From Verrucomicrobiota bacterium (GTDB lineage: Bacteria; Verrucomicrobiota; Verrucomicrobiia; Chthoniobacterales; Terrimicrobiaceae), in the NCBI GenBank assembly GCA_026398275.1, contig JAPLTF010000025.1, forward strand, positions 1 to 64,000: a DNA stretch of 64,000 nt, read 5' to 3'. Shown piece after piece: positions 1 to 64,000 of this stretch. Position numbers and translations under genes: made by a program. The number at the start of each line of letters is the position of its first letter. Position 1 is the stretch's first letter. The notes under the pieces were generated by a model. The model did not search any database. It had not been told where the DNA came from and was given only the letters and a program-made list of their open reading frames with translations.

Positions 1-1
1 C

Positions 2-157
2 GAAGCCTGCCGCCAGCTTTTGGAATCGAAGAGAACGATCAGCGAAATCGCGTTCGACGTCGGCTTTGGAAACCTCTCGAATTTCAACAGGGCGTTCCGC
101 CTTGCTCGCGGCATGGCTCCCGGAGAGTTTCGGCGACAAGTGGTGATCGCTGCGTAG
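2..157 (+). CDS. AraC-family transcriptional regulator, C-terminal fragment
   Basis: The reading frame is open from the window edge to TAG at 155-157 and gives 51 residues. They match the second helix-turn-helix of AraC/XylS regulators: ISEIAFDVGFGNLSNFNRAF followed by the usual G-x-x-P-x-x-F/Y-R stretch (GMAPGEFRR). This helix pair contacts promoter DNA; the effector-sensing domain lies outside the window, so the ligand cannot be inferred. The gene converges on lysS with a 24-nt gap. Confidence 0.85.
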   Translation, partial: EACRQLLESKRTISEIAFDVGFGNLSNFNRAFRLARGMAPGEFRRQVVIAA

Positions 158-181
158 TCCAGCTATTTCCAAGAGATGGTA

Positions 182-1633
182 TCACACCCCGCGCGGGCGC
201 ATGTGGGGGAAGAGGATGACGTCGCGGATGCTTTCGGCTCCGGTGAGCATCATGACCAACCGGTCGATGCCGATGCCGACGCCGCCTGCCGGGGGCATGC
301 CGTATTCGAGGGCGTGGAGGAATTCCTCGTCGAGCTTCTGGGTTTCGCCGCCGCTCTGCTGTTCGAGCCGGGCGCGCTGGATGTCGGGGTCGTTGAGCTC
401 GGAGTAGCCGGGGGAAATTTCCTGGCCGTTGATGACCAGTTCATACACATCGACCACCGAGCCGTCCTGCGCGTTCTGCTTGGCGAGCGGGACCAGCTCT
501 TTCGGGCAGTGCGTGACGAACAGCGGGTTCATCGTCCTTTCCTCGACGAGCTTTTCGAAGACGTGCTGGGTGACCTCGAAATCCTCGGCGCAATGCGTGA
601 TGTCGAGGCCGTTTGCGGCGCACCATTCGCGGCGGGCCGCGGAGGAAATATCATACCAGTCGCCCTTCACGCCCCGGATCAGATCCGAGTAGCGCACCCT
701 CCGCCACGGCGGGGTGAGGTCGATGGATTTGGTGACTTCGCCCCCGGGGTTCCGGTGCTCGATGACGAATCCCCCGATGACCGTCTTCGCCAGGTGGCAG
801 ACCATCTCCTCGACGAGCGAGGCCATCTGCTCGAAGTCCGCAAATGCCCAGTAGGCTTCGAGCATCGTGAACTCGGGGTTGTGGCGGCGCGAGATTCCCT
901 CGTTCCGGAAATTCCGGTTCAGCTCGAAAATTTTGGTGAACCCGCCGACAAGCATCCGCTTGAGGTAGAGCTCGGGCGCGATGCGCAGAAAGAGGTCGAC
1001 GCCCAGGGCATTGTGGTGGGTCTGGAACGGCTGCGCGGCCGCGCCGCCCGGGACCTGCTGCATCATCGGGGTCTCGATCTCGATGAACCCGCGCTCCTCA
1101 AGAAACCGGCGGATTTCGCGAACGATCGCGATGCGTTTCAAAAAGACATCGCGCGACTCGGGGTTCGAGATCAGGTCGAGATACCGCTGGCGGTATTTGA
1201 TCTCGGTATCCTGGACCCCGTGCCACTTGTCGGGAAGAGGGCGCAGGGATTTGGAAAGCACCGTGAACGACTTGACCTTGATGCTCGGCTCGCCGGTTTT
1301 CGTGGTGAATGTTTCGCCCTCGACCCCGATCCAGTCGCCGATGTCCAGGTGCTCGAAGATCGCCGCCGCCTCCGGCCCGACCTCCTTCGAATGCAGATAC
1401 ACCTGCATCCTGCCGGTGCTGTCCGAAAGGTCGAGAAAATGGCTCTTGCCCATATTGCGGTGGGCGGTGATCCGGCCGGCTGTGCGCACGGGATTCCCTT
1501 CCGCAAACGCGGAGCGGATTTCTCCCGGCCGGCCGGTGATGTCGAACCGTTGGCCAAAGGGCGGCACGCCCGCGGCATGGAGCGCGTCCAGTTTTTGCCG
1601 GCGCACGGCGAGAAGGTCGGTTTGTTCTTCCAT
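182..1633 (-). CDS. lysS: Lysyl-tRNA synthetase, class II
   Basis: Charges tRNA-Lys in the cytoplasm. The 483 residues are close to the usual ~500. An N-terminal OB-fold anticodon-binding domain (AGRITAHRNMGKSHFLDL, about 50-70) precedes the class II core. Motif 2 is FRNEGISRRHNPEF (about 242-255) and motif 3 is GIGIDRLVMMLTG near the C-terminus, then the family ending ESIRDVILFPHMRP. I chose ATG 1633; a GTG four codons upstream (1645) is in frame, but the ATG gives the usual MEE-type start. It is the last gene of a minus-strand run carA-FHA-lysS, 34 nt after the FHA gene. Confidence 0.97.
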   Translation of the reverse strand: MEEQTDLLAVRRQKLDALHAAGVPPFGQRFDITGRPGEIRSAFAEGNPVRTAGRITAHRNMGKSHFLDLSDSTGRMQVYLHSKEVGPEAAAIFEHLDIGDWIGVEGETFTTKTGEPSIKVKSFTVLSKSLRPLPDKWHGVQDTEIKYRQRYLDLISNPESRDVFLKRIAIVREIRRFLEERGFIEIETPMMQQVPGGAAAQPFQTHHNALGVDLFLRIAPELYLKRMLVGGFTKIFELNRNFRNEGISRRHNPEFTMLEAYWAFADFEQMASLVEEMVCHLAKTVIGGFVIEHRNPGGEVTKSIDLTPPWRRVRYSDLIRGVKGDWYDISSAARREWCAANGLDITHCAEDFEVTQHVFEKLVEERTMNPLFVTHCPKELVPLAKQNAQDGSVVDVYELVINGQEISPGYSELNDPDIQRARLEQQSGGETQKLDEEFLHALEYGMPPAGGVGIGIDRLVMMLTGAESIRDVILFPHMRPRGV

Positions 1634-1667
1634 GAATAATGGCACCGTCCGGCGCGGGATTGGCGGG

Positions 1668-2174
1668 TCAGACCGGCGAGGCCATTCCCAGGATGATGAC
1701 TGCTGCTGCGGCGAAGGCCAGGATGCCGAGCACTGCGGCCGCGACCAGGCCGGCGGCCAGCGGGTCCTTGCTCTTCACGTTTTTTGGGATCGGCGAGGAG
1801 TTCACAAACTGCTCCGGGCGCGAGCTGATTTTGGCCACCTCAGATGCCACGCTGGTGGATTCCGGCAGCGGCTGGTCCGGAGCTTCTTCTTCGCCGTGAA
1901 AAACCGCTTCGACGACGCCGAACCGGACTTCATCCCCATGGCGCAGCACGGCATCCGTCACCTGCTCGCCATTCACAAAGGTTCCGTTCGTGGATCCCAG
2001 ATCATGAAGGTGAAATGCGTCCCCCTCCTGCTCGATCTCCGCATGCCGGCTGGAAACCGAGGCATCGTCAATCTGGAGGGAATTGTCCGCCAGGCGACCG
2101 ACCGTGATCTTTTCGTCCTGGAGATCGTTCGAGATTTGTGTGCCGTCGGGGAGGAAGATCTGCAGCTTTGCCAT
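1668..2174 (-). CDS. FHA-domain membrane-anchored protein
   Basis: 168 residues. Residues about 1-90 form a forkhead-associated domain, which binds phosphothreonine peptides: it shows the Gly-Arg strand (TVGRLADNSLQI), the SSRH motif (ASVSSRHAEI) and the GSTNGTFVNG loop. A polar linker follows, then one hydrophobic C-terminal segment (LVAAAVLGILAFAAAAVIIL) that would anchor it with the FHA domain in the cytoplasm. ATG 2174 has a good ribosome site (AAAGGA, 6 nt upstream) and lies 10 nt after the carA stop, implying co-transcription. No kinase gene is adjacent, so its phosphorylated partner is unknown. Confidence 0.9.
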   Translation of the reverse strand: MAKLQIFLPDGTQISNDLQDEKITVGRLADNSLQIDDASVSSRHAEIEQEGDAFHLHDLGSTNGTFVNGEQVTDAVLRHGDEVRFGVVEAVFHGEEEAPDQPLPESTSVASEVAKISSRPEQFVNSSPIPKNVKSKDPLAAGLVAAAVLGILAFAAAAVIILGMASPV

Positions 2175-2184
2175 AGGGTTTCCT

Positions 2185-3363
2185 TTATACTCCTGCAACC
2201 TTGGCCGCGGCAACTTCTTTGGCGAACTCCTGAAAAAAGTAATCCGCATCGTGCGGCCCGGGGCTGGCCTCGGGGTGGTATTGGACGCTGAACGCCCGGT
2301 GGGTCTTGTGCTTGAGTCCGGCCACCGTGCCGTCGTTTAAATTCACGTGCGTGACCTCCACATCCGCCGGCAGGGAATCCGGGTCGACCGCGTAGCCGTG
2401 GTTCTGCGAGGTGATCGCAATTTTTCCGCTGCGCAGATCCTTGACCGGCTGGTTCGCCCCGCGGTGGCCGAATTTCAGCTTGAACGTCTTGCCTCCCAGG
2501 GCCAGAGCGAGCACTTGATGGCCGAGGCAGATCCCGAAAATCGGCTTCTTCCCGACGAGCTGCCGCACGGTCTCATGCGCGTAGGCGAGGGCCTCCGGAT
2601 CGCCGGGGCCATTCGAGAGGAAGATCCCGTCGGCACCCGAGGCAAGGATCTCCGCTGCCGGGGAGGCCGCCGGAAAAACCGTGACGTCAAAACCGTTGCG
2701 CCGGAGCGAGCGCAGGATGTTTTTCTTCATCCCGAAATCGATCGCGGCGAGCTTGTGGGAAGCGGGCGGCAGCGCGGCGAAGACGTTGCCGTTTTCGTCT
2801 GCGGCTGCCGGCTCAAAATTTGCCGTGCGAACAACCCACTGCCGGCTGGCGGACTGCTCCGGATCCCACTGGTAGGGCGATCCGGGGGTCACTTCCTTCA
2901 CGAAATCCACCCCCGCATACGGCTCCGCGCAGGCCCGGCGGACAGCTTCCGCCTCATCCATAATCTCCGTGGTCAGGCAGGCCCGCATGGCCCCCCGCGT
3001 CCGCAGGTGGCGGGTCAGCGCGCGGGTGTCGATGCCCTGGATGCCGGGAATATTATTTTTCACCAGGTAGTCATGAAGGGTTCCTGTGGACCTCCAGTTG
3101 CTCGGCACCGGGCTCAATTCCTCGATCACGAAGCCCCGGACATGAGGCGAGCCGCTTTCGACATCCAGCTCGTTGACCCCGTAGTTTCCGATTTCCGGAT
3201 ACGTCATGGCGACGATCTGGCCGCGATACGACGGGTCTGTGAGGATTTCCTGGTATCCGCTCATCGAGGTGTTGAAGCAGATCTCCCCCGCCGCGGTTCC
3301 CACCGCGCCGAAGCTCTCCCCGCGGAAGACGCGCCCGTCCTCAAGTGCCAGCAATGCAGTCAT
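2185..3363 (-). CDS. carA: Carbamoyl-phosphate synthase small (glutaminase) subunit
   Basis: Hydrolyses glutamine and passes ammonia to CarB for carbamoyl phosphate, the precursor of pyrimidines and arginine. The 392 residues match the family. The N-terminal CarA domain contains the FNTSMSGYQEILTDPSY block; the C-terminal class I glutamine amidotransferase carries the nucleophile Cys (about residue 279, in GICLGHQ) and the His-x-Glu pair (QYHPEASPGPHD). The start is ATG 3363 (MTALLALEDGRVF). carB is not in the window. First gene of the carA-FHA-lysS run, divergent from the LysM gene. Confidence 0.97.
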   Translation of the reverse strand: MTALLALEDGRVFRGESFGAVGTAAGEICFNTSMSGYQEILTDPSYRGQIVAMTYPEIGNYGVNELDVESGSPHVRGFVIEELSPVPSNWRSTGTLHDYLVKNNIPGIQGIDTRALTRHLRTRGAMRACLTTEIMDEAEAVRRACAEPYAGVDFVKEVTPGSPYQWDPEQSASRQWVVRTANFEPAAADENGNVFAALPPASHKLAAIDFGMKKNILRSLRRNGFDVTVFPAASPAAEILASGADGIFLSNGPGDPEALAYAHETVRQLVGKKPIFGICLGHQVLALALGGKTFKLKFGHRGANQPVKDLRSGKIAITSQNHGYAVDPDSLPADVEVTHVNLNDGTVAGLKHKTHRAFSVQYHPEASPGPHDADYFFQEFAKEVAAAKVAGV

Positions 3364-3476
3364 GGCCGTATTTCTTATCACCCGCCCCGCAGGCGTGAAA
3401 CAAAAATTGGCGCCCAAGTTTTTCCGACCGGCGGGTTTCGCTTGGCGGTGCGCGGCCAGCCGCTAAGAATGCGCGA

Positions 3477-5027
3477 ATGCTGAAACGAACAGCCGGCATT
3501 TTTCTGGGCCTTTCCCTCTGGGCGGGGGCTGCTGCGGAGCTCCGCGCCCAGGCGACTCCTCCGCAGGCTCCCACGGGGGTCGAGCACGGGCTTGAGGATG
3601 CGGTGAAATGGAAGTGGCGGGTGCTCCCGTCCGAGGAAAAATTCTGGGGGCTGGAGCTCCCGGAGCCACCCCCGGCGGCACCGCTTAATGCGCCCGCTCC
3701 GGCAGCGACTCCACGAGACATGGCAAACTCGTATGAGGTCAAAAAGGGCGACGCGCTCGTCCTGGTCGGGAAGAAATTCGGGCTCACGGTGGCCCAGCTG
3801 AAAGCGGCCAACGGCCTCGCCAACGACATGATCCGCATCGGCCAGGTCCTGAAGATTCCGACTCCCGAAGAGTGCATCGCGCTGGGTCTCCCGCCCGAGC
3901 TTCCCAAGCCCCGCCCGGTCCCGGGCGGAAATTCGAAGACCGAGAAAAAGGCGCCGGATCCCGCCACCCTCGTCGACCAGGAGGTTTTTCTTCTCCAGAT
4001 TTTTCTCGACCGCTCGGGCTTCACCGCCGGCCCGATCAATGGAAAGACGAGCCTGGACTTTCAAAAACTGGTCTATCTTTACCAGCTCAACCATGCGGAT
4101 GCTGGCGACACCGAACAGCTCAAGGCGAAAGCCCTCGCCAGAGTCGGGGAGATGACGACGAAATACATCCTCAAACACGAAGACTTCCGCTTCATCGCTC
4201 CCCCGAAAGCCGAGAAGCCGACCGAAATCAAACCACCCGAGCCGAAGCCAAAGCCCAAGGCTGTCCCGAAAGCCACTCCGGTCCCGCTTCCAACCTACAA
4301 GGAAATGACCGAATCCACGATGCTCGCGTATAACTCCCCGTGGGAATTTGTTGCGGAGAGGTTTCACTGCAGCGAGGACCTGCTCCGCCTTTTGAATCCG
4401 GGAATCAAACCCCAGCCCGCCGCCGGAACCGAGTTCATCGTGCCCAATGTTGTTCCCATTCAAATCGAGAAAGCCTTCGACCCTCCGCTCCAGCCACCGG
4501 CGGATCCGCAGAACGTAATGACCGCGGTGATCGTGGATCTCTCGCGCCTGGAGATCTACAACAACGAACGGCTGGTCGCCGTGATGCCGGTCGCCCCGGC
4601 CCGGCCAGGATTGCGCGGAAAGGGCACGTGGAAAATTCTGGACGCCCTGCCGCGCCCGCGCCTCGCCACATTGCAGGAACCCCGCGATTTGCCGAAGCCG
4701 ACCAATAACTTTTTCACCGGCGAGGGCTCGGCTCCGGCCGCCTCCGCCCCGGCGCTGACCTCGGACCAGTATCTTCCGGCCGGCCCGAACAACCCGGTCG
4801 GCGTCCTGTGGATCGACCTGGCAAAATCCGACAGCCCCGAACCTCTGCCCTACGGGCTTCACGGAACCAGCATCCCATCGGAGATGAGATCCCGCTCGGG
4901 ACTCGGCGGCTTTCGCCTGACAAACTGGGATATCATCCGCGCGGTTCATCTGCTCCCGAAAGGCGCCCCGCTCCAGTGGAAGCAAACCTCGTCGGCCGTC
5001 CCGCAAGCCGCAAGACCCTCGCTCTGA
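3477..5027 (+). CDS. Secreted LysM protein with a catalytically dead L,D-transpeptidase-like domain
   Basis: 516 residues. A signal peptide (about 1-25, ending RAQA) leads to the periplasm. A LysM peptidoglycan-binding repeat spans about 85-128 (YEVKKGDALVLVGKKFG...NGLANDMIRIGQVLKIP). A proline/lysine-rich linker lies near 235-265 and a second LysM-like stretch near 280-325. The C-terminal ~170 residues resemble a YkuD L,D-transpeptidase: LPYGLHGTSIPSEMRS, then SGLGGFRLTNWDI. In active enzymes this second block reads SHGC[IV]R[LM]; here the catalytic Cys aligns with Gly478 and the preceding His with Leu476. I infer a wall-binding pseudoenzyme. The fold assignment rests on motif recognition only. 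Confidence 0.75.
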   Translation: MLKRTAGIFLGLSLWAGAAAELRAQATPPQAPTGVEHGLEDAVKWKWRVLPSEEKFWGLELPEPPPAAPLNAPAPAATPRDMANSYEVKKGDALVLVGKKFGLTVAQLKAANGLANDMIRIGQVLKIPTPEECIALGLPPELPKPRPVPGGNSKTEKKAPDPATLVDQEVFLLQIFLDRSGFTAGPINGKTSLDFQKLVYLYQLNHADAGDTEQLKAKALARVGEMTTKYILKHEDFRFIAPPKAEKPTEIKPPEPKPKPKAVPKATPVPLPTYKEMTESTMLAYNSPWEFVAERFHCSEDLLRLLNPGIKPQPAAGTEFIVPNVVPIQIEKAFDPPLQPPADPQNVMTAVIVDLSRLEIYNNERLVAVMPVAPARPGLRGKGTWKILDALPRPRLATLQEPRDLPKPTNNFFTGEGSAPAASAPALTSDQYLPAGPNNPVGVLWIDLAKSDSPEPLPYGLHGTSIPSEMRSRSGLGGFRLTNWDIIRAVHLLPKGAPLQWKQTSSAVPQAARPSL

Positions 5028-5185
5028 TCAGCCCTCCGCCAGCAGGGAGAGACAGAAAAGGAAGATGATCATGTGGACCGCTCGCGGCAGAAGCCTGGTC
5101 TTCGAACGGCTGAACGTCATGACCGACAGCGTTCCCCTTTCCACTCCCCCAAGTGGGGGGCCCCTGCCGGGCGCACAAAGTAAAA

Positions 5186-5209
5186 CCCGCCTCCGTCTCC
5201 GGAAGCGGG
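5186..5209. terminator. Hairpin, possible bidirectional terminator
   Basis: A 5-bp outer stem CCCGC/GCGGG encloses an inner TCCG/CGGA stem and a short loop. The hairpin is preceded by AAAA and followed by CTTT, so either strand has a weak U-tract. It lies between two convergent genes, which fits a shared terminator. Confidence 0.5.
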
Positions 5210-5354
5210 CTTTAAGGTTTTGGCACCTGATGTCAGACTAGGCGGCATGCCATGAATGGCAAGCGCTGGTTTTGTTTCAGTATTGGTTTTAGCTTGAGAG
5301 CGGCGCTTGCGAAACATGTTCCATGTTCCGCTGCAGGAAAAACCGTTTTCAAGT

Positions 5355-5399
5355 TTAGAACCTGTGAAATAATTAGGAAAAGCCGCGCGAGAGTAGAAA
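5355..5399 (+). repeat. Dispersed 45-bp repeat, solitary copy
   Basis: This 45-bp stretch, beginning TTAGAACCTGTGAAATAATT, recurs identically in reverse orientation at 57650-57694, and its first ~30 bases recur with small changes at 57494-57527. It is more AT-rich at one end than the surrounding DNA. Three related copies 52 kb apart suggest a multicopy genomic repeat. Confidence 0.9.
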
Positions 5400-5406
5400 T
5401 TGGGGA

Positions 5407-5868
5407 TCAGCGTGAAAGATCGCCCTGGGTGAGAAGCTTGAAGCCCTCCCCGGCGAGAACCGAACTCGCACACTCGCTGTCGTCCAAGTGCATCGCAAGG
5501 ACCGCGCGGTCGTGCGGACGGACCAGCAGGGGGTAGCTGAAATAGACATTCACCTCGGCCATCAGGAGCGCGGCCAGAACACGGGCCAGATCGTTAGGGC
5601 CCTCGTTCAATTCCACGACAAGCAGCTCGCAGTCGCTGTAGGGGATGTCGTGCTCATGAAAAATTTCCGTCACCCGCTCCGGGTCGCTCACGATGATCCG
5701 GCCGATGGCCGACTCCGAGGAATCCTGGATGCTGAGCGCAAGGACGACCACGTGGCTCTCGTTGAGAAGCTTGACGATCTCCAGAAGCGCGCCAACTTTG
5801 TTTTGAAGAAAAACAGAAAACTGACGGACCTGCGGAGTATTGAGCTTCTCGGCGGTGGGCAGAGGCAT
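5407..5868 (-). CDS. ACT-domain protein (tandem ACT fold)
   Basis: 153 residues. The first ACT-like unit starts at about 15 (QFSVFLQNKVGALLEIVKLL), the classic ACT pattern with the turn Gly-Ala-Leu; a second, less regular unit covers about 85-150 (VVELNEGPNDLARVLAALL). Stand-alone tandem ACT proteins usually sense an amino acid and regulate a partner enzyme. No enzyme is fused. ATG 5868 lies 2 nt after the stop of the upstream exported-protein gene, so the two are likely translationally coupled. The ligand is unknown. Confidence 0.8.
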   Translation of the reverse strand: MPLPTAEKLNTPQVRQFSVFLQNKVGALLEIVKLLNESHVVVLALSIQDSSESAIGRIIVSDPERVTEIFHEHDIPYSDCELLVVELNEGPNDLARVLAALLMAEVNVYFSYPLLVRPHDRAVLAMHLDDSECASSVLAGEGFKLLTQGDLSR

Positions 5869-5870
5869 TT

Positions 5871-6299
5871 TTACTTGTAGGAATAAACCAGGCAAAAATC
5901 CGCCTTGTCGCCTTCAACCAGCTCCAGGCGCACGAAATACCGCCCGCTCGCATCCGGGAGCAGACCGGCGGCGGCAGTTGAGCCGTCCTGAAAAATTTCC
6001 CCTGCCACCGGGCGGCCGTTTTCGTCGTAGAGGGTGACGGACAGCTGCCTGGCCGGGGCCGGGGCTGCGGCGGAAAACCAATACGCGTTCCCCGCAAAAA
6101 GGTTCACCTCGAGGATCTGGGGCTTTCCGGGCTCCAGAACGCCGGACCAATACCCGTCGCGGACCTTGTAGCCATCGTTGGCAAATGCGCCGGCGAGTTC
6201 CAGGACCTTGCTGCGGGCGGTGGATTGTTCGCGGGAGTCCGTCGTCTCCTGAGCGGAAAGAACGGCGATGGAGAGAAAAAGGAGGCCGAGTGTCTTCAT
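5871..6299 (-). CDS. Exported protein of unknown function (142 aa)
   Basis: I do not recognise the family. A signal peptide is clear (MKTLGLLFLSIAVLSAQ, about 1-17). The mature part looks like a small beta-sandwich resembling pre-peptidase C-terminal domains: LEPGKPQILEVNLFAGNAYW, SVTLYDENGRPVAG, then GRYFVRLELVEG. Such domains bind surfaces or aid export of other proteins. Its ATG overlaps the stop of the upstream gene (ATGA, 6296-6299), and the ACT gene follows after 2 nt, so the three are one operon. Confidence 0.7.
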   Translation of the reverse strand: MKTLGLLFLSIAVLSAQETTDSREQSTARSKVLELAGAFANDGYKVRDGYWSGVLEPGKPQILEVNLFAGNAYWFSAAAPAPARQLSVTLYDENGRPVAGEIFQDGSTAAAGLLPDASGRYFVRLELVEGDKADFCLVYSYK

Positions 6300-7099
6300 G
6301 ATTCTTTGTTTCCCCTGGCGATATCGTTCACGAGGGCGTTCATTCTCGCCGCCAGATCACTTACCGCTTCCGTCGTGGGAGGAGTGCGGTCCTTCGTGTT
6401 GACCAGAGCGAGGATGTCCCGGAGATTTTGCTGCACTCCCGCCACCAGAGGTTCCTTTTGCATGCGCTCGGGCAGCTTGCCCAGTTCGGCCAAAAGATAC
6501 TCCACGATCGCCGGCTGGCGGAGGAGGCCGGCAAGCCCCGGGGAGTAGTTCTTCGAAATGTAGTCCGAGGCCACCTGCGTTCCGCGGATCCACGCCCCGA
6601 CAGTGACGAGGATTACCAGGTCTCTGTCCTTCTGCTCGGCCATGGACATCTTCACCTCGTTCTGGGTGGCTTCCAGTTCCTCGCGCAGCGCGCTCCAGTC
6701 ATTGTTCTCCGCAAAGTCGTTGATGCTGCTGCCGCGGCTGAGCACGCTCTGGCTGACGTTGAGCTTCTTGGCCAGATTAATGATGTCCTTGCCCGTGTTT
6801 TTGACCCCCTGGCCGTCCTGGGCCTCGACCGCAATGTATCCATCTGCTACCAGAACCCCGAGCATGAGAGCCATCTGCTCCCGGCTTGCCGTGGCCCCTG
6901 CGGACTTCGGGGCGAACAGCTGCGTCCAGTTTGGCTGGCCCTGCTCGTCCATCGCCGCAAAAAACTCGCCGGGCGTCGGGATGGTCACCGATTCCGACAG
7001 AATCGCGGATTTCATCTGATCCTTCGTCAGCGGCTCGGCTGCGGTCAATAGTCCGGCCGACAAGAGGACAGCCGCGAAAATGGCACTGCGGATTAACAT
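6296..7099 (-). CDS. Exported protein of unknown function (267 aa)
   Basis: Begins at ATG 7099 with a signal peptide (IRSAIFAAVLLSAGLLTAAE). The mature protein is mostly helical and soluble, with no motif I recognise; SVTIPTPGEFFAAMDEQGQP and MALMLGVLVADGYIAVEAQD suggest a periplasmic helical domain. The reading frame stays open far upstream, but that extension shadows genes on the other strand and the tRNA, so only the part after the signal peptide start is called. First gene of the operon with the 142-aa exported protein and the ACT protein. Confidence 0.75.
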   Translation of the reverse strand: MLIRSAIFAAVLLSAGLLTAAEPLTKDQMKSAILSESVTIPTPGEFFAAMDEQGQPNWTQLFAPKSAGATASREQMALMLGVLVADGYIAVEAQDGQGVKNTGKDIINLAKKLNVSQSVLSRGSSINDFAENNDWSALREELEATQNEVKMSMAEQKDRDLVILVTVGAWIRGTQVASDYISKNYSPGLAGLLRQPAIVEYLLAELGKLPERMQKEPLVAGVQQNLRDILALVNTKDRTPPTTEAVSDLAARMNALVNDIARGNKES

Positions 7100-7222
7100 G
7101 AAAAAACTATTACACCCTCGCGGCGGCGGTTGCCAACGACATTCCGCGCACATTTGGAATTCCGGAACCCGGCGGTCCAGGCGATAAAAATCCGGACTTT
7201 CTTTCCGTGCCTCCCCGCGCTT

Positions 7223-8362
7223 ATGGTTGCGGCAATGAGAGGATCTGACCGGACATGGATGGCGTTGGTCGTGGCGATGGGCCTTGCCTTCGACCCTGCG
7301 TTTGCCGCGTCCGGAGATCCTTCGCTGGATACCGGGCGGAATTTTTCCCCGTTCGTCCTCTCCATGAAGCCCACCCTGCAGATGAGTCCGCTGCCGGGGT
7401 GGATGCAGCAGCCCTCCGTGGTCCACCCGGAAACCGCCACCATCGAGATTCCGATCCCCGCCCTCTGGGCTGTCCCGGCCGTCGAGGCCTATGCGCTGAC
7501 CGCCGTATTCGACGACCGCGGTGACGGTGGCCCCGCCGTGGAATGGCGCTCCCCGAATGGCTCGACAACCACCCTCTCCCAAGGGCTGGGAGAGATGGGG
7601 ACGGCCTTGGGGCTCAATGCCAGAACGATCCTTATTCCCAGGGAACTGACGCGCGAGGGGGGCGTCCTGCTGGTCTCCTATTACGCCAAATTTGAAAAGC
7701 TCGTGAGCCTCGCTGTGCGGCCCGCACGGGAGGATCCGCTCGCCGTCCTTGGCGGCGGAAGCGATCCGGCCCTCGTTGACGAGGCGCTCCGGGTGTTCGA
7801 GCGCACCGAGGTCGATGGCAGCAGAACCTCTCCGCTCAGCGGTGACATCCGGCGCGGTGCCATCGTCGAAGCCGATCTCTCGGCTCCGGTTCAGGAGCTC
7901 GATGGCGAACTCGAATTCATTGTCCCGGTCGAAGGAGTTGTTGAGGGCGCATTGTTGAAGCTTGATGTCCTCGGGCTCGATCCTGAAGCCGTCGTTCAGG
8001 TCCGTGTCAACTCGACCCCGGTCGGAGAGCTGGGGTTCTCGCAATTCCGGCTCGATGATCCTGCCCTCGTTCCCGACGCCCTCGGCCGCCTCGTCATGGC
8101 CGGATGGCGGAGCGGCTACCTCTTCGTCCCGGCCCGCAGATGGCTGGCCGGCGAAAATTCTGTCGTTCTGTCGTTGAAGCGATCCGACGTCGAAACAGGG
8201 CGGCCGGTCTTTATCCGCAACGCAGGCCTCCACGTCCGCTTCGGATCCGCAGCCGCCATCGGGAAGAACCCCTCCGCCGAACCCGATTTCTCGATTCCGG
8301 ACCCCCTCCTCCCCAATCCGCAGGACCCTCCCCTGCCAGAGATTGTTACGGGCGTCCAATAG
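7223..8362 (+). CDS. Secreted protein of unknown function (379 aa)
   Basis: Start candidates are ATG 7223 (MVAAMRGSDRTW) and ATG 7235; both give a signal peptide with the core WMALVVAMGLAFDPAFA. Two similar beta-rich parts seem present: residues about 80-180 (ILIPRELTREGGVLLVSYYA) and 210-350 (LFVPARRWLAGENSVVLSL), like carbohydrate-binding or sandwich folds whose hallmark is the phrase Ile-Pro-x-x-x-Leu. No catalytic motif is visible. It diverges from the preceding operon with 123 nt between them. Confidence 0.7.
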   Translation: MVAAMRGSDRTWMALVVAMGLAFDPAFAASGDPSLDTGRNFSPFVLSMKPTLQMSPLPGWMQQPSVVHPETATIEIPIPALWAVPAVEAYALTAVFDDRGDGGPAVEWRSPNGSTTTLSQGLGEMGTALGLNARTILIPRELTREGGVLLVSYYAKFEKLVSLAVRPAREDPLAVLGGGSDPALVDEALRVFERTEVDGSRTSPLSGDIRRGAIVEADLSAPVQELDGELEFIVPVEGVVEGALLKLDVLGLDPEAVVQVRVNSTPVGELGFSQFRLDDPALVPDALGRLVMAGWRSGYLFVPARRWLAGENSVVLSLKRSDVETGRPVFIRNAGLHVRFGSAAAIGKNPSAEPDFSIPDPLLPNPQDPPLPEIVTGVQ

Positions 8363-8420
8363 ATCCCCCGCGAATCGTGCTGTCGCCGAAGCCCTCGTTC
8401 TCGGATCGAAAAAGGAGCAG

Positions 8421-8529
8421 ATGCTGAACCCGGAGAAAGACAGGGCGAACTCCGGCATGAGCGCCGAGGAGATCCCCAAGCTCGAGCGCGAAATGGAATC
8501 CCTCGAACGCGACTTCAATCGGCTCGGCG
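8421..8529 (+). pseudogene. Possible truncated coding fragment running into a tRNA
   Basis: An ATG with a good ribosome site (AAAAAGGAGCAG) opens a frame reading MLNPEKDRANSGMSAEEIPK and then a heptad-like stretch (LEREMESLERDFNRLG). At residue ~36 it crosses the 3' end of the antisense tRNA-Leu, and beyond that the composition no longer looks coding. It may be the 5' end of a gene cut at the tRNA, or chance. Confidence 0.25.
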
Positions 8530-8601
8530 GGACTCGAACCCGCACGGAGTTACCTCCAGAAGATTTTAAGTCTTCTGCGTCTGCCGTTCCGCCACGAGCC
8601 G
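8519..8601 (-). tRNA. tRNA-Leu (anticodon TAA)
   Basis: The reverse complement folds as a class II tRNA: acceptor CGGCTCG/CGAGCCG with discriminator A, D arm GCGGAACGGCAGACGC, anticodon arm GAAGA-CTTAAAA-TCTTC with anticodon TAA, a long variable arm, and T arm GCGGG-TTCGAGT-CCCGC. CCA is not encoded. 83 nt is normal for tRNA-Leu. Confidence 0.96.
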
Positions 8602-8914
8602 GAGCAACAACACTCTCAGAAAGAAAGCTCGAATGCCAGCGCAAGGTTGATTCGGTTCGCCCGGATATTTACAAGCGGGGGGGTGCAAGGCAGGGAAATG
8701 AAAACCGTGATGGCGGAAAGTTTATCGTGGCACGGAATTCACGCGATCGCAGAATCCCGCATCCAGGCCGTCGAGACAATGAATGCAGCGGGATCCGCAG
8801 GGAAGCGGGGCGAAAATCCGAGGGCCCGACCGAAAACGTTACCGGGCTTGCCTCCCGGCATCAGCCTCCATATCACAGGCGGATGCGGACGTTTTACTCC
8901 CGGGGGATATTCCT
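8602..8914. other. Intergenic, no supported gene
   Basis: 313 bp between tRNA-Leu and the aminotransferase. A plus-strand frame from ATG 8698 (MKTVMAESLSWHG) runs into the aminotransferase gene but shows no family resemblance. The region upstream of 8915 should hold the aminotransferase promoter; no consensus stands out. Confidence 0.4.
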
Positions 8915-9703
8915 GTGAAGGCATGGTGCCTGAACTCCGGCTTCTGGGAGCCCTGCGCAGGCGTGCCGGTGGAGGATCGCGGTTTTCGATATGGAATGAG
9001 CGTCTTCGAGACGGTCGCGATATGGGGCGGGCGGGCGGCATTTTTGGATGAGCATCTGGACCGGCTCGCGCGTGCGACAAATTCCTTGGGCTGGGGAGCT
9101 GCCGTGCCGGGGATCCCGGACTGCGGGCGGGACGCAACGGGAGTTGTGCGGATTTATGTTACAGCCGGTCCCGGGCACCCGGGCGATGCGTTTTGCGGCT
9201 CGGTCTATGCGCTCTTTGAGGAATGCGAGGTGGGGACGGAATTCCCCGCCGTGCGTGTGGCGTCGTCGCCAGCCCCGTATCTTCCGAGACCGGGCGGATG
9301 GAAGACCGGAAACTACTGGCAGAATGTGGACGCACTGGCAGAGGCGCGCGCGGCAGGGATGGATGATGTTTTGCTGTTCAATCCCTCCGGCGCCTTGGTC
9401 TGCGCGGGCATGGCGAATGTTTTTCTCGAGGTCGGCGGCGTTTGGAAAACTCCCGCGCTGGAGACCGGCGCGCGGGATGGTGTGGTCCGGGCCTGGGTCC
9501 GGGAGCAGATGCCGGTGGAAGAGACGCTGCTCGGGCCGGACGATGTCGCGCAATGCACAGCCTGCTTCCTGACCAACAGCCGGGTCGGCGTGCGTGAGGT
9601 TTCGGAAATCGACAGCCGCCCGCTGGCCACCGATGTCGCTATGCTGCAAAAAAAATACCGCGAACTGCTCCCTTGCCGCTCCGGCACCTCCCCGTTCCCG
9701 TGA
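8915..9703 (+). CDS. Class IV PLP-dependent aminotransferase (aminodeoxychorismate lyase / BCAT family)
   Basis: 262 residues from GTG 8915. The fold-type IV pattern is clear: VEDRGFRYGMSVFETV near the N-terminus, PLP lysine K130 in WKTGNYWQNVDALAEARAAG, and GMANVF then DGVVRAWV. Length fits PabC (4-amino-4-deoxychorismate lyase, folate synthesis) better than IlvE (~310). The Glu that normally contacts the PLP ring nitrogen (TEG/TEC just before the N-[VIL]-F motif) is Cys163 here (LVCAGMANVF), which is unusual. GTG start follows CGGGGGAT. Substrate cannot be decided; pabA/pabB are not adjacent. Confidence 0.8.
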   Translation: MKAWCLNSGFWEPCAGVPVEDRGFRYGMSVFETVAIWGGRAAFLDEHLDRLARATNSLGWGAAVPGIPDCGRDATGVVRIYVTAGPGHPGDAFCGSVYALFEECEVGTEFPAVRVASSPAPYLPRPGGWKTGNYWQNVDALAEARAAGMDDVLLFNPSGALVCAGMANVFLEVGGVWKTPALETGARDGVVRAWVREQMPVEETLLGPDDVAQCTACFLTNSRVGVREVSEIDSRPLATDVAMLQKKYRELLPCRSGTSPFP

Positions 9704-10196
9704 ACATTCGGCTGAGGAAATTTCAGGAGGGGTCATCATGCGTGTTTTTTGCCTGCCAGGCAGCCAAGGCGTATGAGACAGTCGGGCAGGAGGAGAACGA
9801 ACGCAATCAACGGCTTCCCAATCCACGTAAACTCGACTCTGGAGAAACACGCGCCGTGCTCCTCTAGATTCCACATGGCTCCGACGGTCATGTAGCAGTT
9901 GCAACGCAGGTCGCGAAGCGGCCGAGGCCGGGCTTTCCATTCAGAGAGAATTTCGTGCCTTTCTTGTTTTTCGTGGTTCCTCTCCATCGCAGGATTTCGG
10001 ATAAAGGGGGCGCATTGAAAAATTGCCAGATCCATTGCGGAAGATCGTTTTGCCCGAAAGCGTGTGCGTCCCGCGTTTTTGGGTTTGCTTCCGACTTGTT
10101 CGATTTTCCGGCGAGGGCGCCGGAAACCACACCCGGGGCGGGTATGCTCCCCGGAATGCAGCGCCATGAACGGGCCGGGCGCCCGTTCTATTCGCC
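9704..10196. other. Intergenic region, no convincing gene
   Basis: 493 bp between the aminotransferase and mfd. A minus-strand frame (ATG 9891 to 9736, 51 codons) encodes one hydrophobic helix (IAFVLLLPDCLIRLG) but has no ribosome site, so I do not call it. A small inverted repeat TTTTCCGGCG/CGCCGGAAA lies near 10107-10129, upstream of mfd. Confidence 0.4.
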
Positions 10197-13339
<3,143 letters not shown>

Positions 13340-13343
<4 letters not shown>

Positions 13344-14326
13344 GATTTTTGTATTTAATAACCGCCTGCAGCCTGCTTTTGGCCCGGATTCCCGCCGTTG
13401 CCCAGCAGGCCGAGGTGCTTGACGGGGTCGCCGCCATCGTGAACAAGGACGTGATCACGATCTCGCAGGTGCGCGAGCTCATCGGCTCCCGCGAGCGCTC
13501 GCTCCGCGAGGTTTACTCGGGCCCCGATCTTGCCAACAAGGTCAAGGAGATGCGGCTTGCCGCCCTGAAGGATCTCGTGGACCGGCAGCTCATTATCCAG
13601 GAGTTCCGGAAGATGCAGGAAAAGGGGGCCAACATCCCCGATTACGTGGTCGACGACCGCGTGCAGACGATCATCCGCGAGGAATTCGGCGGAGACCGAT
13701 CGGCATTTGTGCGCACGCTTCAAGCGCAGGGATATTCGGTCACCCGCTTCAAGGAAATCGAGAAGGACAAGATCGTTGTCCAGGCGATGCGGCAGGCAAA
13801 GGTGAACGAGGATTTCGTCATCTCGCCCACCCAGATCCAGACGTTCTACAACAAAAACAAGGCATCGTATGCGCTGCCGGAGCAGATCAAGCTGCGGATG
13901 ATCGTCCTGCGCGAAGGCTCCGGGACCGATGTTCCGGGCGGCGAGAACAAATCCCAAACCGCCGACGAGATCCGCCAGAAGCTCGTTGCCGGCGCGGAGT
14001 TCCCCCGCATGGCCGAAATGTATTCCGAGGACGAAGGAACCCGCGACAACGGCGGCGACTGGGGCTGGATCGAGCGGAACACCCTCAACGAGCAACTCTC
14101 CAGCGTGGCCTTCGCCCTCAGCCCCGGACAGATCAGCCCGGTCGTGAAGCTCGGGGATTCGTATTACATCATCCTCGTCGAAGCGAAAAAGAACGCCTCC
14201 GTAAAACCGATGTCCGATGTCCGCGACGAGATCGAAAAGAATCTCATCCAGCAGGAGCGCATGAAAACCCAGCAGCGCTGGATCGACACCCTGCGCGCCA
14301 AGGCCTACATCAAGATCCTTTCGTAG
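13340..14326 (+). CDS. Periplasmic parvulin-type peptidyl-prolyl isomerase (SurA/PpiC family)
   Basis: 328 residues with a signal peptide (about 1-21, ending AVAQQA). A SurA-like N-terminal chaperone module (VAAIVNKDVITISQVRELI) is followed by a single parvulin domain about 180-280 (IKLRMIVLREG ... FPRMAEMYSEDEGTRDNGGDWGWI ... LSPGQISPVVKLGDSYYIILV). SurA of E. coli has two parvulin domains and ~430 residues, so this is a one-domain form; a role in outer-membrane protein folding is inferred. ATG overlaps the mfd stop (ATGA) and nuoG follows after 14 nt. Confidence 0.9.
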
Positions 14327-14340
14327 GGACGATTTTCATC

Positions 14341-15966
14341 ATGAGCGGAACGGCGACGGAAGTCACAATGATCAATGTGCAGGTGGACGGTGAGTGGAAG
14401 CAGTTCCCGAAGGGGACGCGGCTCATCGAGGCCTGCATGAAGAGCGGGAAATTCATCCCGCACTATTGCTACCACCCGAAGCTCAGCTCTCCGGGCAACT
14501 GCCGGATGTGCCTCGTCGAGCTCGGCATGCCGAAGATGTCGCCCGACCGCAAGCCGGTGCTGGGCGCGGACGGACGCCCTGAGATTTCCTGGGGCCCGCG
14601 TCCCGCAATTTCGTGCGCCACCGAGGTCTCCGAGGGCATGGGCGTGAAGACGTCCTCCCCGATGGTCGAGGAATGCCGGAACAGCGTGATGGAGTTCCTC
14701 CTCATCAACCACCCGCTCGACTGCCCGATCTGCGACCAGGCCGGCGAGTGCCGGCTGCAGGAGTTTTCGGTCGAGTTCGGCAAAGGCGAGTCCCGGTTCA
14801 TCGAGGAGAAGGTCAAGAAGCCGAAGCGCGTGGACCTCGGCGAGCGGATCGTGCTCGACGACGAGCGCTGCATCATGTGCTCACGCTGCATCCGGTTCAT
14901 GCAGGAAATCGCGCACGACGACGTGCTCGGCTTCCTCAACCGCGGCAGCCACACGACGCTCTCGGTCTATCCCGGCAAGCGGCTCGACAGCAATTACTCG
15001 CTCAACACCGTGGACATCTGCCCGGTCGGCGCGCTCACGAGCAAGGACTTCCGGTTCAAGATGCGCGTCTGGTTCCTCAAGGAAACCAAGAGCATCGATG
15101 TCAACTGCGGCACCGGCTCGAATATCATCATCTCCAGCCGCGAGAACGCCGTCCAGCGGATCACTCCGCGCGAGAACGATGCCGTCAACTCCTGCTGGAT
15201 GCCGGACAGCCACCGACTGAACTTTCATTTCCTCGACAGCGCCGAACGGCTCAAAAATCCAATCGTTCGCGGTGAGGAAACGCCGGCAAAATGGCAGCGG
15301 GCGCTCGCGGTTGCGGCGGAAAAATTGAAGGGCGGAAAGCCGGAGGAAACCGCGATCATCGCCTCCGCCCGGATGACGAACGAGGAGCTCTTCCTCGTGG
15401 GACGGCTCGCGAAGTCGCTGAACATTCAAAATATCGATGTTCTCCCGCGCCCTCAAAAAGGCGACGGCTTCCTCGTTTCCGACGACGGCAATCCGAACAC
15501 ATCCGGTGCCAAACTCCTCGGCCTGGCCGCCGGAAAACTTCCGTCCATTGTGCGCGGAGTCGAAGAGGGCCTGATCACCCGACTCGTCGTTCTCGGCGAG
15601 GATGCTGTCGATTGCGGGATCCCGGAAGCCGGACTGAAAAGCCTCGACTCGCTCGTGGTCATGGGCATCCTGTCGAACAAGTCGACGCCTCATGCCTCAG
15701 TAGTCCTGCCTTCAAGCGCCTGGGCGGAGAAGCGCGGATCCATGATCAATGTGAAGGGACGGCTCCAGAGGCTCAACCAGGCGGTCCAACCTCCCGGCCA
15801 GGCCCGCGACGACTGGGAGATCCTCCGCGACCTCATCGGGCTCGTCTCCGGCGCGAGCGGCCTCGCCTCGATCGAAGACGTCTTCAAGCAGATGGCGGCG
15901 GAGACCCCGGCCCTCAGCGGGCTCACCCTGAGCCGGATCGGCGATCTCGGAATTCAGCTGGGATGA
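14341..15966 (+). CDS. nuoG: NADH-quinone oxidoreductase subunit G, short form
   Basis: Carries iron-sulfur clusters passing electrons from NADH through complex I. N-terminal 2Fe-2S domain: Cys in YCYHPKLSSPGNCRMCLVEL and AISCATEV. His-Cys3 4Fe-4S site: HPLDCPICDQAGECRLQE. Next 4Fe-4S site: RCIMCSRCIRF with ICPVGAL. The following molybdopterin-like domain is short: 541 residues overall against ~700-900 in many NuoG. ATG 14341 is used; an internal ATG (MINVQVDG) is possible. It sits behind mfd and the PPIase, ~32 kb from nuoI-N, so complex I genes are split. Confidence 0.93.
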   Translation: MSGTATEVTMINVQVDGEWKQFPKGTRLIEACMKSGKFIPHYCYHPKLSSPGNCRMCLVELGMPKMSPDRKPVLGADGRPEISWGPRPAISCATEVSEGMGVKTSSPMVEECRNSVMEFLLINHPLDCPICDQAGECRLQEFSVEFGKGESRFIEEKVKKPKRVDLGERIVLDDERCIMCSRCIRFMQEIAHDDVLGFLNRGSHTTLSVYPGKRLDSNYSLNTVDICPVGALTSKDFRFKMRVWFLKETKSIDVNCGTGSNIIISSRENAVQRITPRENDAVNSCWMPDSHRLNFHFLDSAERLKNPIVRGEETPAKWQRALAVAAEKLKGGKPEETAIIASARMTNEELFLVGRLAKSLNIQNIDVLPRPQKGDGFLVSDDGNPNTSGAKLLGLAAGKLPSIVRGVEEGLITRLVVLGEDAVDCGIPEAGLKSLDSLVVMGILSNKSTPHASVVLPSSAWAEKRGSMINVKGRLQRLNQAVQPPGQARDDWEILRDLIGLVSGASGLASIEDVFKQMAAETPALSGLTLSRIGDLGIQLG

Positions 15967-16033
15967 ACGATGCGCCGCTGGGCGCCCCGCTTCGGCTGCC
16001 TCTACCCCATCCAGCCACCTCCAGGAGATAGTA

Positions 16034-16363
16034 TCAGTTCCGAATGGCGCTGGCCTGAGGCGGAGCTTGTGTCTTCCATGCAGCAGTTGGGAAAGCCGCC
16101 GGATCGGGAGCTATTGCTGAACCGCTGAGGTCCGCCTCGAATGCGAGCTCGCCCGCCGGAACCGAGACCTTGAGTTCGGTCCCGTTTTTGTTCACCAGAG
16201 TGAGGTGCAGGCTCCGCCCCGAGGAGCCGGGCACCACCTCGATGTCCATGCCCACGCGGCCGCCCTTGAAGCCATCGGCCAGGCCGACCGCCGAGGGGGC
16301 GGGCGCTGCCTTGGGTTCGGCGGTGGCCGGCGTGGCGGCGGATTCGGGAACGATGGAGGTCAT
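16034..16363 (-). CDS. Hypothetical protein (109 aa)
   Basis: I do not recognise the family. No signal peptide or membrane segment. An Ala/Pro-rich N-terminus (about 1-25) leads to a compact beta-rich part (GMDIEVVPGSSGRSLHLTLV, ELKVSVPAGELAFEADL) and a disordered tail. Codon use with G/C third positions matches neighbouring genes, supporting a real gene. It converges on nuoG with a 67-nt gap. Confidence 0.55.
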   Translation of the reverse strand: MTSIVPESAATPATAEPKAAPAPSAVGLADGFKGGRVGMDIEVVPGSSGRSLHLTLVNKNGTELKVSVPAGELAFEADLSGSAIAPDPAAFPTAAWKTQAPPQASAIRN

Positions 16364-16498
16364 GGTTGTTCAGGGAGGTGGAGGGTTTCAAGGTTCGTGG
16401 GATTCACGGTGGCCTTGAAAGGTGGCTTAAGCACACTCTGACAAGATGCTGAACTGTTTTTTTGACCTGTATCAAATCCCCTTGCCGCGCGGTGAATC

Positions 16499-16735
16499 GT
16501 GGCATACAGCTCAAACCAAGGATACGGGGCCTGTTCGCGCATCAACACCAAGGCGCTTCTCGGCTCGGATGTGCAGGAGGGGAATCTGAAAATGATCCCG
16601 CGGCCCGAAGGTTCGCCGGACCCTGTTCCCGAGCGCGCGCAGAGGCTCAAAGCCTGCGAGGCTTGGACGAACAAGAAGGCATCCGTATTGACCGAACGGC
16701 ATCCGCAGCTTGCCGGGGCGGTGGCGGGATGGTAG
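16499..16735 (+). CDS. Possible small protein (78 aa) upstream of the FUSC gene
   Basis: GTG 16499 opens MAYSSNQGYGACSRINTKAL and ends at TAG 16733-16735, 12 nt before the FUSC start. Third positions are G/C-rich as in real genes here, and the stop overlaps the FUSC ribosome site, as in coupled pairs. There is no clear ribosome site for the GTG and no family resemblance; a competing overlapping frame exists (16462-16743). Treat as tentative. Confidence 0.35.
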   Translation: MAYSSNQGYGACSRINTKALLGSDVQEGNLKMIPRPEGSPDPVPERAQRLKACEAWTNKKASVLTERHPQLAGAVAGW

Positions 16736-16747
16736 GAGGATGATCGC

Positions 16748-18994
16748 TTGGACAACGCCGCGCACATCCGTCCGCCAGCCGGTCATTTCGCACAGTGGAG
16801 CCGCGTTTTTGAGCCGGTCGTCGGGCTCTACGGCGACATGGCATTCCGCTACGGATTGAAGTTCGGCCTGGCCGGGGTGCTGGCGGTTTATATTTCGCTG
16901 TGGGCGCGGTTGGACAAGCCCGGCTGGGCGCTCTTCACGGTGTTCGTGCTGATGACTGCCCAGTATGTCGGGGCGATCGCCGAAAAATCCATCTTCCGCC
17001 TGATCGGGACCGTGGTGGGCGGGGTGAGCGGGTATCTGATCACCGGAGCGTTCGAGCAGGATCCGCTGATCTTTCTGACATTGGTCGGCCTGGTGGTGGG
17101 GGGCTGCACGGCGCTCTTCGGGCAGAGCCGGTATCCGTATGCGTTTTTGCTCTGCGGAATGACGACGCTCGTGGTGGCGAGCAACGGGATGGGAAACCCG
17201 GACAATTCCTGGACATTCATGCTTTCGCGGATCGAGGAGATCGTGGTTGGAATTGTGGTTACGATGGTCGTGCAGAGCGTGATCTGGCCGCGGTATGCGC
17301 GGATGGAATTTCTTGCCCACCTGCGGGCTTCCTTCGGCGACCTGCGGGAGTGTCTGCTGAATGCGCCCGGGATCTGCGGGGCGGCGGAGGGAATGTCCGG
17401 CGCGCAGAAGGCGAGGGAATTTCCCGGGCGTATCTCCGGGCTGAGGTCGCTGCTGGAGTTCGGCTCGCGGGAGAGCCTGCATTTCCGGCGGCGGCTGGAG
17501 ACGTATTTCGAGCTCACGGTCTGCCTGGGGAAAATCGCCTGCGCGATCGCGACGCTCCGCGAGTCACTGCCGGCGGATTCGCTTTATCACAGGTATGCGG
17601 GGGCTGCGATCGAGGCGCTCCATGCCGCGCTGGCGGCGGCGATGGCCGGCCTGGCCGACAAGGAGTCGTCGCGCGCAACCCGCGAGTCCGAACGCGGGAC
17701 CATCTCGGCGGCGTTCGATGAGCTCGATGCGAGATTCTACGCGATGAGAAAAGCGGATGTGGTGCGGAGCATTCCTGCGGAACAGGCGCTGATCATGGGG
17801 CTGCATGTTTCCGGGCTCGACGACATTCGCGCGCAGATCGGAAAGGCGCATGAGCTTCTGGATTCGCTGCCGTCGGATCCGATGCAGCGGGAATTCACGC
17901 CCGTCCCATTGGTCTCCCCCTGGCCGCCGCCATTTTGGATCAAGAGCGGCGTCAAGGCCGGGCTGGCGGTGGTCGCGGCGTTTGTCATCGACAATTGGCT
18001 CAAGCCGCCCGGCGGGGCGATGTTTATTCTCGGAACCTGGGTCTTCACCGCGCTGAACGCGGCGAGCCCAGGCGGGCAGGGCGACCGCCGCGCCTTCCAC
18101 CTCATTCCGCTCAACGTCTCGGCGCTGGCGGGTGTGAGCCTCGTGCTCATCGCGGCGCGGCCGATGCTCTCAAGTTACGCGGTGATGAATACGATCCTTT
18201 TCGTGTTCCTCTTCGTCTGGGGATACCTGTCCTTCAAGACCCGCGGCATGACGATCCCGATGCAGCTCGGGATGCTTGTGCTGGTGGGGATTCTCGGGCT
18301 CAACGGGCAGCGTCCGATCAGCTTTGAGGCGATCGTGGAATTTTTCTTCGGGCTGGTCCTTGCGCTGGTGGTCTCGGCGTTGTTCCAGCGCCTGCTCTGG
18401 CCGTCGCTGCCGCAGTGGGAGGTTCGCGACCGGTTCGTCGAGGCGATCGGGCTCTGCCGCAAGATGCTGGCGCGGGAGCCGCTGCGGCTCTGGGAGAAGA
18501 CCCGGCTGGCCTTGATTCCCAGCGAGGTGGACATCCGGCTCGACCATCTGACGCCTCCGATCTGCCCCGAGGGCGAGCCCGCGGCGCTCCGGGCGCTCAT
18601 GCTTTCCGTCGCGGGCCTTGGCGGCAACCTCGCGATCACGCTCGACCGGATCCCCGCCGACATTCCGCCGGATGCCCTCGAGGCGGGAACAAAAATGATC
18701 CGGCACATGGAGGCGCTCTTCGAGGCGCGTCTGGGATCCATCGAGCTTGCCTTTCAAAACGGCCGTCCTCCGGACCTGGAGGAGACCGAAATCCGCGCGG
18801 CCGTCGATGGCTGGTGCGCGTGGGCCACGGAGACGCGGAAGTCGCTGCTCGATGTCGACCGCCACCCGCTTGCGCTCGCCCGCATCACGGGGTTTGCCGA
18901 GCGCTACCACTTGATGGGCGAGGACATTCTCCGGATCGACCGGCAGTTCGGCGAACTGCGCCTGCCGCTCTACATGGGCGACTATTCGCTGTAG
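16748..18994 (+). CDS. FUSC-family inner-membrane protein (aromatic-acid-exporter-like)
   Basis: 748 residues in the AaeB/YccS-like layout: two membrane bundles, each followed by a cytoplasmic helical domain. Bundle one covers about 35-190 (LAGVLAVYISLWARLDKPGW, LVGLVVGGCTALFG, VVGIVVTMVVQSVIWPRY); bundle two about 395-570 (WIKSGVKAGLAVVAAFVIDN, LILGT-type loop, ALVVSALFQRLLWPS). The family is linked to export of aromatic acids and other toxic compounds; substrate unknown. The start is TTG 16748, decided by AGGAGG at 16734-16739 eight nt upstream. No MFP or outer-membrane partner is adjacent. Confidence 0.88.
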   Translation: MDNAAHIRPPAGHFAQWSRVFEPVVGLYGDMAFRYGLKFGLAGVLAVYISLWARLDKPGWALFTVFVLMTAQYVGAIAEKSIFRLIGTVVGGVSGYLITGAFEQDPLIFLTLVGLVVGGCTALFGQSRYPYAFLLCGMTTLVVASNGMGNPDNSWTFMLSRIEEIVVGIVVTMVVQSVIWPRYARMEFLAHLRASFGDLRECLLNAPGICGAAEGMSGAQKAREFPGRISGLRSLLEFGSRESLHFRRRLETYFELTVCLGKIACAIATLRESLPADSLYHRYAGAAIEALHAALAAAMAGLADKESSRATRESERGTISAAFDELDARFYAMRKADVVRSIPAEQALIMGLHVSGLDDIRAQIGKAHELLDSLPSDPMQREFTPVPLVSPWPPPFWIKSGVKAGLAVVAAFVIDNWLKPPGGAMFILGTWVFTALNAASPGGQGDRRAFHLIPLNVSALAGVSLVLIAARPMLSSYAVMNTILFVFLFVWGYLSFKTRGMTIPMQLGMLVLVGILGLNGQRPISFEAIVEFFFGLVLALVVSALFQRLLWPSLPQWEVRDRFVEAIGLCRKMLAREPLRLWEKTRLALIPSEVDIRLDHLTPPICPEGEPAALRALMLSVAGLGGNLAITLDRIPADIPPDALEAGTKMIRHMEALFEARLGSIELAFQNGRPPDLEETEIRAAVDGWCAWATETRKSLLDVDRHPLALARITGFAERYHLMGEDILRIDRQFGELRLPLYMGDYSL

Positions 18995-19000
18995 GGCAGC

Positions 19001-19780
19001 TCAGGGCTTTTGAGAATCGGCGTGGGCCTCGAGCGATTCGCGGGTGATGACGTGGCGCGCGCCGCACCGCGGGCAATGGATCCGGATCGTCTCCTCCCCC
19101 GCGAAGAGCTCGTCGCCCTGCTTTTGAAAAACCGGCCGGAGAAAATCGAGCATGCGATCCTGCGTGCATCCGCACTCGAACCGGTAGAGGCGCTTTTCGA
19201 GGAGGGCGAGCTCGACATCCTTGTCCAGCGTTTTGATGGCGGCGCTGTCGAGGGAATCCAGCCAGGCGAGATCGCAGTCCGGCTGGGCGGCGACCATCAC
19301 CATGTGCTCGTCATCATCCCAGAAAAACCGCGCGGGCCGCTGCTCGCTTTTTGCATAGAACTGCCCGACCGCCTCGAGGAACCCGCTCCCTTCGAACTCC
19401 GTGACGCTCCGGCGCGACGGGTGGCCCTCCTCGATGACGTCCGAGTAAAAAACCGACTTCCCGATCTCGCGGATATTTTCGTTGAAGACATTGGCCACGA
19501 CCGTGCCGGTGGCGTTGTCGCCGGCGACAAAGACGTTCATGCGAGGCTCGCGAAAATGGACCGTCCACGCGCAGGTCTCCTTCCACGGCCGTCCCGCGCA
19601 GTGAAGGGTGAGCGCCGCGAGCGCGTCGCGGCCGTTGTTGTCGCATTCGGGCGGCAACTCGATCCCGCAATCCATCCGGTGAAGATACCATGCGGCAAAA
19701 AGTTCCGAGAACCCGCCCCTCGCGACGAGCGCGTTGCGGTGCCTGGCAAAATACGTGCGGACTTCGATATCGGGGTTCAT
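19001..19780 (-). CDS. hslO: Hsp33-family redox-regulated chaperone
   Basis: Hsp33 is a cytoplasmic holdase switched on by oxidation of a zinc-bound Cys4 centre. The centre is visible at the C-terminus: C-x-C in RFECGCTQDRMLDFL and C-x-x-C in IHCPRCGARHVITRE. The N-terminal domain aligns loosely (MNVFVAGDNATGTVVANVF, GSGFLEAVGQFYAKSEQRPA). At 259 residues it is somewhat shorter than E. coli Hsp33 (292) and diverged. ATG 19780 gives MNPDIEVRTYFARHRNA. It lies downstream of the CHAD gene across a 145-nt spacer with an inverted repeat, and converges on the FUSC gene 6 nt apart. Confidence 0.88.
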   Translation of the reverse strand: MNPDIEVRTYFARHRNALVARGGFSELFAAWYLHRMDCGIELPPECDNNGRDALAALTLHCAGRPWKETCAWTVHFREPRMNVFVAGDNATGTVVANVFNENIREIGKSVFYSDVIEEGHPSRRSVTEFEGSGFLEAVGQFYAKSEQRPARFFWDDDEHMVMVAAQPDCDLAWLDSLDSAAIKTLDKDVELALLEKRLYRFECGCTQDRMLDFLRPVFQKQGDELFAGEETIRIHCPRCGARHVITRESLEAHADSQKP

Positions 19781-19782
19781 GG

Positions 19783-19919
19783 GTGTGATTAAATGTGGGT
19801 GAGGTTTTCCGTGAAGGGTAGGGGCAGACCTCCGGGCTGACCGAAAGAAGAAAGCGGCGGGCCGGGGACGTCCCGCCCTACCATGTCCTATTTTCAACCG
19901 CACCCACATTTGATCACAC
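19783..19919. repeat. 137-bp inverted-repeat element between hslO and the CHAD gene
   Basis: Arms of 24 nt at 19783-19806 and 19896-19919 are inverted copies with two mismatches (GTGTGATTAAATGTGGGTGA versus GTGTGATCAAATGTGGGTGC in the other orientation). Between them lie a GGGACGTCCC palindrome (19865-19874) and GTAGGG-type G-rich blocks facing each other. It has no coding capacity and resembles a small non-autonomous element (MITE-like) or a large hairpin. Confidence 0.75.
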
Positions 19920-19925
19920 TCGGGT

Positions 19926-20810
19926 TCATGGCAGAAGGGCTTTCTTGTGGAGGGCGGAAGGTTTTTTTGAGAAGAGCTTCTCTCCGAGGACGAGCGCCCG
20001 GCGGGCGATGAGCTTTTTTCTGGAGAGCGCGGCGCGTTCGGCCTTCGAGCCGGACAGCCGTCCGGCGAGGCGATCCGTCAGGATGGCGAGCGTCAGGATG
20101 GCGAGGTCGTGGTGGGATCCGAGCACCGAGGCCAGGCGGTCGGCCTTCGGGACGAACCGGCCGAGCGGCGGACCAATCGTGGCGGACTGGTAAAGAAACG
20201 CCTTCACCCGCTTGCGCCATTCGTGAAAAAGAAAGTCATCGTCGGCATCCTTCCGGCAGGCGCGCATCGCGCGGCAGGAGCTCCGGTATCCGGACAGCCA
20301 GGCTTCGAGAAGGCTGTCGCAGGTGAGTTTGGCAAGGTGGTATTGGCCGACGAGCGCGGCCAGCGCCGCGCACGTTTCCCGCGCGGGAGCCGCATCGGCA
20401 TCGAGGTGCGGCCCGCCGGCGTCGAGCCCGAGCGCCTCGACAGCTGCAAGGGCCTCACCTTTTTCGAGAAGATCCAGCAGCAGCTCCTTCTGGACATCAT
20501 TGTCGCGCGCGGATCCGAAGTGGTCCTTCAGGCTCCTCGCCAGCTTGTCGGATTTTTCGAGGGTGCCGGGCTTGAGAGCAGGCTCCGCCAGGCGCAGGAT
20601 TGCCCGGAATTTTTTCATGCGGACCCGGATGTCATGCACGCGGTCCTCCGTGCGCTCCGGGAGGGCCTCGATATCCTTGGCCACAGCCGCCACGAGGCGA
20701 CGCAGGATCCCCTGCACATCTTCGCCCGGACATTTTGAGGCTAGAAGGGTCGGGCTCACACCTCCATGGTTAGCAGGCGGCAAAACCGGGCGTCCATTTC
20801 CGTTTTGCAT
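19926..20810 (-). CDS. CHAD-domain protein
   Basis: CHAD domains are alpha-helical, have conserved histidines and bind inorganic polyphosphate. The 294 residues show both family signatures: VHDIRVRMKKFRAILRL (about 57-73) and LFHEWRKRVKAFLYQSATIG (about 195-214), with HHDLAILTLAIL further on. No CYTH (triphosphatase) domain is fused and no ppk gene is near. The start is uncertain: ATG 20810 lies within a 45-bp dispersed repeat, and GTG 20759 (VSPTLLASKCPGED) is a plausible alternative. Confidence 0.85.
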   Translation of the reverse strand: MQNGNGRPVLPPANHGGVSPTLLASKCPGEDVQGILRRLVAAVAKDIEALPERTEDRVHDIRVRMKKFRAILRLAEPALKPGTLEKSDKLARSLKDHFGSARDNDVQKELLLDLLEKGEALAAVEALGLDAGGPHLDADAAPARETCAALAALVGQYHLAKLTCDSLLEAWLSGYRSSCRAMRACRKDADDDFLFHEWRKRVKAFLYQSATIGPPLGRFVPKADRLASVLGSHHDLAILTLAILTDRLAGRLSGSKAERAALSRKKLIARRALVLGEKLFSKKPSALHKKALLP

Positions 20811-20843
20811 TTCTTTCGCGGAGGGTCCGTGCAAAATCCGCCC
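20799..20843 (+). repeat. 45-bp direct repeat, left copy
   Basis: Identical to 21399-21443, exactly 600 bp away. It contains the perfect 7-bp inverted repeat TTTTGCA/TGCAAAA (20803-20809, 20830-20836) around GGAGGGTCC. It overlaps the presumed start of the CHAD gene on the minus strand. Confidence 0.95.
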
Positions 20844-20893
20844 GCCTCAAAAAGGTGATTCCTGTTCGGCGAAAGGCTGCGTAGATTTTTCCG

Positions 20894-21199
20894 ATGCTGG
20901 AAAAGGAATGGACAGTTGCGTTTGGGGAGTTTGCGCTGATCGTTCGGCGGACGACCGTCAAGGGCGACATGATCGATTTTGCCGTCGTCTTGCTGGCGCA
21001 CATTTCCGGAGAATGGATAAACATCACCCGGTATGACACCGCGCACGGGACGCCTCACCGGGATATCCTTGGAGCAAATCAGGGCTTGCGCTTCAAGCGC
21101 TGGATGGACGATATTGCCTTCGCAGAAGCCTTTGAGTATGCCATCCGCGATTGCACAGAAAATGCCGAAACCTACCTCGCCGACTTCCTCGCGCATTGA
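20894..21199 (+). CDS. Uncharacterised small protein (101 aa), first gene of a two-gene module
   Basis: I cannot name the function. The sequence has a compact alpha/beta look: EWTVAFGEFALIVRRTTVKG, then EWINITRYDTAHGTPHRDIL, and an acidic helical tail (FAEAFEYAIRDCTENAETYL). The YDTAHG.PH.D block recalls a group of small uncharacterised bacterial proteins (DUF7718-like; from memory). Its last 38 nt overlap the next gene. Small overlapping pairs of this kind often act as toxin-antitoxin or phage-related modules, but nothing here proves it. The pair sits between two identical 45-bp repeats. Confidence 0.65.
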   Translation: MLEKEWTVAFGEFALIVRRTTVKGDMIDFAVVLLAHISGEWINITRYDTAHGTPHRDILGANQGLRFKRWMDDIAFAEAFEYAIRDCTENAETYLADFLAH

Positions 21200-21335
21200 T
21201 CCGCGGTTTGTGGATGTGAAGCCGGTGAGCGGGACGATGTCTGCTTTGGAATCTGAGCGGATCATGCGCAAACATGGGCTCCGGCCGATGACCTCCGCCG
21301 AGAGGAAGACGTTTGCCCGATTCCTCCGGGATTGA
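21162..21335 (+). CDS. Uncharacterised small protein (57 aa), second gene of the module
   Basis: ATG 21162 lies inside the end of the preceding gene (38-nt overlap). The product starts MPKPTSPTSSRIDPRFVDVK and continues with a basic C-terminal half (MRKHGLRPMTSAERKTFARF) that could form two helices. No known DNA-binding motif is certain. Overlap and shared orientation imply joint expression with the 101-aa protein. Could be an antitoxin-like partner; that is inference. Confidence 0.5.
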   Translation: MPKPTSPTSSRIDPRFVDVKPVSGTMSALESERIMRKHGLRPMTSAERKTFARFLRD

Positions 21336-21398
21336 GTTTTTTCCAGTTTTAGAAATTCTCAGCTCTCGCACTCGAAGCGCCTGTGGCGAAAGCGGGAG

Positions 21399-21443
21399 TC
21401 CGTTTTGCATTTCTTTCGCGGAGGGTCCGTGCAAAATCCGCCC
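21399..21443 (+). repeat. 45-bp direct repeat, right copy
   Basis: Identical to 20799-20843. It ends immediately before the ATG (21444) of the aldolase gene, so the repeat supplies that gene's whole 5' flank, including any ribosome site. The internal TTTTGCA/TGCAAAA inverted repeat is intact. Confidence 0.95.
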
Positions 21444-22733
21444 ATGCCCGAACGAGACATCCAACATCCCGCCGACCGGCTCGTGGCCGCGATGGAGCGC
21501 ATCTACAACTACCGGATGACCACCACGTCCGGCGGAAACCTTTCCATCCGCGACGAGGACGGCACGGTCTGGATCACCCCGGCCCGGATCGACAAGGGCG
21601 CGCTGAGGCGCGAGGACATCGTGGCGGTGAAGGCGGACGGAACCGTGGCCGGAAACCACAAGCCGTCGTCCGAGCTGCCGTTCCACCTGGGAATTTACGG
21701 GGTCCGTCCCGACCTCCAGGCCATCGTGCACGCCCATCCAGTCGCGCTCGTGGCGTTCAGCATCTGCGGGAAGGCGCCCGACACGCGGCTGTTTCCCAAG
21801 TCGCACGCGATCTGCGGCGAGGTCGGGTTCGCCCGATACGCGCTTCCGGGAAGCCGGCTGCTCGGCGAACGGATCGCCGAAGTTTTTGCCGCCGGCCCGT
21901 CGTGCGTGATGCTCGAAAACCACGGCGTTGTCGTGGGCGGGGCGAATTTCCAGGAGGCGTTCACGCGGTTTGAGACACTGGAATTCACGGCGAAGACATT
22001 GATCAAGGCCGGGGCACTCGGCGGGGTGAAGGTCCTTGGCCCCGAGCGCATCGCCCTTGCGGCGACGCGCCCAGTGCCGGACAAATCGTTCGTTCCCGGA
22101 CCGGCTACCTCCCGCGAGCGCGCGCTGCGGCGGGAGCTCTGCGATTTTGTGCGGCGGGGATACAAACAGCGGCTGCTCATCAGCAGCCAGGGGACGTTCT
22201 CCGCGCGGTTGAACGAAAAGGAATTTGTGATGACCCCCGCCGGGGTAGACCGTGCAAACCTCCAGCCTGCCGATCTCGTGCTCGCCGGCCCGGATGGCAC
22301 GGAGGCCGGGAAAACTCCGAGCCGGGCGCTGCCTTTGCACGAGGCGCTATACCGCCGGCATCCCTCCGTCGAGGCGATTGCCATGGCCACGCCGGTGAAT
22401 GCCACCGCCTTCGCCGTCTCGGACGAAATCCTCGACACGCGCACGATCCCCGAGAGCTATATTTTCCTCCGCGATGTCGGGACCATCCCGTTCGAAACCG
22501 TTTACGGAGATCCCAAAGCCTTCGCCGAACTCACCCGTCCGGACTTTCCGATCAGCCTTCTGGAGAATGACGGGGTGATGGTTTTGGGAACCTCGCTGCT
22601 CGACGCGTTCGACCGGCTCGAGGTGCTTGAGTCCACGGCCGAGGCGGTCATCAACAGCCGCCCGCTCGGCACCGTCCGCCCGATGGGCTCCGACGTGATC
22701 GACGAGCTCGTGAGGGAATTTCTGACGAAGTAG
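21444..22733 (+). CDS. Tandem class II aldolase/adducin-domain protein with degenerate second domain
   Basis: 429 residues holding two class II aldolase folds. Domain one (about 1-210) has the complete active site: Glu77 in SSELPFH, His96 and His98 in AIVHAHPV, His160 in LENHG. Such enzymes cleave sugar phosphates such as L-fuculose-1-phosphate using Zn. Domain two (about 222-429) keeps the fold but every matching residue is changed: SRALPLH (Glu to Ala), AIAMATPV (both His lost), LENDG (His to Asp). I infer one active and one structural or regulatory half. Neighbouring fkp hints at fucose, but that is weak. It converges on the next gene with a 1-nt gap. Confidence 0.87.
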   Translation: MPERDIQHPADRLVAAMERIYNYRMTTTSGGNLSIRDEDGTVWITPARIDKGALRREDIVAVKADGTVAGNHKPSSELPFHLGIYGVRPDLQAIVHAHPVALVAFSICGKAPDTRLFPKSHAICGEVGFARYALPGSRLLGERIAEVFAAGPSCVMLENHGVVVGGANFQEAFTRFETLEFTAKTLIKAGALGGVKVLGPERIALAATRPVPDKSFVPGPATSRERALRRELCDFVRRGYKQRLLISSQGTFSARLNEKEFVMTPAGVDRANLQPADLVLAGPDGTEAGKTPSRALPLHEALYRRHPSVEAIAMATPVNATAFAVSDEILDTRTIPESYIFLRDVGTIPFETVYGDPKAFAELTRPDFPISLLENDGVMVLGTSLLDAFDRLEVLESTAEAVINSRPLGTVRPMGSDVIDELVREFLTK

Positions 22734-22734
22734 C

Positions 22735-23253
22735 TCAGTCCCTCCACTTCTGCTTGTTCGACAGAGTGGTGGGGTTGATGTATTCGCCGACCTGTTTGCC
22801 GGTGGCGTCGAAGGCTTTGAACCAGGCACCGACGACTTTGTCCCGCGTTTTTGCGGAGGCTCCGTTGCCGAAATACCATCCCGAATCCAGAGACGCCTTT
22901 TCGAGTTTGATGGGATCTGTTTCGAACTCGACCGGCTTGTTCGTGAGCAGGCTGGGGATCGGGTGCGAGCCGGCGCTCACTTTGATGTCGGGGTCCCCTT
23001 TTCTGCCCAGTTCCGAAACCTCGTAGAAGATATTGTATTTCACGGTGATGTCCGTGAGCTCCGAAAACGAGGAGCTTGTCACCTTCACGGTGTAGGCGAT
23101 CTCCTTGGTCTCGACGTTCGTGTTGCCTTTGTTGACCTCCCTCGAGGAGTCGAGTTTGACCGGGGTGGGAAGGATCTTGACGCTGTCGATCCCCATCGAG
23201 GCCACGGGGAGGAGGGACAGGGCGGCGGCCAGCAAAATGAAGAGTTTTTGCAT
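22735..23253 (-). CDS. Exported protein of unknown function (172 aa)
   Basis: Signal peptide MQKLFILLAAALSLLPVASM (about 1-20). The mature part is beta-rich: ETKEIAYTVKVTSSSFSEL, DITVKYNIFYEVSELGRKG, then KVVGAWFKAFDATGKQVGEY, like an immunoglobulin-type sandwich. It resembles short exported proteins common in this phylum that I cannot name. ATG 23253 is chosen because it starts the signal peptide; the upstream in-frame extension overlaps the fkp control region. Confidence 0.65.
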   Translation of the reverse strand: MQKLFILLAAALSLLPVASMGIDSVKILPTPVKLDSSREVNKGNTNVETKEIAYTVKVTSSSFSELTDITVKYNIFYEVSELGRKGDPDIKVSAGSHPIPSLLTNKPVEFETDPIKLEKASLDSGWYFGNGASAKTRDKVVGAWFKAFDATGKQVGEYINPTTLSNKQKWRD

Positions 23254-23356
23254 ACGGCCCCCATTGATAATCACGATCCGGCAGGCTGTCGAGCGCGATG
23301 CCTGAACCCCGAACAACAGTGCTGACATTTCGGCCTAAAAAGGAGATACCAGCCGG

Positions 23357-26206
23357 GTGCCCCCGACCATCCAACGTCTGCTCTCGCTTCCGCCGGCCAT
23401 GGCCAGCGAGTTTCACTCCATCTTTCCGGATTCCTCGCCCGCGTGGTTTGCATCATCCGATCCGGCCGGGAGGAAACTTGGTTCCGGCGGCGGTGTGGCT
23501 CAGCTCCTGGCCGATGCCAGGGGCGGCGACCCCGGGAATCTTGACTCCTGGATCGACAGCGCGAAGCGGTTGGTGATCCTGGCCGGAGGGCAGAGCCGGC
23601 GGCTTCCCGCCTATGCCGCCACGGGGAAGGTGCTCATGCCGGTGCCGCTCATGCGCTGGTCGCACGGCCAGCGGTTGGACCAGACCCTGCTGGACATGCA
23701 GGCCGATGACTACTCGCGCATCCTGGAGGGCGCTCCGGAAACCTCGAGGCTCCTTGTCGCGAGCGGGGACGTTTTCCTCAAGTTTCCGGATTCGATACCC
23801 GCGATTCCCGAGGCCGATATCGTGGGCTTCGGAATGATGGTGAGCCCGGAGACCGCCTCGCATTTCGGCGTCTTTTTTTCCCCCCGCGAATCCCCGGGAG
23901 AGGTCTCATTTTTTCTACAGAAACCGACCCCTGGAAAAGTCCGCGAACTGGCCGCCGGCCACACCTTTTTTGTGGACACCGGCCTCTGGCTGCTGAGCCG
24001 GCGGGCGATCGGCATCCTGATGGCGCGCAGTGGATGGAATGGCGATTCGTTTCGAGGCGGAGGGGCATCCGCCTACGAACTCTACTCCGGCCTCGGGCCA
24101 TCGCTCGGCACGCACCCCTGCGTTCCGGATCCGGAAATCGGCGGGCTGAGAGCTGCGGTGGTGCCTCTCGCGGGCGCTGAATTTTATCACTTCGGCACGA
24201 CCCGCCAGATGATCGAGTCGCTCTCCGCGCTGCAGAACCGCGTGCCCGGGAGGGCGGATCAGAACGATCTCTGGAGGAAACCCCACCCGGACATGTATGT
24301 CCTGAATTCCGATTTCGCGTTTTCGCGGCGGTCCCCCGAGCACCGGCTGGTCTGGATCGAGAACAGCGCCCTGCCTGCGGATTTCACACTCAGCCACGAG
24401 AATGCGATCACCGGGCTTCCTCCCGGAGACTGGAAATTCTCCCTCGCTCCCGGCCAGTGTCTGGATTGCGTGCCTGTTGGTGAGAGCGATTTTGTGATTC
24501 GAATTTACGGTTTCGACGATCCGTTTTCCGGCCCGCTCGGCGAGGCAGTCTGGATGGGGGTGCCGGCGATGGAGTGGTTCGGGCAGCGTGGGATTTCCCT
24601 TGAGGAGGCTGGCCTCGATGCGGGAACGGACATTCAGGAGGCACCTCTGTTTGCAGCGGTCAGCAATCCAGACTCGCAGTGGATCACATGGCTCCTCGAC
24701 GGATCCGGAGATGGCCGCGAAAAATGGCTCGCGGCACCGCGGTTCAGCGCAAGGGAACTCGGTGAGAAAATCCATCTCAGCCGCCTCTTCAAGCAGAGGA
24801 GCGAGCTCTCGGCCCTGGCGGCACACAGCTTCTGGGAGCACCGGGCCGGCAATCCGTTTTTCCGCACCGACCTGGAAAATGCCGCAGCCATCTACGCCGC
24901 CGGGCCGCACCCGGATCCTGAGCCAGGCCCCGCGACGGTCGATGCACTTCAGGCAATGCATGAGCATGCGTTCTGCGCCGCAGTCATGCGCTCGCGGGGG
25001 AAGGATGCCGGCGCATCCGAGAAGCGCGCATTCGCGATTCTTGCGGAGCGGATTGTCGGGCTGTGCGAAAAAGTCGAACCGCGCAGCTCGCTGATCGAGG
25101 ACCAGATTCTTTGGGCGAGATCCCCCGTCCGGCTGGACCTCGCAGGCGGGTGGAGCGACACGCCGCCCTTCTGCCTGAAACATGGCGGGGCGGTCGTCAA
25201 TCTGGGCGTCGATCTCAACGGGCAGGCACCGGTGCAGGTGTTCGTGCGCACCTGCCGGGAGCCCCATATTGTCATCCGCTCGATCGATCTCGGCGCGCAG
25301 ACCGTGATCCGCTCGTTCGAGGATCTGGAGAGCTACTCGAACATCAGCGAAGAATTTTCGCTCGCAAAAGCCGCGTTCTGCATCGCGGGATTCCACCCCC
25401 GGTTTCATAAAAACCCAAAACAATCTCTGGCTGCGATGCTAAAAGATTTTGGCGGAGGCATGGAAGTTTCGCTGCTGGCCGCGACGCCGAAAGGCTCCGG
25501 CCTCGGCACGAGCAGCGTGCTCGCCGCCACCCTCCTCGCGGCTCTTGGTGCAACCGGTGGCCTCTCGTGGGACCATGAATGCCTCTGCCGCAGAACCCTT
25601 GCCCTCGAACAGATGCTCACGTCCGGCGGCGGCTGGCAGGATCAGGCCGGCGGCATCTACCACGGGATCAAATTCATCGAGACCTCGCCCGGGCTGGAGC
25701 AAAAACCCGTGGTCCGATGGCTTCCGGAACAACTCCTCGGCCCGCAGACGGCGAACCGCATGGCGCTTCTCTACTACACCGGAATCACGCGCGTCGCGAA
25801 AACCATCCTCCAGGAAATCGTCCGCGGAATGCTGCTCAACAGCCATCTTCACACGGAGAGGCTGTTCGCGATCCGCGACCATGCAGCCTGCGCCTACCAG
25901 TGCATCCAACGCGAATCATGGCCATCGCTTTGCAGCGTTGTCAGGCGGAGCTGGGATCTGAACCAGGCGCTCGACAAGGGAACCAACCCGCCCCAGGTCG
26001 CCGCCATCATCGACTCGGTGAGCGAGTGGACAGCCGGCGTCAAGCTGCTTGGAGCGGGCGGAGGAGGATACATGCTGCTCCTCGCAAAAGACGAAGACGC
26101 CGGCAACCGGATGCGTCAAAAGCTGACCACCTGTCCTCCAAATCCGCGCGCGCGGTTCGTGGATTTTTCCGTTTCGCAAACCGGCCTGCAGATCACGAGA
26201 AGCTGA
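23357..26206 (+). CDS. fkp: Bifunctional L-fucokinase / L-fucose-1-phosphate guanylyltransferase
   Basis: Salvages L-fucose to GDP-fucose for glycan synthesis, as Bacteroides Fkp does. 949 residues match the fused family. The N-terminal half holds the nucleotidyltransferase signature LAGGQSRRLPAYAATGKVLM (about 76-95) and a left-handed-helix-like part. The C-terminal half is a GHMP kinase: ARSPVRLDLAGGWSDTPPF (about 592), the ATP-binding loop PKGSGLGTSSVLAATLLAA (about 713), and KLLGAGGGGYMLLL. The start is GTG 23357, with AGGAG 11 nt upstream. It shares its short upstream region with the divergent exported-protein gene. Confidence 0.9.
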   Translation: MPPTIQRLLSLPPAMASEFHSIFPDSSPAWFASSDPAGRKLGSGGGVAQLLADARGGDPGNLDSWIDSAKRLVILAGGQSRRLPAYAATGKVLMPVPLMRWSHGQRLDQTLLDMQADDYSRILEGAPETSRLLVASGDVFLKFPDSIPAIPEADIVGFGMMVSPETASHFGVFFSPRESPGEVSFFLQKPTPGKVRELAAGHTFFVDTGLWLLSRRAIGILMARSGWNGDSFRGGGASAYELYSGLGPSLGTHPCVPDPEIGGLRAAVVPLAGAEFYHFGTTRQMIESLSALQNRVPGRADQNDLWRKPHPDMYVLNSDFAFSRRSPEHRLVWIENSALPADFTLSHENAITGLPPGDWKFSLAPGQCLDCVPVGESDFVIRIYGFDDPFSGPLGEAVWMGVPAMEWFGQRGISLEEAGLDAGTDIQEAPLFAAVSNPDSQWITWLLDGSGDGREKWLAAPRFSARELGEKIHLSRLFKQRSELSALAAHSFWEHRAGNPFFRTDLENAAAIYAAGPHPDPEPGPATVDALQAMHEHAFCAAVMRSRGKDAGASEKRAFAILAERIVGLCEKVEPRSSLIEDQILWARSPVRLDLAGGWSDTPPFCLKHGGAVVNLGVDLNGQAPVQVFVRTCREPHIVIRSIDLGAQTVIRSFEDLESYSNISEEFSLAKAAFCIAGFHPRFHKNPKQSLAAMLKDFGGGMEVSLLAATPKGSGLGTSSVLAATLLAALGATGGLSWDHECLCRRTLALEQMLTSGGGWQDQAGGIYHGIKFIETSPGLEQKPVVRWLPEQLLGPQTANRMALLYYTGITRVAKTILQEIVRGMLLNSHLHTERLFAIRDHAACAYQCIQRESWPSLCSVVRRSWDLNQALDKGTNPPQVAAIIDSVSEWTAGVKLLGAGGGGYMLLLAKDEDAGNRMRQKLTTCPPNPRARFVDFSVSQTGLQITRS

Positions 26207-26249
26207 GTTTTCTTTTGAGCAAACTGCGGAAAGCGTGATAGGTTCGAGC

Positions 26250-26717
26250 ATGTGGCATTGTGATCCCCAGTGCGGTTTGCCCGGCTCCCGGAATTCATCC
26301 ACCGGGAAGGCGCGCGGCTTTACGCTGATCGAGCTCCTGCTCGTCATCGCGATCATCGGGATCCTGAGCACGCTGATCATCACCACGGTTTCCAATGCCA
26401 CGCGGGATACGCGCAACGTGGTGGCGCGTCAGCAGCAGATCACGGTGCAGGACGCGCTGAATGCGTGGGTGGCGGCGAACACCAGCGGAACAAACTCGCT
26501 CCAAAGCGCGCGGGCGGCCTACAGCGGCGCCGGCACGGCTCTTGCGAAGCTGGCCCTGCTCACCACGTATCTGCATCCCGAGACCTACAGCCACTTCACC
26601 AACTATTCCTCATCGACACAGATCAAAAGCGAGGCGATGACCAAGGTCGGCGTCCACCTCGAGTTCTCCTCCTGGGGAACGACAAACTATCCGATCGTGG
26701 GATGGTATACCAACTGA
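26250..26717 (+). CDS. Type II secretion/type IV pseudopilin 1
   Basis: 155 residues from ATG 26250; GTG 26235 is an in-frame alternative. The prepilin signature is intact: ARGFTLIELLLVIAIIGILS, with Gly(-1), Phe(+1) and Glu5, cut by a prepilin peptidase and N-methylated. The leader is long (~25 residues). The head domain (~100 residues) is Ser/Thr/Asn-rich (YSHFTNYSSSTQIKSEAM). First of four co-directional genes ending with a PilB/GspE ATPase. Confidence 0.88.
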   Translation: MWHCDPQCGLPGSRNSSTGKARGFTLIELLLVIAIIGILSTLIITTVSNATRDTRNVVARQQQITVQDALNAWVAANTSGTNSLQSARAAYSGAGTALAKLALLTTYLHPETYSHFTNYSSSTQIKSEAMTKVGVHLEFSSWGTTNYPIVGWYTN

Positions 26718-26743
26718 CAATCCCCGCCACTCACCCGCCGAAC

Positions 26744-27172
26744 ATGAAACCCACCGCCATGGAATCCCTCCCGAGTCACCGGTCGGCCAAAGGACTGCGC
26801 AGCGCGTTTTCGCTGGTGGAAGTTCTGGCCGCCATCACCATCATCGGCATCATCACGTTTCTCGCCGTGCCCAACATCGTGCGGGTGAAGCAGGACGCCG
26901 AAGAGAACCTGGCGCGCGCCCGGGCCGAGACGCTGAACATGGCGATCGCCGCATACGTGCAGGCGCTCGGCACGAACACCGCCCAAAGCAACTGGGCGGG
27001 CGCCGGAAATGACGATGCGCAGTATGTCCTGATCCGGCCTTACATCGCTTTTGCGGAGACGAACCGCACGCTCTTTACCCCCAGCGGATACACCAACGAT
27101 CTGCCCGCCACGATCAGCCCGCTCACAACCAAGGTGATCCTCAACGGCCCGAACGGCGTCATCAGCTACTGA
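26744..27172 (+). CDS. Pseudopilin 2
   Basis: 142 residues from ATG 26744, 26 nt after pseudopilin 1. Prepilin segment RSAFSLVEVLAAITIIGIIT: the residue before Phe(+1) is Ala rather than the usual Gly, while Glu5 is kept. Prepilin peptidases tolerate Ala. The body continues with the helix PNIVRVKQDAEENLARARAE, then a small head. Likely a minor component of the same filament. Confidence 0.87.
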   Translation: MKPTAMESLPSHRSAKGLRSAFSLVEVLAAITIIGIITFLAVPNIVRVKQDAEENLARARAETLNMAIAAYVQALGTNTAQSNWAGAGNDDAQYVLIRPYIAFAETNRTLFTPSGYTNDLPATISPLTTKVILNGPNGVISY

Positions 27173-27177
27173 CGAAG

Positions 27178-27666
27178 ATGCACCGCACGGAGTTCCGGAG
27201 CCGTCCGCCCGGCGGCATGTCCCTGACCGAGGTCCTGGTCGTCATCGGGTTTCTCGCGATTGTCGCCGCGATCTCCATCCCCAATATGCTGGGGGTCTTT
27301 TCCAGCTCGAGATACGAGACGGCCAGGCGGAATCTCAACTACCTCAACGGTGCCGTAATCGGGTTCAACCAGGCCAACTGGGAGCTTGTTCTGTCGACTT
27401 CGGGAGGAAGCGACGACGAGAAGAAGATTTTTGATTCGCTCCGCTACCGCGAGGCGGTGAACCCGGCCGCCGGGTCTCCCTACCTTCCCCCGACCGCCAC
27501 GTTCGTGAGCAGCAGCAGCACCAACGACTTTCGCGCCATGTGGAACGGGCGAATGTTTGAGATTGTTGTTCCGGGCAGCAATGGGACAGGATTGGACCTG
27601 ATGAAGATCATGGGCAGTTCCATCCAATCCAGTCCGACCAACACCCCGGTCCCCCCCGCATCATGA
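27178..27666 (+). CDS. Pseudopilin 3
   Basis: 162 residues; ATG 27178 lies 5 nt after the previous stop. The prepilin segment is PGGMSLTEVLVVIGFLAIVA, with Gly(-1), Met(+1) and Glu5. The head holds short Ser-rich stretches and ends PTNTPVPPAS. The stop overlaps the ATPase start (ATGA, 27663-27666), so pilin and ATPase synthesis are coupled. Confidence 0.87.
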   Translation: MHRTEFRSRPPGGMSLTEVLVVIGFLAIVAAISIPNMLGVFSSSRYETARRNLNYLNGAVIGFNQANWELVLSTSGGSDDEKKIFDSLRYREAVNPAAGSPYLPPTATFVSSSSTNDFRAMWNGRMFEIVVPGSNGTGLDLMKIMGSSIQSSPTNTPVPPAS

Positions 27667-29894
27667 CGCAGCAAGTCTGGGAGGAACTCTGCGCCGTTCT
27701 CCGGGAGGGCCATATCGAACCCGCTTCGATGCCCGACGAGACGGTGGATCTTCACCATCACCTGGCGCTGCACAATGGAGTTTCGCAGGATGAAGCCCTG
27801 GAGTGGCTGGCCAGGAAGTTCGGAATTCTGCCTTTCAATCCTGTCCGGGCAAACTGCTCGACACGCGCGGAGGGCGCTTTTCGCCGCCTCTCCCCGCAAC
27901 CAGGCGACCCCGAGGTCGAGAACTGGATTCCGTTCGGGACGCTTGGTCCGCTGATTCTCTGCGCGCACTACAATCCGGCGTGCACCCAGCTTTGGGAGAT
28001 TCCGGTCGAACTGATTATTCCGGTCCTGATTCCCCAATCGAAGTATGTGATTCTGCGCCGGGATTTCGTGGGGCGGCTGGAGATCCAGCCGTTGGAGCCG
28101 AAGCCGCCGCTGGCGTTTTCAAAGCCGCTGCCGAGGAACTCCCACCCGGACGTGACCCTTGACTGGCTGCTGGACGAGTATCCGCTGGAGGGCGACGTCC
28201 GGTCGAAGCTGGAGCGGGCGAGGGGCGACCTCAAGGGGATTCCCGTGGATGCCCTGCCCGCGATCAAAACTCTCCCGAGCCATTACGGGCTGGCCCTGCG
28301 GTTCCTGTCGACGGGCGACGCGTGCTTCAACGCCGAGCACGCGCCACCGCAGAATCTTTTCCCCGAATCGCTCCTGGAAAAACACGCGGTGTATCCGCTG
28401 AATTGCGGCGTCAAAACCGTCTTCCTCCTGTCGGCGGAGAAGGAGAATTTCGGCTTTGAGGACGAGTGGCTTTCGGGCGGAAATGATCCGCTGGTCTTCC
28501 GGACGGTGCTTGCGGAGAAGGAGGCGATCGTTGCGGCGATCAACCGGGACCGGAGCCGCTCGGTGGCGACGACCGCGGCTGCCGAGGACCAGGAGCTCAC
28601 GTATTCCGATGTCGCCAACATCGTCGACATCGACGTGCAGGAGATGCAGCGCACGAACCCGTCGAGCATCAACGCCACGCCCGAGCAGGTTGTCCACTGG
28701 GTGCTCTACCGCGCGATCACCGGCCGCGCGAGTGATCTCCACATCGAGAAGTATTTCAACACCGCGCGCTTCCGCGCCCGGATCGACGGCGAGCTGAAGG
28801 TCATCCATTCCTGCCCGGAGGAGCAGCTCGTCCGGTTTGTGAGCCTCGTCAAAAACTATTCGAACATGGGGCAGAGGCGGCAGGATGCCCAGGACGGGCG
28901 GTTCTCGCTCACGCTCGGCAAGCGGCGGGTTGACTGCCGCGTCGCCGCCATCCCCTGCCGGAAGGACCTCCAAAAAATCACCATCCGGTTTCTGGACCGC
29001 CAGGATGGCGTGCGCAAGCTCAGCGAGCTGAACCTTTCCCCCCGGCAGATCGCGACGCTGGGCGATGCGATGGGGCGGGATCAGGGGCTGATCCTGGTGA
29101 CCGGGCCGACGGGCAGCGGAAAAACCTCCACGCTCTACGCGCTCCTCAACAGCATCAACGCCGACAACATCAATATCCAGACGATCGAAGATCCCATCGA
29201 ATACGAGGTCGAGGGGCTCAACCAGACGCAGACCGATCCGACGAACGGCATCACTTTTGCCGCGGGCCTGCGGGGGCTGATGCGCGCGGATCCGGATGTC
29301 ATCCTCATCGGGGAGTGCCGCGACCAGGAGACCGCGAACTCGGCTGTCAACGCGGCGCTGACCGGCCACCTTGTGCTCACGACCCTGCACGCGAACGACT
29401 CGCTGCGCGCGGTGAGCCGCCTGATTTCGATGGGCATCGCGCCGTATCTGCTCGCCGACTCGCTCGCCCTCTCGCAGGCCCAGCGCCTCGTCCGCCGGCT
29501 CTGCACCTACTGCAAGCATCCGGTGCCGATCACGCCGGAGGTCCGCACGATCTTCGCGGTGAACCGGGTTATCGTTCCGCCGGAGACGCAGTTTATCTAC
29601 GAGAAGCACGGATGTCCGGAATGCCATGAGGCCGGCTACACGGGCCGCATGGCGCTCATGGAGATGTGCCCTTCCGACAATGCCCTCGCGGATCTGATCT
29701 CCAGAAATGCGCCGCAAAGCGAGATGCGGAAGCTGGCATTCCAGAAGGGCGTGCTGACGCTCTACCAGGAGGGGCTCCAGCAGGTGCTCAATGGAAACAC
29801 CTCCCTCGAAGAGATCAGCTGCCTGAGCTACACCGCCGTCGATGCGGATTGGGACAAGGAAGTCGCGGATCCCGACGGGGTGGTTCCGGTTTAG
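27663..29894 (+). CDS. PilB/GspE-type secretion assembly ATPase
   Basis: Hexameric ATPase powering pseudopilus or pilus assembly at the inner membrane. 743 residues, long for the family because of an N-terminal region of ~300 residues that is only partly recognisable. Core: Walker A VTGPTGSGKTSTLYALL (about 478), Asp box and Walker B (RADPDVILIGECRDQETANS), His box (TGHLVLTTLHANDSLRAVSR), and the C-terminal zinc-binding Cys4 (CTYCKHP then CPECHEAGYTGR). No GspF/PilC membrane protein follows, so the rest of the machine is encoded elsewhere. Confidence 0.93.
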   Translation: MTQQVWEELCAVLREGHIEPASMPDETVDLHHHLALHNGVSQDEALEWLARKFGILPFNPVRANCSTRAEGAFRRLSPQPGDPEVENWIPFGTLGPLILCAHYNPACTQLWEIPVELIIPVLIPQSKYVILRRDFVGRLEIQPLEPKPPLAFSKPLPRNSHPDVTLDWLLDEYPLEGDVRSKLERARGDLKGIPVDALPAIKTLPSHYGLALRFLSTGDACFNAEHAPPQNLFPESLLEKHAVYPLNCGVKTVFLLSAEKENFGFEDEWLSGGNDPLVFRTVLAEKEAIVAAINRDRSRSVATTAAAEDQELTYSDVANIVDIDVQEMQRTNPSSINATPEQVVHWVLYRAITGRASDLHIEKYFNTARFRARIDGELKVIHSCPEEQLVRFVSLVKNYSNMGQRRQDAQDGRFSLTLGKRRVDCRVAAIPCRKDLQKITIRFLDRQDGVRKLSELNLSPRQIATLGDAMGRDQGLILVTGPTGSGKTSTLYALLNSINADNINIQTIEDPIEYEVEGLNQTQTDPTNGITFAAGLRGLMRADPDVILIGECRDQETANSAVNAALTGHLVLTTLHANDSLRAVSRLISMGIAPYLLADSLALSQAQRLVRRLCTYCKHPVPITPEVRTIFAVNRVIVPPETQFIYEKHGCPECHEAGYTGRMALMEMCPSDNALADLISRNAPQSEMRKLAFQKGVLTLYQEGLQQVLNGNTSLEEISCLSYTAVDADWDKEVADPDGVVPV

Positions 29895-29914
29895 AGCGCA
29901 TCTCTCACGGTCGC

Positions 29915-29990
29915 GTTGTAGGGGTGCTCTGTGAGCGCCGATCCCCGCTTGCTTGCCGGGCGACCCGGGGTCACAGACCCCGGCTACAAC
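29915..29990. repeat. Palindrome-rich intergenic repeat
   Basis: Ends GTTGTAG (29915-29921) and CTACAAC (29984-29990) are inverted copies. Inside is a perfect 8-bp hairpin, CCGGGGTC-ACA-GACCCCGG (29965-29983). It sits between the ATPase gene and the DEAD-box helicase gene. It may end transcription from the former but has no U-tract; it resembles a dispersed REP-like unit. Confidence 0.6.
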
Positions 29991-30094
29991 CTGCGGCCTC
30001 CCAAACCGGAGTATGAGATATGCGGCCTCGCGGCACGCCTGCTTCTCAAGCGCTGGTTGACATTCTGGCCCTCCGGCCCCAAGTTCCCCGCCTT

Positions 30095-31309
30095 ATGCCA
30101 TTTTCAACGCTTGGACTCACCAAGCCACTTCTGCAAGGCGTCCAGGCGATGGGTTACGGGGATCCGACACCCATCCAACTCCGGGCGATTCCACCCGCCC
30201 TCGAGGGGAAGGACGTCATCGCGTCCGCCCAAACCGGAACCGGAAAGACTGCCGCATTTGGACTTCCGATCCTTCAAAAAATGGGCGTTCACGGGCGCTG
30301 CCGCTGCCTGATCCTGGAGCCCACGCGTGAGCTTGCCATGCAGGTCGAGACGGCGATCCGCGACTTCGCGCGGTTCACGAATATCCGGGTCGGCTCGATT
30401 TTCGGTGGGGTAGGATACGGGGCCCAGCGGATCGCGCTCAAGGACGGGCTGGATATCATCGTCGCGACGCCCGGCCGGCTTGAGGACCACCTCCAGCAGG
30501 GGACGATCCGTCTGAACGAGATCGAGGTCCTGGTGCTCGACGAGGTGGACCGGATGCTCGATGTCGGGTTCCTTCCCCCGATGCGGCGGATCATTGCGAA
30601 ATGCCCGAAAGACCGGCAGACGCTGTTTTTTTCCGCGACGCTACCTCCGGAGATCGCCGAGTTGGCCAACTTCGCGCTGCGCGATCCGGTGCGCATCGAG
30701 ATCGGGGCCTCGACCTCCGTCGTCTCGACCGTGAAGCATGGAATTTACACCGTGGATCCCTCGCGGAAATTCGACCTCCTTCTCGCGCTACTCACCGCCA
30801 CAGACTACCAGAGCGTGATCATCTTCTCGCGGACCAAGCACGGTGCGGACAAAATCGCGAAGAAGCTCCGCGCGAACAACCATTCCGTCGCCGTCCTCCA
30901 TGCGAACCGCTCGCAGAACCAGCGCATCGAGGCGCTCCACGGATTCAAGTCTGGCAAATACGAAGTGATGGTCGCCACCGACATCGCCGCTCGCGGCATC
31001 GATGTCGCCGGCGTCAGCCATGTCATCAATTACGACATCCCCCAGCACCCGGAAGATTACGTCCACCGGATCGGCCGGACCGGACGCGCACTCCAGACCG
31101 GCGACGCGTTCACGCTGATCACGCCAGAGGAGACAAAAAAGCTCACGGCGATCGAGCGCTTCATCGGGCAGAAAATCGCGCGGCTCACGCTCGATGGCTT
31201 CCAGGTTCCTCCGAATGGCGAAGCCCAGCGCCCGCAGGCTCCGAAAGTTGAGCCGCGCATGGACGGCCGCAGCCGGTTCGGCCGGCAGAGAAATTTCCGG
31301 CGGCGCTGA
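30095..31309 (+). CDS. DEAD-box RNA helicase (RhlE-like)
   Basis: ATP-dependent RNA unwinding in ribosome assembly or RNA decay. 404 residues from ATG 30095 (MPFSTLGLTKPLLQGVQAMG). Q motif TPIQLRAIPPALEGKDV, Walker A SAQTGTGKTAAFGLPIL, motif Ib TPGRL, motif III SATLP, and HRIGRTGRALQTGDAFTL. Motif II reads LVLDEVDRMLDVGF, that is DEVD instead of DEAD; the two acidic residues for Mg-ATP are kept. A basic C-terminal tail ends SRFGRQRNFRRR. It converges on hemC with 3 nt between stops. Confidence 0.94.
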   Translation: MPFSTLGLTKPLLQGVQAMGYGDPTPIQLRAIPPALEGKDVIASAQTGTGKTAAFGLPILQKMGVHGRCRCLILEPTRELAMQVETAIRDFARFTNIRVGSIFGGVGYGAQRIALKDGLDIIVATPGRLEDHLQQGTIRLNEIEVLVLDEVDRMLDVGFLPPMRRIIAKCPKDRQTLFFSATLPPEIAELANFALRDPVRIEIGASTSVVSTVKHGIYTVDPSRKFDLLLALLTATDYQSVIIFSRTKHGADKIAKKLRANNHSVAVLHANRSQNQRIEALHGFKSGKYEVMVATDIAARGIDVAGVSHVINYDIPQHPEDYVHRIGRTGRALQTGDAFTLITPEETKKLTAIERFIGQKIARLTLDGFQVPPNGEAQRPQAPKVEPRMDGRSRFGRQRNFRRR

Positions 31310-31312
31310 GGC

Positions 31313-32146
31313 TTATCTGGAAAGCCAGCGGATGCCGTCGGCTTCAAACAATCCGGCCAGGAGTCGCAATTTTCCGTCTTCGATGACCGCCCGTGCCCCG
31401 AGCGGCATATGGCATCCGCCGCCGAGTTTGTGCAGGAGCTCCCGTTCCGCGCGGACGCAGAGGGCGGTGGGTTCGTGATGGATGGCGGCGAGCACCGCGC
31501 GGGTTTCCTTGTCGTCCTCGCGGCACTCGACGGCGACGGCTCCCTGCCCCGGAGCCGGAAGCATCTCCTCGATGGTCGTTGTTTGCAGGCCTTCGGGGAC
31601 AATGTCACCTCCCAGGCGTGCCAGCGCGGCGCTTGCGACAACCAGGGCGTCCAGCGCAGGGTCATCCAGAATTTTGCGGAGGCGCGTCGGGACGTTTCCG
31701 CGGATTTCGACGACTTTCAGATCGGGGCGGAGAAGGAGGAGTTGGTTTTTCCGCCGGAGGCTCGACGTGGCCACCGTCGCTTCGGGCGGGAGCCCCTGCC
31801 ATCCGCCCGCGTGCTTCGACGCCAGCGTATCCGAGAGGTCGGCGCGTTCGAGGATCGCGCCGACGATCAGCCCGGGCGGTTGCTCGGTGGGGAGATCCTT
31901 CAGGCTGTGCACCGCGGCGTGGACCGAGCCGCCCAGCAGGGCCTCCTCCAGCTCTTTCGTAAAAAGCCCCTTCTCCAGCGAGCCCGGCGCGGAGAGGCTG
32001 ACATCGAGTCGTTTGTCGCCGGTGGTCTTGATGATCTTTTCCTCGAGAACCAGCCCCGGATGCGCACGGCCGAGGCGGGCGGCGACATCCCGGGTTTGGA
32101 CGAGGGCAAGGTCGCTTCCGCGTGTGCCGAGAATGAGAGTCTTCAT
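31313..32146 (-). CDS. hemC: Porphobilinogen deaminase (hydroxymethylbilane synthase)
   Basis: Joins four porphobilinogens to hydroxymethylbilane in heme synthesis. 277 residues, shorter than the usual ~310 at the C-terminus. ILGTRGSDLALVQTRDVAAR opens the protein; VHSLKDLPTEQPPGLIVGAI (active-site Asp in KDLP) and the cofactor-binding Cys in LGGGCHMPLGARA are present. The ATG overlaps the hemA stop (ATGA at 32146-32143). The missing C-terminal part is the small, variable domain 3, so activity may be retained. Confidence 0.95.
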   Translation of the reverse strand: MKTLILGTRGSDLALVQTRDVAARLGRAHPGLVLEEKIIKTTGDKRLDVSLSAPGSLEKGLFTKELEEALLGGSVHAAVHSLKDLPTEQPPGLIVGAILERADLSDTLASKHAGGWQGLPPEATVATSSLRRKNQLLLLRPDLKVVEIRGNVPTRLRKILDDPALDALVVASAALARLGGDIVPEGLQTTTIEEMLPAPGQGAVAVECREDDKETRAVLAAIHHEPTALCVRAERELLHKLGGGCHMPLGARAVIEDGKLRLLAGLFEADGIRWLSR

Positions 32147-33165
32147 TTGAGAAAGGAGATGTGGTTGCGCATCCATCCAACAAATTCCCCGACGTGCTGG
32201 TCGATCATTTTTTCGCAGCGCACCACCTCGGCGCGCCGGACCTCCAGCGACTGGCGGACGATTTCCTCCAGCGAATCAATGTCGTAGAGATAGACACCAT
32301 CCAGGTCGTTCAGGGAAGCCTCCGCGTCGCGCGGCACGGCAAGGTCGATGATGAAAAGCGGCCGGCCGTTTCTTTGTTTGAGCAGGGGCTCGAGCTTTTC
32401 CCGGGTGACAACCGGATGGGGCGCGGCGGTCGAGCAGATCAGGATGTCCACATTGTCGAAGGCGTTGTGCCAGTTGTCGAAATGGACGGCCATGCCCCCG
32501 ATCTCCTCCGCCAGACGCGCCGCGCGTTCGAAGGTGCGGTTCGTCACGATGACGGTTCCGATCCCCCGGGAAACAAAGCTCCGCGCGGTTCTCTCGCTGA
32601 TCTCGCCGGCCCCAAGCATCATGACCGTCCGCCCGTTCAGGTTTCCAAAAATTTTCCCCGCCAGATCGACAGCCACCGAGCCAACGGATGTTGAGCCACG
32701 GGTGATCTGGGTTTCGCTCCGCACCTGCTTCGCCACCCGGAAGGCGTGTTGGAAGAGCTTGTTGAGATGGCGGGTGGTCGCCCCGCAGGCAGAGGCCGCA
32801 GCATACGCCTGCTTGAGCTGGCCGAGGATTTCCGTCTCGCCGATCACCATGGAATCCAGGCCGCTGGCCACGCGGAACAGGTGCCGGATGCTCGCGGGGG
32901 ACTCGTGGGTGTAGAGCGGCGCATCGCTTCCGCCGGTGCGTTCCTGAAGGTAGTCGCGCAGACCGTCCAACACCCGGATCGGACACACGCTGGCCGTGTA
33001 ATACTCGACGCGGTTGCAGGTCGAAACAATCACGGCTCCCGCGAGACCGTCGATGCTGCGGATGCGCGCGAGCGTCTGCTCGAGCTCGTGCGGGCCGACC
33101 GCAAATTTTTCCCGGACGTCAACCGTTGCGATCCGGTGATTGATGCCCGCGCAGACGATGTTCAT
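32143..33165 (-). CDS. hemA: Glutamyl-tRNA reductase
   Basis: Reduces glutamyl-tRNA to glutamate-1-semialdehyde, first step of C5 heme synthesis. 340 residues against ~420 in many species; the C-terminal dimerisation domain is short. Catalytic Cys in AVIVSTCNRVEYY (about 50), MVIGETEILGQLKQAYAAA, and the NADPH-binding loop MMLGAGEISERTARSF. ATG 33165 overlaps the upstream stop by ATGA, as hemC does with hemA: the three genes form a tightly coupled operon. Confidence 0.95.
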   Translation of the reverse strand: MNIVCAGINHRIATVDVREKFAVGPHELEQTLARIRSIDGLAGAVIVSTCNRVEYYTASVCPIRVLDGLRDYLQERTGGSDAPLYTHESPASIRHLFRVASGLDSMVIGETEILGQLKQAYAAASACGATTRHLNKLFQHAFRVAKQVRSETQITRGSTSVGSVAVDLAGKIFGNLNGRTVMMLGAGEISERTARSFVSRGIGTVIVTNRTFERAARLAEEIGGMAVHFDNWHNAFDNVDILICSTAAPHPVVTREKLEPLLKQRNGRPLFIIDLAVPRDAEASLNDLDGVYLYDIDSLEEIVRQSLEVRRAEVVRCEKMIDQHVGEFVGWMRNHISFLK

Positions 33166-33950
33166 TTGGGGGCGGAAAGGTATTGGATGACCGGGAGCGC
33201 GAGCAGGGCCATGCTGAACACGAGCATCGAGGCCTCGGCGGTGCGCTTGGGGGGAAGCCGGCGCAGCAGGCGCAGAAAAAGGATCGCCCCGTATCCCGCC
33301 CAGATGAGGACGGAAGCCAGGAACTTCACGCTGTTGACATGCGCCCCACTGGCGTGTCCCGCAACGAAGCTGACGGTCAGAAGCGCAAACCCCAGCCAGA
33401 GCAACCGCCCGTTGGCGACCCCCAGATCGGTGATCGGGGGAAGGTTGTAAAGCAGCGTGCCGGCCTTGCGCTTTTTGAGCTGACGGTCCTGCACCAGATA
33501 CATCAGCCCGGCCACAGCCGCCAGCGCGAATGCACCGTAGGCGATCAGGCTCAGCGCCGCATGGAATGCCACCCAGGGATCCCGGGCAGTCATCCGCCAC
33601 GGGCCCGACGCCCCCGTCGCTCCCAACTGGGCGAAGAGCAGCACAATAAACACCAGCGGCGACGTGAAGGCCCCCAGAAGCGACAGATGGTAGGCCGGGC
33701 CGATCACCAGGTAGATCAAAAGGATCGACCAGCTCATGAAAACCAAAACGTCAAAAAGCGAGTTGATCGGGCACGCCCCCTGCACCCGTCCCCGGATCCA
33801 CAGGTCGAGTGAAAGAAGGACAAACCCGCCGAGGATCGCCACCAGGTTGACCAAGCCGGGCCGGAACCGGCCGGCGCCCAGCGCGTAAAGCGTATAGCCG
33901 AAGCTCAGGAGCAGGCAGAATGTCGCGCCGGTTAGCAATGAACGGTCCAT
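33162..33950 (-). CDS. CcsA/HemX-type cytochrome c assembly-like membrane protein
   Basis: 262 residues with about eight hydrophobic segments (LLTGATFCLLLSFGYTLYAL at the N-terminus, then LVNLVAILGGFVLLSLDLWI and others). HemX-type proteins sit beside hemA and tune its level or handle heme; CcsA relatives move heme across the membrane. The tryptophan-rich WWD motif of true heme-handling proteins (WGxxWxWD) is missing: the matching segment reads SVLIWAGYGAILFLRLL. I therefore favour the HemX role. First gene of the heme operon, divergent from uxaE. Confidence 0.82.
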   Translation of the reverse strand: MDRSLLTGATFCLLLSFGYTLYALGAGRFRPGLVNLVAILGGFVLLSLDLWIRGRVQGACPINSLFDVLVFMSWSILLIYLVIGPAYHLSLLGAFTSPLVFIVLLFAQLGATGASGPWRMTARDPWVAFHAALSLIAYGAFALAAVAGLMYLVQDRQLKKRKAGTLLYNLPPITDLGVANGRLLWLGFALLTVSFVAGHASGAHVNSVKFLASVLIWAGYGAILFLRLLRRLPPKRTAEASMLVFSMALLALPVIQYLSAPK

Positions 33951-34097
33951 GGGATCGTGCGGATTATGCAGACTGCCCCACGCCACTGCAATCCGCGATA
34001 TGGTGCATCGGAAAGCCTCGATTTCCCCTGCCGGCGGCCAGATCCGGCTTGCCGGTATGCCGGTTTCCCATGAAAGATCAGCGCCCTTACGACATTG

Positions 34098-35339
34098 ATG
34101 AAAACACTCGAACCCTACACGATCGGAATGGGAGATCGCTTCGCCCACCAGGGGCGCGCCCAGCTGCGGGCGGTCCTGGAAGCCTGGGACCTCGGACTCA
34201 CCCCGCACCCGGTCTGGAACAAATCGAACCGCGAACACACGATCGTCCACAGCCGACCCGAGGATCTGCGTGCGGAAGCGGACAGTGCCGTCAACGCCCT
34301 GCTCTGGAACCGGCCCTACTATGTCGATGCCGATCACATCGGGCTGAAGACGGTGGATGCTTTCACGGGGTCGGCGGATTTTTTCACGCTGGACGTGGCG
34401 GATTTTGTCGGCAAGCCGGGCGGAGATTCCGTCCGCTTTGAGAAATTCATCGCCCCCTGGGGCAAGCAGGTCAATGTGCCGGGGCTGGACCGCCCGCTGA
34501 CGCTCGATGCGCAGGCGCTGGCCGGGGCCACGTCGAAATTCCTAAAGGCGATGTCCGAGGCCGGAGCGATTTACCGCCATATTGCATCGGCCAAAGGGAC
34601 CGGGGAGTTTGTCACGGAGGTTTCCGTCGATGAGACCGATTCGCCGCAGACGCCCGACGAGCTGTTTTTGATTCTGGCCATGCTGGCGATGGAGAAGGTG
34701 CCCGTCCAAACGATCGCCCCGAAATTTACCGGGCGATTCAACAAGGGCGTCGACTACTCGGGCGATGTCGCGCGGTTTGAGAAGGAATTCGACGAGGACC
34801 TGGCGGTCGTGGCGTTCGCGATCCGGGAATTCGGCCTGCCGGCATCGCTGAAGCTGAGCGTCCATTCCGGAAGCGATAAGTTTTCGATCTATCCCGCGAT
34901 CAACCGGCTGATCAAAAAACACGGCTGCGGGCTCCACGTGAAGACCGCAGGAACGACCTGGCTGGAGGAAGTGATCGGGCTCGCGGAGGCTGGCGGAGAG
35001 GGGCTGGCGATCGCCAAAGAAATCTACGCCGGCGCCCATGCGCGATTCGACGAACTCACCGGACCGTATGCCACGGTGATCGATATCGACCCCGCCAGGC
35101 TTCCACCGGTCGCAGAGGTGGCTTCCTGGTCAGCGGATCAATACGTGCGGACGCTCAGGCATGATCGCGGCTGCCCGGACTACAATCCGCACTTCCGCCA
35201 ACTGATTCACGTCGGATTCAAGGTGGCCGCCGAGCTTGGCGCCCGCTATACCGGCGCGCTGAAAGCCCATGCGGACATCGTCGGCGCAAACGTGACGCAC
35301 AACCTGCTGGAGCGCCACATCAAGCCGATCTTCGGCTGA
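34098..35339 (+). CDS. uxaE: Tagaturonate epimerase
   Basis: UxaE converts tagaturonate to fructuronate during galacturonate breakdown, a shortcut found in Thermotoga and others. 413 residues fit the family. Recognisable stretches: YTIGMGDRFAHQGRAQLRAV at the N-terminus, then FNKGVDYSGDVARFEKEFDE, LKLSVHSGSDKFSIYPAINR, and a C-terminal metal-site-like HNLLERHIKPIFG. The start is ATG 34098 next to an in-frame TTG. No other galacturonate genes are adjacent, so the pathway is inferred. Confidence 0.82.
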   Translation: MKTLEPYTIGMGDRFAHQGRAQLRAVLEAWDLGLTPHPVWNKSNREHTIVHSRPEDLRAEADSAVNALLWNRPYYVDADHIGLKTVDAFTGSADFFTLDVADFVGKPGGDSVRFEKFIAPWGKQVNVPGLDRPLTLDAQALAGATSKFLKAMSEAGAIYRHIASAKGTGEFVTEVSVDETDSPQTPDELFLILAMLAMEKVPVQTIAPKFTGRFNKGVDYSGDVARFEKEFDEDLAVVAFAIREFGLPASLKLSVHSGSDKFSIYPAINRLIKKHGCGLHVKTAGTTWLEEVIGLAEAGGEGLAIAKEIYAGAHARFDELTGPYATVIDIDPARLPPVAEVASWSADQYVRTLRHDRGCPDYNPHFRQLIHVGFKVAAELGARYTGALKAHADIVGANVTHNLLERHIKPIFG

Positions 35340-35355
35340 AGCGCGGGAGGCAGCA

Positions 35356-37872
35356 TTACCGCCACTCGTGCTTCGGGTATTGGCGCTGGAGCTGCTGCTT
35401 GAGCTTCGGATAGGCCTCGGCCCAGAACGACCGCAGGCTTTTTGTGACCTGGACCGGACGATGGCTGGGGGCGAGGATGTGGAGCGTCAACGCGTGACGG
35501 CCCATGGCGATCTTGATGTCGTCCTCCACTCCGTAGAGGTCCTGGATGCGGGCTGAGAGAAATGGTTCCGCCGTTTCCGCATAGGTGATCTTTGCCTTGC
35601 GTCCGCCCGGAAGCGGGAGCCGCTCGGGAGCATGCTTGTCCACGAGCTGCTGCTGGGCGTGCGTGAGGAGCGAGCGGGCGTGAGGGAGGACCGGGGCATC
35701 CTTGATGTCGCGATAGCAGGTCGCCCCTTCACAAACGTTCAGGATGATGTGGTGGCGCTCGTCGGCTCCCAGCGCGGGAATCCCCTGTTCGGGGAGAAGG
35801 CGGGCGAGGAAATTCACCCGGTGGATCCACTGCTCGACCGCATCGTCCCAGCCGTTCAGGCGAAGCTCTCCCGACAGCACCTCATCGGCGAGGCACGAGG
35901 ACGCGGCCGGTCCCGGCTCCGCGTCGCGATCTTGGTTCTCGAGCAGGAGGTCCCGGAACATCTTCGCGCGGCGCATCACCACGCGCTTCTGGCTGGCATC
36001 ATAAAAATATTCGGTGGTGTCGGAAAAATCCTCCGGGAACAACTCGTGAAGCCAGGCCTCCTCGATCTCGGTCGCGAGGTTGAGGAGGACCTGAGCGTCG
36101 CCGTCGCGGCCTTCGACCTCGGTGATCTCAGCGGCGACCAGGAGCTTGCCGTGCGAGGCCACGCTGCTGCGGGCCAGCATGCCGCGGCGGCCGTGGACGA
36201 TGTCGCACACGAGCGTTCCCTCGCTTCTGCGGCGCGCGACATGGTCGGCAAACCCTGCGAGGATGCACCGTGCGATCGCCTCGTCGGAGGCCGGCGCGGA
36301 ATCGACGTTCAGCGCCTCGGCGTGCGCGATATCGAGGAACTGCTCGAACAGCTTGCCTACCTGACGGGCGGAGTCCGCATGGATGGCCAGCGAGCGGCAT
36401 TCGTTCGCGCGGAAGTCCTTCCTCTTCGCATACGAGAACACCCGCATGAGGACCTGAAAATCCGAAACCCCCGTTCCAAAAAGCTCGGCGCGCTCCTCCT
36501 CGATTTTTCTGTCTGCCCGCATGAGCATCGAGCGGGTTTGCGTGAGCGCGGCGATCAGCGCGGCGGCGCGCACGCAGCCGAGTTCCTCCGCTGCGAGAAA
36601 CATCCGTGCGTAGCGCGGATGGACCGGAAAGCTGAGCATCCGGCGTCCGGTCGGCGTGACCTTGCCGCCGTGTGTCGCGCCGAGATCGTCGAGCAATGTT
36701 TCCGCCCGCGTCAGCGCCTGGGGCTCGGGCGGATCGATCCATCGAAAATTCGCGAGATCGCCGATCCCGGCGGCCTTGAGCGTAAGGACCGTCTCCGCCA
36801 TGTCGAGGCGCTTGATCTCCGCGACCTCGCGCTCGGGACGTCGCTCGTGGTCGCGTTGCGTCCAGAGACGAATGCAGACGCCAGGCGCGGTCCGCCCGGC
36901 GCGCCCGGCCCGCTGGTCCGCAGAGGCATGGCTGATTTTTTCGATGAGCAGCGTGTTGATTCCGCGGTTGGCATCGTAGCGGGCCACGCGGGCGAGCCCG
37001 GAGTCAACGACCAGCGTCACCCCGTCAATTGTCAGCGACGTCTCGGCGACATTTGTCGAGACGATGACCTTGCGGGCAGATGTCCGGTTGACCGCGCGGT
37101 CCTGCTCGGATGCCGGAAGTTCGCCATGCAGCGGGAGGACGACGCACTGATTGCCCAGGCGCCCGCCGATTTCCCGGATCGTCCGGCTGATCTCATAGGC
37201 ACCGGGCATGAACACGAGGATGTCGCCCTCCGTCCGGTCAAAGTTATCCGCCACGGCATCAGCTGCCAGCTCCCACGGCGGGTCATCCTTGGGATCGTGA
37301 TCGAGAAATTTGATGTCGACCGGGAAGACCCGCCCTTCGGATTGCAACGTCGTGCAGGGGGCCAGATAATCCGTGAGCCCCGTGCGGTCGAGCGTGGCGG
37401 ACATGACGACGATCCGCAGATCCGGGCGGAGCGTCTCCTGCAGCGTGAGCGCCCGCGCGAGGCTGATGTCGCCGTAGAGATGGCGTTCGTGGAATTCGTC
37501 GAAAATGACGGTCGAGATTCCCTTCAGCTCCGGGTCGGCCAGCATCTGCCGGAGGAGAATCCCTTCGGTCACAAAGAGAATCCGGGTCGCCGCCGAGGAG
37601 ACATTGTCGAGCCGGATCTGGTAGCCGACCTCGCCACCGAGCTTGACGCCGCGCTCGGACGCCACGCGCGCGGCCAGCATCCGGGCCGCCAGCCGCCGCG
37701 GCTGCAGGATCACACACCGCCCGCCGCGCGCGACCCCGCCATCCACAAGGATCTGCGGGACCTGAGTGGATTTTCCCGAGCCGGTCGGTGCCTGGAGGAC
37801 GAGGCGGTATCCGTCGGTCAGCGCGGAAACGATCTCTTCATCCAGGTCGTAGATCGGCAGAATGTCGCTCAT
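35356..37872 (-). CDS. hrpB: ATP-dependent helicase HrpB
   Basis: DEAH-type helicase of unknown cellular role. 838 residues match the family. Walker A LQAPTGSGKSTQVPQIL (about 27-43), DEFHERH motif II (about 124), VMSATLD, and the C-terminal motif QRAGRAGRTAPGVCIRLW. An HB/ratchet domain and the HrpB-specific C-terminal block follow (about 500-838), ending KLKQQLQRQYPKHEW. It faces uxaE convergently (16 nt). Confidence 0.94.
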   Translation of the reverse strand: MSDILPIYDLDEEIVSALTDGYRLVLQAPTGSGKSTQVPQILVDGGVARGGRCVILQPRRLAARMLAARVASERGVKLGGEVGYQIRLDNVSSAATRILFVTEGILLRQMLADPELKGISTVIFDEFHERHLYGDISLARALTLQETLRPDLRIVVMSATLDRTGLTDYLAPCTTLQSEGRVFPVDIKFLDHDPKDDPPWELAADAVADNFDRTEGDILVFMPGAYEISRTIREIGGRLGNQCVVLPLHGELPASEQDRAVNRTSARKVIVSTNVAETSLTIDGVTLVVDSGLARVARYDANRGINTLLIEKISHASADQRAGRAGRTAPGVCIRLWTQRDHERRPEREVAEIKRLDMAETVLTLKAAGIGDLANFRWIDPPEPQALTRAETLLDDLGATHGGKVTPTGRRMLSFPVHPRYARMFLAAEELGCVRAAALIAALTQTRSMLMRADRKIEEERAELFGTGVSDFQVLMRVFSYAKRKDFRANECRSLAIHADSARQVGKLFEQFLDIAHAEALNVDSAPASDEAIARCILAGFADHVARRRSEGTLVCDIVHGRRGMLARSSVASHGKLLVAAEITEVEGRDGDAQVLLNLATEIEEAWLHELFPEDFSDTTEYFYDASQKRVVMRRAKMFRDLLLENQDRDAEPGPAASSCLADEVLSGELRLNGWDDAVEQWIHRVNFLARLLPEQGIPALGADERHHIILNVCEGATCYRDIKDAPVLPHARSLLTHAQQQLVDKHAPERLPLPGGRKAKITYAETAEPFLSARIQDLYGVEDDIKIAMGRHALTLHILAPSHRPVQVTKSLRSFWAEAYPKLKQQLQRQYPKHEWR

Positions 37873-38061
37873 TGTTTTTCCCTCGATGTGGAGTCTACAA
37901 AACCGACTAGCTTCGATTATTCACTTTGGCTTCACTAGGAATTGGAGAAAAGTCAGATGGCACGAGAGCCAGCCGTAAAAACCCGGCTCTGAGGTCTGTT
38001 GCAGGCCACAATGCGCACTTGATGTCACCACGTAGTCCAGTTAGTAGCACACCAAGATCCA

Positions 38062-39045
38062 CTACGCTGGACTCTCTGGAATCCTGACGCGCAGGGTCGG
38101 GTCAGTTTCGCAGGTTGCGACGATTTCGTTGTAGCGCTCCAGGAGTTTTCCCAGGGTAACCCTGCATTCGGCAGAGTTGAAGAGACTTCGTTCATAGACG
38201 TTCGCAGTTAGAAATTGTCCGGCGTCCAGGACATCGACGCGGTCTGCGAGTTCGGAATTCTTCAAGAGAAACATGGCTCCGACGTAGTTCGTGCCTCCCG
38301 CGTTAGCCTGAACTTCGCGGGCTTGCTGGAGAAGGTCCTCGATATTCGCGCGGAGAGACTTGCCGGTGTCGAAGTTGAATGCGACTTGTTTCTTGGCACT
38401 CCTGCCTTGCTGGACCATTCGTCGGTCGTTTGCGGTGAAGAGGCTGCGTTTGATCCCATGGCAGCAAAGAATACCATCTGCGATGGCTGCCACTTTCTCA
38501 AAGCCACCAAGTGCATTTATGGCTGCCTCTTCTTCAAACGAAAGCGGGTAAGTTCTGTTCATTCGCGCTGGGTCAGCCTGGGTTGTTACACTGTTGTAAG
38601 CCAAGAAACTTGGACAGTCACACGTTCCTTCTTCGTAAATTGCAGACGGCTCGACAGAGGGTCTTGGTGGATTTCGTGGAATGGTGTTTCGCGGAAGTTT
38701 GTAACGACAAAAAGAAAAAAACGGTCGCGAAGCGTCGATGCGACCGCGTGCTCTTTCGGCGTCATTGAAACACTGCCGTTGCGGTCCTAATACTTTGAGG
38801 CAGTAGTCTCGCGTTGGGCGTTTGTGCCAACCCATCCGAGCATTTGGAAACAATGGGTCAAACTCGTCGCGATAGTTCTTAATGGAGGCTGGTTTCGCTC
38901 CCAAGCCATAACCGACCACATTGAACGCCTCTATGAAACTCTCAAAGCCAAGCGCATTGAGCCCCTCTGCATCGAATTTTGCCAAGAAAAGTCCGGTAAG
39001 GATAAGTTTCTCCCTTTGCGAAATCCGTTCTGGCAAGAGGATCAT
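38062..39045 (-). CDS. Uncharacterised protein, possibly the restriction gene of a decayed R-M system
   Basis: 327 residues from ATG 39045. I do not recognise the catalytic domain. The N-terminal ~75 residues (REKLILTGLFLAKFDAEGLN, KPASIKNYRDEFDPLFPNAR, GWHKRPTRDYCLKVL) recall small DNA-associated proteins next to C5 methyltransferases. The gene lies 7 nt behind the stop of a truncated cytosine methyltransferase and in the same direction, which is why I infer a restriction role. Its codons are visibly richer in A/T than those of neighbours, supporting horizontal transfer. Confidence 0.55.
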   Translation of the reverse strand: MILLPERISQREKLILTGLFLAKFDAEGLNALGFESFIEAFNVVGYGLGAKPASIKNYRDEFDPLFPNARMGWHKRPTRDYCLKVLGPQRQCFNDAERARGRIDASRPFFSFCRYKLPRNTIPRNPPRPSVEPSAIYEEGTCDCPSFLAYNSVTTQADPARMNRTYPLSFEEEAAINALGGFEKVAAIADGILCCHGIKRSLFTANDRRMVQQGRSAKKQVAFNFDTGKSLRANIEDLLQQAREVQANAGGTNYVGAMFLLKNSELADRVDVLDAGQFLTANVYERSLFNSAECRVTLGKLLERYNEIVATCETDPTLRVRIPESPA

Positions 39046-39052
39046 GGCTCGT

Positions 39053-39334
39053 TCAGAAGGCAAGCCCCTTCCGCGCTCCTGCGAGCGACAGGTCGTTACA
39101 GGGGAAAGAGGCGGTCGCAAGAGTGATCTCCGGAACCGAATCTGGATCGAGCTCATGCACGTCCCCCAGAATGAATTCGCCCGTGTCGCCAAAGTGGCCG
39201 CGATACATGCGCCACTTGTCTTCATCAATGTCGTTGGCGAAGGAGATTTTCCAGCCCGCGCGTTCGAGCCCCATACGCATCAGACCGATCCCGGCAAAGA
39301 ACTCGGCAAAGCATTTATCTGGGAGCGGGTTCAT
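39053..39334 (-). pseudogene. DNA cytosine-C5 methyltransferase, truncated after motif IV
   Basis: 93 residues. Motif I FAEFFAGIGLMRMGLERAGW, motif II-III (SFANDIDEDKWRMYRGHFG) and the catalytic Cys motif IV (TASFPCNDLSLAGARKG) are intact, then TGA follows after GLAF. The target-recognition domain and motifs VI-X, which make up two thirds of a normal ~350-residue enzyme, are absent and are not found downstream in another frame; the next gene begins 7 nt on. An internal deletion joining the methyltransferase to the next gene is the simplest reading. It cannot methylate DNA as it stands. Confidence 0.85.
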
Positions 39335-39450
39335 GGCAGGACGATCTGCTTGATAAACGAGAGGCAGCGCTTTTCCAAGTGCGAAAGAGGTCGGAATATC
39401 TTGGATGTTGCGCAGGTTCGGAATTCATCCGGAGCGATCCGGTTGCGGCA

Positions 39451-39630
39451 TCAGGAGCTTTCTGATGCGAAGGCCCCGGTCATTGGCAGGGAGCCCGCCG
39501 ACACGTATTCGACATGCCCGCATCGTGTGCAGATAACCTGATTCTGCCCCTTCCTCTGGCCCGTGTTGACGGGCTTCGGTTCGCTCACTTGTCCGCCGCA
39601 GTGCTTACATTTTTCTCTGTGGTTGCTCAT
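39451..39630 (-). CDS. Small zinc-ribbon protein (59 aa)
   Basis: ATG 39630 has a strong ribosome site (TTGGAGGTAACC, 6-nt spacing). The product is MSNHREKCKHCGGQVSEPKP continuing to a second pair: C-x-x-C at 8/11 and C-x-x-C at 34/37 (ICTRCGHVEY), a classic four-Cys zinc ribbon. It is 29 nt behind the receiver-protein gene, so probably co-transcribed. Function unknown; such ribbons bind nucleic acid or proteins. Confidence 0.75.
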   Translation of the reverse strand: MSNHREKCKHCGGQVSEPKPVNTGQRKGQNQVICTRCGHVEYVSAGSLPMTGAFASESS

Positions 39631-39659
39631 ATGGTTACCTCCAAATCATTGTCCGATTC

Positions 39660-40118
39660 CTACTCCTCCCACCCAAAATAATTGCTCTGGGTCGAAGCCA
39701 CCCTTTCGGCGAGGTCCGTCCTGTGGAATGGCTTGGAAAGAAACTCGTCCATTCCTGAAGCCTGGCAGCGTTCGCGGTCGCCGGGCATGACATTTGCGGT
39801 CATGGCGATGATTGGGACGTGCCCCCCCGCAACCGCCTCGATGTTCCGGATTTTCTTCGTCGCATCAAGACCGTCCATCAGCGGCATCGTCATATCCATC
39901 AGGATCGCGGAATACATTCCCGGCACGAACGCCTTGACCGCTTCGGCGCCATCCGCCGCGAAATCGGAATGGTAGCCGAGCAGCTCCATCATTTTGCCGG
40001 CAAGCACCCTGCTATAGTGGTCATCGTCAACGACGAGCACGCGGTGGTCCGCACGGAATGTGTCCGGACATGCCGCTGGCAACGGGTCTTCCAAAAACTG
40101 TGTCTGGTGGTTGTTCAT
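39660..40118 (-). CDS. CheY-like response-regulator receiver protein
   Basis: 152 residues with only a receiver domain (about 25-145): acidic pair VLVVDDDHYSR, phospho-acceptor Asp in SAILMDMTMPLMDGLDATKK, Thr in IIAMTANVM and Lys in FLSKPFHRTDL. No output domain, so it works by protein contact or in a phosphorelay. It diverges from a histidine kinase gene across 230 bp and is a candidate partner. Confidence 0.92.
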   Translation of the reverse strand: MNNHQTQFLEDPLPAACPDTFRADHRVLVVDDDHYSRVLAGKMMELLGYHSDFAADGAEAVKAFVPGMYSAILMDMTMPLMDGLDATKKIRNIEAVAGGHVPIIAMTANVMPGDRERCQASGMDEFLSKPFHRTDLAERVASTQSNYFGWEE

Positions 40119-40348
40119 CCGGCCTCCTCATTGCGGTTTAGGGTGCAAGATTCCTCCGATCAAACGGTGGGGTCAATTGGGCCGATCCTGATCAAGGCAT
40201 CAGGATGTTTCTGATGGTTGGAATTAAGGATCGCTTGTTTACACGGCCTCTCCGGGAACGCTTTCCCTCCGCGTGCGCCCGGCGCGAGCCTGCGGGATCC
40301 GCAACTCCGTGATTGCCAAACCGGCGGCCTGGGCTGCAAAATGGGCGC

Positions 40349-42049
40349 ATGTCAGCCGATCATCTCCGCCGGCGGGCCGAAAAGATTTTTACAAAAACAA
40401 GCGCCCGATCCCTGGGGCAAGTTGACTCGCTGTCGCCGGAAGCCATGCGGGAAATGCTGCACGAGCTCGCCGTGCACCAGATCGAGCTGGAGCTGCAGAA
40501 CGAGGAGCTGCGCGCGGCGCAGGCTGATCTGGACGTTTTGCGGGCCCGCTATTTCGACCTCTACGACATGGCCCCTGTGGGCTACTGCACTCTCAGCGAG
40601 CAAGGGATGGTCCTGGAGGCCAACCTCACGGCAGCCACGCTGCTTGGCGTGGATCGCGGCGCGCTGGTCAAACAGCCGGTCTCCCGGTTTATCTTCAAGG
40701 AAGATCAGGATATTTACTACAAACACAGACAGAGGCTCTTTAAAACCGGCGATCCGCAGCAATGCGAGCTGCGGATGGTGAAGCCGGACGGCTCGACGTT
40801 CTGGGTTTACCTGCAAGCCGTCGCCTCGCAGGACGAAGAGGGCGCGCCCTCGTGCCGCATCGCCCTCAGCGACATCAGCGGACGAAAGCGCGCGGAAAAA
40901 GAGCTGCGGGCGAACGAGGAAAAGTTTTTCCGTCTGTTCGAGAGCATGATGGACGGCTTTGTGAGCGTGTCGATGGATGGAGCGTTTTTGGAATGCAATG
41001 AAGTATACCTGAGCATGCTGGGGTATTCCCGAGCCGAACTGGCCCGGTTGACCTATCTGGATATCACGCCGGAAAAGTGGCACGCGTTTGAGGACGATAT
41101 TGTGCAGAACAGCATTCTCAAACGCGGCTATTCCGATGTTTACCAAAAGGAATACCGGCGCAAGGACGGCAGCGTCTTCCCGGTGGAATTGCGCACCGTG
41201 TTGATCCGCGATGAACGTGGGAACCCCGCAGGCATGTGGGGCATCATACGCGACATCACCGAGCAGAAGCTCACCGAGCAAAAAGTCCTCAATCTGAATC
41301 TGGAATTGGAAGCGCAGGTTGCCGAGCGCACTTCCGCATTGCAGGGGACGATCGTGGAGCTCAAAACGCAGATCTCCGAACGGCGGCGGCTCGAACGAGA
41401 GGTCCTCAAGATCAGCGATTATGAGCAGTCGCGGATCGGCAGGGATCTGCACGACGACGCATGCCAGGGGCTGGCCGGCATCGCCGTCCTCGCGGAAGTC
41501 GTGTCTCGCGATCTGGACGGGAAAAACCCGCAGGCGGCGGCGAAGGTGCTGCGATTTTCGGGGCTTGCGCGCAGCAGCCTGGATGCGATACGGCGTCTTG
41601 CCGCCGGTCTTGTTCCGGTGAAAATCGAGCAGCGCGGCCTCGATTGGGCCCTGCGGGATCTGGCCGATGAAACCAGTTCGAGAAACCACGTCAGGTGCGT
41701 TTTTACCAATCGCGGGCCGATAACCATTTCCGACAGCGGCGTTGCCGTCCAGCTCTTCCGCATCGTGCAGGAGGCGGTCAGCAACTCCCTCCGCCATGGG
41801 CGGGCGCAAAATATCGCCATCGTGCTCGACGGGGCGAACGGCACCGCCAGCCTGGTCATCAGGGACGACGGCGTTGGGCTGCCGCGCAGACGAAAAAGCG
41901 ACGGCCTTGGCCTGCACACCATGCTGTATCGGGCAAAGATGCTCGGCGGCTCACTGGAAGTCCGCCGGTCCGCAAAAGGCGGCACCGTCGTCGCATGTTC
42001 CTTTCCCGAAATGGAATTTCACCATGGCAAAGAAAAAACCAATAACTAA
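40349..42049 (+). CDS. PAS-domain sensor histidine kinase (NarL/DegS type)
   Basis: 566 residues, no membrane segment: a cytoplasmic sensor. N-terminal helix (LHELAVHQIELELQNEELRA), PAS 1 about 70-180 (DMAPVGYCTLSEQGMVLEAN), PAS 2 about 195-320 (MMDGFVSVSMDGAFLECNEV), coiled coil near 325-360, then HisKA_3 with the phospho-His in IGRDLHDDACQGLAGIA (about 370). HATPase: EAVSNSLRHGRAQNIAIVL and IRDDGVGLP. The signal is unknown. The LuxR regulator gene starts inside its last 26 nt, so the two are coupled. Confidence 0.94.
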   Translation: MSADHLRRRAEKIFTKTSARSLGQVDSLSPEAMREMLHELAVHQIELELQNEELRAAQADLDVLRARYFDLYDMAPVGYCTLSEQGMVLEANLTAATLLGVDRGALVKQPVSRFIFKEDQDIYYKHRQRLFKTGDPQQCELRMVKPDGSTFWVYLQAVASQDEEGAPSCRIALSDISGRKRAEKELRANEEKFFRLFESMMDGFVSVSMDGAFLECNEVYLSMLGYSRAELARLTYLDITPEKWHAFEDDIVQNSILKRGYSDVYQKEYRRKDGSVFPVELRTVLIRDERGNPAGMWGIIRDITEQKLTEQKVLNLNLELEAQVAERTSALQGTIVELKTQISERRRLEREVLKISDYEQSRIGRDLHDDACQGLAGIAVLAEVVSRDLDGKNPQAAAKVLRFSGLARSSLDAIRRLAAGLVPVKIEQRGLDWALRDLADETSSRNHVRCVFTNRGPITISDSGVAVQLFRIVQEAVSNSLRHGRAQNIAIVLDGANGTASLVIRDDGVGLPRRRKSDGLGLHTMLYRAKMLGGSLEVRRSAKGGTVVACSFPEMEFHHGKEKTNN

Positions 42050-42710
42050 GAAAAGGATATTTCTGGTCGAAGACCACGCGATCCTGCGCGAGTGCCTGAA
42101 GCTTTTTATCGAGCAGGAGCCCGACATGGAGGTCTGCGGCGAGGCCGGCAACGCGGCGGAGGCGTTCGCCGCGATCCCGGCCCTGCAGCCGGACGCCGTG
42201 ATCACCGACATCTCGATGCCCGGCATGAACGGCATCGAATTTCTCAAAAACTTGAAGGCCCTGCATCCCGGGATCGCCACCATTGTCCTCTCGATGCACG
42301 ACGAGAGCGTCTACGCCGAGCGCGCGCTCCACGCCGGGGCGATGGGCTATGTGATGAAGAAGGAGAGCACCGGAGAGGTGATCTCCGCCCTGCGCAAAGC
42401 CTTCATGGGCGAGAGGCATATCAGCGAGAAGATTGTCGCCTCCCTCGTGCTCAAGGGCCTCGGACGGAACGCCCCCGGCCAGAACGGATCCGGCTCGCCC
42501 GTCGATATTCTCAGCGATCGGGAGCTGGAGGTTTTCGAGCACCTCGGCCGTGGCTGCGACACAAAGAGCATTGCCGCCTCGCTGGGAGTCAGCCCGAAGA
42601 CGGTCGAAACGCACCGCATGCACATCAAGGAAAAACTCCAGGTCCCCGCCCTCTCCGAACTCATCCAGCAGGCGGCGGTATGGGTGGATCACAAAACCTC
42701 GGGCGGCTGA
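42024..42710 (+). CDS. LuxR/NarL-family response regulator
   Basis: 228 residues. Receiver domain: IFLVEDHAILRECLKLFIEQ, phospho-Asp in AVITDISMPGMNGIEFLKNL, Lys in GAMGYVMKKESTGEV. The C-terminal LuxR helix-turn-helix is SDRELEVFEHLGRGCDTKSI then AASLGVSPKTVETHRMHIKE. It binds promoter DNA when phosphorylated by the adjacent kinase, whose gene overlaps its start by 26 nt. Confidence 0.96.
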   Translation: MAKKKPITKKRIFLVEDHAILRECLKLFIEQEPDMEVCGEAGNAAEAFAAIPALQPDAVITDISMPGMNGIEFLKNLKALHPGIATIVLSMHDESVYAERALHAGAMGYVMKKESTGEVISALRKAFMGERHISEKIVASLVLKGLGRNAPGQNGSGSPVDILSDRELEVFEHLGRGCDTKSIAASLGVSPKTVETHRMHIKEKLQVPALSELIQQAAVWVDHKTSGG

Positions 42711-42849
42711 AAAAAAGCGGTTCTACGACGACCTCCACCGGCGGATGGAGACGTTCTTCGGCGGCAGCAGTGCGACGGCCTGAACCGGCGGGTTTTCCCG
42801 CTGGAAGGGAGTTGACGGGGACGATGACTCCTGCGATGAACGGGGCATC

Positions 42850-43269
42850 ATGATCAAACAATTTCTTCTCCCCGCCGTCGCCATGACACTCCTCGCCACG
42901 GGATGCCAGTCCACCGGATCCTGCGACCGCTTCGCGAAGGCCGATGCGAACAAGGACGGCAAGCTCACCTCGAACGAGGCCAGCGATTTCATCGTCATCG
43001 GCGTCTTTGAATCCCTCGACGTGAACAAGGATGGAACGCTCTCCCTCTCCGAATGTGCGGTCGAGGGTGCGCCGGCCACCGTGAAGAATTTCGCGAAGCG
43101 CGACCTCAACAAGGACGGCTTCGTCACCCGCCAGGAAGCCATCGCCTACGCCCGCAAGCATGGCATGGTTCAGAAAGAGTTTCCAGCCGCCGACAAAAAC
43201 AAGGATGGCTACCTTTCCCGCGAAGAGGTCATCGCGTTTTACGGCTCGAAGGAAGGCAAGCCGAACTGA
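42850..43269 (+). CDS. Four-EF-hand lipoprotein
   Basis: 139 residues with a lipoprotein signal: LLPAVAMTLLATGC (Cys19 would be lipidated). Four calcium loops with the EF-hand spacing: DANKDGKLTSNE, DVNKDGTLSLSE, DLNKDGFVTRQE and DKNKDGYLSREE. Every loop has Asp/Asn at positions 1, 3 and 5 and Glu at 12, so Ca2+ binding is likely. Function otherwise unknown. It converges on fabV with a 9-nt gap. Confidence 0.93.
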   Translation: MIKQFLLPAVAMTLLATGCQSTGSCDRFAKADANKDGKLTSNEASDFIVIGVFESLDVNKDGTLSLSECAVEGAPATVKNFAKRDLNKDGFVTRQEAIAYARKHGMVQKEFPAADKNKDGYLSREEVIAFYGSKEGKPN

Positions 43270-43278
43270 GCGTGGGAA

Positions 43279-44463
43279 TCAGGTGATCGATGGCACGCGG
43301 ACCGCAGGGTTCGAGTCCGCGTCATAATCCACCCCTTCAAGGCCGAATCCGAAGAGCCGCAGGAAGCTGGACTGGTAGCCCTCGAAGTCGGCGAGCGACT
43401 GGAAATTTTCCGTGTTCACCTCGTCCCAGCGCTCTGCGACGACATTCTGGATCCCGGAATCCATCTCCCAATCGTCGAGGCGGATGCGCCCAGCCTCGTC
43501 GGGCTGCGGATCGCTGAGCCGGTCGCGGAAGAGGCGGTCCATCTGCTCGATGCAATCCTCGTGTGTGCCCCCGGCTTTCATGACTTTGTAAAGCAGGCAG
43601 ATGTAGAGGGGAACGACCGGGATCGCCGAGCTGGCCTGGGTGACCAGCGCCTTGTTGACCGAGACCCAGGCCTTGCCGTCGATGAGGTCCAGCTTGGAGT
43701 CGAGCGCCTGCCGGGCCCGCTCAAGGTCTTCCTTCGCGCGGCCGATCGTCCCGTTTTTATAGATCGGCCAGGTCAGCACCGGTCCGATATAGGAATAGGC
43801 GAGCGTCTGCACGCCATCGGCAAGCGCGCCGGCATCCAGCAGCGCATCGATCCACATTTCCCAATCCTCGCCGCCCATCACCGCCACGGTTTGCGCAATC
43901 TCCTCATCGCTGGCCGGCTCGATGGTGACCTCACTGACCTCGCCGCTCCCGGTGTTGAGGTTTTTGTTCGTGTAGGTTTCCCCGACCGGCTTAAGAACGG
44001 ACCGGAAGGTCACCCCCGTCTTGGGATGCGTGCGGCGCGGTGATGCCAGGCTGTAGATCACGCAATCAACCTGCCCGAGGTCGGCCTGGATCGCGCGGAT
44101 GACTTCGGCCTTCATCTCGTCGGAGAAGGCATCTCCGTTGAACGAGCGGGCATAGAGCCCGGCTGCCTTCGCCTCATTTTCGAATGCGGCGGAGTTATAC
44201 CATCCGGCGGTGGCCGTGCGCTCTCCCTCGGCGGGCTGCTCGAAAAATATGCCGATCGTGGCGGCATTTGACCCGAACGCGGCGGCGATGCGGGATGAGA
44301 GCCCGTAGCCGGTCGAGGCTCCAATCACGAGAACCTTCTTCGGCCCGTCCGCGATGGGGCCGCGTCCCCGGACGACAGCGATCTGTTCGGCCACATGCCT
44401 GGCGCAGCCTTCCGGGTGGGCGGTTGTGCAGATGAAGCCTCGGATTTTTGGAACGATGATCAT
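43279..44463 (-). CDS. fabV: Trans-2-enoyl-CoA/ACP reductase (FabV)
   Basis: NADH-dependent reduction of the enoyl intermediate in fatty acid elongation; FabV replaces FabI in some bacteria and resists triclosan. 394 residues match the family (~397). NAD site: [20 protein letters not shown]; active Tyr-x8-Lys in [17 protein letters not shown]; conserved [18 protein letters not shown] single copy is seen here; whether another enoyl reductase exists cannot be known. Confidence 0.96.
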
Positions 44464-44517
44464 GGGGCGGGTGAAGGTGCCCGCGCTTCACCCGCGGTGC
44501 AACAATTTTCGTCGGGG

Positions 44518-44670
44518 TTACTTGCCGCTTTTCGAGAGGCATTCGGACCAATGCACCAGGAAAAATTGGTTCTGCCCGGGCAAAAATGTGTCCGCGTGCC
44601 CGATCCACTCAGCGAGCTTCTGCGGCTCCCCGGCCAGCAGGGCGCGGATTCTTTCACGGACATTCAACAC
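44518..44670 (-). CDS. Possible small protein (50 aa) upstream of fabV
   Basis: GTG 44670 opens VLNVRERIRALLAGEPQKLA and ends at TAA 44518, 54 nt before fabV. The sequence has coding-like codon use and looks like the end of a regular protein (EWIGHADTFLPGQNQFFLV). No clear ribosome site. A plus-strand frame across the same bases (to 44718) is an alternative, possibly a VapB-like partner of the next gene. Only one is likely real. Confidence 0.35.
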   Translation of the reverse strand: MLNVRERIRALLAGEPQKLAEWIGHADTFLPGQNQFFLVHWSECLSKSGK

Positions 44671-44754
44671 GCCGCAACCATCGCAGGCGAGAATGAAGCG
44701 ATGATGAAGGGATTGTGAAAACCCCGTGAAATTCGCTCCCCGGAGGAACAAATC

Positions 44755-45174
44755 ATGAAGCGGGCGCTCGACACTTCCGTCGTGGTCGCGGCGCTGGATG
44801 CATCGGATCCCGATCACGAAGCCAGCCGTAGGCTCCTTCTATCGGCGAAGCTGTATGCCTACGGGCATGCCCTGACGGAGACTTTCTCCACGCTGACCGG
44901 CGGTGCCTTGGGAATGCGGCTTTCCGCTGCGGCCGCCGCGGCGATTCTCCGCGACAGCGTGGCACCCCGGCTGGAGATCGTTCATCTGACGGAACGGGAG
45001 CTTCTGAACGCCTACGAGGATTCGACCCGTCGCGGGATTCGTGGTGGAGCCATTTACGATTACCTTCACCTCGTCGCCGCGCGGAAGGCCGGTGCCTCAT
45101 CGCTCCACACTCTGAACATTGGGGGCTTTCAGGCCTTTCACCGTCCTGGAGATCCCGAGATTGTCACCCCGTAG
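44755..45174 (+). CDS. PIN-domain ribonuclease (VapC-like toxin), no clear antitoxin
   Basis: 139 residues. PIN acidic residues: Asp6 in RALDTSVVVAALDAS, Glu in HALTETFSTLTGGA, Asp in GGAIYDYLHLVAARKAG. The usual fourth acidic position after T-x-N (normally N..DF) reads TLNIGGFQAF, so the last Asp is missing. VapC toxins cleave RNA and are held by VapB. GGAGGAAC precedes ATG 44755. No typical VapB gene lies immediately upstream, so this may be a solitary or decayed toxin. It converges on the CE7 esterase gene. Confidence 0.8.
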   Translation: MKRALDTSVVVAALDASDPDHEASRRLLLSAKLYAYGHALTETFSTLTGGALGMRLSAAAAAAILRDSVAPRLEIVHLTERELLNAYEDSTRRGIRGGAIYDYLHLVAARKAGASSLHTLNIGGFQAFHRPGDPEIVTP

Positions 45175-45203
45175 GAGGCTGTCTCTCTCTTCCTGCTGAC
45201 AGA

Positions 45204-46160
45204 TCAGGAACCGGTCAGAAACCGGAATGCGCGATCCGGGAATCCCGGAAGGCCCTCGTGCCCGTAGTCGGGATAGATTGAGGATTCCTTTTCTGTTGCG
45301 ATGTTGTTGAAGACCGCGAACTGGGTCGAGGGCGGGCAGATGTTATCCATCAGCGTCAGGGCCATGAGCACGCGGGCCTTGATGCGCGGGGCGAGGTGGT
45401 GGACGTCGATGTAGCCGAGGGTGTTGAAGATCTCCTCCTCGCGCTCGTGGAGCGGGTCGAACATCCGCAGGTAGTTTCGCAGCTCGCCGTAGGCATCCTT
45501 CGCGAGATCCATCTCCCAGACGCGCTTGTAATCGGAGAGGAACGGAAACATCGAGACGCAGCGCTTGATACGGGGTTCGAGGGCGGCGCAGGCGATCGCA
45601 AGCGCACCGCCCTGCGAGCCGCCCATGCAGTTGAGCTCGCTCACTTCGGAAAACGCGGATACGACGCGCGCAAGCTGGACCGTATCCAGAAAGATCTGGC
45701 GGAAGAGGAGCTTGTCCGGCGATTCATCCAGTCCGCGGATGATGTGCCCGTGGTGGGTGTTGCCGCGAACCCCGCCGGGGTCCTGGCTCCGGCCGCCCTG
45801 ACCACGGCAGTCGAGGCCAGCGACGGCCATGCCCTGCCCGACGAAAGGAAGCTTGTCCTGCCAGTCCCCGCTGTGACCGGTGTAGCCATGAAACAGGAGG
45901 AGCCCCGGGCCCGGCTTCGCGGGCTGCTCCGGGCGCAGGTATTTTGCGTAGATCCGCGCTCCGCCAACGCCGTTGAAAAACAGGTCGAATGTCTCGACGC
46001 CCTTTGCGCCCAGCGCATCGCAGGGGATCAACTCCGGCTCCGGATTGATGGCATCCAGCTCGGCGAGCGCGCGAGCCCAGTATTCATCGAAGTCCGCCGG
46101 CTTCGGGCTGATTCCGCGGTAGTTTTGGAGTTCGCTGAGCGGCTTGTCTAGGACGGGCAT
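45204..46160 (-). CDS. CE7-family acetylxylan esterase / cephalosporin-C deacetylase
   Basis: 318 residues, family-typical length. Removes acetyl groups from xylan fragments or small acetylated compounds in the cytoplasm (no signal peptide). Oxyanion-side block GLLLFHGYTGHSGDWQDKLP, nucleophile Ser in CMGGSQGGALAIA, catalytic Asp in LTLMDNICPPSTQFA, His in YPDYGHEGLPGFP. It follows nuoN by 3 nt and may be co-transcribed with the nuo genes, which is odd for an esterase. Confidence 0.93.
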   Translation of the reverse strand: MPVLDKPLSELQNYRGISPKPADFDEYWARALAELDAINPEPELIPCDALGAKGVETFDLFFNGVGGARIYAKYLRPEQPAKPGPGLLLFHGYTGHSGDWQDKLPFVGQGMAVAGLDCRGQGGRSQDPGGVRGNTHHGHIIRGLDESPDKLLFRQIFLDTVQLARVVSAFSEVSELNCMGGSQGGALAIACAALEPRIKRCVSMFPFLSDYKRVWEMDLAKDAYGELRNYLRMFDPLHEREEEIFNTLGYIDVHHLAPRIKARVLMALTLMDNICPPSTQFAVFNNIATEKESSIYPDYGHEGLPGFPDRAFRFLTGS

Positions 46161-46163
46161 GGG

Positions 46164-47603
46164 TCAGGGCAGGATTTGAAGGATGGGTTTCGGGAAAATG
46201 CCGATGATGAGGATGAGTGCGGCCAGGAATGTCGCGGCAAAGCGGGTGAGCGCCGAGACTTCGATCGGGCCGGCATCCGCAGGGGCCGGCTGCCAATACA
46301 TCGCGCGGACGACCTTGAGGTAGTAGTAGAACCCGCACGCGACGGTCACCACGCCGATGGCGACAAGCGCATAGTGCTGCTCGCGCATCGCCGCTTCGAA
46401 GATGAAAAATTTCCCGAGAAACCCGACCGTGAACGGCAGGCCCGCGAGTGAAAGCATCGAGATCAGCATGGCGAGGGCGAGGCCCGGAGCCCGCCGGCCG
46501 AGGCCGTTGAAATGTGCGATGTCGTCCCCGCCCGCCGCCTTCGCAACCGGGATCAGCACGAGGAACGCGAGAAACGTCATCAAAAGATAGCCGAGCAGAT
46601 AGAAAACAATCGCCCGTCCGGCTGAGGGGGACCCCACGCTGGCCACTCCCACGAGCAGATAGCCGGCATGCGCAATGCTGGAATACCCCAGCAGCCGCTT
46701 CAGGTTTGTCTGCGGCATGGCGGCCAGGTTTCCGTAGATCAGGGTCAGGCCCGCGAGAACCTGTAGCGCGGCAACCAGCTTGGCGTTGATGACCGGAACG
46801 GCAAGGAACGGCTCGATCACCCGCATCAAAACCACAAATCCCGCAGCCTTTGAGCCGACAGACAGAAATGCGGTCACCGGAGTTGGGGCGCCCTGGTAGA
46901 CATCCGGAACCCAGAACTGGAACGGGGCGGCCGCGACCTTGAACCCGAGCGCCACCAGCACCAGGCCGATGCCGAAAAGCAGCGCGGTCTGGCTGGCCTG
47001 CGGGAAAAACAGGAGCGCGCCGGAAATTTTCTGCAAGCCGGTCTGGCCGGTCATTCCATAAATCCAAGTGATCCCATAAACGAGGAACCCGGTCGAAAGC
47101 GCCCCGAGGATCAAATACTTCGTTCCCGCCTCAAGGCTGGCCTGATTTTTCCGCATGTAGGCGACCTGGATGTAGAACGAGATCGTCACGAGCTCGAGAG
47201 CACAGAAGATCATCACGAAGTCCGCAGCGGATGCCATCCACATCAGGCCGGCGCATGTGAAGACGGGGAGGACAAAAAACTCGCCCAGCCCGGCACCGGG
47301 TTTCGAGCCCGGGATGAAGCGCTCGACGACTGGCGCGTATTCTATCGAAAGGATGAGCGTCAGGATGGTGCCCAGCAGCGCAAACCGTTTGAAGAAAATC
47401 CCCAGGCTGTCATCCGCGTAAAATGCCAGATATTCCTTTGGAACCGGCTCGATGAAAAACGTCATCGCGAAAACGACGAGCAGGCCGAAGATTCCGCCGT
47501 AGGCCAGCGCGCGCTTGTCCAGATGGACATAGAAGGCGTCCGCCATGAGCAGGAAGATGCCCACGCAGACAACACAAATTTCCAGTGCGAGAGCGGAGAT
47601 CAT
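46164..47603 (-). CDS. nuoN: NADH-quinone oxidoreductase subunit N
   Basis: Antiporter-like proton-pumping subunit of complex I, about 14 helices. 479 residues from ATG 47603, which overlaps the nuoM stop (ATGA); ATG 47609 is possible. Conserved blocks: MIFCALELVTISFYIQVAYM (Glu in helix 5), LGFKVAAAPFQFWVPDVYQG, and GYSSIAHAGYLLVGVA. Last nuo gene of the operon. Confidence 0.96.
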   Translation of the reverse strand: MISALALEICVVCVGIFLLMADAFYVHLDKRALAYGGIFGLLVVFAMTFFIEPVPKEYLAFYADDSLGIFFKRFALLGTILTLILSIEYAPVVERFIPGSKPGAGLGEFFVLPVFTCAGLMWMASAADFVMIFCALELVTISFYIQVAYMRKNQASLEAGTKYLILGALSTGFLVYGITWIYGMTGQTGLQKISGALLFFPQASQTALLFGIGLVLVALGFKVAAAPFQFWVPDVYQGAPTPVTAFLSVGSKAAGFVVLMRVIEPFLAVPVINAKLVAALQVLAGLTLIYGNLAAMPQTNLKRLLGYSSIAHAGYLLVGVASVGSPSAGRAIVFYLLGYLLMTFLAFLVLIPVAKAAGGDDIAHFNGLGRRAPGLALAMLISMLSLAGLPFTVGFLGKFFIFEAAMREQHYALVAIGVVTVACGFYYYLKVVRAMYWQPAPADAGPIEVSALTRFAATFLAALILIIGIFPKPILQILP

Positions 47604-49102
47604 GGCCATACTTGCGAAGCGGACTGCAGGAAGTTGATGAGGAGGCTCGGGAAGAACCCGGTGACGAGCATCACCACGATCAGGGTGACGATGGCGCCGC
47701 GGGTGAGGCCGGAGATTTCCGGAAGCCCGGCCCAGCGGTCATTCAGGGGGCCGAAGAAAACCCGGCGGTAAGCGCGGAGCATGTAGACCGCGGAGATGAC
47801 GACCCCCCAGACGGCGCAGATCGTGGCGATCTGGAAATTGTTGAGCGCAAAAATTTCTTTCCCATTGATCGATCCCATCGACGGCTCGCCGCCGATGAAG
47901 GAGCCGAAGAAGACGAGCAGCTCGCCCGCAAAGCCCACGAACCCGGGAAGGCCGATGGCGGCAAAGGCGGCGAACCCGAAGAGCAGGCCGAACGCGGGCA
48001 TCGGTTTTGCGAACCCTCCGAGCTCGGCAAAATCGAGGGTTCCGGTGCGCTCGCGCAGCTCGCCGCTGAGGGCGAACAGCGCCGCGATCGAAAGCCCGTG
48101 GGCAAAGAGCATCAGGGAGGCACCGGTGAGGCTGAGGGTGTTGAGCGCGGCGAACCCGAGAAAAATGTAGCCCATGTGCATGACGCTCGAATACCCGAGC
48201 ATCCAGTCGAGCTTCCGCTGCGAGATCGTCACGTAACCGACGTAGAGGATGTTTCCGACGAGGAGCACGAGGAGAAGGTTGGAGAAGGCGGCGACCGACT
48301 CGGGAAGGATCGGGGCAGCGATTCGGATCAGGCCGTAGAGGCCGAACTTTTTCAGAACGCCGGCGTGGAGCATGGCAGCGGGAGCCGGGGCGCTGGCGTA
48401 GGCCTGGGGAGCCCACGTGTGGAAGGGGAAGAGCGAGACGAGGATTCCGAATCCGATGAGCAGAAGGAGATAGACCCAGTTGCCGTCCGGGAGGAATCCG
48501 GCCTCGGCCATGCCGATGATCGCCCGGAGATCGAATGTCCGCATGCCCTCCGGCTGGATCAGGTAGAGCCCGATCAGCCCGAGCAGGAGAACGAAGCTGC
48601 CGAGCGCGAGGTAGATCGTGGCCTTCCAGGCCGCGGCCTGCCGGTCGCCGGAGCCCCAGATTCCGATCAGAAGGAATGTCGGGATGAGGGCCAGCTCATG
48701 GAACATGTAGAAGAAGAAGAGATCGATCGAGGCAAAGGCCCCGATGCCGCCGGCCGAGATGAACAGGAGCGAGGCGTAGAACCAGTTGGCGTTCTTCTCC
48801 GGCGTGCGGGACACCGCCACGGCCGCGACCGTCACCAGCGCGGCCAGCAGGAGCATGATCAGGCTCAGCCCGTCGGCTCCCAGGGTCAGCGCGATCCCCA
48901 TCGAGGGAATCACCGGCAGCGACCACAGGAATTGGTAAGGAGCCTCCCCCTGCTTGTAAACAGCGAACAGGGCCAGCACAAAAACCAGATTCACGACAGA
49001 TGCAATGAGCGCGGTCATCCGGGCATTCGAGCCGACCAGAATGAATGCGATCGCCACCAGCGGGACGAGAATCAGAAATAGTAGGGGGCTGACCATGCTC
49101 AT
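47600..49102 (-). CDS. nuoM: NADH-quinone oxidoreductase subunit M
   Basis: Second antiporter-like subunit. 500 residues from ATG 49102 (MSMVSPLLFLILVPLV). Key features: FYMFHELALIPTFLLIGIWG (helix 5 Glu), LFPFHTWAPQAYASAPAPAA with the conserved Lys-His region, and GYSSVMHMGYIFLGFA. The ATG overlaps the nuoL stop by ATGA. Confidence 0.96.
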   Translation of the reverse strand: MSMVSPLLFLILVPLVAIAFILVGSNARMTALIASVVNLVFVLALFAVYKQGEAPYQFLWSLPVIPSMGIALTLGADGLSLIMLLLAALVTVAAVAVSRTPEKNANWFYASLLFISAGGIGAFASIDLFFFYMFHELALIPTFLLIGIWGSGDRQAAAWKATIYLALGSFVLLLGLIGLYLIQPEGMRTFDLRAIIGMAEAGFLPDGNWVYLLLLIGFGILVSLFPFHTWAPQAYASAPAPAAMLHAGVLKKFGLYGLIRIAAPILPESVAAFSNLLLVLLVGNILYVGYVTISQRKLDWMLGYSSVMHMGYIFLGFAALNTLSLTGASLMLFAHGLSIAALFALSGELRERTGTLDFAELGGFAKPMPAFGLLFGFAAFAAIGLPGFVGFAGELLVFFGSFIGGEPSMGSINGKEIFALNNFQIATICAVWGVVISAVYMLRAYRRVFFGPLNDRWAGLPEISGLTRGAIVTLIVVMLVTGFFPSLLINFLQSASQVWP

Positions 49103-50907
49103 CGGAAAATCAAAAGGTAAAGAAGCCCGACCACGCCGGCTCCGAAGAAAAATGCATACGCCTGGATGTTCCCGATCTGGAGGAACCTCAGCACAAACCC
49201 GCCGGCCCACGCAATTTTGCTCGGGACCTGGACGATGAGGAGGTCAACCACCCACCGGTCGGCCCAGGAAAGCACGGAAGCCCCGCCACCCTGGATGTTT
49301 TTCACAATCCAGTTGTAGAGGTCGTCGATGTAGAGCCGGTTGGCGAAGAACGGGATCGAGATCGGATCCTTGTCGGCGTTGCGATAAAGGAAAAATGCGG
49401 ACATGACGCCGACCGCGAAGAGAACCAGGAGGATCGGGTGGAGGATGTGCGGAACGCCCGGCGCTTCCTCGATGTGAAAAAACTTGTCCTCAATGAACGG
49501 CCAGCCCGCTGCAAACGAGGGCAGCGCGAGGCAGGCCAGCGGGACCAGCATCACCAGCGGAGACTCGACGGCGTGCTTGGCATGGTCATCCCTTGGCTTG
49601 CCAAGGAAGACAACCGCCAGCATCCGGACCGTGTAAAATGCGGTCAGCCCGGCCGTGGCAACCGAGAGCCATCCGAGAAGAGGATACTTGACGACCGCCC
49701 ACCCGATGATGAGGTCCTTGCTGTAGTAGCCGCTGAAGAGCGGGCATCCGGAGAGCGCCAGGCCGCCGACAACCATCGCCAAAAATGTGAACGGCATCTT
49801 ATTTTTCAGCGCCCCCATTTTCCAGATGTTCTGCTCGTGGTGCATGCCGACGATCACCGATCCCGCGCAAAGGAAGAGAAGGCACTTGAAGCACGCGTGG
49901 GTGAAGAGGTGGAACATCGGAACGTCCGGCGTCGCGGCCGATGCGATGCCGAGAACCATGTAGCCGAGCTGGGAAATCGTGGAATACGCGAGGATCCTCT
50001 TGATGTCATCCTGCTGCGTGGCCATGAGGGCCGCCGCGAAGCAGGTGATGCCGCCGATCCATGCGATCACGTCGAGCGCATGGGGGGCGGCCTCAAGGAT
50101 CGGGAAGATCCGGGCGAGCATGTAGACGCCAGCGGCCACCATCGTGGCGGCGTGGAGGAGCGAGGAGACCGGCGTCGGGCCTTCCATCGAGTTCGGCAGC
50201 CAGACGTGCAGCGGCATCTGGGCGGATTTCCCGACAGTCCCGCAAAAAACCAGAACGCAGGCGACGGTGAGATAAACCGGGTTGGCCGAGAAGACCGCAA
50301 TCCCGCTGGTCGTCAGCTCGCCGAACATCAGCGTGCCGGTCGCGGCCCACAGGAACAGGATGCCGAGCAGGAACCCGAAATCGCCCACGCGGTTGACGAT
50401 GAACGCCTGCTTGCTGGCGTCCGCGGCGGCGTCCTTTTTGAAATAGTGTCCGATGAGGATGTAGGAGCTCAGACCGACCAGCTCCCAGAAGATGAACATC
50501 ATCAGGAAATTGTCCGCAAGCACGATGCCGAGCATCGAGAAAAGGAACAGGGACAGCCCCGCAAAATACCGCCAGTAGCCCTCCTCGGTCTTCATGTAGC
50601 CGACCGAGTAGGTGAAGACGAGGGTCGCGATCGTCGTCACCACGACGAGCATCACCTTGCTCAGGTGGTCGATCGTCACCCCGATCGGGATCCGCAGGGC
50701 ATCGCCGATCTCGATCCAGGGAAATTGATTGGGCTCCGTCGGGTCGGGCTGGAAAAACATCCACCAGCTCAGCACGCACCCCAAGGCTGCGGATGCGATC
50801 GCCAGCCCGGCGCTCAGCGGCTTGGAGAACCGCCCGACAAAAAGGATCACGGCCGCCGCAACCAGCGGGCTGAAGAGAATAATCCAGGGCGCGGCGAGTG
50901 TGCTCAT
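49099..50907 (-). CDS. nuoL: NADH-quinone oxidoreductase subunit L
   Basis: Largest antiporter-like subunit with the long lateral helix. 602 residues from ATG 50907 (an adjacent TTG gives one more). Conserved: FMMFIFWELVGLSSYILIGH, VGKSAQMPLHVWLPNSMEGP, AYSTISQLGYMVLGIA, and FLFLCAGSVIVGMHHEQNIW. The start overlaps the nuoK stop (TGATG). Confidence 0.96.
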   Translation of the reverse strand: MSTLAAPWIILFSPLVAAAVILFVGRFSKPLSAGLAIASAALGCVLSWWMFFQPDPTEPNQFPWIEIGDALRIPIGVTIDHLSKVMLVVVTTIATLVFTYSVGYMKTEEGYWRYFAGLSLFLFSMLGIVLADNFLMMFIFWELVGLSSYILIGHYFKKDAAADASKQAFIVNRVGDFGFLLGILFLWAATGTLMFGELTTSGIAVFSANPVYLTVACVLVFCGTVGKSAQMPLHVWLPNSMEGPTPVSSLLHAATMVAAGVYMLARIFPILEAAPHALDVIAWIGGITCFAAALMATQQDDIKRILAYSTISQLGYMVLGIASAATPDVPMFHLFTHACFKCLLFLCAGSVIVGMHHEQNIWKMGALKNKMPFTFLAMVVGGLALSGCPLFSGYYSKDLIIGWAVVKYPLLGWLSVATAGLTAFYTVRMLAVVFLGKPRDDHAKHAVESPLVMLVPLACLALPSFAAGWPFIEDKFFHIEEAPGVPHILHPILLVLFAVGVMSAFFLYRNADKDPISIPFFANRLYIDDLYNWIVKNIQGGGASVLSWADRWVVDLLIVQVPSKIAWAGGFVLRFLQIGNIQAYAFFFGAGVVGLLYLLIFR

Positions 50908-51227
50908 CAAAACTTCAGGGTGTCGAGGTCCTCGACATGCGTGGTCTGCTTGGCGCGGAAGAGGGCCACGATGATCGCGAGGCCCACGGCGACCTCCGCC
51001 GCCGCGACGGTGATAATGAAAAACACAAACACCTGCGCGCTGTAGCCGGGCAGGCCGTCGTGGCCGGGGTGGAACCGCGAGAACGCGACCAGCGAAAGAT
51101 TCGCCGCGTTCAGCATCAGCTCCAGGCCCATGAAGATGATCAGGATGTTCCGGCGCAGGAGCACGCCCAGCAACCCGATCGCAAACAGGCCGCCGCTGAC
51201 AAAAAGATAGTGGGCGAGGGTCGGCAC
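50907..51227 (-). CDS. nuoK: NADH-quinone oxidoreductase subunit K
   Basis: Three-helix membrane subunit, 106 residues. Conserved Glu residues: [20 protein letters not shown] and [19 protein letters not shown]. The start is GTG 51227 just inside a short tandem repeat; no good ribosome site is seen, unusual for this operon. The 117-nt spacer to nuoJ is the only long gap between nuo genes here. Confidence 0.95.
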
Positions 51228-51235
51228 GTCAGGGA

Positions 51236-51349
51236 AAGGATGAAGGATGAAGAATGAAGGATGAAGGATGTTCGCCCGCGCAATGCGCGGCTATCGGCTG
51301 CGGAGCGGCCCACTTTATACTTCCGCCTTCATACTTCATCCTTTTCATT
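51236..51349. repeat. Heptamer tandem repeat and inverted copy in the nuoJ-nuoK spacer
   Basis: Five head-to-tail copies of AAGGATG (the third AAGAATG) fill 51236-51270. On the nuoJ side, 51329-51349 carries two reverse copies (CATACTTCATCC). Between them lies a perfect hairpin CCGCGC-AAT-GCGCGG (51276-51290). The two arms could pair into a long stem in the operon mRNA. Confidence 0.8.
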
Positions 51350-51848
51350 TGAGCTCCCTCCGGCTGAGGACGACGACGCCGATCGTGGCGACGAGGAGGA
51401 GGACTCCGATGATTTGGAACGGGAGGTTGAAATTCCGGAAGAGCGCGAAGCCGACCTGTGCGACATCGTTGACGCCGGGAAGCGGGAGGTCCGGCTTGGT
51501 CTGCGCGGCCTCCGGAAGAGAGAAGACGACCTTGGTGAGCGCCGAGAGAAATCCCACCAGCACCATGCCCCCGCCCGCCCATGCGGCGAGCTTGACCGGA
51601 CGCCGGCCCTCGGTGCGCAGGTCGAGCAGCATGATGATGAACAGGAAAAGCACCATCACCGCGCCCGCGTAGACGAGCACCTGCACCACGGCGATAAAAA
51701 ACGCGTCGAGCGTCACGAACAGCGCGGCCAGCCCGACAAACGACATCACCAGGCTCATCGCGCTCGAGACCGGGCTCCGGAAGACCACCACCCCCGCCCC
51801 GAAAAGGAGCGTCAGAATGGCGAAGACCCAGAAGAGTGCGAGCTGCAT
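51345..51848 (-). CDS. nuoJ: NADH-quinone oxidoreductase subunit J
   Basis: Five-helix membrane subunit, 167 residues. Family block VVQVLVYAGAVMVLFLFIIM is present, with an N-terminal pair of helices (LALFWVFAILTLLFGAGVVV). 40 nt separate it from nuoI. Confidence 0.95.
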   Translation of the reverse strand: MQLALFWVFAILTLLFGAGVVVFRSPVSSAMSLVMSFVGLAALFVTLDAFFIAVVQVLVYAGAVMVLFLFIIMLLDLRTEGRRPVKLAAWAGGGMVLVGFLSALTKVVFSLPEAAQTKPDLPLPGVNDVAQVGFALFRNFNLPFQIIGVLLLVATIGVVVLSRRELK

Positions 51849-51888
51849 AGTGAATCGGCGGTTTTCTAACAGGAGCGGCTGGGGTCGG

Positions 51889-52419
51889 CTACTTTTTTTC
51901 GTTCCACTTGTTGACGAGGCCCGGCATGACCCCGCCGAGCTCGTAGAGTTTTGCCTTGTCGTGATTCATTTCGGCGCGGCTGTAGCCGGTGATCGAGTAG
52001 TCCTTGCGGAGGAAGATCGCCTGCTCCGGGCAGACCTCCTGGCAGAGCCCGCAGTAGATGCAGCGGATCATGTCGATGTCGAACTCCTTCGGGCGCTTCT
52101 CCACCTTCCCCCAGCGCTCGCCGGTCGGGATCTCCTCCGGCTTGATCGTGATCGCGCGCGGCGGGCAGATGAACTCGCAGAGCTGGCAGGCCACGCAGCG
52201 CTCGCGGCCCCATTCGTCGGTGACCAGCGTGGGGGCCCCACGATACCACTCCGGCAGGCTCTCGTCCCACCTCTGCTCGGGGTATTGCATCGTAACTTTT
52301 GTGCGGCCTGTGACCCGGTTCACGAAATGCCGGAGCGTGATCAACAGCCCGGCCGCAATCGCGGGAAGGTAGAGCTTCTCGGAGAGCGTGAGTTTTGGAC
52401 GTTGGACAGCAAGGGCCAT
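51889..52419 (-). CDS. nuoI: NADH-quinone oxidoreductase subunit I
   Basis: Carries clusters N6a and N6b, linking the peripheral arm to the membrane. 176 residues; two 4Fe-4S motifs, CVACQLCEFICPPRAITIKP and CIYCGLCQEVCPEQAIF. First gene of the nuoIJKLMN run; nuoA-F and nuoH are not in the window. Divergent from uvrC with about 200 bp between. Confidence 0.96.
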   Translation of the reverse strand: MALAVQRPKLTLSEKLYLPAIAAGLLITLRHFVNRVTGRTKVTMQYPEQRWDESLPEWYRGAPTLVTDEWGRERCVACQLCEFICPPRAITIKPEEIPTGERWGKVEKRPKEFDIDMIRCIYCGLCQEVCPEQAIFLRKDYSITGYSRAEMNHDKAKLYELGGVMPGLVNKWNEKK

Positions 52420-52629
52420 ACTTGTGGGAATTTGGTAACAAGGTTCGCCGCGCCTGACAACTGCGGACTCAAAAATCTACCTGTCCCCGGAATCCCCCGC
52501 TGCATTCCCGTCCTCGCTGCTCCCGCACGCAACCATGGAACACGCCCGCGCGCTCCCTCCGGACATATGGCCGGGAGCTTGGAAAACCTTCGGCTGGAGA
52601 ATTTCCTGCGGATGATCCATGTTGAGCCC

Positions 52630-54177
52630 ATGTCGCCGCGCCCGGATCTGAACGTCATCCTGAGGGACATGCCGCACAAGCCCGGCGTGTATCTCATGCG
52701 GGACCGGCTCAATCACGTGATCTACGTCGGCAAGGCCCGCGATCTCCGCAAGCGGGTGGGCAGCTATTTCATGCCGTCGCGGAAGATGACGGCGGATCCG
52801 AAGACTCGCGCGCTGATCGAGAGCGTATGGGATCTCGAATACCATGTCGTCCGCAGCGATGCGGAGGCTGTGCTTTTCGAGGGGCGGCTCATCAAGGAGT
52901 TCCGCCCGAAATACAATGTGAGCTTCAAGGACGACAAGCGGTTCCTGCTCGTCCGTGTGGATCTCAATGACATGTATCCGAAATTCGCGCTCACGCGGCT
53001 GAACAAGGAGGACGGAGCCAGGTATTTCGGGCCGTTTGCGCATTCCGGCGCGCTGCGCTCGACGCTCAACACGATGCGGAAAAAGTTCGGCCTGCGATCC
53101 TGCCGCGTGGCCATTCCCGGCGAGCGGGATTTCAAGCACTGCCTCGATCACGTGATCAAAAATTGCAGCGCCCCCTGTGTCGCAAAGGTCACCCGCGAGG
53201 AATACATGAGCCGCGTCGGGGCCGCGTGCGATTTCCTCGACGGCCAGAGCCGCGAGTGGATCGTGCAGGTCGAGGCCGACATGAAGGCCGCCGCGGGGCG
53301 GCTGGATTTCGAAAAAGCCGCACAGCTGAGAAACCTTCTCGACGACCTCAAAACCACGACAAAGACAATGACCCGCTTCACGCGGAAGTCCCTGCCGACG
53401 ACGATCAATCCCGCCGCCGACATCAGGGCCCTCCAGGACGCCCTCGGGCTTCCGCATCCACCGCACGTGATGGAATGCTTCGACATCTCGAACATCTCCT
53501 CGACCCATATCGTCGCCTCGATGGTCCGGTTCCGTGACGGCATTCCCGACCGCGCCGGCTACCGAAAATACCGGATCCACGGAACAAAAGGTCAGAACGA
53601 TTTTGCGAGCATGGCCGAGGTCGTCCGGCGGCGATACGGGCGGCTTCTGCGCGAGGCCTCGGTGCTGGATGAGAACGCGGAGTTCAACCAGGAGCCGGCC
53701 GGCGAGGCGGTGGCGCGGGTCGCGGAGGAGTCCGGCACGACGATCATCCCGGACCTGATCATCGTGGACGGCGGGCGCGGGCAGCTCTCCAGCGCCTGCA
53801 AGGAGCTGCGGCGCCTCGGAATTCACGAGGCGGCCGTCATCGGGCTGGCCAAGGAATTCGAGGAAATCTACCGCCCCGGCCGCCCGATCCCGATGAAGCT
53901 GCCGGAGGACAGCGGCGCCCTGCGCCTGCTGCAGAGAATCCGCGACGAAGCCCACCGGACCGCCAACGGCTACCACAGCCTCCTGCTCAAGCGCCGCGTC
54001 CGCGAGAGCCTGCTGGACGAAATCCCGGGCGTCAGCGCCGCCCGCAAGCAGGCGCTTCTCGAACGCTTCGGGTCGGTCGACCGCCTGAAAAAGGCGTCGG
54101 CGGAAAATATCTCCGCCGTCCCCGGAATCAGCGCCGCCCTGGCGGAAACAATTCTCGAAACTCTCTCGGCAAAGTAA
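52630..54177 (+). CDS. uvrC: Excinuclease ABC subunit C
   Basis: Makes both incisions in nucleotide excision repair. 515 residues, ~90 shorter than E. coli UvrC. GIY-YIG nuclease: KPGVYLMRDRLNHVIYVGKA with RKRVGSYF; UVR motif RLDFEKAAQLRNLLDDLK; UvrC RNase H domain MECFDISNISSTHIVASMVR and PDLIIVDGGRGQLSSA; C-terminal helix-hairpin-helix pair (DEIPGVSAARKQALLERFGS, then VPGISAALAETIL). The start is uncertain among ATG 52567, 52612 and 52630. Confidence 0.95.
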   Translation: MSPRPDLNVILRDMPHKPGVYLMRDRLNHVIYVGKARDLRKRVGSYFMPSRKMTADPKTRALIESVWDLEYHVVRSDAEAVLFEGRLIKEFRPKYNVSFKDDKRFLLVRVDLNDMYPKFALTRLNKEDGARYFGPFAHSGALRSTLNTMRKKFGLRSCRVAIPGERDFKHCLDHVIKNCSAPCVAKVTREEYMSRVGAACDFLDGQSREWIVQVEADMKAAAGRLDFEKAAQLRNLLDDLKTTTKTMTRFTRKSLPTTINPAADIRALQDALGLPHPPHVMECFDISNISSTHIVASMVRFRDGIPDRAGYRKYRIHGTKGQNDFASMAEVVRRRYGRLLREASVLDENAEFNQEPAGEAVARVAEESGTTIIPDLIIVDGGRGQLSSACKELRRLGIHEAAVIGLAKEFEEIYRPGRPIPMKLPEDSGALRLLQRIRDEAHRTANGYHSLLLKRRVRESLLDEIPGVSAARKQALLERFGSVDRLKKASAENISAVPGISAALAETILETLSAK

Positions 54178-54210
54178 ATCTGCCACGGTGGGTGGCCCGG
54201 CCGGAAGGAG

Positions 54211-54867
54211 CTACCTGGCCGGTTCGCTTTTGAGCGCGGATTCGAGGTCGCGGATATTTTCCTTCATCGCCTCGGGCTTGTCCGACTTCTGCTTCTCGAC
54301 GCGAGCGACGATCGCCCTGACGGTGTTTTTCATCTGGTCGATGGCCGTGGACTTGAGCAGCCCGGCCATTCCGGAGCTGGGGGTGACGAGGTTGGTGTAG
54401 CGGATGACAGACCCGTCCTTCCAGCGCTCGATCCGCAGGTTGCCTTCGCTGGCCTTGGTCTGGAGCGCCCGGACGAGGCTCCAGGAGACGAGGTATCCGC
54501 CATCCGCGCCGCTGGTCAGCGTATTGCGGACGGTGTAAAATTCGTCCGGGAGGATTGGGACATCGATCCCGTAATCGACCTCGGCCACGCACGGGCTGAC
54601 CTGCCGGGAGATCTCGGATTTGATGACTTTCGGGACATAGGCTTTTGCATTCCTGTAATCGCAAAACACCGCTGCCACCTCCTCGGGGCTCGCGTCGATT
54701 TTCTGGTAGATGCGGACCTTCGGCCAGGGATTGCCCTCGACCTCCTGGAGCATGGTGACCTGCCCGCCGTGTGCGACCTCGTCGCTCTGCTTTGCATCCA
54801 GGTCATCCAGCAGAGACGTGGCCAGAAGGGCCGGGCAGGAGAGCAGGAGGAACAGCAGGGGTTTCAT
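54211..54867 (-). CDS. Exported SRPBCC/START-like protein
   Basis: 218 residues with a signal peptide (MKPLLFLLLSCPALLATS). The mature part fits a START-like lipid-binding cradle: WPKVRIYQKIDASPEEVAAV, VFCDYRNAKAYVPKVIKSEI, FYTVRNTLTS, and a long C-terminal helix (AGLLKSTAIDQMKNTVRAIV). Ligand unknown. It converges on uvrC, with CCGGCC/GGCCGG flanking the junction at 54198-54225. Confidence 0.75.
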   Translation of the reverse strand: MKPLLFLLLSCPALLATSLLDDLDAKQSDEVAHGGQVTMLQEVEGNPWPKVRIYQKIDASPEEVAAVFCDYRNAKAYVPKVIKSEISRQVSPCVAEVDYGIDVPILPDEFYTVRNTLTSGADGGYLVSWSLVRALQTKASEGNLRIERWKDGSVIRYTNLVTPSSGMAGLLKSTAIDQMKNTVRAIVARVEKQKSDKPEAMKENIRDLESALKSEPAR

Positions 54868-54965
54868 GTCGGCAACAAACAAACCAAGGAAGCAGCCCAC
54901 TGCAAGCCGCGAGGAGAAAAAACTCTTCCGGCCGGGAGGCTTCGCTTGTTTACTGCCATCGACCC

Positions 54966-56246
54966 ATGTGTTCCGTCCAAGCCATCGCGCCGCCATCCTC
55001 GTCACTTTCCGCCGGGCAGATTCCCCCGCTGGTTGAGGAGGCGTGTGCCGGATACGACTGGGACGGAAAAAAGGTGCTCGTGATCGTGCCCGATGCCACC
55101 CGCACAGCCCCTGTGGGACAGGTTTTCCGGGCTCTTCATGCCACGGTCGCGGGCCGCTGCCGCGCCTTTGACGTGATGGTCGCGCTCGGCACGCATCCGC
55201 CGATGAGCGAGGAGGCGATCTGCGGGAGACTGGAAATCAGCGCCGCCGAAAAGCATTCCGCATTTTCCGCGGTGAACCTCTTCAACCACGAGTGGGACAA
55301 CCCGGAGGCTTTGGCCTGTCTGGGTTCGATCCCCGCCAAGGAGATCGGGGATCTCTCCGGCGGGCTGTTCTCGATGGACGTATCGGTCTCGATCAACCGG
55401 CGGCTGCTCGACTACGACAGGCTCATCATCATCGGCCCGGTCTTTCCGCACGAGGTCGTGGGGTGTTCGGGCGGGAACAAATACCTTTTTCCCGGCGTCG
55501 CGGGACCGGACATCCTCAACTTTTTCCACTGGCTGGGAGCGGTGATCACGAACCCGATGATCATCGGCAACAAGTGGACGCCGGTGCGCAGGGTGGTGGA
55601 CCGTGCGGCTGCGCTGGTCCCGGTGGAAAAGCTCTGCTTCTGCCTGGTGGTGCAGGGGGGCGGCCTCGCGGGGATATTTGCGGGGACGCCGGAAGCCGCC
55701 TGGGATGCCGCGAGCGATCTTTCGCAGGAGCTCCACATCGTGCGCAAGCCGAAGCCGTTCCACACCGTCCTCTCCTGCGCGCCGAAAATGTATGACGAGC
55801 TCTGGGTCGGCGGGAAGTGCATGTATAAACTCGAGCCGGTCGTGGCCGACGGCGGCGAGCTCATCATCTACGCACCGCACATCCACGAGGTCTCGGTCGT
55901 TCACGGCCATGTGCTCCGCCGGATCGGCTACCATTGCCGCGACTATTTTCTCAAACAGTGGGACAGGTTCAAAGACCTCCCCTGGGGCACGCTCGCTCAC
56001 TCGACGCACGTGCGGGGGATTGGAAAATTCGAGGACGGGATCGAGCAGTGCCGGATCCGCGTGACGCTCGCGACGGGAATCCCCGAGGACATCTGCCGGG
56101 AGATCAACCTGTGCTACCGAGACCCGGCATCCATCGACGTGGAGAGTTTCGCCAACCGCGAGGACGAAGGGATCCTGCTCGTGCGCAAGGCGGGCGAGAT
56201 GCTTTATCACCTTGACGATCGTCCGGATTGGGCGAAGGAGGCGTGA
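54966..56246 (+). CDS. larA: Lactate racemase family protein (LarA-like)
   Basis: LarA interconverts D- and L-lactate, or other 2-hydroxy acids, with a nickel pincer cofactor. 426 residues match. Blocks: VLVIVPDATRTAPVGQVFRA, MVALGTHPPMSEEA, NLFNHEWDN, and IGPVFPHEVVGCSGGNKYLF. The cofactor-making larB/C/E genes are not adjacent, so substrate and maturation are open; many LarA homologues act on other acids. It runs straight into queE (1-nt overlap TGATG). Confidence 0.85.
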   Translation: MCSVQAIAPPSSSLSAGQIPPLVEEACAGYDWDGKKVLVIVPDATRTAPVGQVFRALHATVAGRCRAFDVMVALGTHPPMSEEAICGRLEISAAEKHSAFSAVNLFNHEWDNPEALACLGSIPAKEIGDLSGGLFSMDVSVSINRRLLDYDRLIIIGPVFPHEVVGCSGGNKYLFPGVAGPDILNFFHWLGAVITNPMIIGNKWTPVRRVVDRAAALVPVEKLCFCLVVQGGGLAGIFAGTPEAAWDAASDLSQELHIVRKPKPFHTVLSCAPKMYDELWVGGKCMYKLEPVVADGGELIIYAPHIHEVSVVHGHVLRRIGYHCRDYFLKQWDRFKDLPWGTLAHSTHVRGIGKFEDGIEQCRIRVTLATGIPEDICREINLCYRDPASIDVESFANREDEGILLVRKAGEMLYHLDDRPDWAKEA

Positions 56247-56896
56247 TGTCCGCCACGCTCAAAATCAACGAGATCTACCAGTCGATCCAGGGCGAGAGCA
56301 CGTGGGCCGGGCTGCCGTGCGTGTTCATCCGGCTGACCGGCTGCGACCTGCGGTGCACGTATTGCGATACCGAGTATGCGTTCTTCGAGGGAAAGAAGCG
56401 CGCGGTGGACGAAATCCTGGCGGAGGTGCTGGCCATCGACTGCCCGCTGGTCGAGGTCACGGGCGGGGAGCCGCTGCTGCAAAAGAACGTCCTGCCGCTC
56501 ATGGCCTCGCTCTGCGATGCCGGCCGGACCGTGCTCATCGAGACGAGCGGGGCGCATGATATTTCGGCGATCGACCCGCGCGTCCACCGGATCATGGATT
56601 TGAAATGCCCGGATTCCGGGGAGTGCGGCAGAAACCGCTTTGAAAACATCCCGCTGCTCACGGCTCGCGACGAGGTGAAGTTCGTGATCGGCTCGCGGGG
56701 CGACTACGAATGGACGCGCGACCAGATCCGCTCGCACGGGCTCGCCTCGCGGTGCGCGGCCGTGCTGCTGAGCCCGGTCTTCGGGCGGATCGAGCCGCGC
56801 GAGATTGTGGACTGGATGCTCGCCGACCGGCTGCAGGCAAGATTTCAGCTCCAGATGCACAAAATGATTTGGGAGCCGCGCGCCCGTGGGGTATAA
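56246..56896 (+). CDS. queE: 7-carboxy-7-deazaguanine synthase
   Basis: Radical-SAM enzyme for the deazaguanine ring of queuosine. 216 residues. EIYQSIQGESTWAGLPCVFI opens it; the cluster motif is C-x3-C-x2-C in CDLRCTYCDTEYAF; VEVTGGEPLLQ and LIETSGAHDISAIDP follow. Co-transcribed with larA upstream and queD 9 nt downstream. Confidence 0.96.
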   Translation: MSATLKINEIYQSIQGESTWAGLPCVFIRLTGCDLRCTYCDTEYAFFEGKKRAVDEILAEVLAIDCPLVEVTGGEPLLQKNVLPLMASLCDAGRTVLIETSGAHDISAIDPRVHRIMDLKCPDSGECGRNRFENIPLLTARDEVKFVIGSRGDYEWTRDQIRSHGLASRCAAVLLSPVFGRIEPREIVDWMLADRLQARFQLQMHKMIWEPRARGV

Positions 56897-56905
56897 GGGC
56901 GGGCC

Positions 56906-57268
56906 ATGAAAGTCCGCCTGTCCAAAGATTTTATTGTCGAGGCCGCACAGAGCCTTCCGAAAGTTCCCGCCGGCCACAAGTGCTCTCGCCTCCACGGCCA
57001 CACGTTCACGATCGAGATTTGCGCCGAGGGCGAGGTGAACCCCGAGACCGGATGGCTCTATGACCACGCCGAGATCAGCCGCGCGATGAAACCGATCGTC
57101 GAGGAGCTGGACCATTCTTATCTGAACGAAATCCCCGGCCTCGAAAACCCGACGATCGAGATGATGTGCGGCTGGATCTGGAAAAAGCTGAAGCCCGCCC
57201 TCCCGGAGCTTTGCGAGATCATCATCCACGAGACTCCCTCCGCGCGCTGCATCTACCGCGGAAACTGA
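56906..57268 (+). CDS. queD: 6-carboxy-5,6,7,8-tetrahydropterin synthase
   Basis: Supplies QueE's substrate in queuosine synthesis. 120 residues. Zn ligands and catalytic Cys in VPAGHKCSRLHGHTFTIEIC, Asp/His in YDHAEI and EELDHSYLNEIPG, and Glu near LCEIIIHETPSARCIYRG. The queC gene is not here. Confidence 0.96.
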   Translation: MKVRLSKDFIVEAAQSLPKVPAGHKCSRLHGHTFTIEICAEGEVNPETGWLYDHAEISRAMKPIVEELDHSYLNEIPGLENPTIEMMCGWIWKKLKPALPELCEIIIHETPSARCIYRGN

Positions 57269-57282
57269 AATCCGGGCCCCGC

Positions 57283-57459
57283 ATGCAATCCATCCCGCTC
57301 TGGCAGGGTGCCACGCCCCACGCAAACGGCCCAGCCGCCCCCGACATCCCCACGCTCGACATCTGCCAGGATGGAGGCCGCGGCCTCGGCATGAAAGACG
57401 GCATCACCTGGCACGAGGACTGTCTGCGCTGGCTGGGACGGCGGTTGAAGAGCGCCTGA
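57283..57459 (+). pseudogene. Internally deleted alpha/beta-hydrolase (acetyl-esterase) remnant
   Basis: 58 residues. The first part, MQSIPLWQGATPHANGPAAP with DIPTLDI, resembles the N-terminus of BD-FAE-like acetyl esterases (PLWPGGAPG...PTL). The rest, GGRGLGMKDGITWHEDCLRW with LGRRLKSA, resembles their C-terminal end (GHGFGM...W...L..WL). The ~200 residues with the catalytic Ser and Asp are absent, so an in-frame deletion is likely. It follows queD by 14 nt. Family match is from memory. Confidence 0.5.
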
Positions 57460-57493
57460 TCTCGAAAAAATCTCGGCCTTTAGTTAGCCCCTG

Positions 57494-57694
57494 TAAGAAC
57501 CTGTGAAATAATTAGGAAAAAGCCGCGTTGCTGAGGATTTTTGGCTTGGCCAAGGCACGAAGGCGGCGGCAATACCCACAGCGGTGTTGCCGATGCTTCG
57601 CATCGCCCTCCGGGCTGCCTGCGGCAGGCTGTCTCTTGCCATCCGGCCTTTTCTACTCTCGCGCGGCTTTTCCTAATTATTTCACAGGTTCTAA
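57494..57694. repeat. 201-bp inverted-repeat element (MITE-like)
   Basis: Left end 57494-57527 and right end 57650-57694 are inverted copies of the repeat also found alone at 5355-5399; the right end matches that copy over all 45 bp, the left over ~30. The interior (about 120 bp) has no convincing gene and contains a GGCTGCCTGCGGCAGGCTG hairpin-like stretch (57614-57632). It has the shape of a non-autonomous element. Confidence 0.8.
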
Positions 57695-57696
57695 GA

Positions 57697-57927
57697 GTGA
57701 TTCTGCTAGAAAAAGAAAACATCCTGCGAACGCTCGAAGAAATCAGCGCCAACAAGCCGCTCGAACTGCCCGCGGAGAGCGTCGGGGTGTGGGAGGCTGG
57801 ATTGAAGGCGACCGATGCCGGTTATGCGAAAGCCGAAGCCGCTGCCGCCAAAAAAACGGGTGCATTCGGGTGCGCGCGGGAGGCAGGATTTGGCATTGCC
57901 GCGGGCGTGGGATTTGGGATATTTTGA
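57697..57927 (+). CDS. Doubtful small open frame (76 aa) after the repeat element
   Basis: GTG 57697 opens right at the edge of the inverted-repeat element: MILLEKENILRTLEEISANK, then an Ala/Gly-rich tail (GFGIAAGVGFGIF). No ribosome site and no family known. It may be the end of a gene cut by the element. It ends 54 nt before gltD. Confidence 0.25.
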   Translation: MILLEKENILRTLEEISANKPLELPAESVGVWEAGLKATDAGYAKAEAAAAKKTGAFGCAREAGFGIAAGVGFGIF

Positions 57928-57981
57928 ACAGGCTCTGTTGGGTGTACAAAGTTCCCGACGGACGACACCACACCTTCTGAC

Positions 57982-59433
57982 ATGTTTACCGCAGCCGGCA
58001 TTCATTGGGATCCCACCCATGCCTGCGCCATGATCGACCGGGCGGATCAGCCCAAACGGTCGGCCACCGAGCGCGTTGCCGACATGCTGGAGATCTACGC
58101 CCTCTACGACGAGGAGACCGCGCGCGAGCAGGCGAGCCGGTGCATCGAGTGCCCGCGCCCGGCCTGCGTCGAGGGCTGCCCGCTGCACAACCGGATCCCG
58201 GAATGGCTGGCGCTTACCGCGGAGGGCCGGTTTCTCGAGGCGGCGGCGATTTCGCGATCCACCAGCAACATGCCTGAGATCTGCTCGCGCGTGTGCCCGC
58301 AGGAACGCCTGTGCGAGGGCTCGTGCATTCTGAACGGAAAGACCGAGCCGGTCTCGATCGGCGCGATCGAGCGGTTCATCAACGAGTATGCGTTCCGCGA
58401 GAACGACCTCGATCTCGCGCACCCGCCCTTCAACGGGCTGAAGGTCGCGGTCATCGGGTCCGGTCCTGCCGGGCTGGCCGCCGCCGACCAGCTGGTGGCC
58501 CTGGGATACGCCGTGACCATTTTTGAATCGCAGGTTCTTCCGGGCGGGCTCCTCGTCAACGGGATCCCTTCGTTCAAGCTCGAGAAGACGATCGTGGGCC
58601 GCCGGATCGAGATGCTGAAGAAGCGCGGAGTGAAGCTGCGGCTCGGCGTCACGCTGGGGAAAGACATTTCGCTGGCCGATCTGCGGCGCGATTTTTCCGC
58701 CGTCTTTCTCGGCGTCGGAGCGCAGCAGGCGAAGCCGCTGGGGATTCCCGGGGAAGACCTCCCTGGCGTGCTGCCGGCCCTTCCGTTCCTGATCCAGAAA
58801 AACGTGGATTTTCCCGTTCTGGACATGGTGCCCATCGAGGTCGAGGGGAAGCGCGTCGCTGTTCTTGGAGGAGGCGACACCGCGATGGATTGCCTGCGCA
58901 CCGCGCTGCGCTGCGGAGCGAGCGAGGCGGTTTGCCTCTACCGCCGCGACCTCGCCAACATGCCCGGCAGCCGGAAGGAATATGCCAACGCGCTCGAGGA
59001 GGGGGCCATTTTTCAATTTCTTACCAACCCGCTCGCCATCGAAGCCGACGAGAGCGGTGCGATCGCCCGCGTCCGCTGCGTCCGCATGGAGCTCGGCGAG
59101 CCGGATGCCAGCGGCCGCCGCAAGCCCGCGCCGGTTCCGGGCTCGGAGTTCACGGTGCCGGCGGATCTGGTGATCGGCGCCTACGGGTTCGACCCCGTGC
59201 CGTTCCCTCCCGGGAGCGACCTGGGACAAATCGAATGCAACAGCTGGGGCGGAATGGTCGTGGATGAAAACCAGATGACCAGCGTGCCCGGCGTATTCTC
59301 CGGCGGAGACTCCGTGCGCGGCCCATCGCTCGTCGTCCACGCCGTCCGCGATGCCCGCAAAGCGGTCGAGGGCCTCCATCGCTACCTTTCCAGCAAAAGC
59401 CTGCCGCTCTCACTGGTGCCGGAAAAACCCTGA
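57982..59433 (+). CDS. gltD: GltD-like NADPH oxidoreductase (glutamate synthase small-subunit family)
   Basis: 483 residues. N-terminal 4Fe-4S ferredoxin-like part: CIECPRPACVEGCPLHNRIP and EICSRVCPQERLCEGSC. FAD Rossmann VAVIGSGPAGLAAADQLVAL (about 155), NAD(P) Rossmann VAVLGGGDTAMDCLRTALRC, and a final GVFSGGDSVRGPSLVVHAVR. In GltBD it feeds electrons to the large subunit; related small subunits serve other oxidoreductases (NfnB, SudA). gltB is not adjacent, so the partner is unknown. Confidence 0.88.
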   Translation: MFTAAGIHWDPTHACAMIDRADQPKRSATERVADMLEIYALYDEETAREQASRCIECPRPACVEGCPLHNRIPEWLALTAEGRFLEAAAISRSTSNMPEICSRVCPQERLCEGSCILNGKTEPVSIGAIERFINEYAFRENDLDLAHPPFNGLKVAVIGSGPAGLAAADQLVALGYAVTIFESQVLPGGLLVNGIPSFKLEKTIVGRRIEMLKKRGVKLRLGVTLGKDISLADLRRDFSAVFLGVGAQQAKPLGIPGEDLPGVLPALPFLIQKNVDFPVLDMVPIEVEGKRVAVLGGGDTAMDCLRTALRCGASEAVCLYRRDLANMPGSRKEYANALEEGAIFQFLTNPLAIEADESGAIARVRCVRMELGEPDASGRRKPAPVPGSEFTVPADLVIGAYGFDPVPFPPGSDLGQIECNSWGGMVVDENQMTSVPGVFSGGDSVRGPSLVVHAVRDARKAVEGLHRYLSSKSLPLSLVPEKP

Positions 59434-59732
59434 TCCTGGGGGCCTCCGGCGTCACCCACAGATTCGGCCGGGAGAAACCGCAGCGGACCCGGCATTTTTG
59501 AAGGAGGCATCCGCAGATTGGTTCGTGATGGAAGGCGGAGGGGACAGCCTTTGTCGCTGTGTTCTGATGGACGCATGGCGAGGAATGCCGGAATCCTCTC
59601 GCCCGGTGAAGCGGGAGCCGCTATACCGTCCTCCCATACAGTGGATCGCCCCGTCAGAGAAAATCTCGCTTGCGACATGGAAGGAAGCGGCCTCGCCCTG
59701 CGCGGCATCGAGGCCACCGCCCGCATTTGCTC
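59434..59732. other. Intergenic between gltD and the methyltransferase locus
   Basis: 299 bp. Short frames on both strands look non-coding. A change to an accessory locus occurs here. No tRNA, repeat or integrase is visible. Confidence 0.4.
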
Positions 59733-60377
59733 ATGAGCCTGGTAAAGTCCAAACAACGCATCGCCGACCACGGGGAGGTTTTCACCCCCGCATGGATGGT
59801 CGAGGCGATGCTCGACCTGGTGAAGGGCGAGACAGAGCGCATTGACTCGCGCTTTCTAGAGCCGGCTTGCGGGGACGGCAACTTCCTCGTGCAGATTCTG
59901 CGGCGGAAGCTCGCCTCAGTGGAACACAAATACGGCCAGTCAGATTTCGAGCGCCGCCACTACGCGCTGCTCGCGCTCATGTGCATCTACGGCATCGAAC
60001 TGCTGCCGGACAATATTGTCGATTGCCGCGCCAACCTGCTCGAAATCTTCGCCGGGTATCTGAACCTCGCTCCGTCGGACGACATGTATCGCGCCGCATT
60101 CTATGTGCTTTCGCAAAACCTCATCCACGGCGACGCATTGACGATGTGCGCCCAGGACAACCTGCCGATCACTTTCGCCGAGTGGGGCTATCTGGGCAAA
60201 GGACGGTTCCAGCGGCGTGACTTTCGCTACGACAGCCTCACCCAATCATCGGCCTACAGCGCCGAGGGCTCACTCTTCGCCCATCTTGGGAAACACGAGA
60301 TTTTCAAGCCGGCCAAAACCTACCCGCCGATGTCGGTGGGTGAGCTGGCCGCCCTTGCGCCGGAGGCCCCCGTATGA
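59733..60377 (+). CDS. DNA methyltransferase-like protein (N6-adenine type, N-terminal part)
   Basis: 214 residues from ATG 59733 (MSLVKSKQRIADHGEVFTPA). SAM-binding motif I RFLEPACGDGNFLVQIL is present and is preceded by the GEVFTP block typical of type I/II-G methylases. No NPPY/NPPF motif is seen, so by itself it lacks the usual N6-adenine catalytic motif. Its stop overlaps the next gene (ATGA). I infer it works together with the following methylase. Confidence 0.8.
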   Translation: MSLVKSKQRIADHGEVFTPAWMVEAMLDLVKGETERIDSRFLEPACGDGNFLVQILRRKLASVEHKYGQSDFERRHYALLALMCIYGIELLPDNIVDCRANLLEIFAGYLNLAPSDDMYRAAFYVLSQNLIHGDALTMCAQDNLPITFAEWGYLGKGRFQRRDFRYDSLTQSSAYSAEGSLFAHLGKHEIFKPAKTYPPMSVGELAALAPEAPV

Positions 60378-61948
60378 GCGACCAGGCCAGTTTTGCCTTG
60401 CGCAGCCGCAACCCGGATGTGCTGACGTGCATCGCGAATCTCTCGAACGACGAGGTGTTCACTCCACCCGACCTCGCGAACCGGATGCTGGACACGCTGG
60501 CCGGGGCATGGGCCGCCAATCACGGCGGCGCGAACATCTGGGCCGACAAGACGGTGAAGTTCCTCGACCCCTGCACGAAATCCGGCGTGTTCCTTCGCGA
60601 GATCACCAGCCGCCTCACCAAGGGCCTGGAACAGGAGATTCCGAATCTGAAGAACCGCGTGAACCACATCCTGACGAAGCAGGTGTTCGGCATCGGAATC
60701 ACGCAGATCACCGGCCTGCTCGCGCGACGGAGCCTGTATTGCTCCAAACACGCCACGGGCAAACACTCCATCGCCAAATCGTTCATCGGCGACGATGGCA
60801 ACATCTGGTTCAAGCGCATCAAACACACTTGGGATGGCGACAAGTGCAGGTATTGCGGCGCGGGCAAATCCGTTTTCAACCGGGCGGCGGGACTGGAAAC
60901 CCACGCCTACGCGTTTATTCACACCGACAACATCAAGACTCGGCTAGCCGAGATATTTGGAGGCAATATGCAATTTGACGTCATCATTGGAAATCCACCG
61001 TATCAATTGGCGAGCGACGGCGGCACTCGCGACGTTCCCATCTACAACAAGTTTGTCGAGCAGGCGAAGAAACTTGAGCCCCGCTATCTCTCGATGGTTA
61101 TTCCGTCTCGCTGGATGGCGTCAGGGCTTGGCCTGAGCGATTTCCGCAAAGCCATGCTGGAGGACCGACATATCAGGAAGCTGATGGACTACGAGCGCAT
61201 GGACTTGGTGTTTCCGGGTGTGGATTTTGAGGGCGGCATCTGCTACTTCCTTTGGGATCGAGACAACGCGGGTAAGTGCGAAGTCACCACGGTTACCGGC
61301 GAGGAAACAATCGGGCCGACAATGCGAGACCTGAACGAATACGACATTCTCGTGCGCGATAGCCGAGGGCTGAACATCCTCAAGAAGCTACTGGCAGCAG
61401 GTGAGCCGTCCATCACTGATATTCTTTCTGCCGACAAGGAGTTTGGCTGGACTTCTAACTTTGATGGATTTCGTGAGGACAAAAGGCCTAGCGATGTCAC
61501 GCTGTATTATGGGCGTGCTGGCAAGCGGTTTGTTGGTGGCATAGCCCGCAAGGATATTACGAAGAGTCCACACCTGATAGACAAGTGGAAGGTGATGGTC
61601 TCTGCGGCCTACGGCGAACGTGGTGCGCGGCCAGCGATGGTGCTTGGCCCTAGTTTCATTGCTGAATCACCGTCGGTTTGCACACAGACCTACTTGTTCT
61701 TTTACGTGGATTCAAAGAAGCAGGCTGAAAGCCTGCAAAGCTACCTCAACACGCGTTTCTTTAGATTTCTGGTGTCGCTACGAAAGATTACCCAGCATGC
61801 AACTCGTGCGACTTACACTTGGATTCCGCAACAGACTTGGGATCGCGTTTGGACGGACGAGGCGCTTTACAAGAAATACGGATTGAGCAAGGCCGACATT
61901 ACTCACATTGAAGCCTGCATCCGTCCGAGGACCGACGACGATGACTAA
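60374..61948 (+). CDS. Eco57I-type restriction-modification DNA methylase
   Basis: 524 residues. Motif I region KFLDPCTKSGVFLREITSRL (DPCTKSG instead of the common DPACGSG) follows DEVFTPPDLANRMLDTLAG; catalytic NPPY in FDVIIGNPPYQLASDGGTRD. The C-terminal half (about 250-520) would recognise the target sequence and is richer in A/T. A zinc-finger-like Cys pair sits near 155 (CRYCGAGKS). Its stop TAA lies inside the next start (ATGACTAA). Confidence 0.9.
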   Translation: MSDQASFALRSRNPDVLTCIANLSNDEVFTPPDLANRMLDTLAGAWAANHGGANIWADKTVKFLDPCTKSGVFLREITSRLTKGLEQEIPNLKNRVNHILTKQVFGIGITQITGLLARRSLYCSKHATGKHSIAKSFIGDDGNIWFKRIKHTWDGDKCRYCGAGKSVFNRAAGLETHAYAFIHTDNIKTRLAEIFGGNMQFDVIIGNPPYQLASDGGTRDVPIYNKFVEQAKKLEPRYLSMVIPSRWMASGLGLSDFRKAMLEDRHIRKLMDYERMDLVFPGVDFEGGICYFLWDRDNAGKCEVTTVTGEETIGPTMRDLNEYDILVRDSRGLNILKKLLAAGEPSITDILSADKEFGWTSNFDGFREDKRPSDVTLYYGRAGKRFVGGIARKDITKSPHLIDKWKVMVSAAYGERGARPAMVLGPSFIAESPSVCTQTYLFFYVDSKKQAESLQSYLNTRFFRFLVSLRKITQHATRATYTWIPQQTWDRVWTDEALYKKYGLSKADITHIEACIRPRTDDDD

Positions 61949-62032
61949 AACCATCGAAGAAATCCACTCGCCCAAGCCGGAAGACCGCCCGCGCCTCCAC
62001 GCCTCCTCTATTGGCGACAAGGCGTCCGCGTC
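61941..62032 (+). pseudogene. 5' stub of an R-M locus gene, copy 1 (MTKTIEE...)
   Basis: Starts inside the methylase stop (ATGACTAA, 8-nt overlap) and encodes MTKTIEEIHSPKPEDRPRLH then about ten residues before the transposon end at 62033 breaks it. The start MxKTIEE(I/V)xxPKP recurs at 62895 and 63987. In similar loci this reads as the N-terminus of a large helicase/nuclease gene (from memory). The rest of the gene does not follow the element. Confidence 0.7.
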
Positions 62033-62875
62033 AGCGCCAACGGCGCGGCCCAACACCAGCCCAGGGCAACGCCCTGGGTATGCGTCCCCAACAAAATCCC
62101 AAGCCCTGAAGGGGCGACCAAAACATCGCCACAAAACCCGAATTCAAAATGGGGTTGGACGTCTTGGAACGCCCTTTCAGGGCTGGGAAATATTTGGTGG
62201 CATCGTTCCTCCCGGGGCGCTGCCCCGGGCTGTGGTTGGGTTGCCCCGTTGGGGCATTTGTGTCTATGCCAAGGCCCACACACTTGCCCTTTCTGAATCG
62301 GCTGCAAACTACGAATACCACCCTTTATGCCTCAATCTCTCGCGCGTCTCCACATTCACCTCGTCTTCAGCACGAAAAACCGCGAGCGCCTCATCACCGC
62401 CCGCGTGCGCGATTCGTTGCACGCCTACATGGCCACCGTGCTGCAAAACCTTGGCTGCGCGCCCGTGCTCATCAATACCGTCGAAGACCATGTTCACATC
62501 CTGTTTGAACTCGCCCGGACGGTGTCGGTCAGCCAGGCGGTTAAAGATGTTAAAAAATCCTCGTCCAAATGGATTAAAACGCAGGGCACGGAGCTTGCCG
62601 GATTCGCGTGGCAGGTGGGTTACGGCGCGTTTGCCGTTTCGGAATCGAACGTGCCGACCGTCCGCGATTACATCGCCGGGCAGCAGGAGCATCACCGTCG
62701 CAAATCGTTCCAAGAGGAATACCGGGCGTTTTTGGAAAAACACCGCGTCGCGTTTGATGAACGGTATGTGTGGGATTGAACGGCGGGTTGGGCCGCCCTT
62801 TCAGGGCTTTGAACTGTGGGGGGCATTGTTCCCAGGGCGTTGCCCTGGGCTGGCACAGGCCGCGCCGTTGGCGCT
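62033..62875 (+). mobile_element. RAYT-type element: Y1 transposase flanked by inverted REP-like ends
   Basis: Inverted ends 62033-62078 and 62831-62875 match at nearly all ~45 positions, both starting AGCGCCAACGGCGCGGCC and including the perfect palindrome CCCAGGGC-AAC-GCCCTGGG. Three ~85-bp REP-like units lie within: 62033-62116 (reversed), 62170-62255 and 62794-62875, each with a CGCCC(T/C)TTCAGGGC hairpin at one end. The transposase gene is at 62327-62779. Complete on inspection. Confidence 0.9.
62327..62779 (+). CDS. REP-associated tyrosine transposase (IS200-like Y1)
   Basis: 150 residues, full length. Opening LARLHIHLVFSTKNRERLIT, the HUH metal site EDHVHILFELA, and the catalytic Tyr in VRDYIAGQQEHHRRKSF. 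RAYT proteins cut and join REP hairpins using a single tyrosine. ATG 62327 starts MPQSLARL. All catalytic residues are present. Confidence 0.93.
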   Translation: MPQSLARLHIHLVFSTKNRERLITARVRDSLHAYMATVLQNLGCAPVLINTVEDHVHILFELARTVSVSQAVKDVKKSSSKWIKTQGTELAGFAWQVGYGAFAVSESNVPTVRDYIAGQQEHHRRKSFQEEYRAFLEKHRVAFDERYVWD

Positions 62876-62894
62876 CAAATCCAGCTTCGTGACG

Positions 62895-62936
62895 ATGAGT
62901 AAAACCATCGAAGAAGTGCTCGCGCCGAAGCCATAG
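62895..62936 (+). pseudogene. 5' stub, copy 2 (13 codons)
   Basis: ATGAGTAAAACCATCGAAGA opens MSKTIEEVLAPKP then TAG. Nearly the same as copy 1 and copy 3. Located 19 nt after the transposable element and 14 nt before the RhuM gene. It may act as a short leader translated before RhuM. Confidence 0.75.
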
Positions 62937-62950
62937 ACCGGAAGCCGCCC

Positions 62951-63994
62951 ATGCCTAAAAAGAAATCACCGAACAGCGTGCGCATCCGCAACAGCACGGC
63001 GGAATTTCTCACCTTCGCCTACCAGACCGGCGGCGATGGCGTGGAGGTGCGGGTGCAGGACGGCACGATCTGGCTGTCGCAAAAAAACCTCGGGCTGCTG
63101 TTTGAGACGACACCGGAAAACGTGCTGATGCACCTCAAGAACATCTTCGCCGGGAAGGAATTGGCGGAAGATTCAGTTGCTAAGGTTTTCTTAGCAACTG
63201 CCGCTGACGGCAAAAACTACCGGATCAAGCACTACCACCTTGATGCCATTATCGCCGTCGGCTACCGCGTAAATTCCAAGCGCGCCACGGCCTTCCGGCA
63301 ATGGGCCACGGGCGTCCTGCGGGACTACACGCTCCGCGGATATGTGATGGACAGGAAGCGCATGGAGAACGGCGCGTTCCTCGGCGAGGATTACTTCGAG
63401 CGCCTGCTGGAGGAGATCCGGGAGATCCGCCTGTCCGAGCGGCGCTTTTATCAAAAGATCGCCGACATCTATTCCACGGCGATGGATTACGACCGGGACG
63501 CGCCGATCACCCAGGCGTTCTTCGCCAAGGTGCAGAACAAGATGCACTACGCCGTCCACGGCCACACCGCCGCCGAGCTGATCGTCCGGCGCGCGGATCA
63601 CACCAAGGAACGCATGGGATTGACGACCTGGGCCAAAGCCCCCGGCGGCAAAATTCTCAAAACCGACGTGGTGGTGGCAAAAAACTATCTGACCGAGGCG
63701 GAACTCGATGACCTGGGGCGCATCGTGAACGCCTACCTCGACCTGGCGGAAAGCCGCGCCAAACGCCGCATGCCGATGACGATGGAGGCTTGGGCGAAGC
63801 GGCTCGACATCTTCCTCTCGGCGGATGAGCGGAACGTGCTGCAAGACGCCGGGCGCATCAGCGCCGAAATCGCCAGGGAGCACGCCGAGGACGAGTTCGA
63901 GAAATACCGCGTGATCCAGGACAAGCTCTTCCGAAGCGATTTCGACACCTTCGCGGCGCTGGAGAAACGTGACGAGGGCAAGCGCCATGAGTAA
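62951..63994 (+). CDS. RhuM-family protein
   Basis: 347 residues matching the RhuM (virulence-associated) family, which is common in restriction and defence loci. Features: DGTIWLSQKNLGLLFETTPE (helix-turn-helix-like, about 35-55), YRIKHYHLDAIIAVGYRVNS, KRATAFRQWATGVLRDYTLR, and HGHTAAELIVRRADHTKERM. Biochemical function is unknown. Its end overlaps the next start by 8 nt (ATGAGTAA). Confidence 0.88.
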   Translation: MPKKKSPNSVRIRNSTAEFLTFAYQTGGDGVEVRVQDGTIWLSQKNLGLLFETTPENVLMHLKNIFAGKELAEDSVAKVFLATAADGKNYRIKHYHLDAIIAVGYRVNSKRATAFRQWATGVLRDYTLRGYVMDRKRMENGAFLGEDYFERLLEEIREIRLSERRFYQKIADIYSTAMDYDRDAPITQAFFAKVQNKMHYAVHGHTAAELIVRRADHTKERMGLTTWAKAPGGKILKTDVVVAKNYLTEAELDDLGRIVNAYLDLAESRAKRRMPMTMEAWAKRLDIFLSADERNVLQDAGRISAEIAREHAEDEFEKYRVIQDKLFRSDFDTFAALEKRDEGKRHE

Positions 63995-64000
63995 AACCAT
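63987..64000 (+). CDS. Start of the next R-M locus gene, copy 3 (runs off window)
   Basis: Fourteen bases, ATGAGTAAAACCAT, encode MSKT and match the two stubs at 61941 and 62895. It overlaps the RhuM stop by 8 nt, just as copy 1 overlaps the methylase stop. I expect the intact gene here. Confidence 0.6.

Follow-up and report, generated by a model that had tools for sequence, protein, structure and literature searches.

By comparison of sequences with a relative of the same genus, we show that a 555-bp cassette was inserted between a gene for a CHAD-domain protein and a gene for a class II aldolase family protein in a Verrucomicrobiota bacterium, and that 45 bp of target were duplicated in the event. 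The insertion with target duplication is real and is explained at the level of events, and the insert is probably a mobile addiction-type cassette that consists of a candidate pair, a DUF7718 gene and its partner. How toxin-antitoxin-like genes move without a transposon, plasmid or phage carrier is poorly understood, and this case supplies an insertion together with its empty site, as well as a group of similar insertions whose targets differ. The whole stretch of DNA that was analysed, 64,000 nucleotides in length, is referred to as the window, and the features of the locus are collected in Table 1.

Table 1 Features of the cassette, the duplicated target and the flanking genes (positions in the window).
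Feature	Position	Strand	Evidence
Left neighbour, CHAD-domain protein	19926..20810	-	PF05235, E 9.5e-19
Left copy of duplicated target, 45 bp	20799..20843	+	Perfect repeat; 2 genome copies; left flank collinear with G001 empty site
Inserted cassette, 555 bp	20844..21398	+	Missing between CHAD and aldolase in G001; without terminal inverted repeats, 4/20
ORF1, DUF7718 protein, 101 aa, candidate toxin	20894..21199	+	PF24839, E 2.8e-19, 69.4 bits versus cut-off 25
ORF2, 57-aa partner, candidate antitoxin	ATG 21162..stop 21335	+	Partner core in 22/30 loci; codon-position bias
Right copy of duplicated target, 45 bp	21399..21443	+	Perfect repeat; right flank collinear with G001 empty site
Right neighbour, class II aldolase family protein	21444..22733	+	PF00596, E 6e-72, 2 stretches; 82% identical in G001

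The two 45-bp copies are identical and lie exactly 600 bp apart from start to start, as a preliminary description of this DNA had stated, and they form the sole perfect direct repeat of at least 18 bp at a spacing below 8 kb in the window. The 34-bp core of the repeat occurs at two places in the window (shuffled sequences lead one to expect none), and a search of the whole 4.66-Mb genome with up to three mismatches returned the same two copies only, which excludes a scattering of the sequence at unrelated gene starts. As first described, the aldolase ATG (21444) follows directly after the end of the right copy, within which an alternative in-frame start (GTG 21429) is found. The longest CHAD reading frames (start at TTG 20834 or ATG 20810) extend with their 5' end into the left copy. 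The inverted repeat TTTTGCA...TGCAAAA that had been pointed out is indeed present inside the 45 bp but is probably incidental, because the repeat shows no clear folding advantage over shuffles (z -0.9) and the right arm is not conserved in the same-genus relative (TGCATGAA). In the flanking genes themselves, the class II aldolase domain was matched in two stretches, resembling a tandem fusion of two domains, and the CHAD gene contains a perfect 15-bp tandem duplication at 20076-20105 (CGTCAGGATGGCGAG, twice).

Relatives were examined for CHAD and aldolase genes separated by a single copy of the repeat, and this arrangement was found in the same-genus genome G001. There, the two genes are adjacent, the cassette is missing, and the spacer is approximately one repeat length long and holds a single diverged copy of the 45-bp sequence. 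When the window flanks are joined with the repeat kept once, they align collinearly to G001 from CHAD through the repeat to the aldolase. Hence, we take the 45 bp as the target and the 555 bp as the insert, given that G001 has a single-copy, cassette-free arrangement with collinear flanks. This agrees with the earlier view of a 600-bp unit flanked by repeat copies between CHAD and aldolase, and with the proposal that it could be excised cleanly: recombination between the copies would restore the empty arrangement, which exists in G001. The cassette has 55% G+C, compared with 60-67% across most of the surrounding DNA. The empty site is demonstrated for the window locus only; at the tRNA-Leu locus of genome G051, where a second one was sought, relatives align over the tRNA only.

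A relative of the cassette survives elsewhere in G001, on contig C73, in the form of a 3' part with an intact ORF2 (79% identical) and a broken ORF1, and it adjoins an apparent RelE-type toxin and antitoxin, named from translation alone. Persistence of ORF2 without an intact ORF1 could be the behaviour of a harmless antidote. On the same contig (L034/L031, approximately 4140-4470 in L034), a tRNA-Pro is followed by copies of a repeated short sequence approximately 125 bp apart; these resemble the tRNA-Pro 3' end and the region downstream of it, and are located upstream of the RelE-like pair and the ORF2 remnant.

That the cassette holds two overlapping small genes had already been recognized, and ORF1 and ORF2 share 38 bp that are read in different frames. 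In the DUF7718 family alignment R46, D48, H51, H55, D57 and K68 (ORF1) are invariant, and 18 members have these six residues in common together with F29 and L33. A partner with an ORF2-type core lies downstream of DUF7718 in 22 of 30 loci, with E-values that are partly circular, given that the partner profile was refined on the same loci. Past the overlap, ORF2 and its counterpart in L031 differ at 7, 4 and 18 sites in codon positions 1, 2 and 3, respectively, that is, chiefly in the third. ORF2 is therefore very probably a real gene, because the partner recurs in 22 of the 30 loci and the mismatches are biased to third positions. At one locus (L015; G007:C35, 1240-1535) a single DUF7718 gene is followed by two tandem ORF2-type partners.

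The function of the cargo is putative, and a toxin-antitoxin character of the candidate DUF7718/ORF2 pair is plausible. Searches of Pfam, NCBIfam, PADLOC and PHROGs placed neither ORF1 nor ORF2 in a named family of toxins or antitoxins. DUF7718 carries no functional annotation and gave no matches in PADLOC or NCBIfam, and an RNA-family search gave no convincing match. The predicted DUF7718 structure combines a beta sheet with C-terminal helices (pLDDT 84.5, from an alignment of three sequences only), and neither the PDB (best E 0.16) nor viral models (best E 0.019) gave a convincing match to it.

The DUF7718 module recurs elsewhere between different long repeats. Long direct repeats bracket 10 of 28 DUF7718 loci, eight of them with a unit of at most 1,200 bp, versus none of 29 cold-shock, none of 10 aldolase, 3 of 30 ParE and 1 of 30 HicA control loci. 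The difference from the cold-shock genes (Fisher p 0.0003) and from ParE and HicA together (4/60; p 0.001) was obtained with a single script that looks for direct repeats enclosing the gene in cases and controls, and the p-values are a guide and not preregistered, the test having been conceived after repeats were noticed in some of the same loci. The background in the window's own genome is 1.0% of sampled positions (359 kb in stretches). The counts hold when the score threshold is varied between 20 and 30, and 7 of the 28 loci are left at 40. The repeats stand out most clearly in the window (45/45), L049 (47 bp, perfect), L050 (83/84), L053 (89/89) and L047 (44/46), and longer, diverged repeats are seen in L060 (about 228 bp) and L058 (143/159). 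L067 has a 67/67 repeat but lies on a contig rich in repeats, and the evidence at L052 and L055 is weak. Repeat lengths range from 34 to about 230 bp. The 18 DUF7718 loci without such repeats may be old, or another route may have brought the module there.

What is duplicated differs from locus to locus. In L049 an entire tRNA-Leu at one border is matched by its 5' part at the opposite border, the L047 and L060 repeats are the first codons of ABC-ATPase genes (named from translation), and the L053 repeat consists of the last codons of a gene including the stop. The preliminary description had proposed that a control region shared by the CHAD and aldolase genes was duplicated. We find no support for this: at other loci the duplicated DNA is part of a tRNA gene, the start or the end of a gene, or simply intergenic sequence, so the duplicated piece is simply whatever the target happened to be, and no control-region role is indicated.

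DUF7718 is patchily distributed. It was found in 20 of the 213 genomes of the order, is carried by 14 of 58 relatives and is rare across the wider phylum (4/388 genomes, two of which are already counted), and a search of plasmids, phages and viral contigs found none.

Repeats also surround other toxin-antitoxin-like genes. On a 6-kb contig of the window's own genome (L141; G000:C5:1-5968), a 79-bp repeat with 77 matches encloses an apparent antitoxin and a MazF/PemK-type toxin, and diverged copies of the same repeat also separate the neighbouring toxin-antitoxin genes. The array comprises VapBC-like, ParE, MazF/PemK-like and HicBA genes, with related copies of approximately 80-100 bp at 232, 2284, 3126 and 3848, and looks like the result of serial insertion at one target or like a cassette array. 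Three further arrangements were observed. On the contig of the CHAD-aldolase cassette (L133 15739-16456; G000:C27:79739-80456), diverged copies, about 100 bp in length, of the 3' end of a dxs-like gene lie on both sides of a small ORF with a coiled-coil-like product. In L143 (14833-15785; G000:C7), a perfect 110-bp repeat that starts within the 3' end of a HicA gene and occurs again at the contig end flanks a REP-type transposase-like fragment. In L043 (G007:C38), a sequence of roughly 60 bp (CTTTGACCACGTTCTCACGAACGCGGCTACGGGGCGG...) occurs many times over 13 kb between toxin-antitoxin-like genes.

Small cassettes flanked by direct repeats, in one case at a tRNA gene, would also be expected if the repeats were attachment sites of site-specific recombination acting from elsewhere in the genome (an integron cassette, an Xer-dif module or a tyrosine-recombinase satellite), and some of the modules are indeed grouped with other toxin-antitoxin genes. 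However, the repeats are wholly different between loci and match the local target, no 8-mer is common to at least three of nine repeats, so by this measure the cassette borders carry no common recombination site, and the window repeat has no further copies in its genome. For integrases, the part of a tRNA gene that is used is mostly the 3' end, and the duplication of a 5' end in the tRNA case therefore counts against them. We consider this explanation unlikely. Long and variable target duplications are made by a few insertion sequences, such as IS1549 and IS1634, which lends something to the idea of a non-autonomous, MITE-like transposon moved by a DDE transposase with unusually long target duplications. 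Nevertheless, none of the nine cassettes has the terminal inverted repeats of such an element (end-to-end matches are 1-9 of 20) and their ends are not conserved, which makes this route similarly improbable.

The two-gene locus might instead be ancestral and the relative might have lost the cassette by recombination between pre-existing repeats, given that repeat-mediated excision likewise yields the arrangement of G001. We give this little credence: a prior event that made the duplication is still needed, the module sits at unrelated sites elsewhere, and just those 14 of 58 relatives carry DUF7718. An artefact of assembly comes to mind for a metagenome-derived draft of 117 contigs in which at least one long repeat lies at a contig end (L143). 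Even so, it is very improbable, since the copies are well inside a 136-kb contig and independent genomes show the arrangement again, with repeats that differ, at DUF7718 but not at the control genes.

For the insertion of an addiction-type cassette with duplication of its target, we infer the following course. Duplication of the 45 bp on entry would leave the ends of both the CHAD and the aldolase gene intact, and the DUF7718/ORF2 pair, acting as a putative toxin and antidote, would favour retention of the cassette. The duplication would arise without a dedicated recombinase. In the simplest route, replication or break repair would copy the cassette from a donor and re-enter the target upstream of the point of exit, at a distance of tens to hundreds of bases; a long staggered break with fill-in is another route that could give the same duplication. 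No donor copy and no fresh junction was observed. Insertions that delete target would damage genes more frequently and be lost, and selection would retain those that spare the neighbouring genes. Later recombination between the two target copies would excise the cassette precisely, and addiction would promote the persistence of inserts and the enrichment of such cargo. It is conceivable, as a tentative generalization, that small toxin-antitoxin-like modules are mobile units that enter without a recombinase, that each entry duplicates approximately 30-230 bp of target, and that arrays are built by repeated entry at one target; contig C5 of the window's own genome suggests such arrays, in which target copies lie between the modules. 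The exact junctions open the duplication mechanism to testing, and DUF7718 with its partner is a concrete candidate addiction pair.

In its predicted beta sheet with C-terminal helices and a visually similar RxDxAxH...H stretch, DUF7718 is like TumE (PF20126). In contrast to TumE-TumA, in which the toxin is mostly downstream (PMC10584680), DUF7718 is upstream in its pair. We did not retain kinship with TumE: hhalign gave a probability of 0.2 on a scale of 0-100 (E 0.28) against a TumE profile of two sequences, and PF20126 is absent from the Pfam matches. Type II toxin-antitoxin systems share with the module the small overlapping genes, the patchy spread, decayed copies and toxin-antitoxin neighbours, and a conserved pair of small adjacent or overlapping genes is present in the 22 of 30 loci, but neither DUF7718 nor ORF2 is a member of any named family of toxins or antitoxins.

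Insertion with long target duplication has been described for restriction-modification genes (Nobusato et al. 2000, Furuta et al. 2010, through the later accounts in PMC1643837, PMC3874152 and PMC3031569). Full-text literature searches returned no report of such insertion for toxin-antitoxin-like units, and the novelty for this type of cargo is provisional, because many subscription papers were beyond their reach. As far as those sources go, the likeness is close: an addiction-type unit, long and variable target duplications (on the order of 100 bp there), an empty site in a relative and reversibility by recombination between the copies. Correspondingly, our locus has target-derived repeats (45 bp, and 34 to about 230 bp elsewhere) and a single-copy empty site in G001. 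The cargo is not a restriction-modification system; unlike the insertions in those accounts, the present ones carry DUF7718 with a short partner (ORF2 in the window) in a unit of 0.6-1.4 kb and occur in different bacteria, and they extend a pattern known for restriction-modification genes to another type of cargo.
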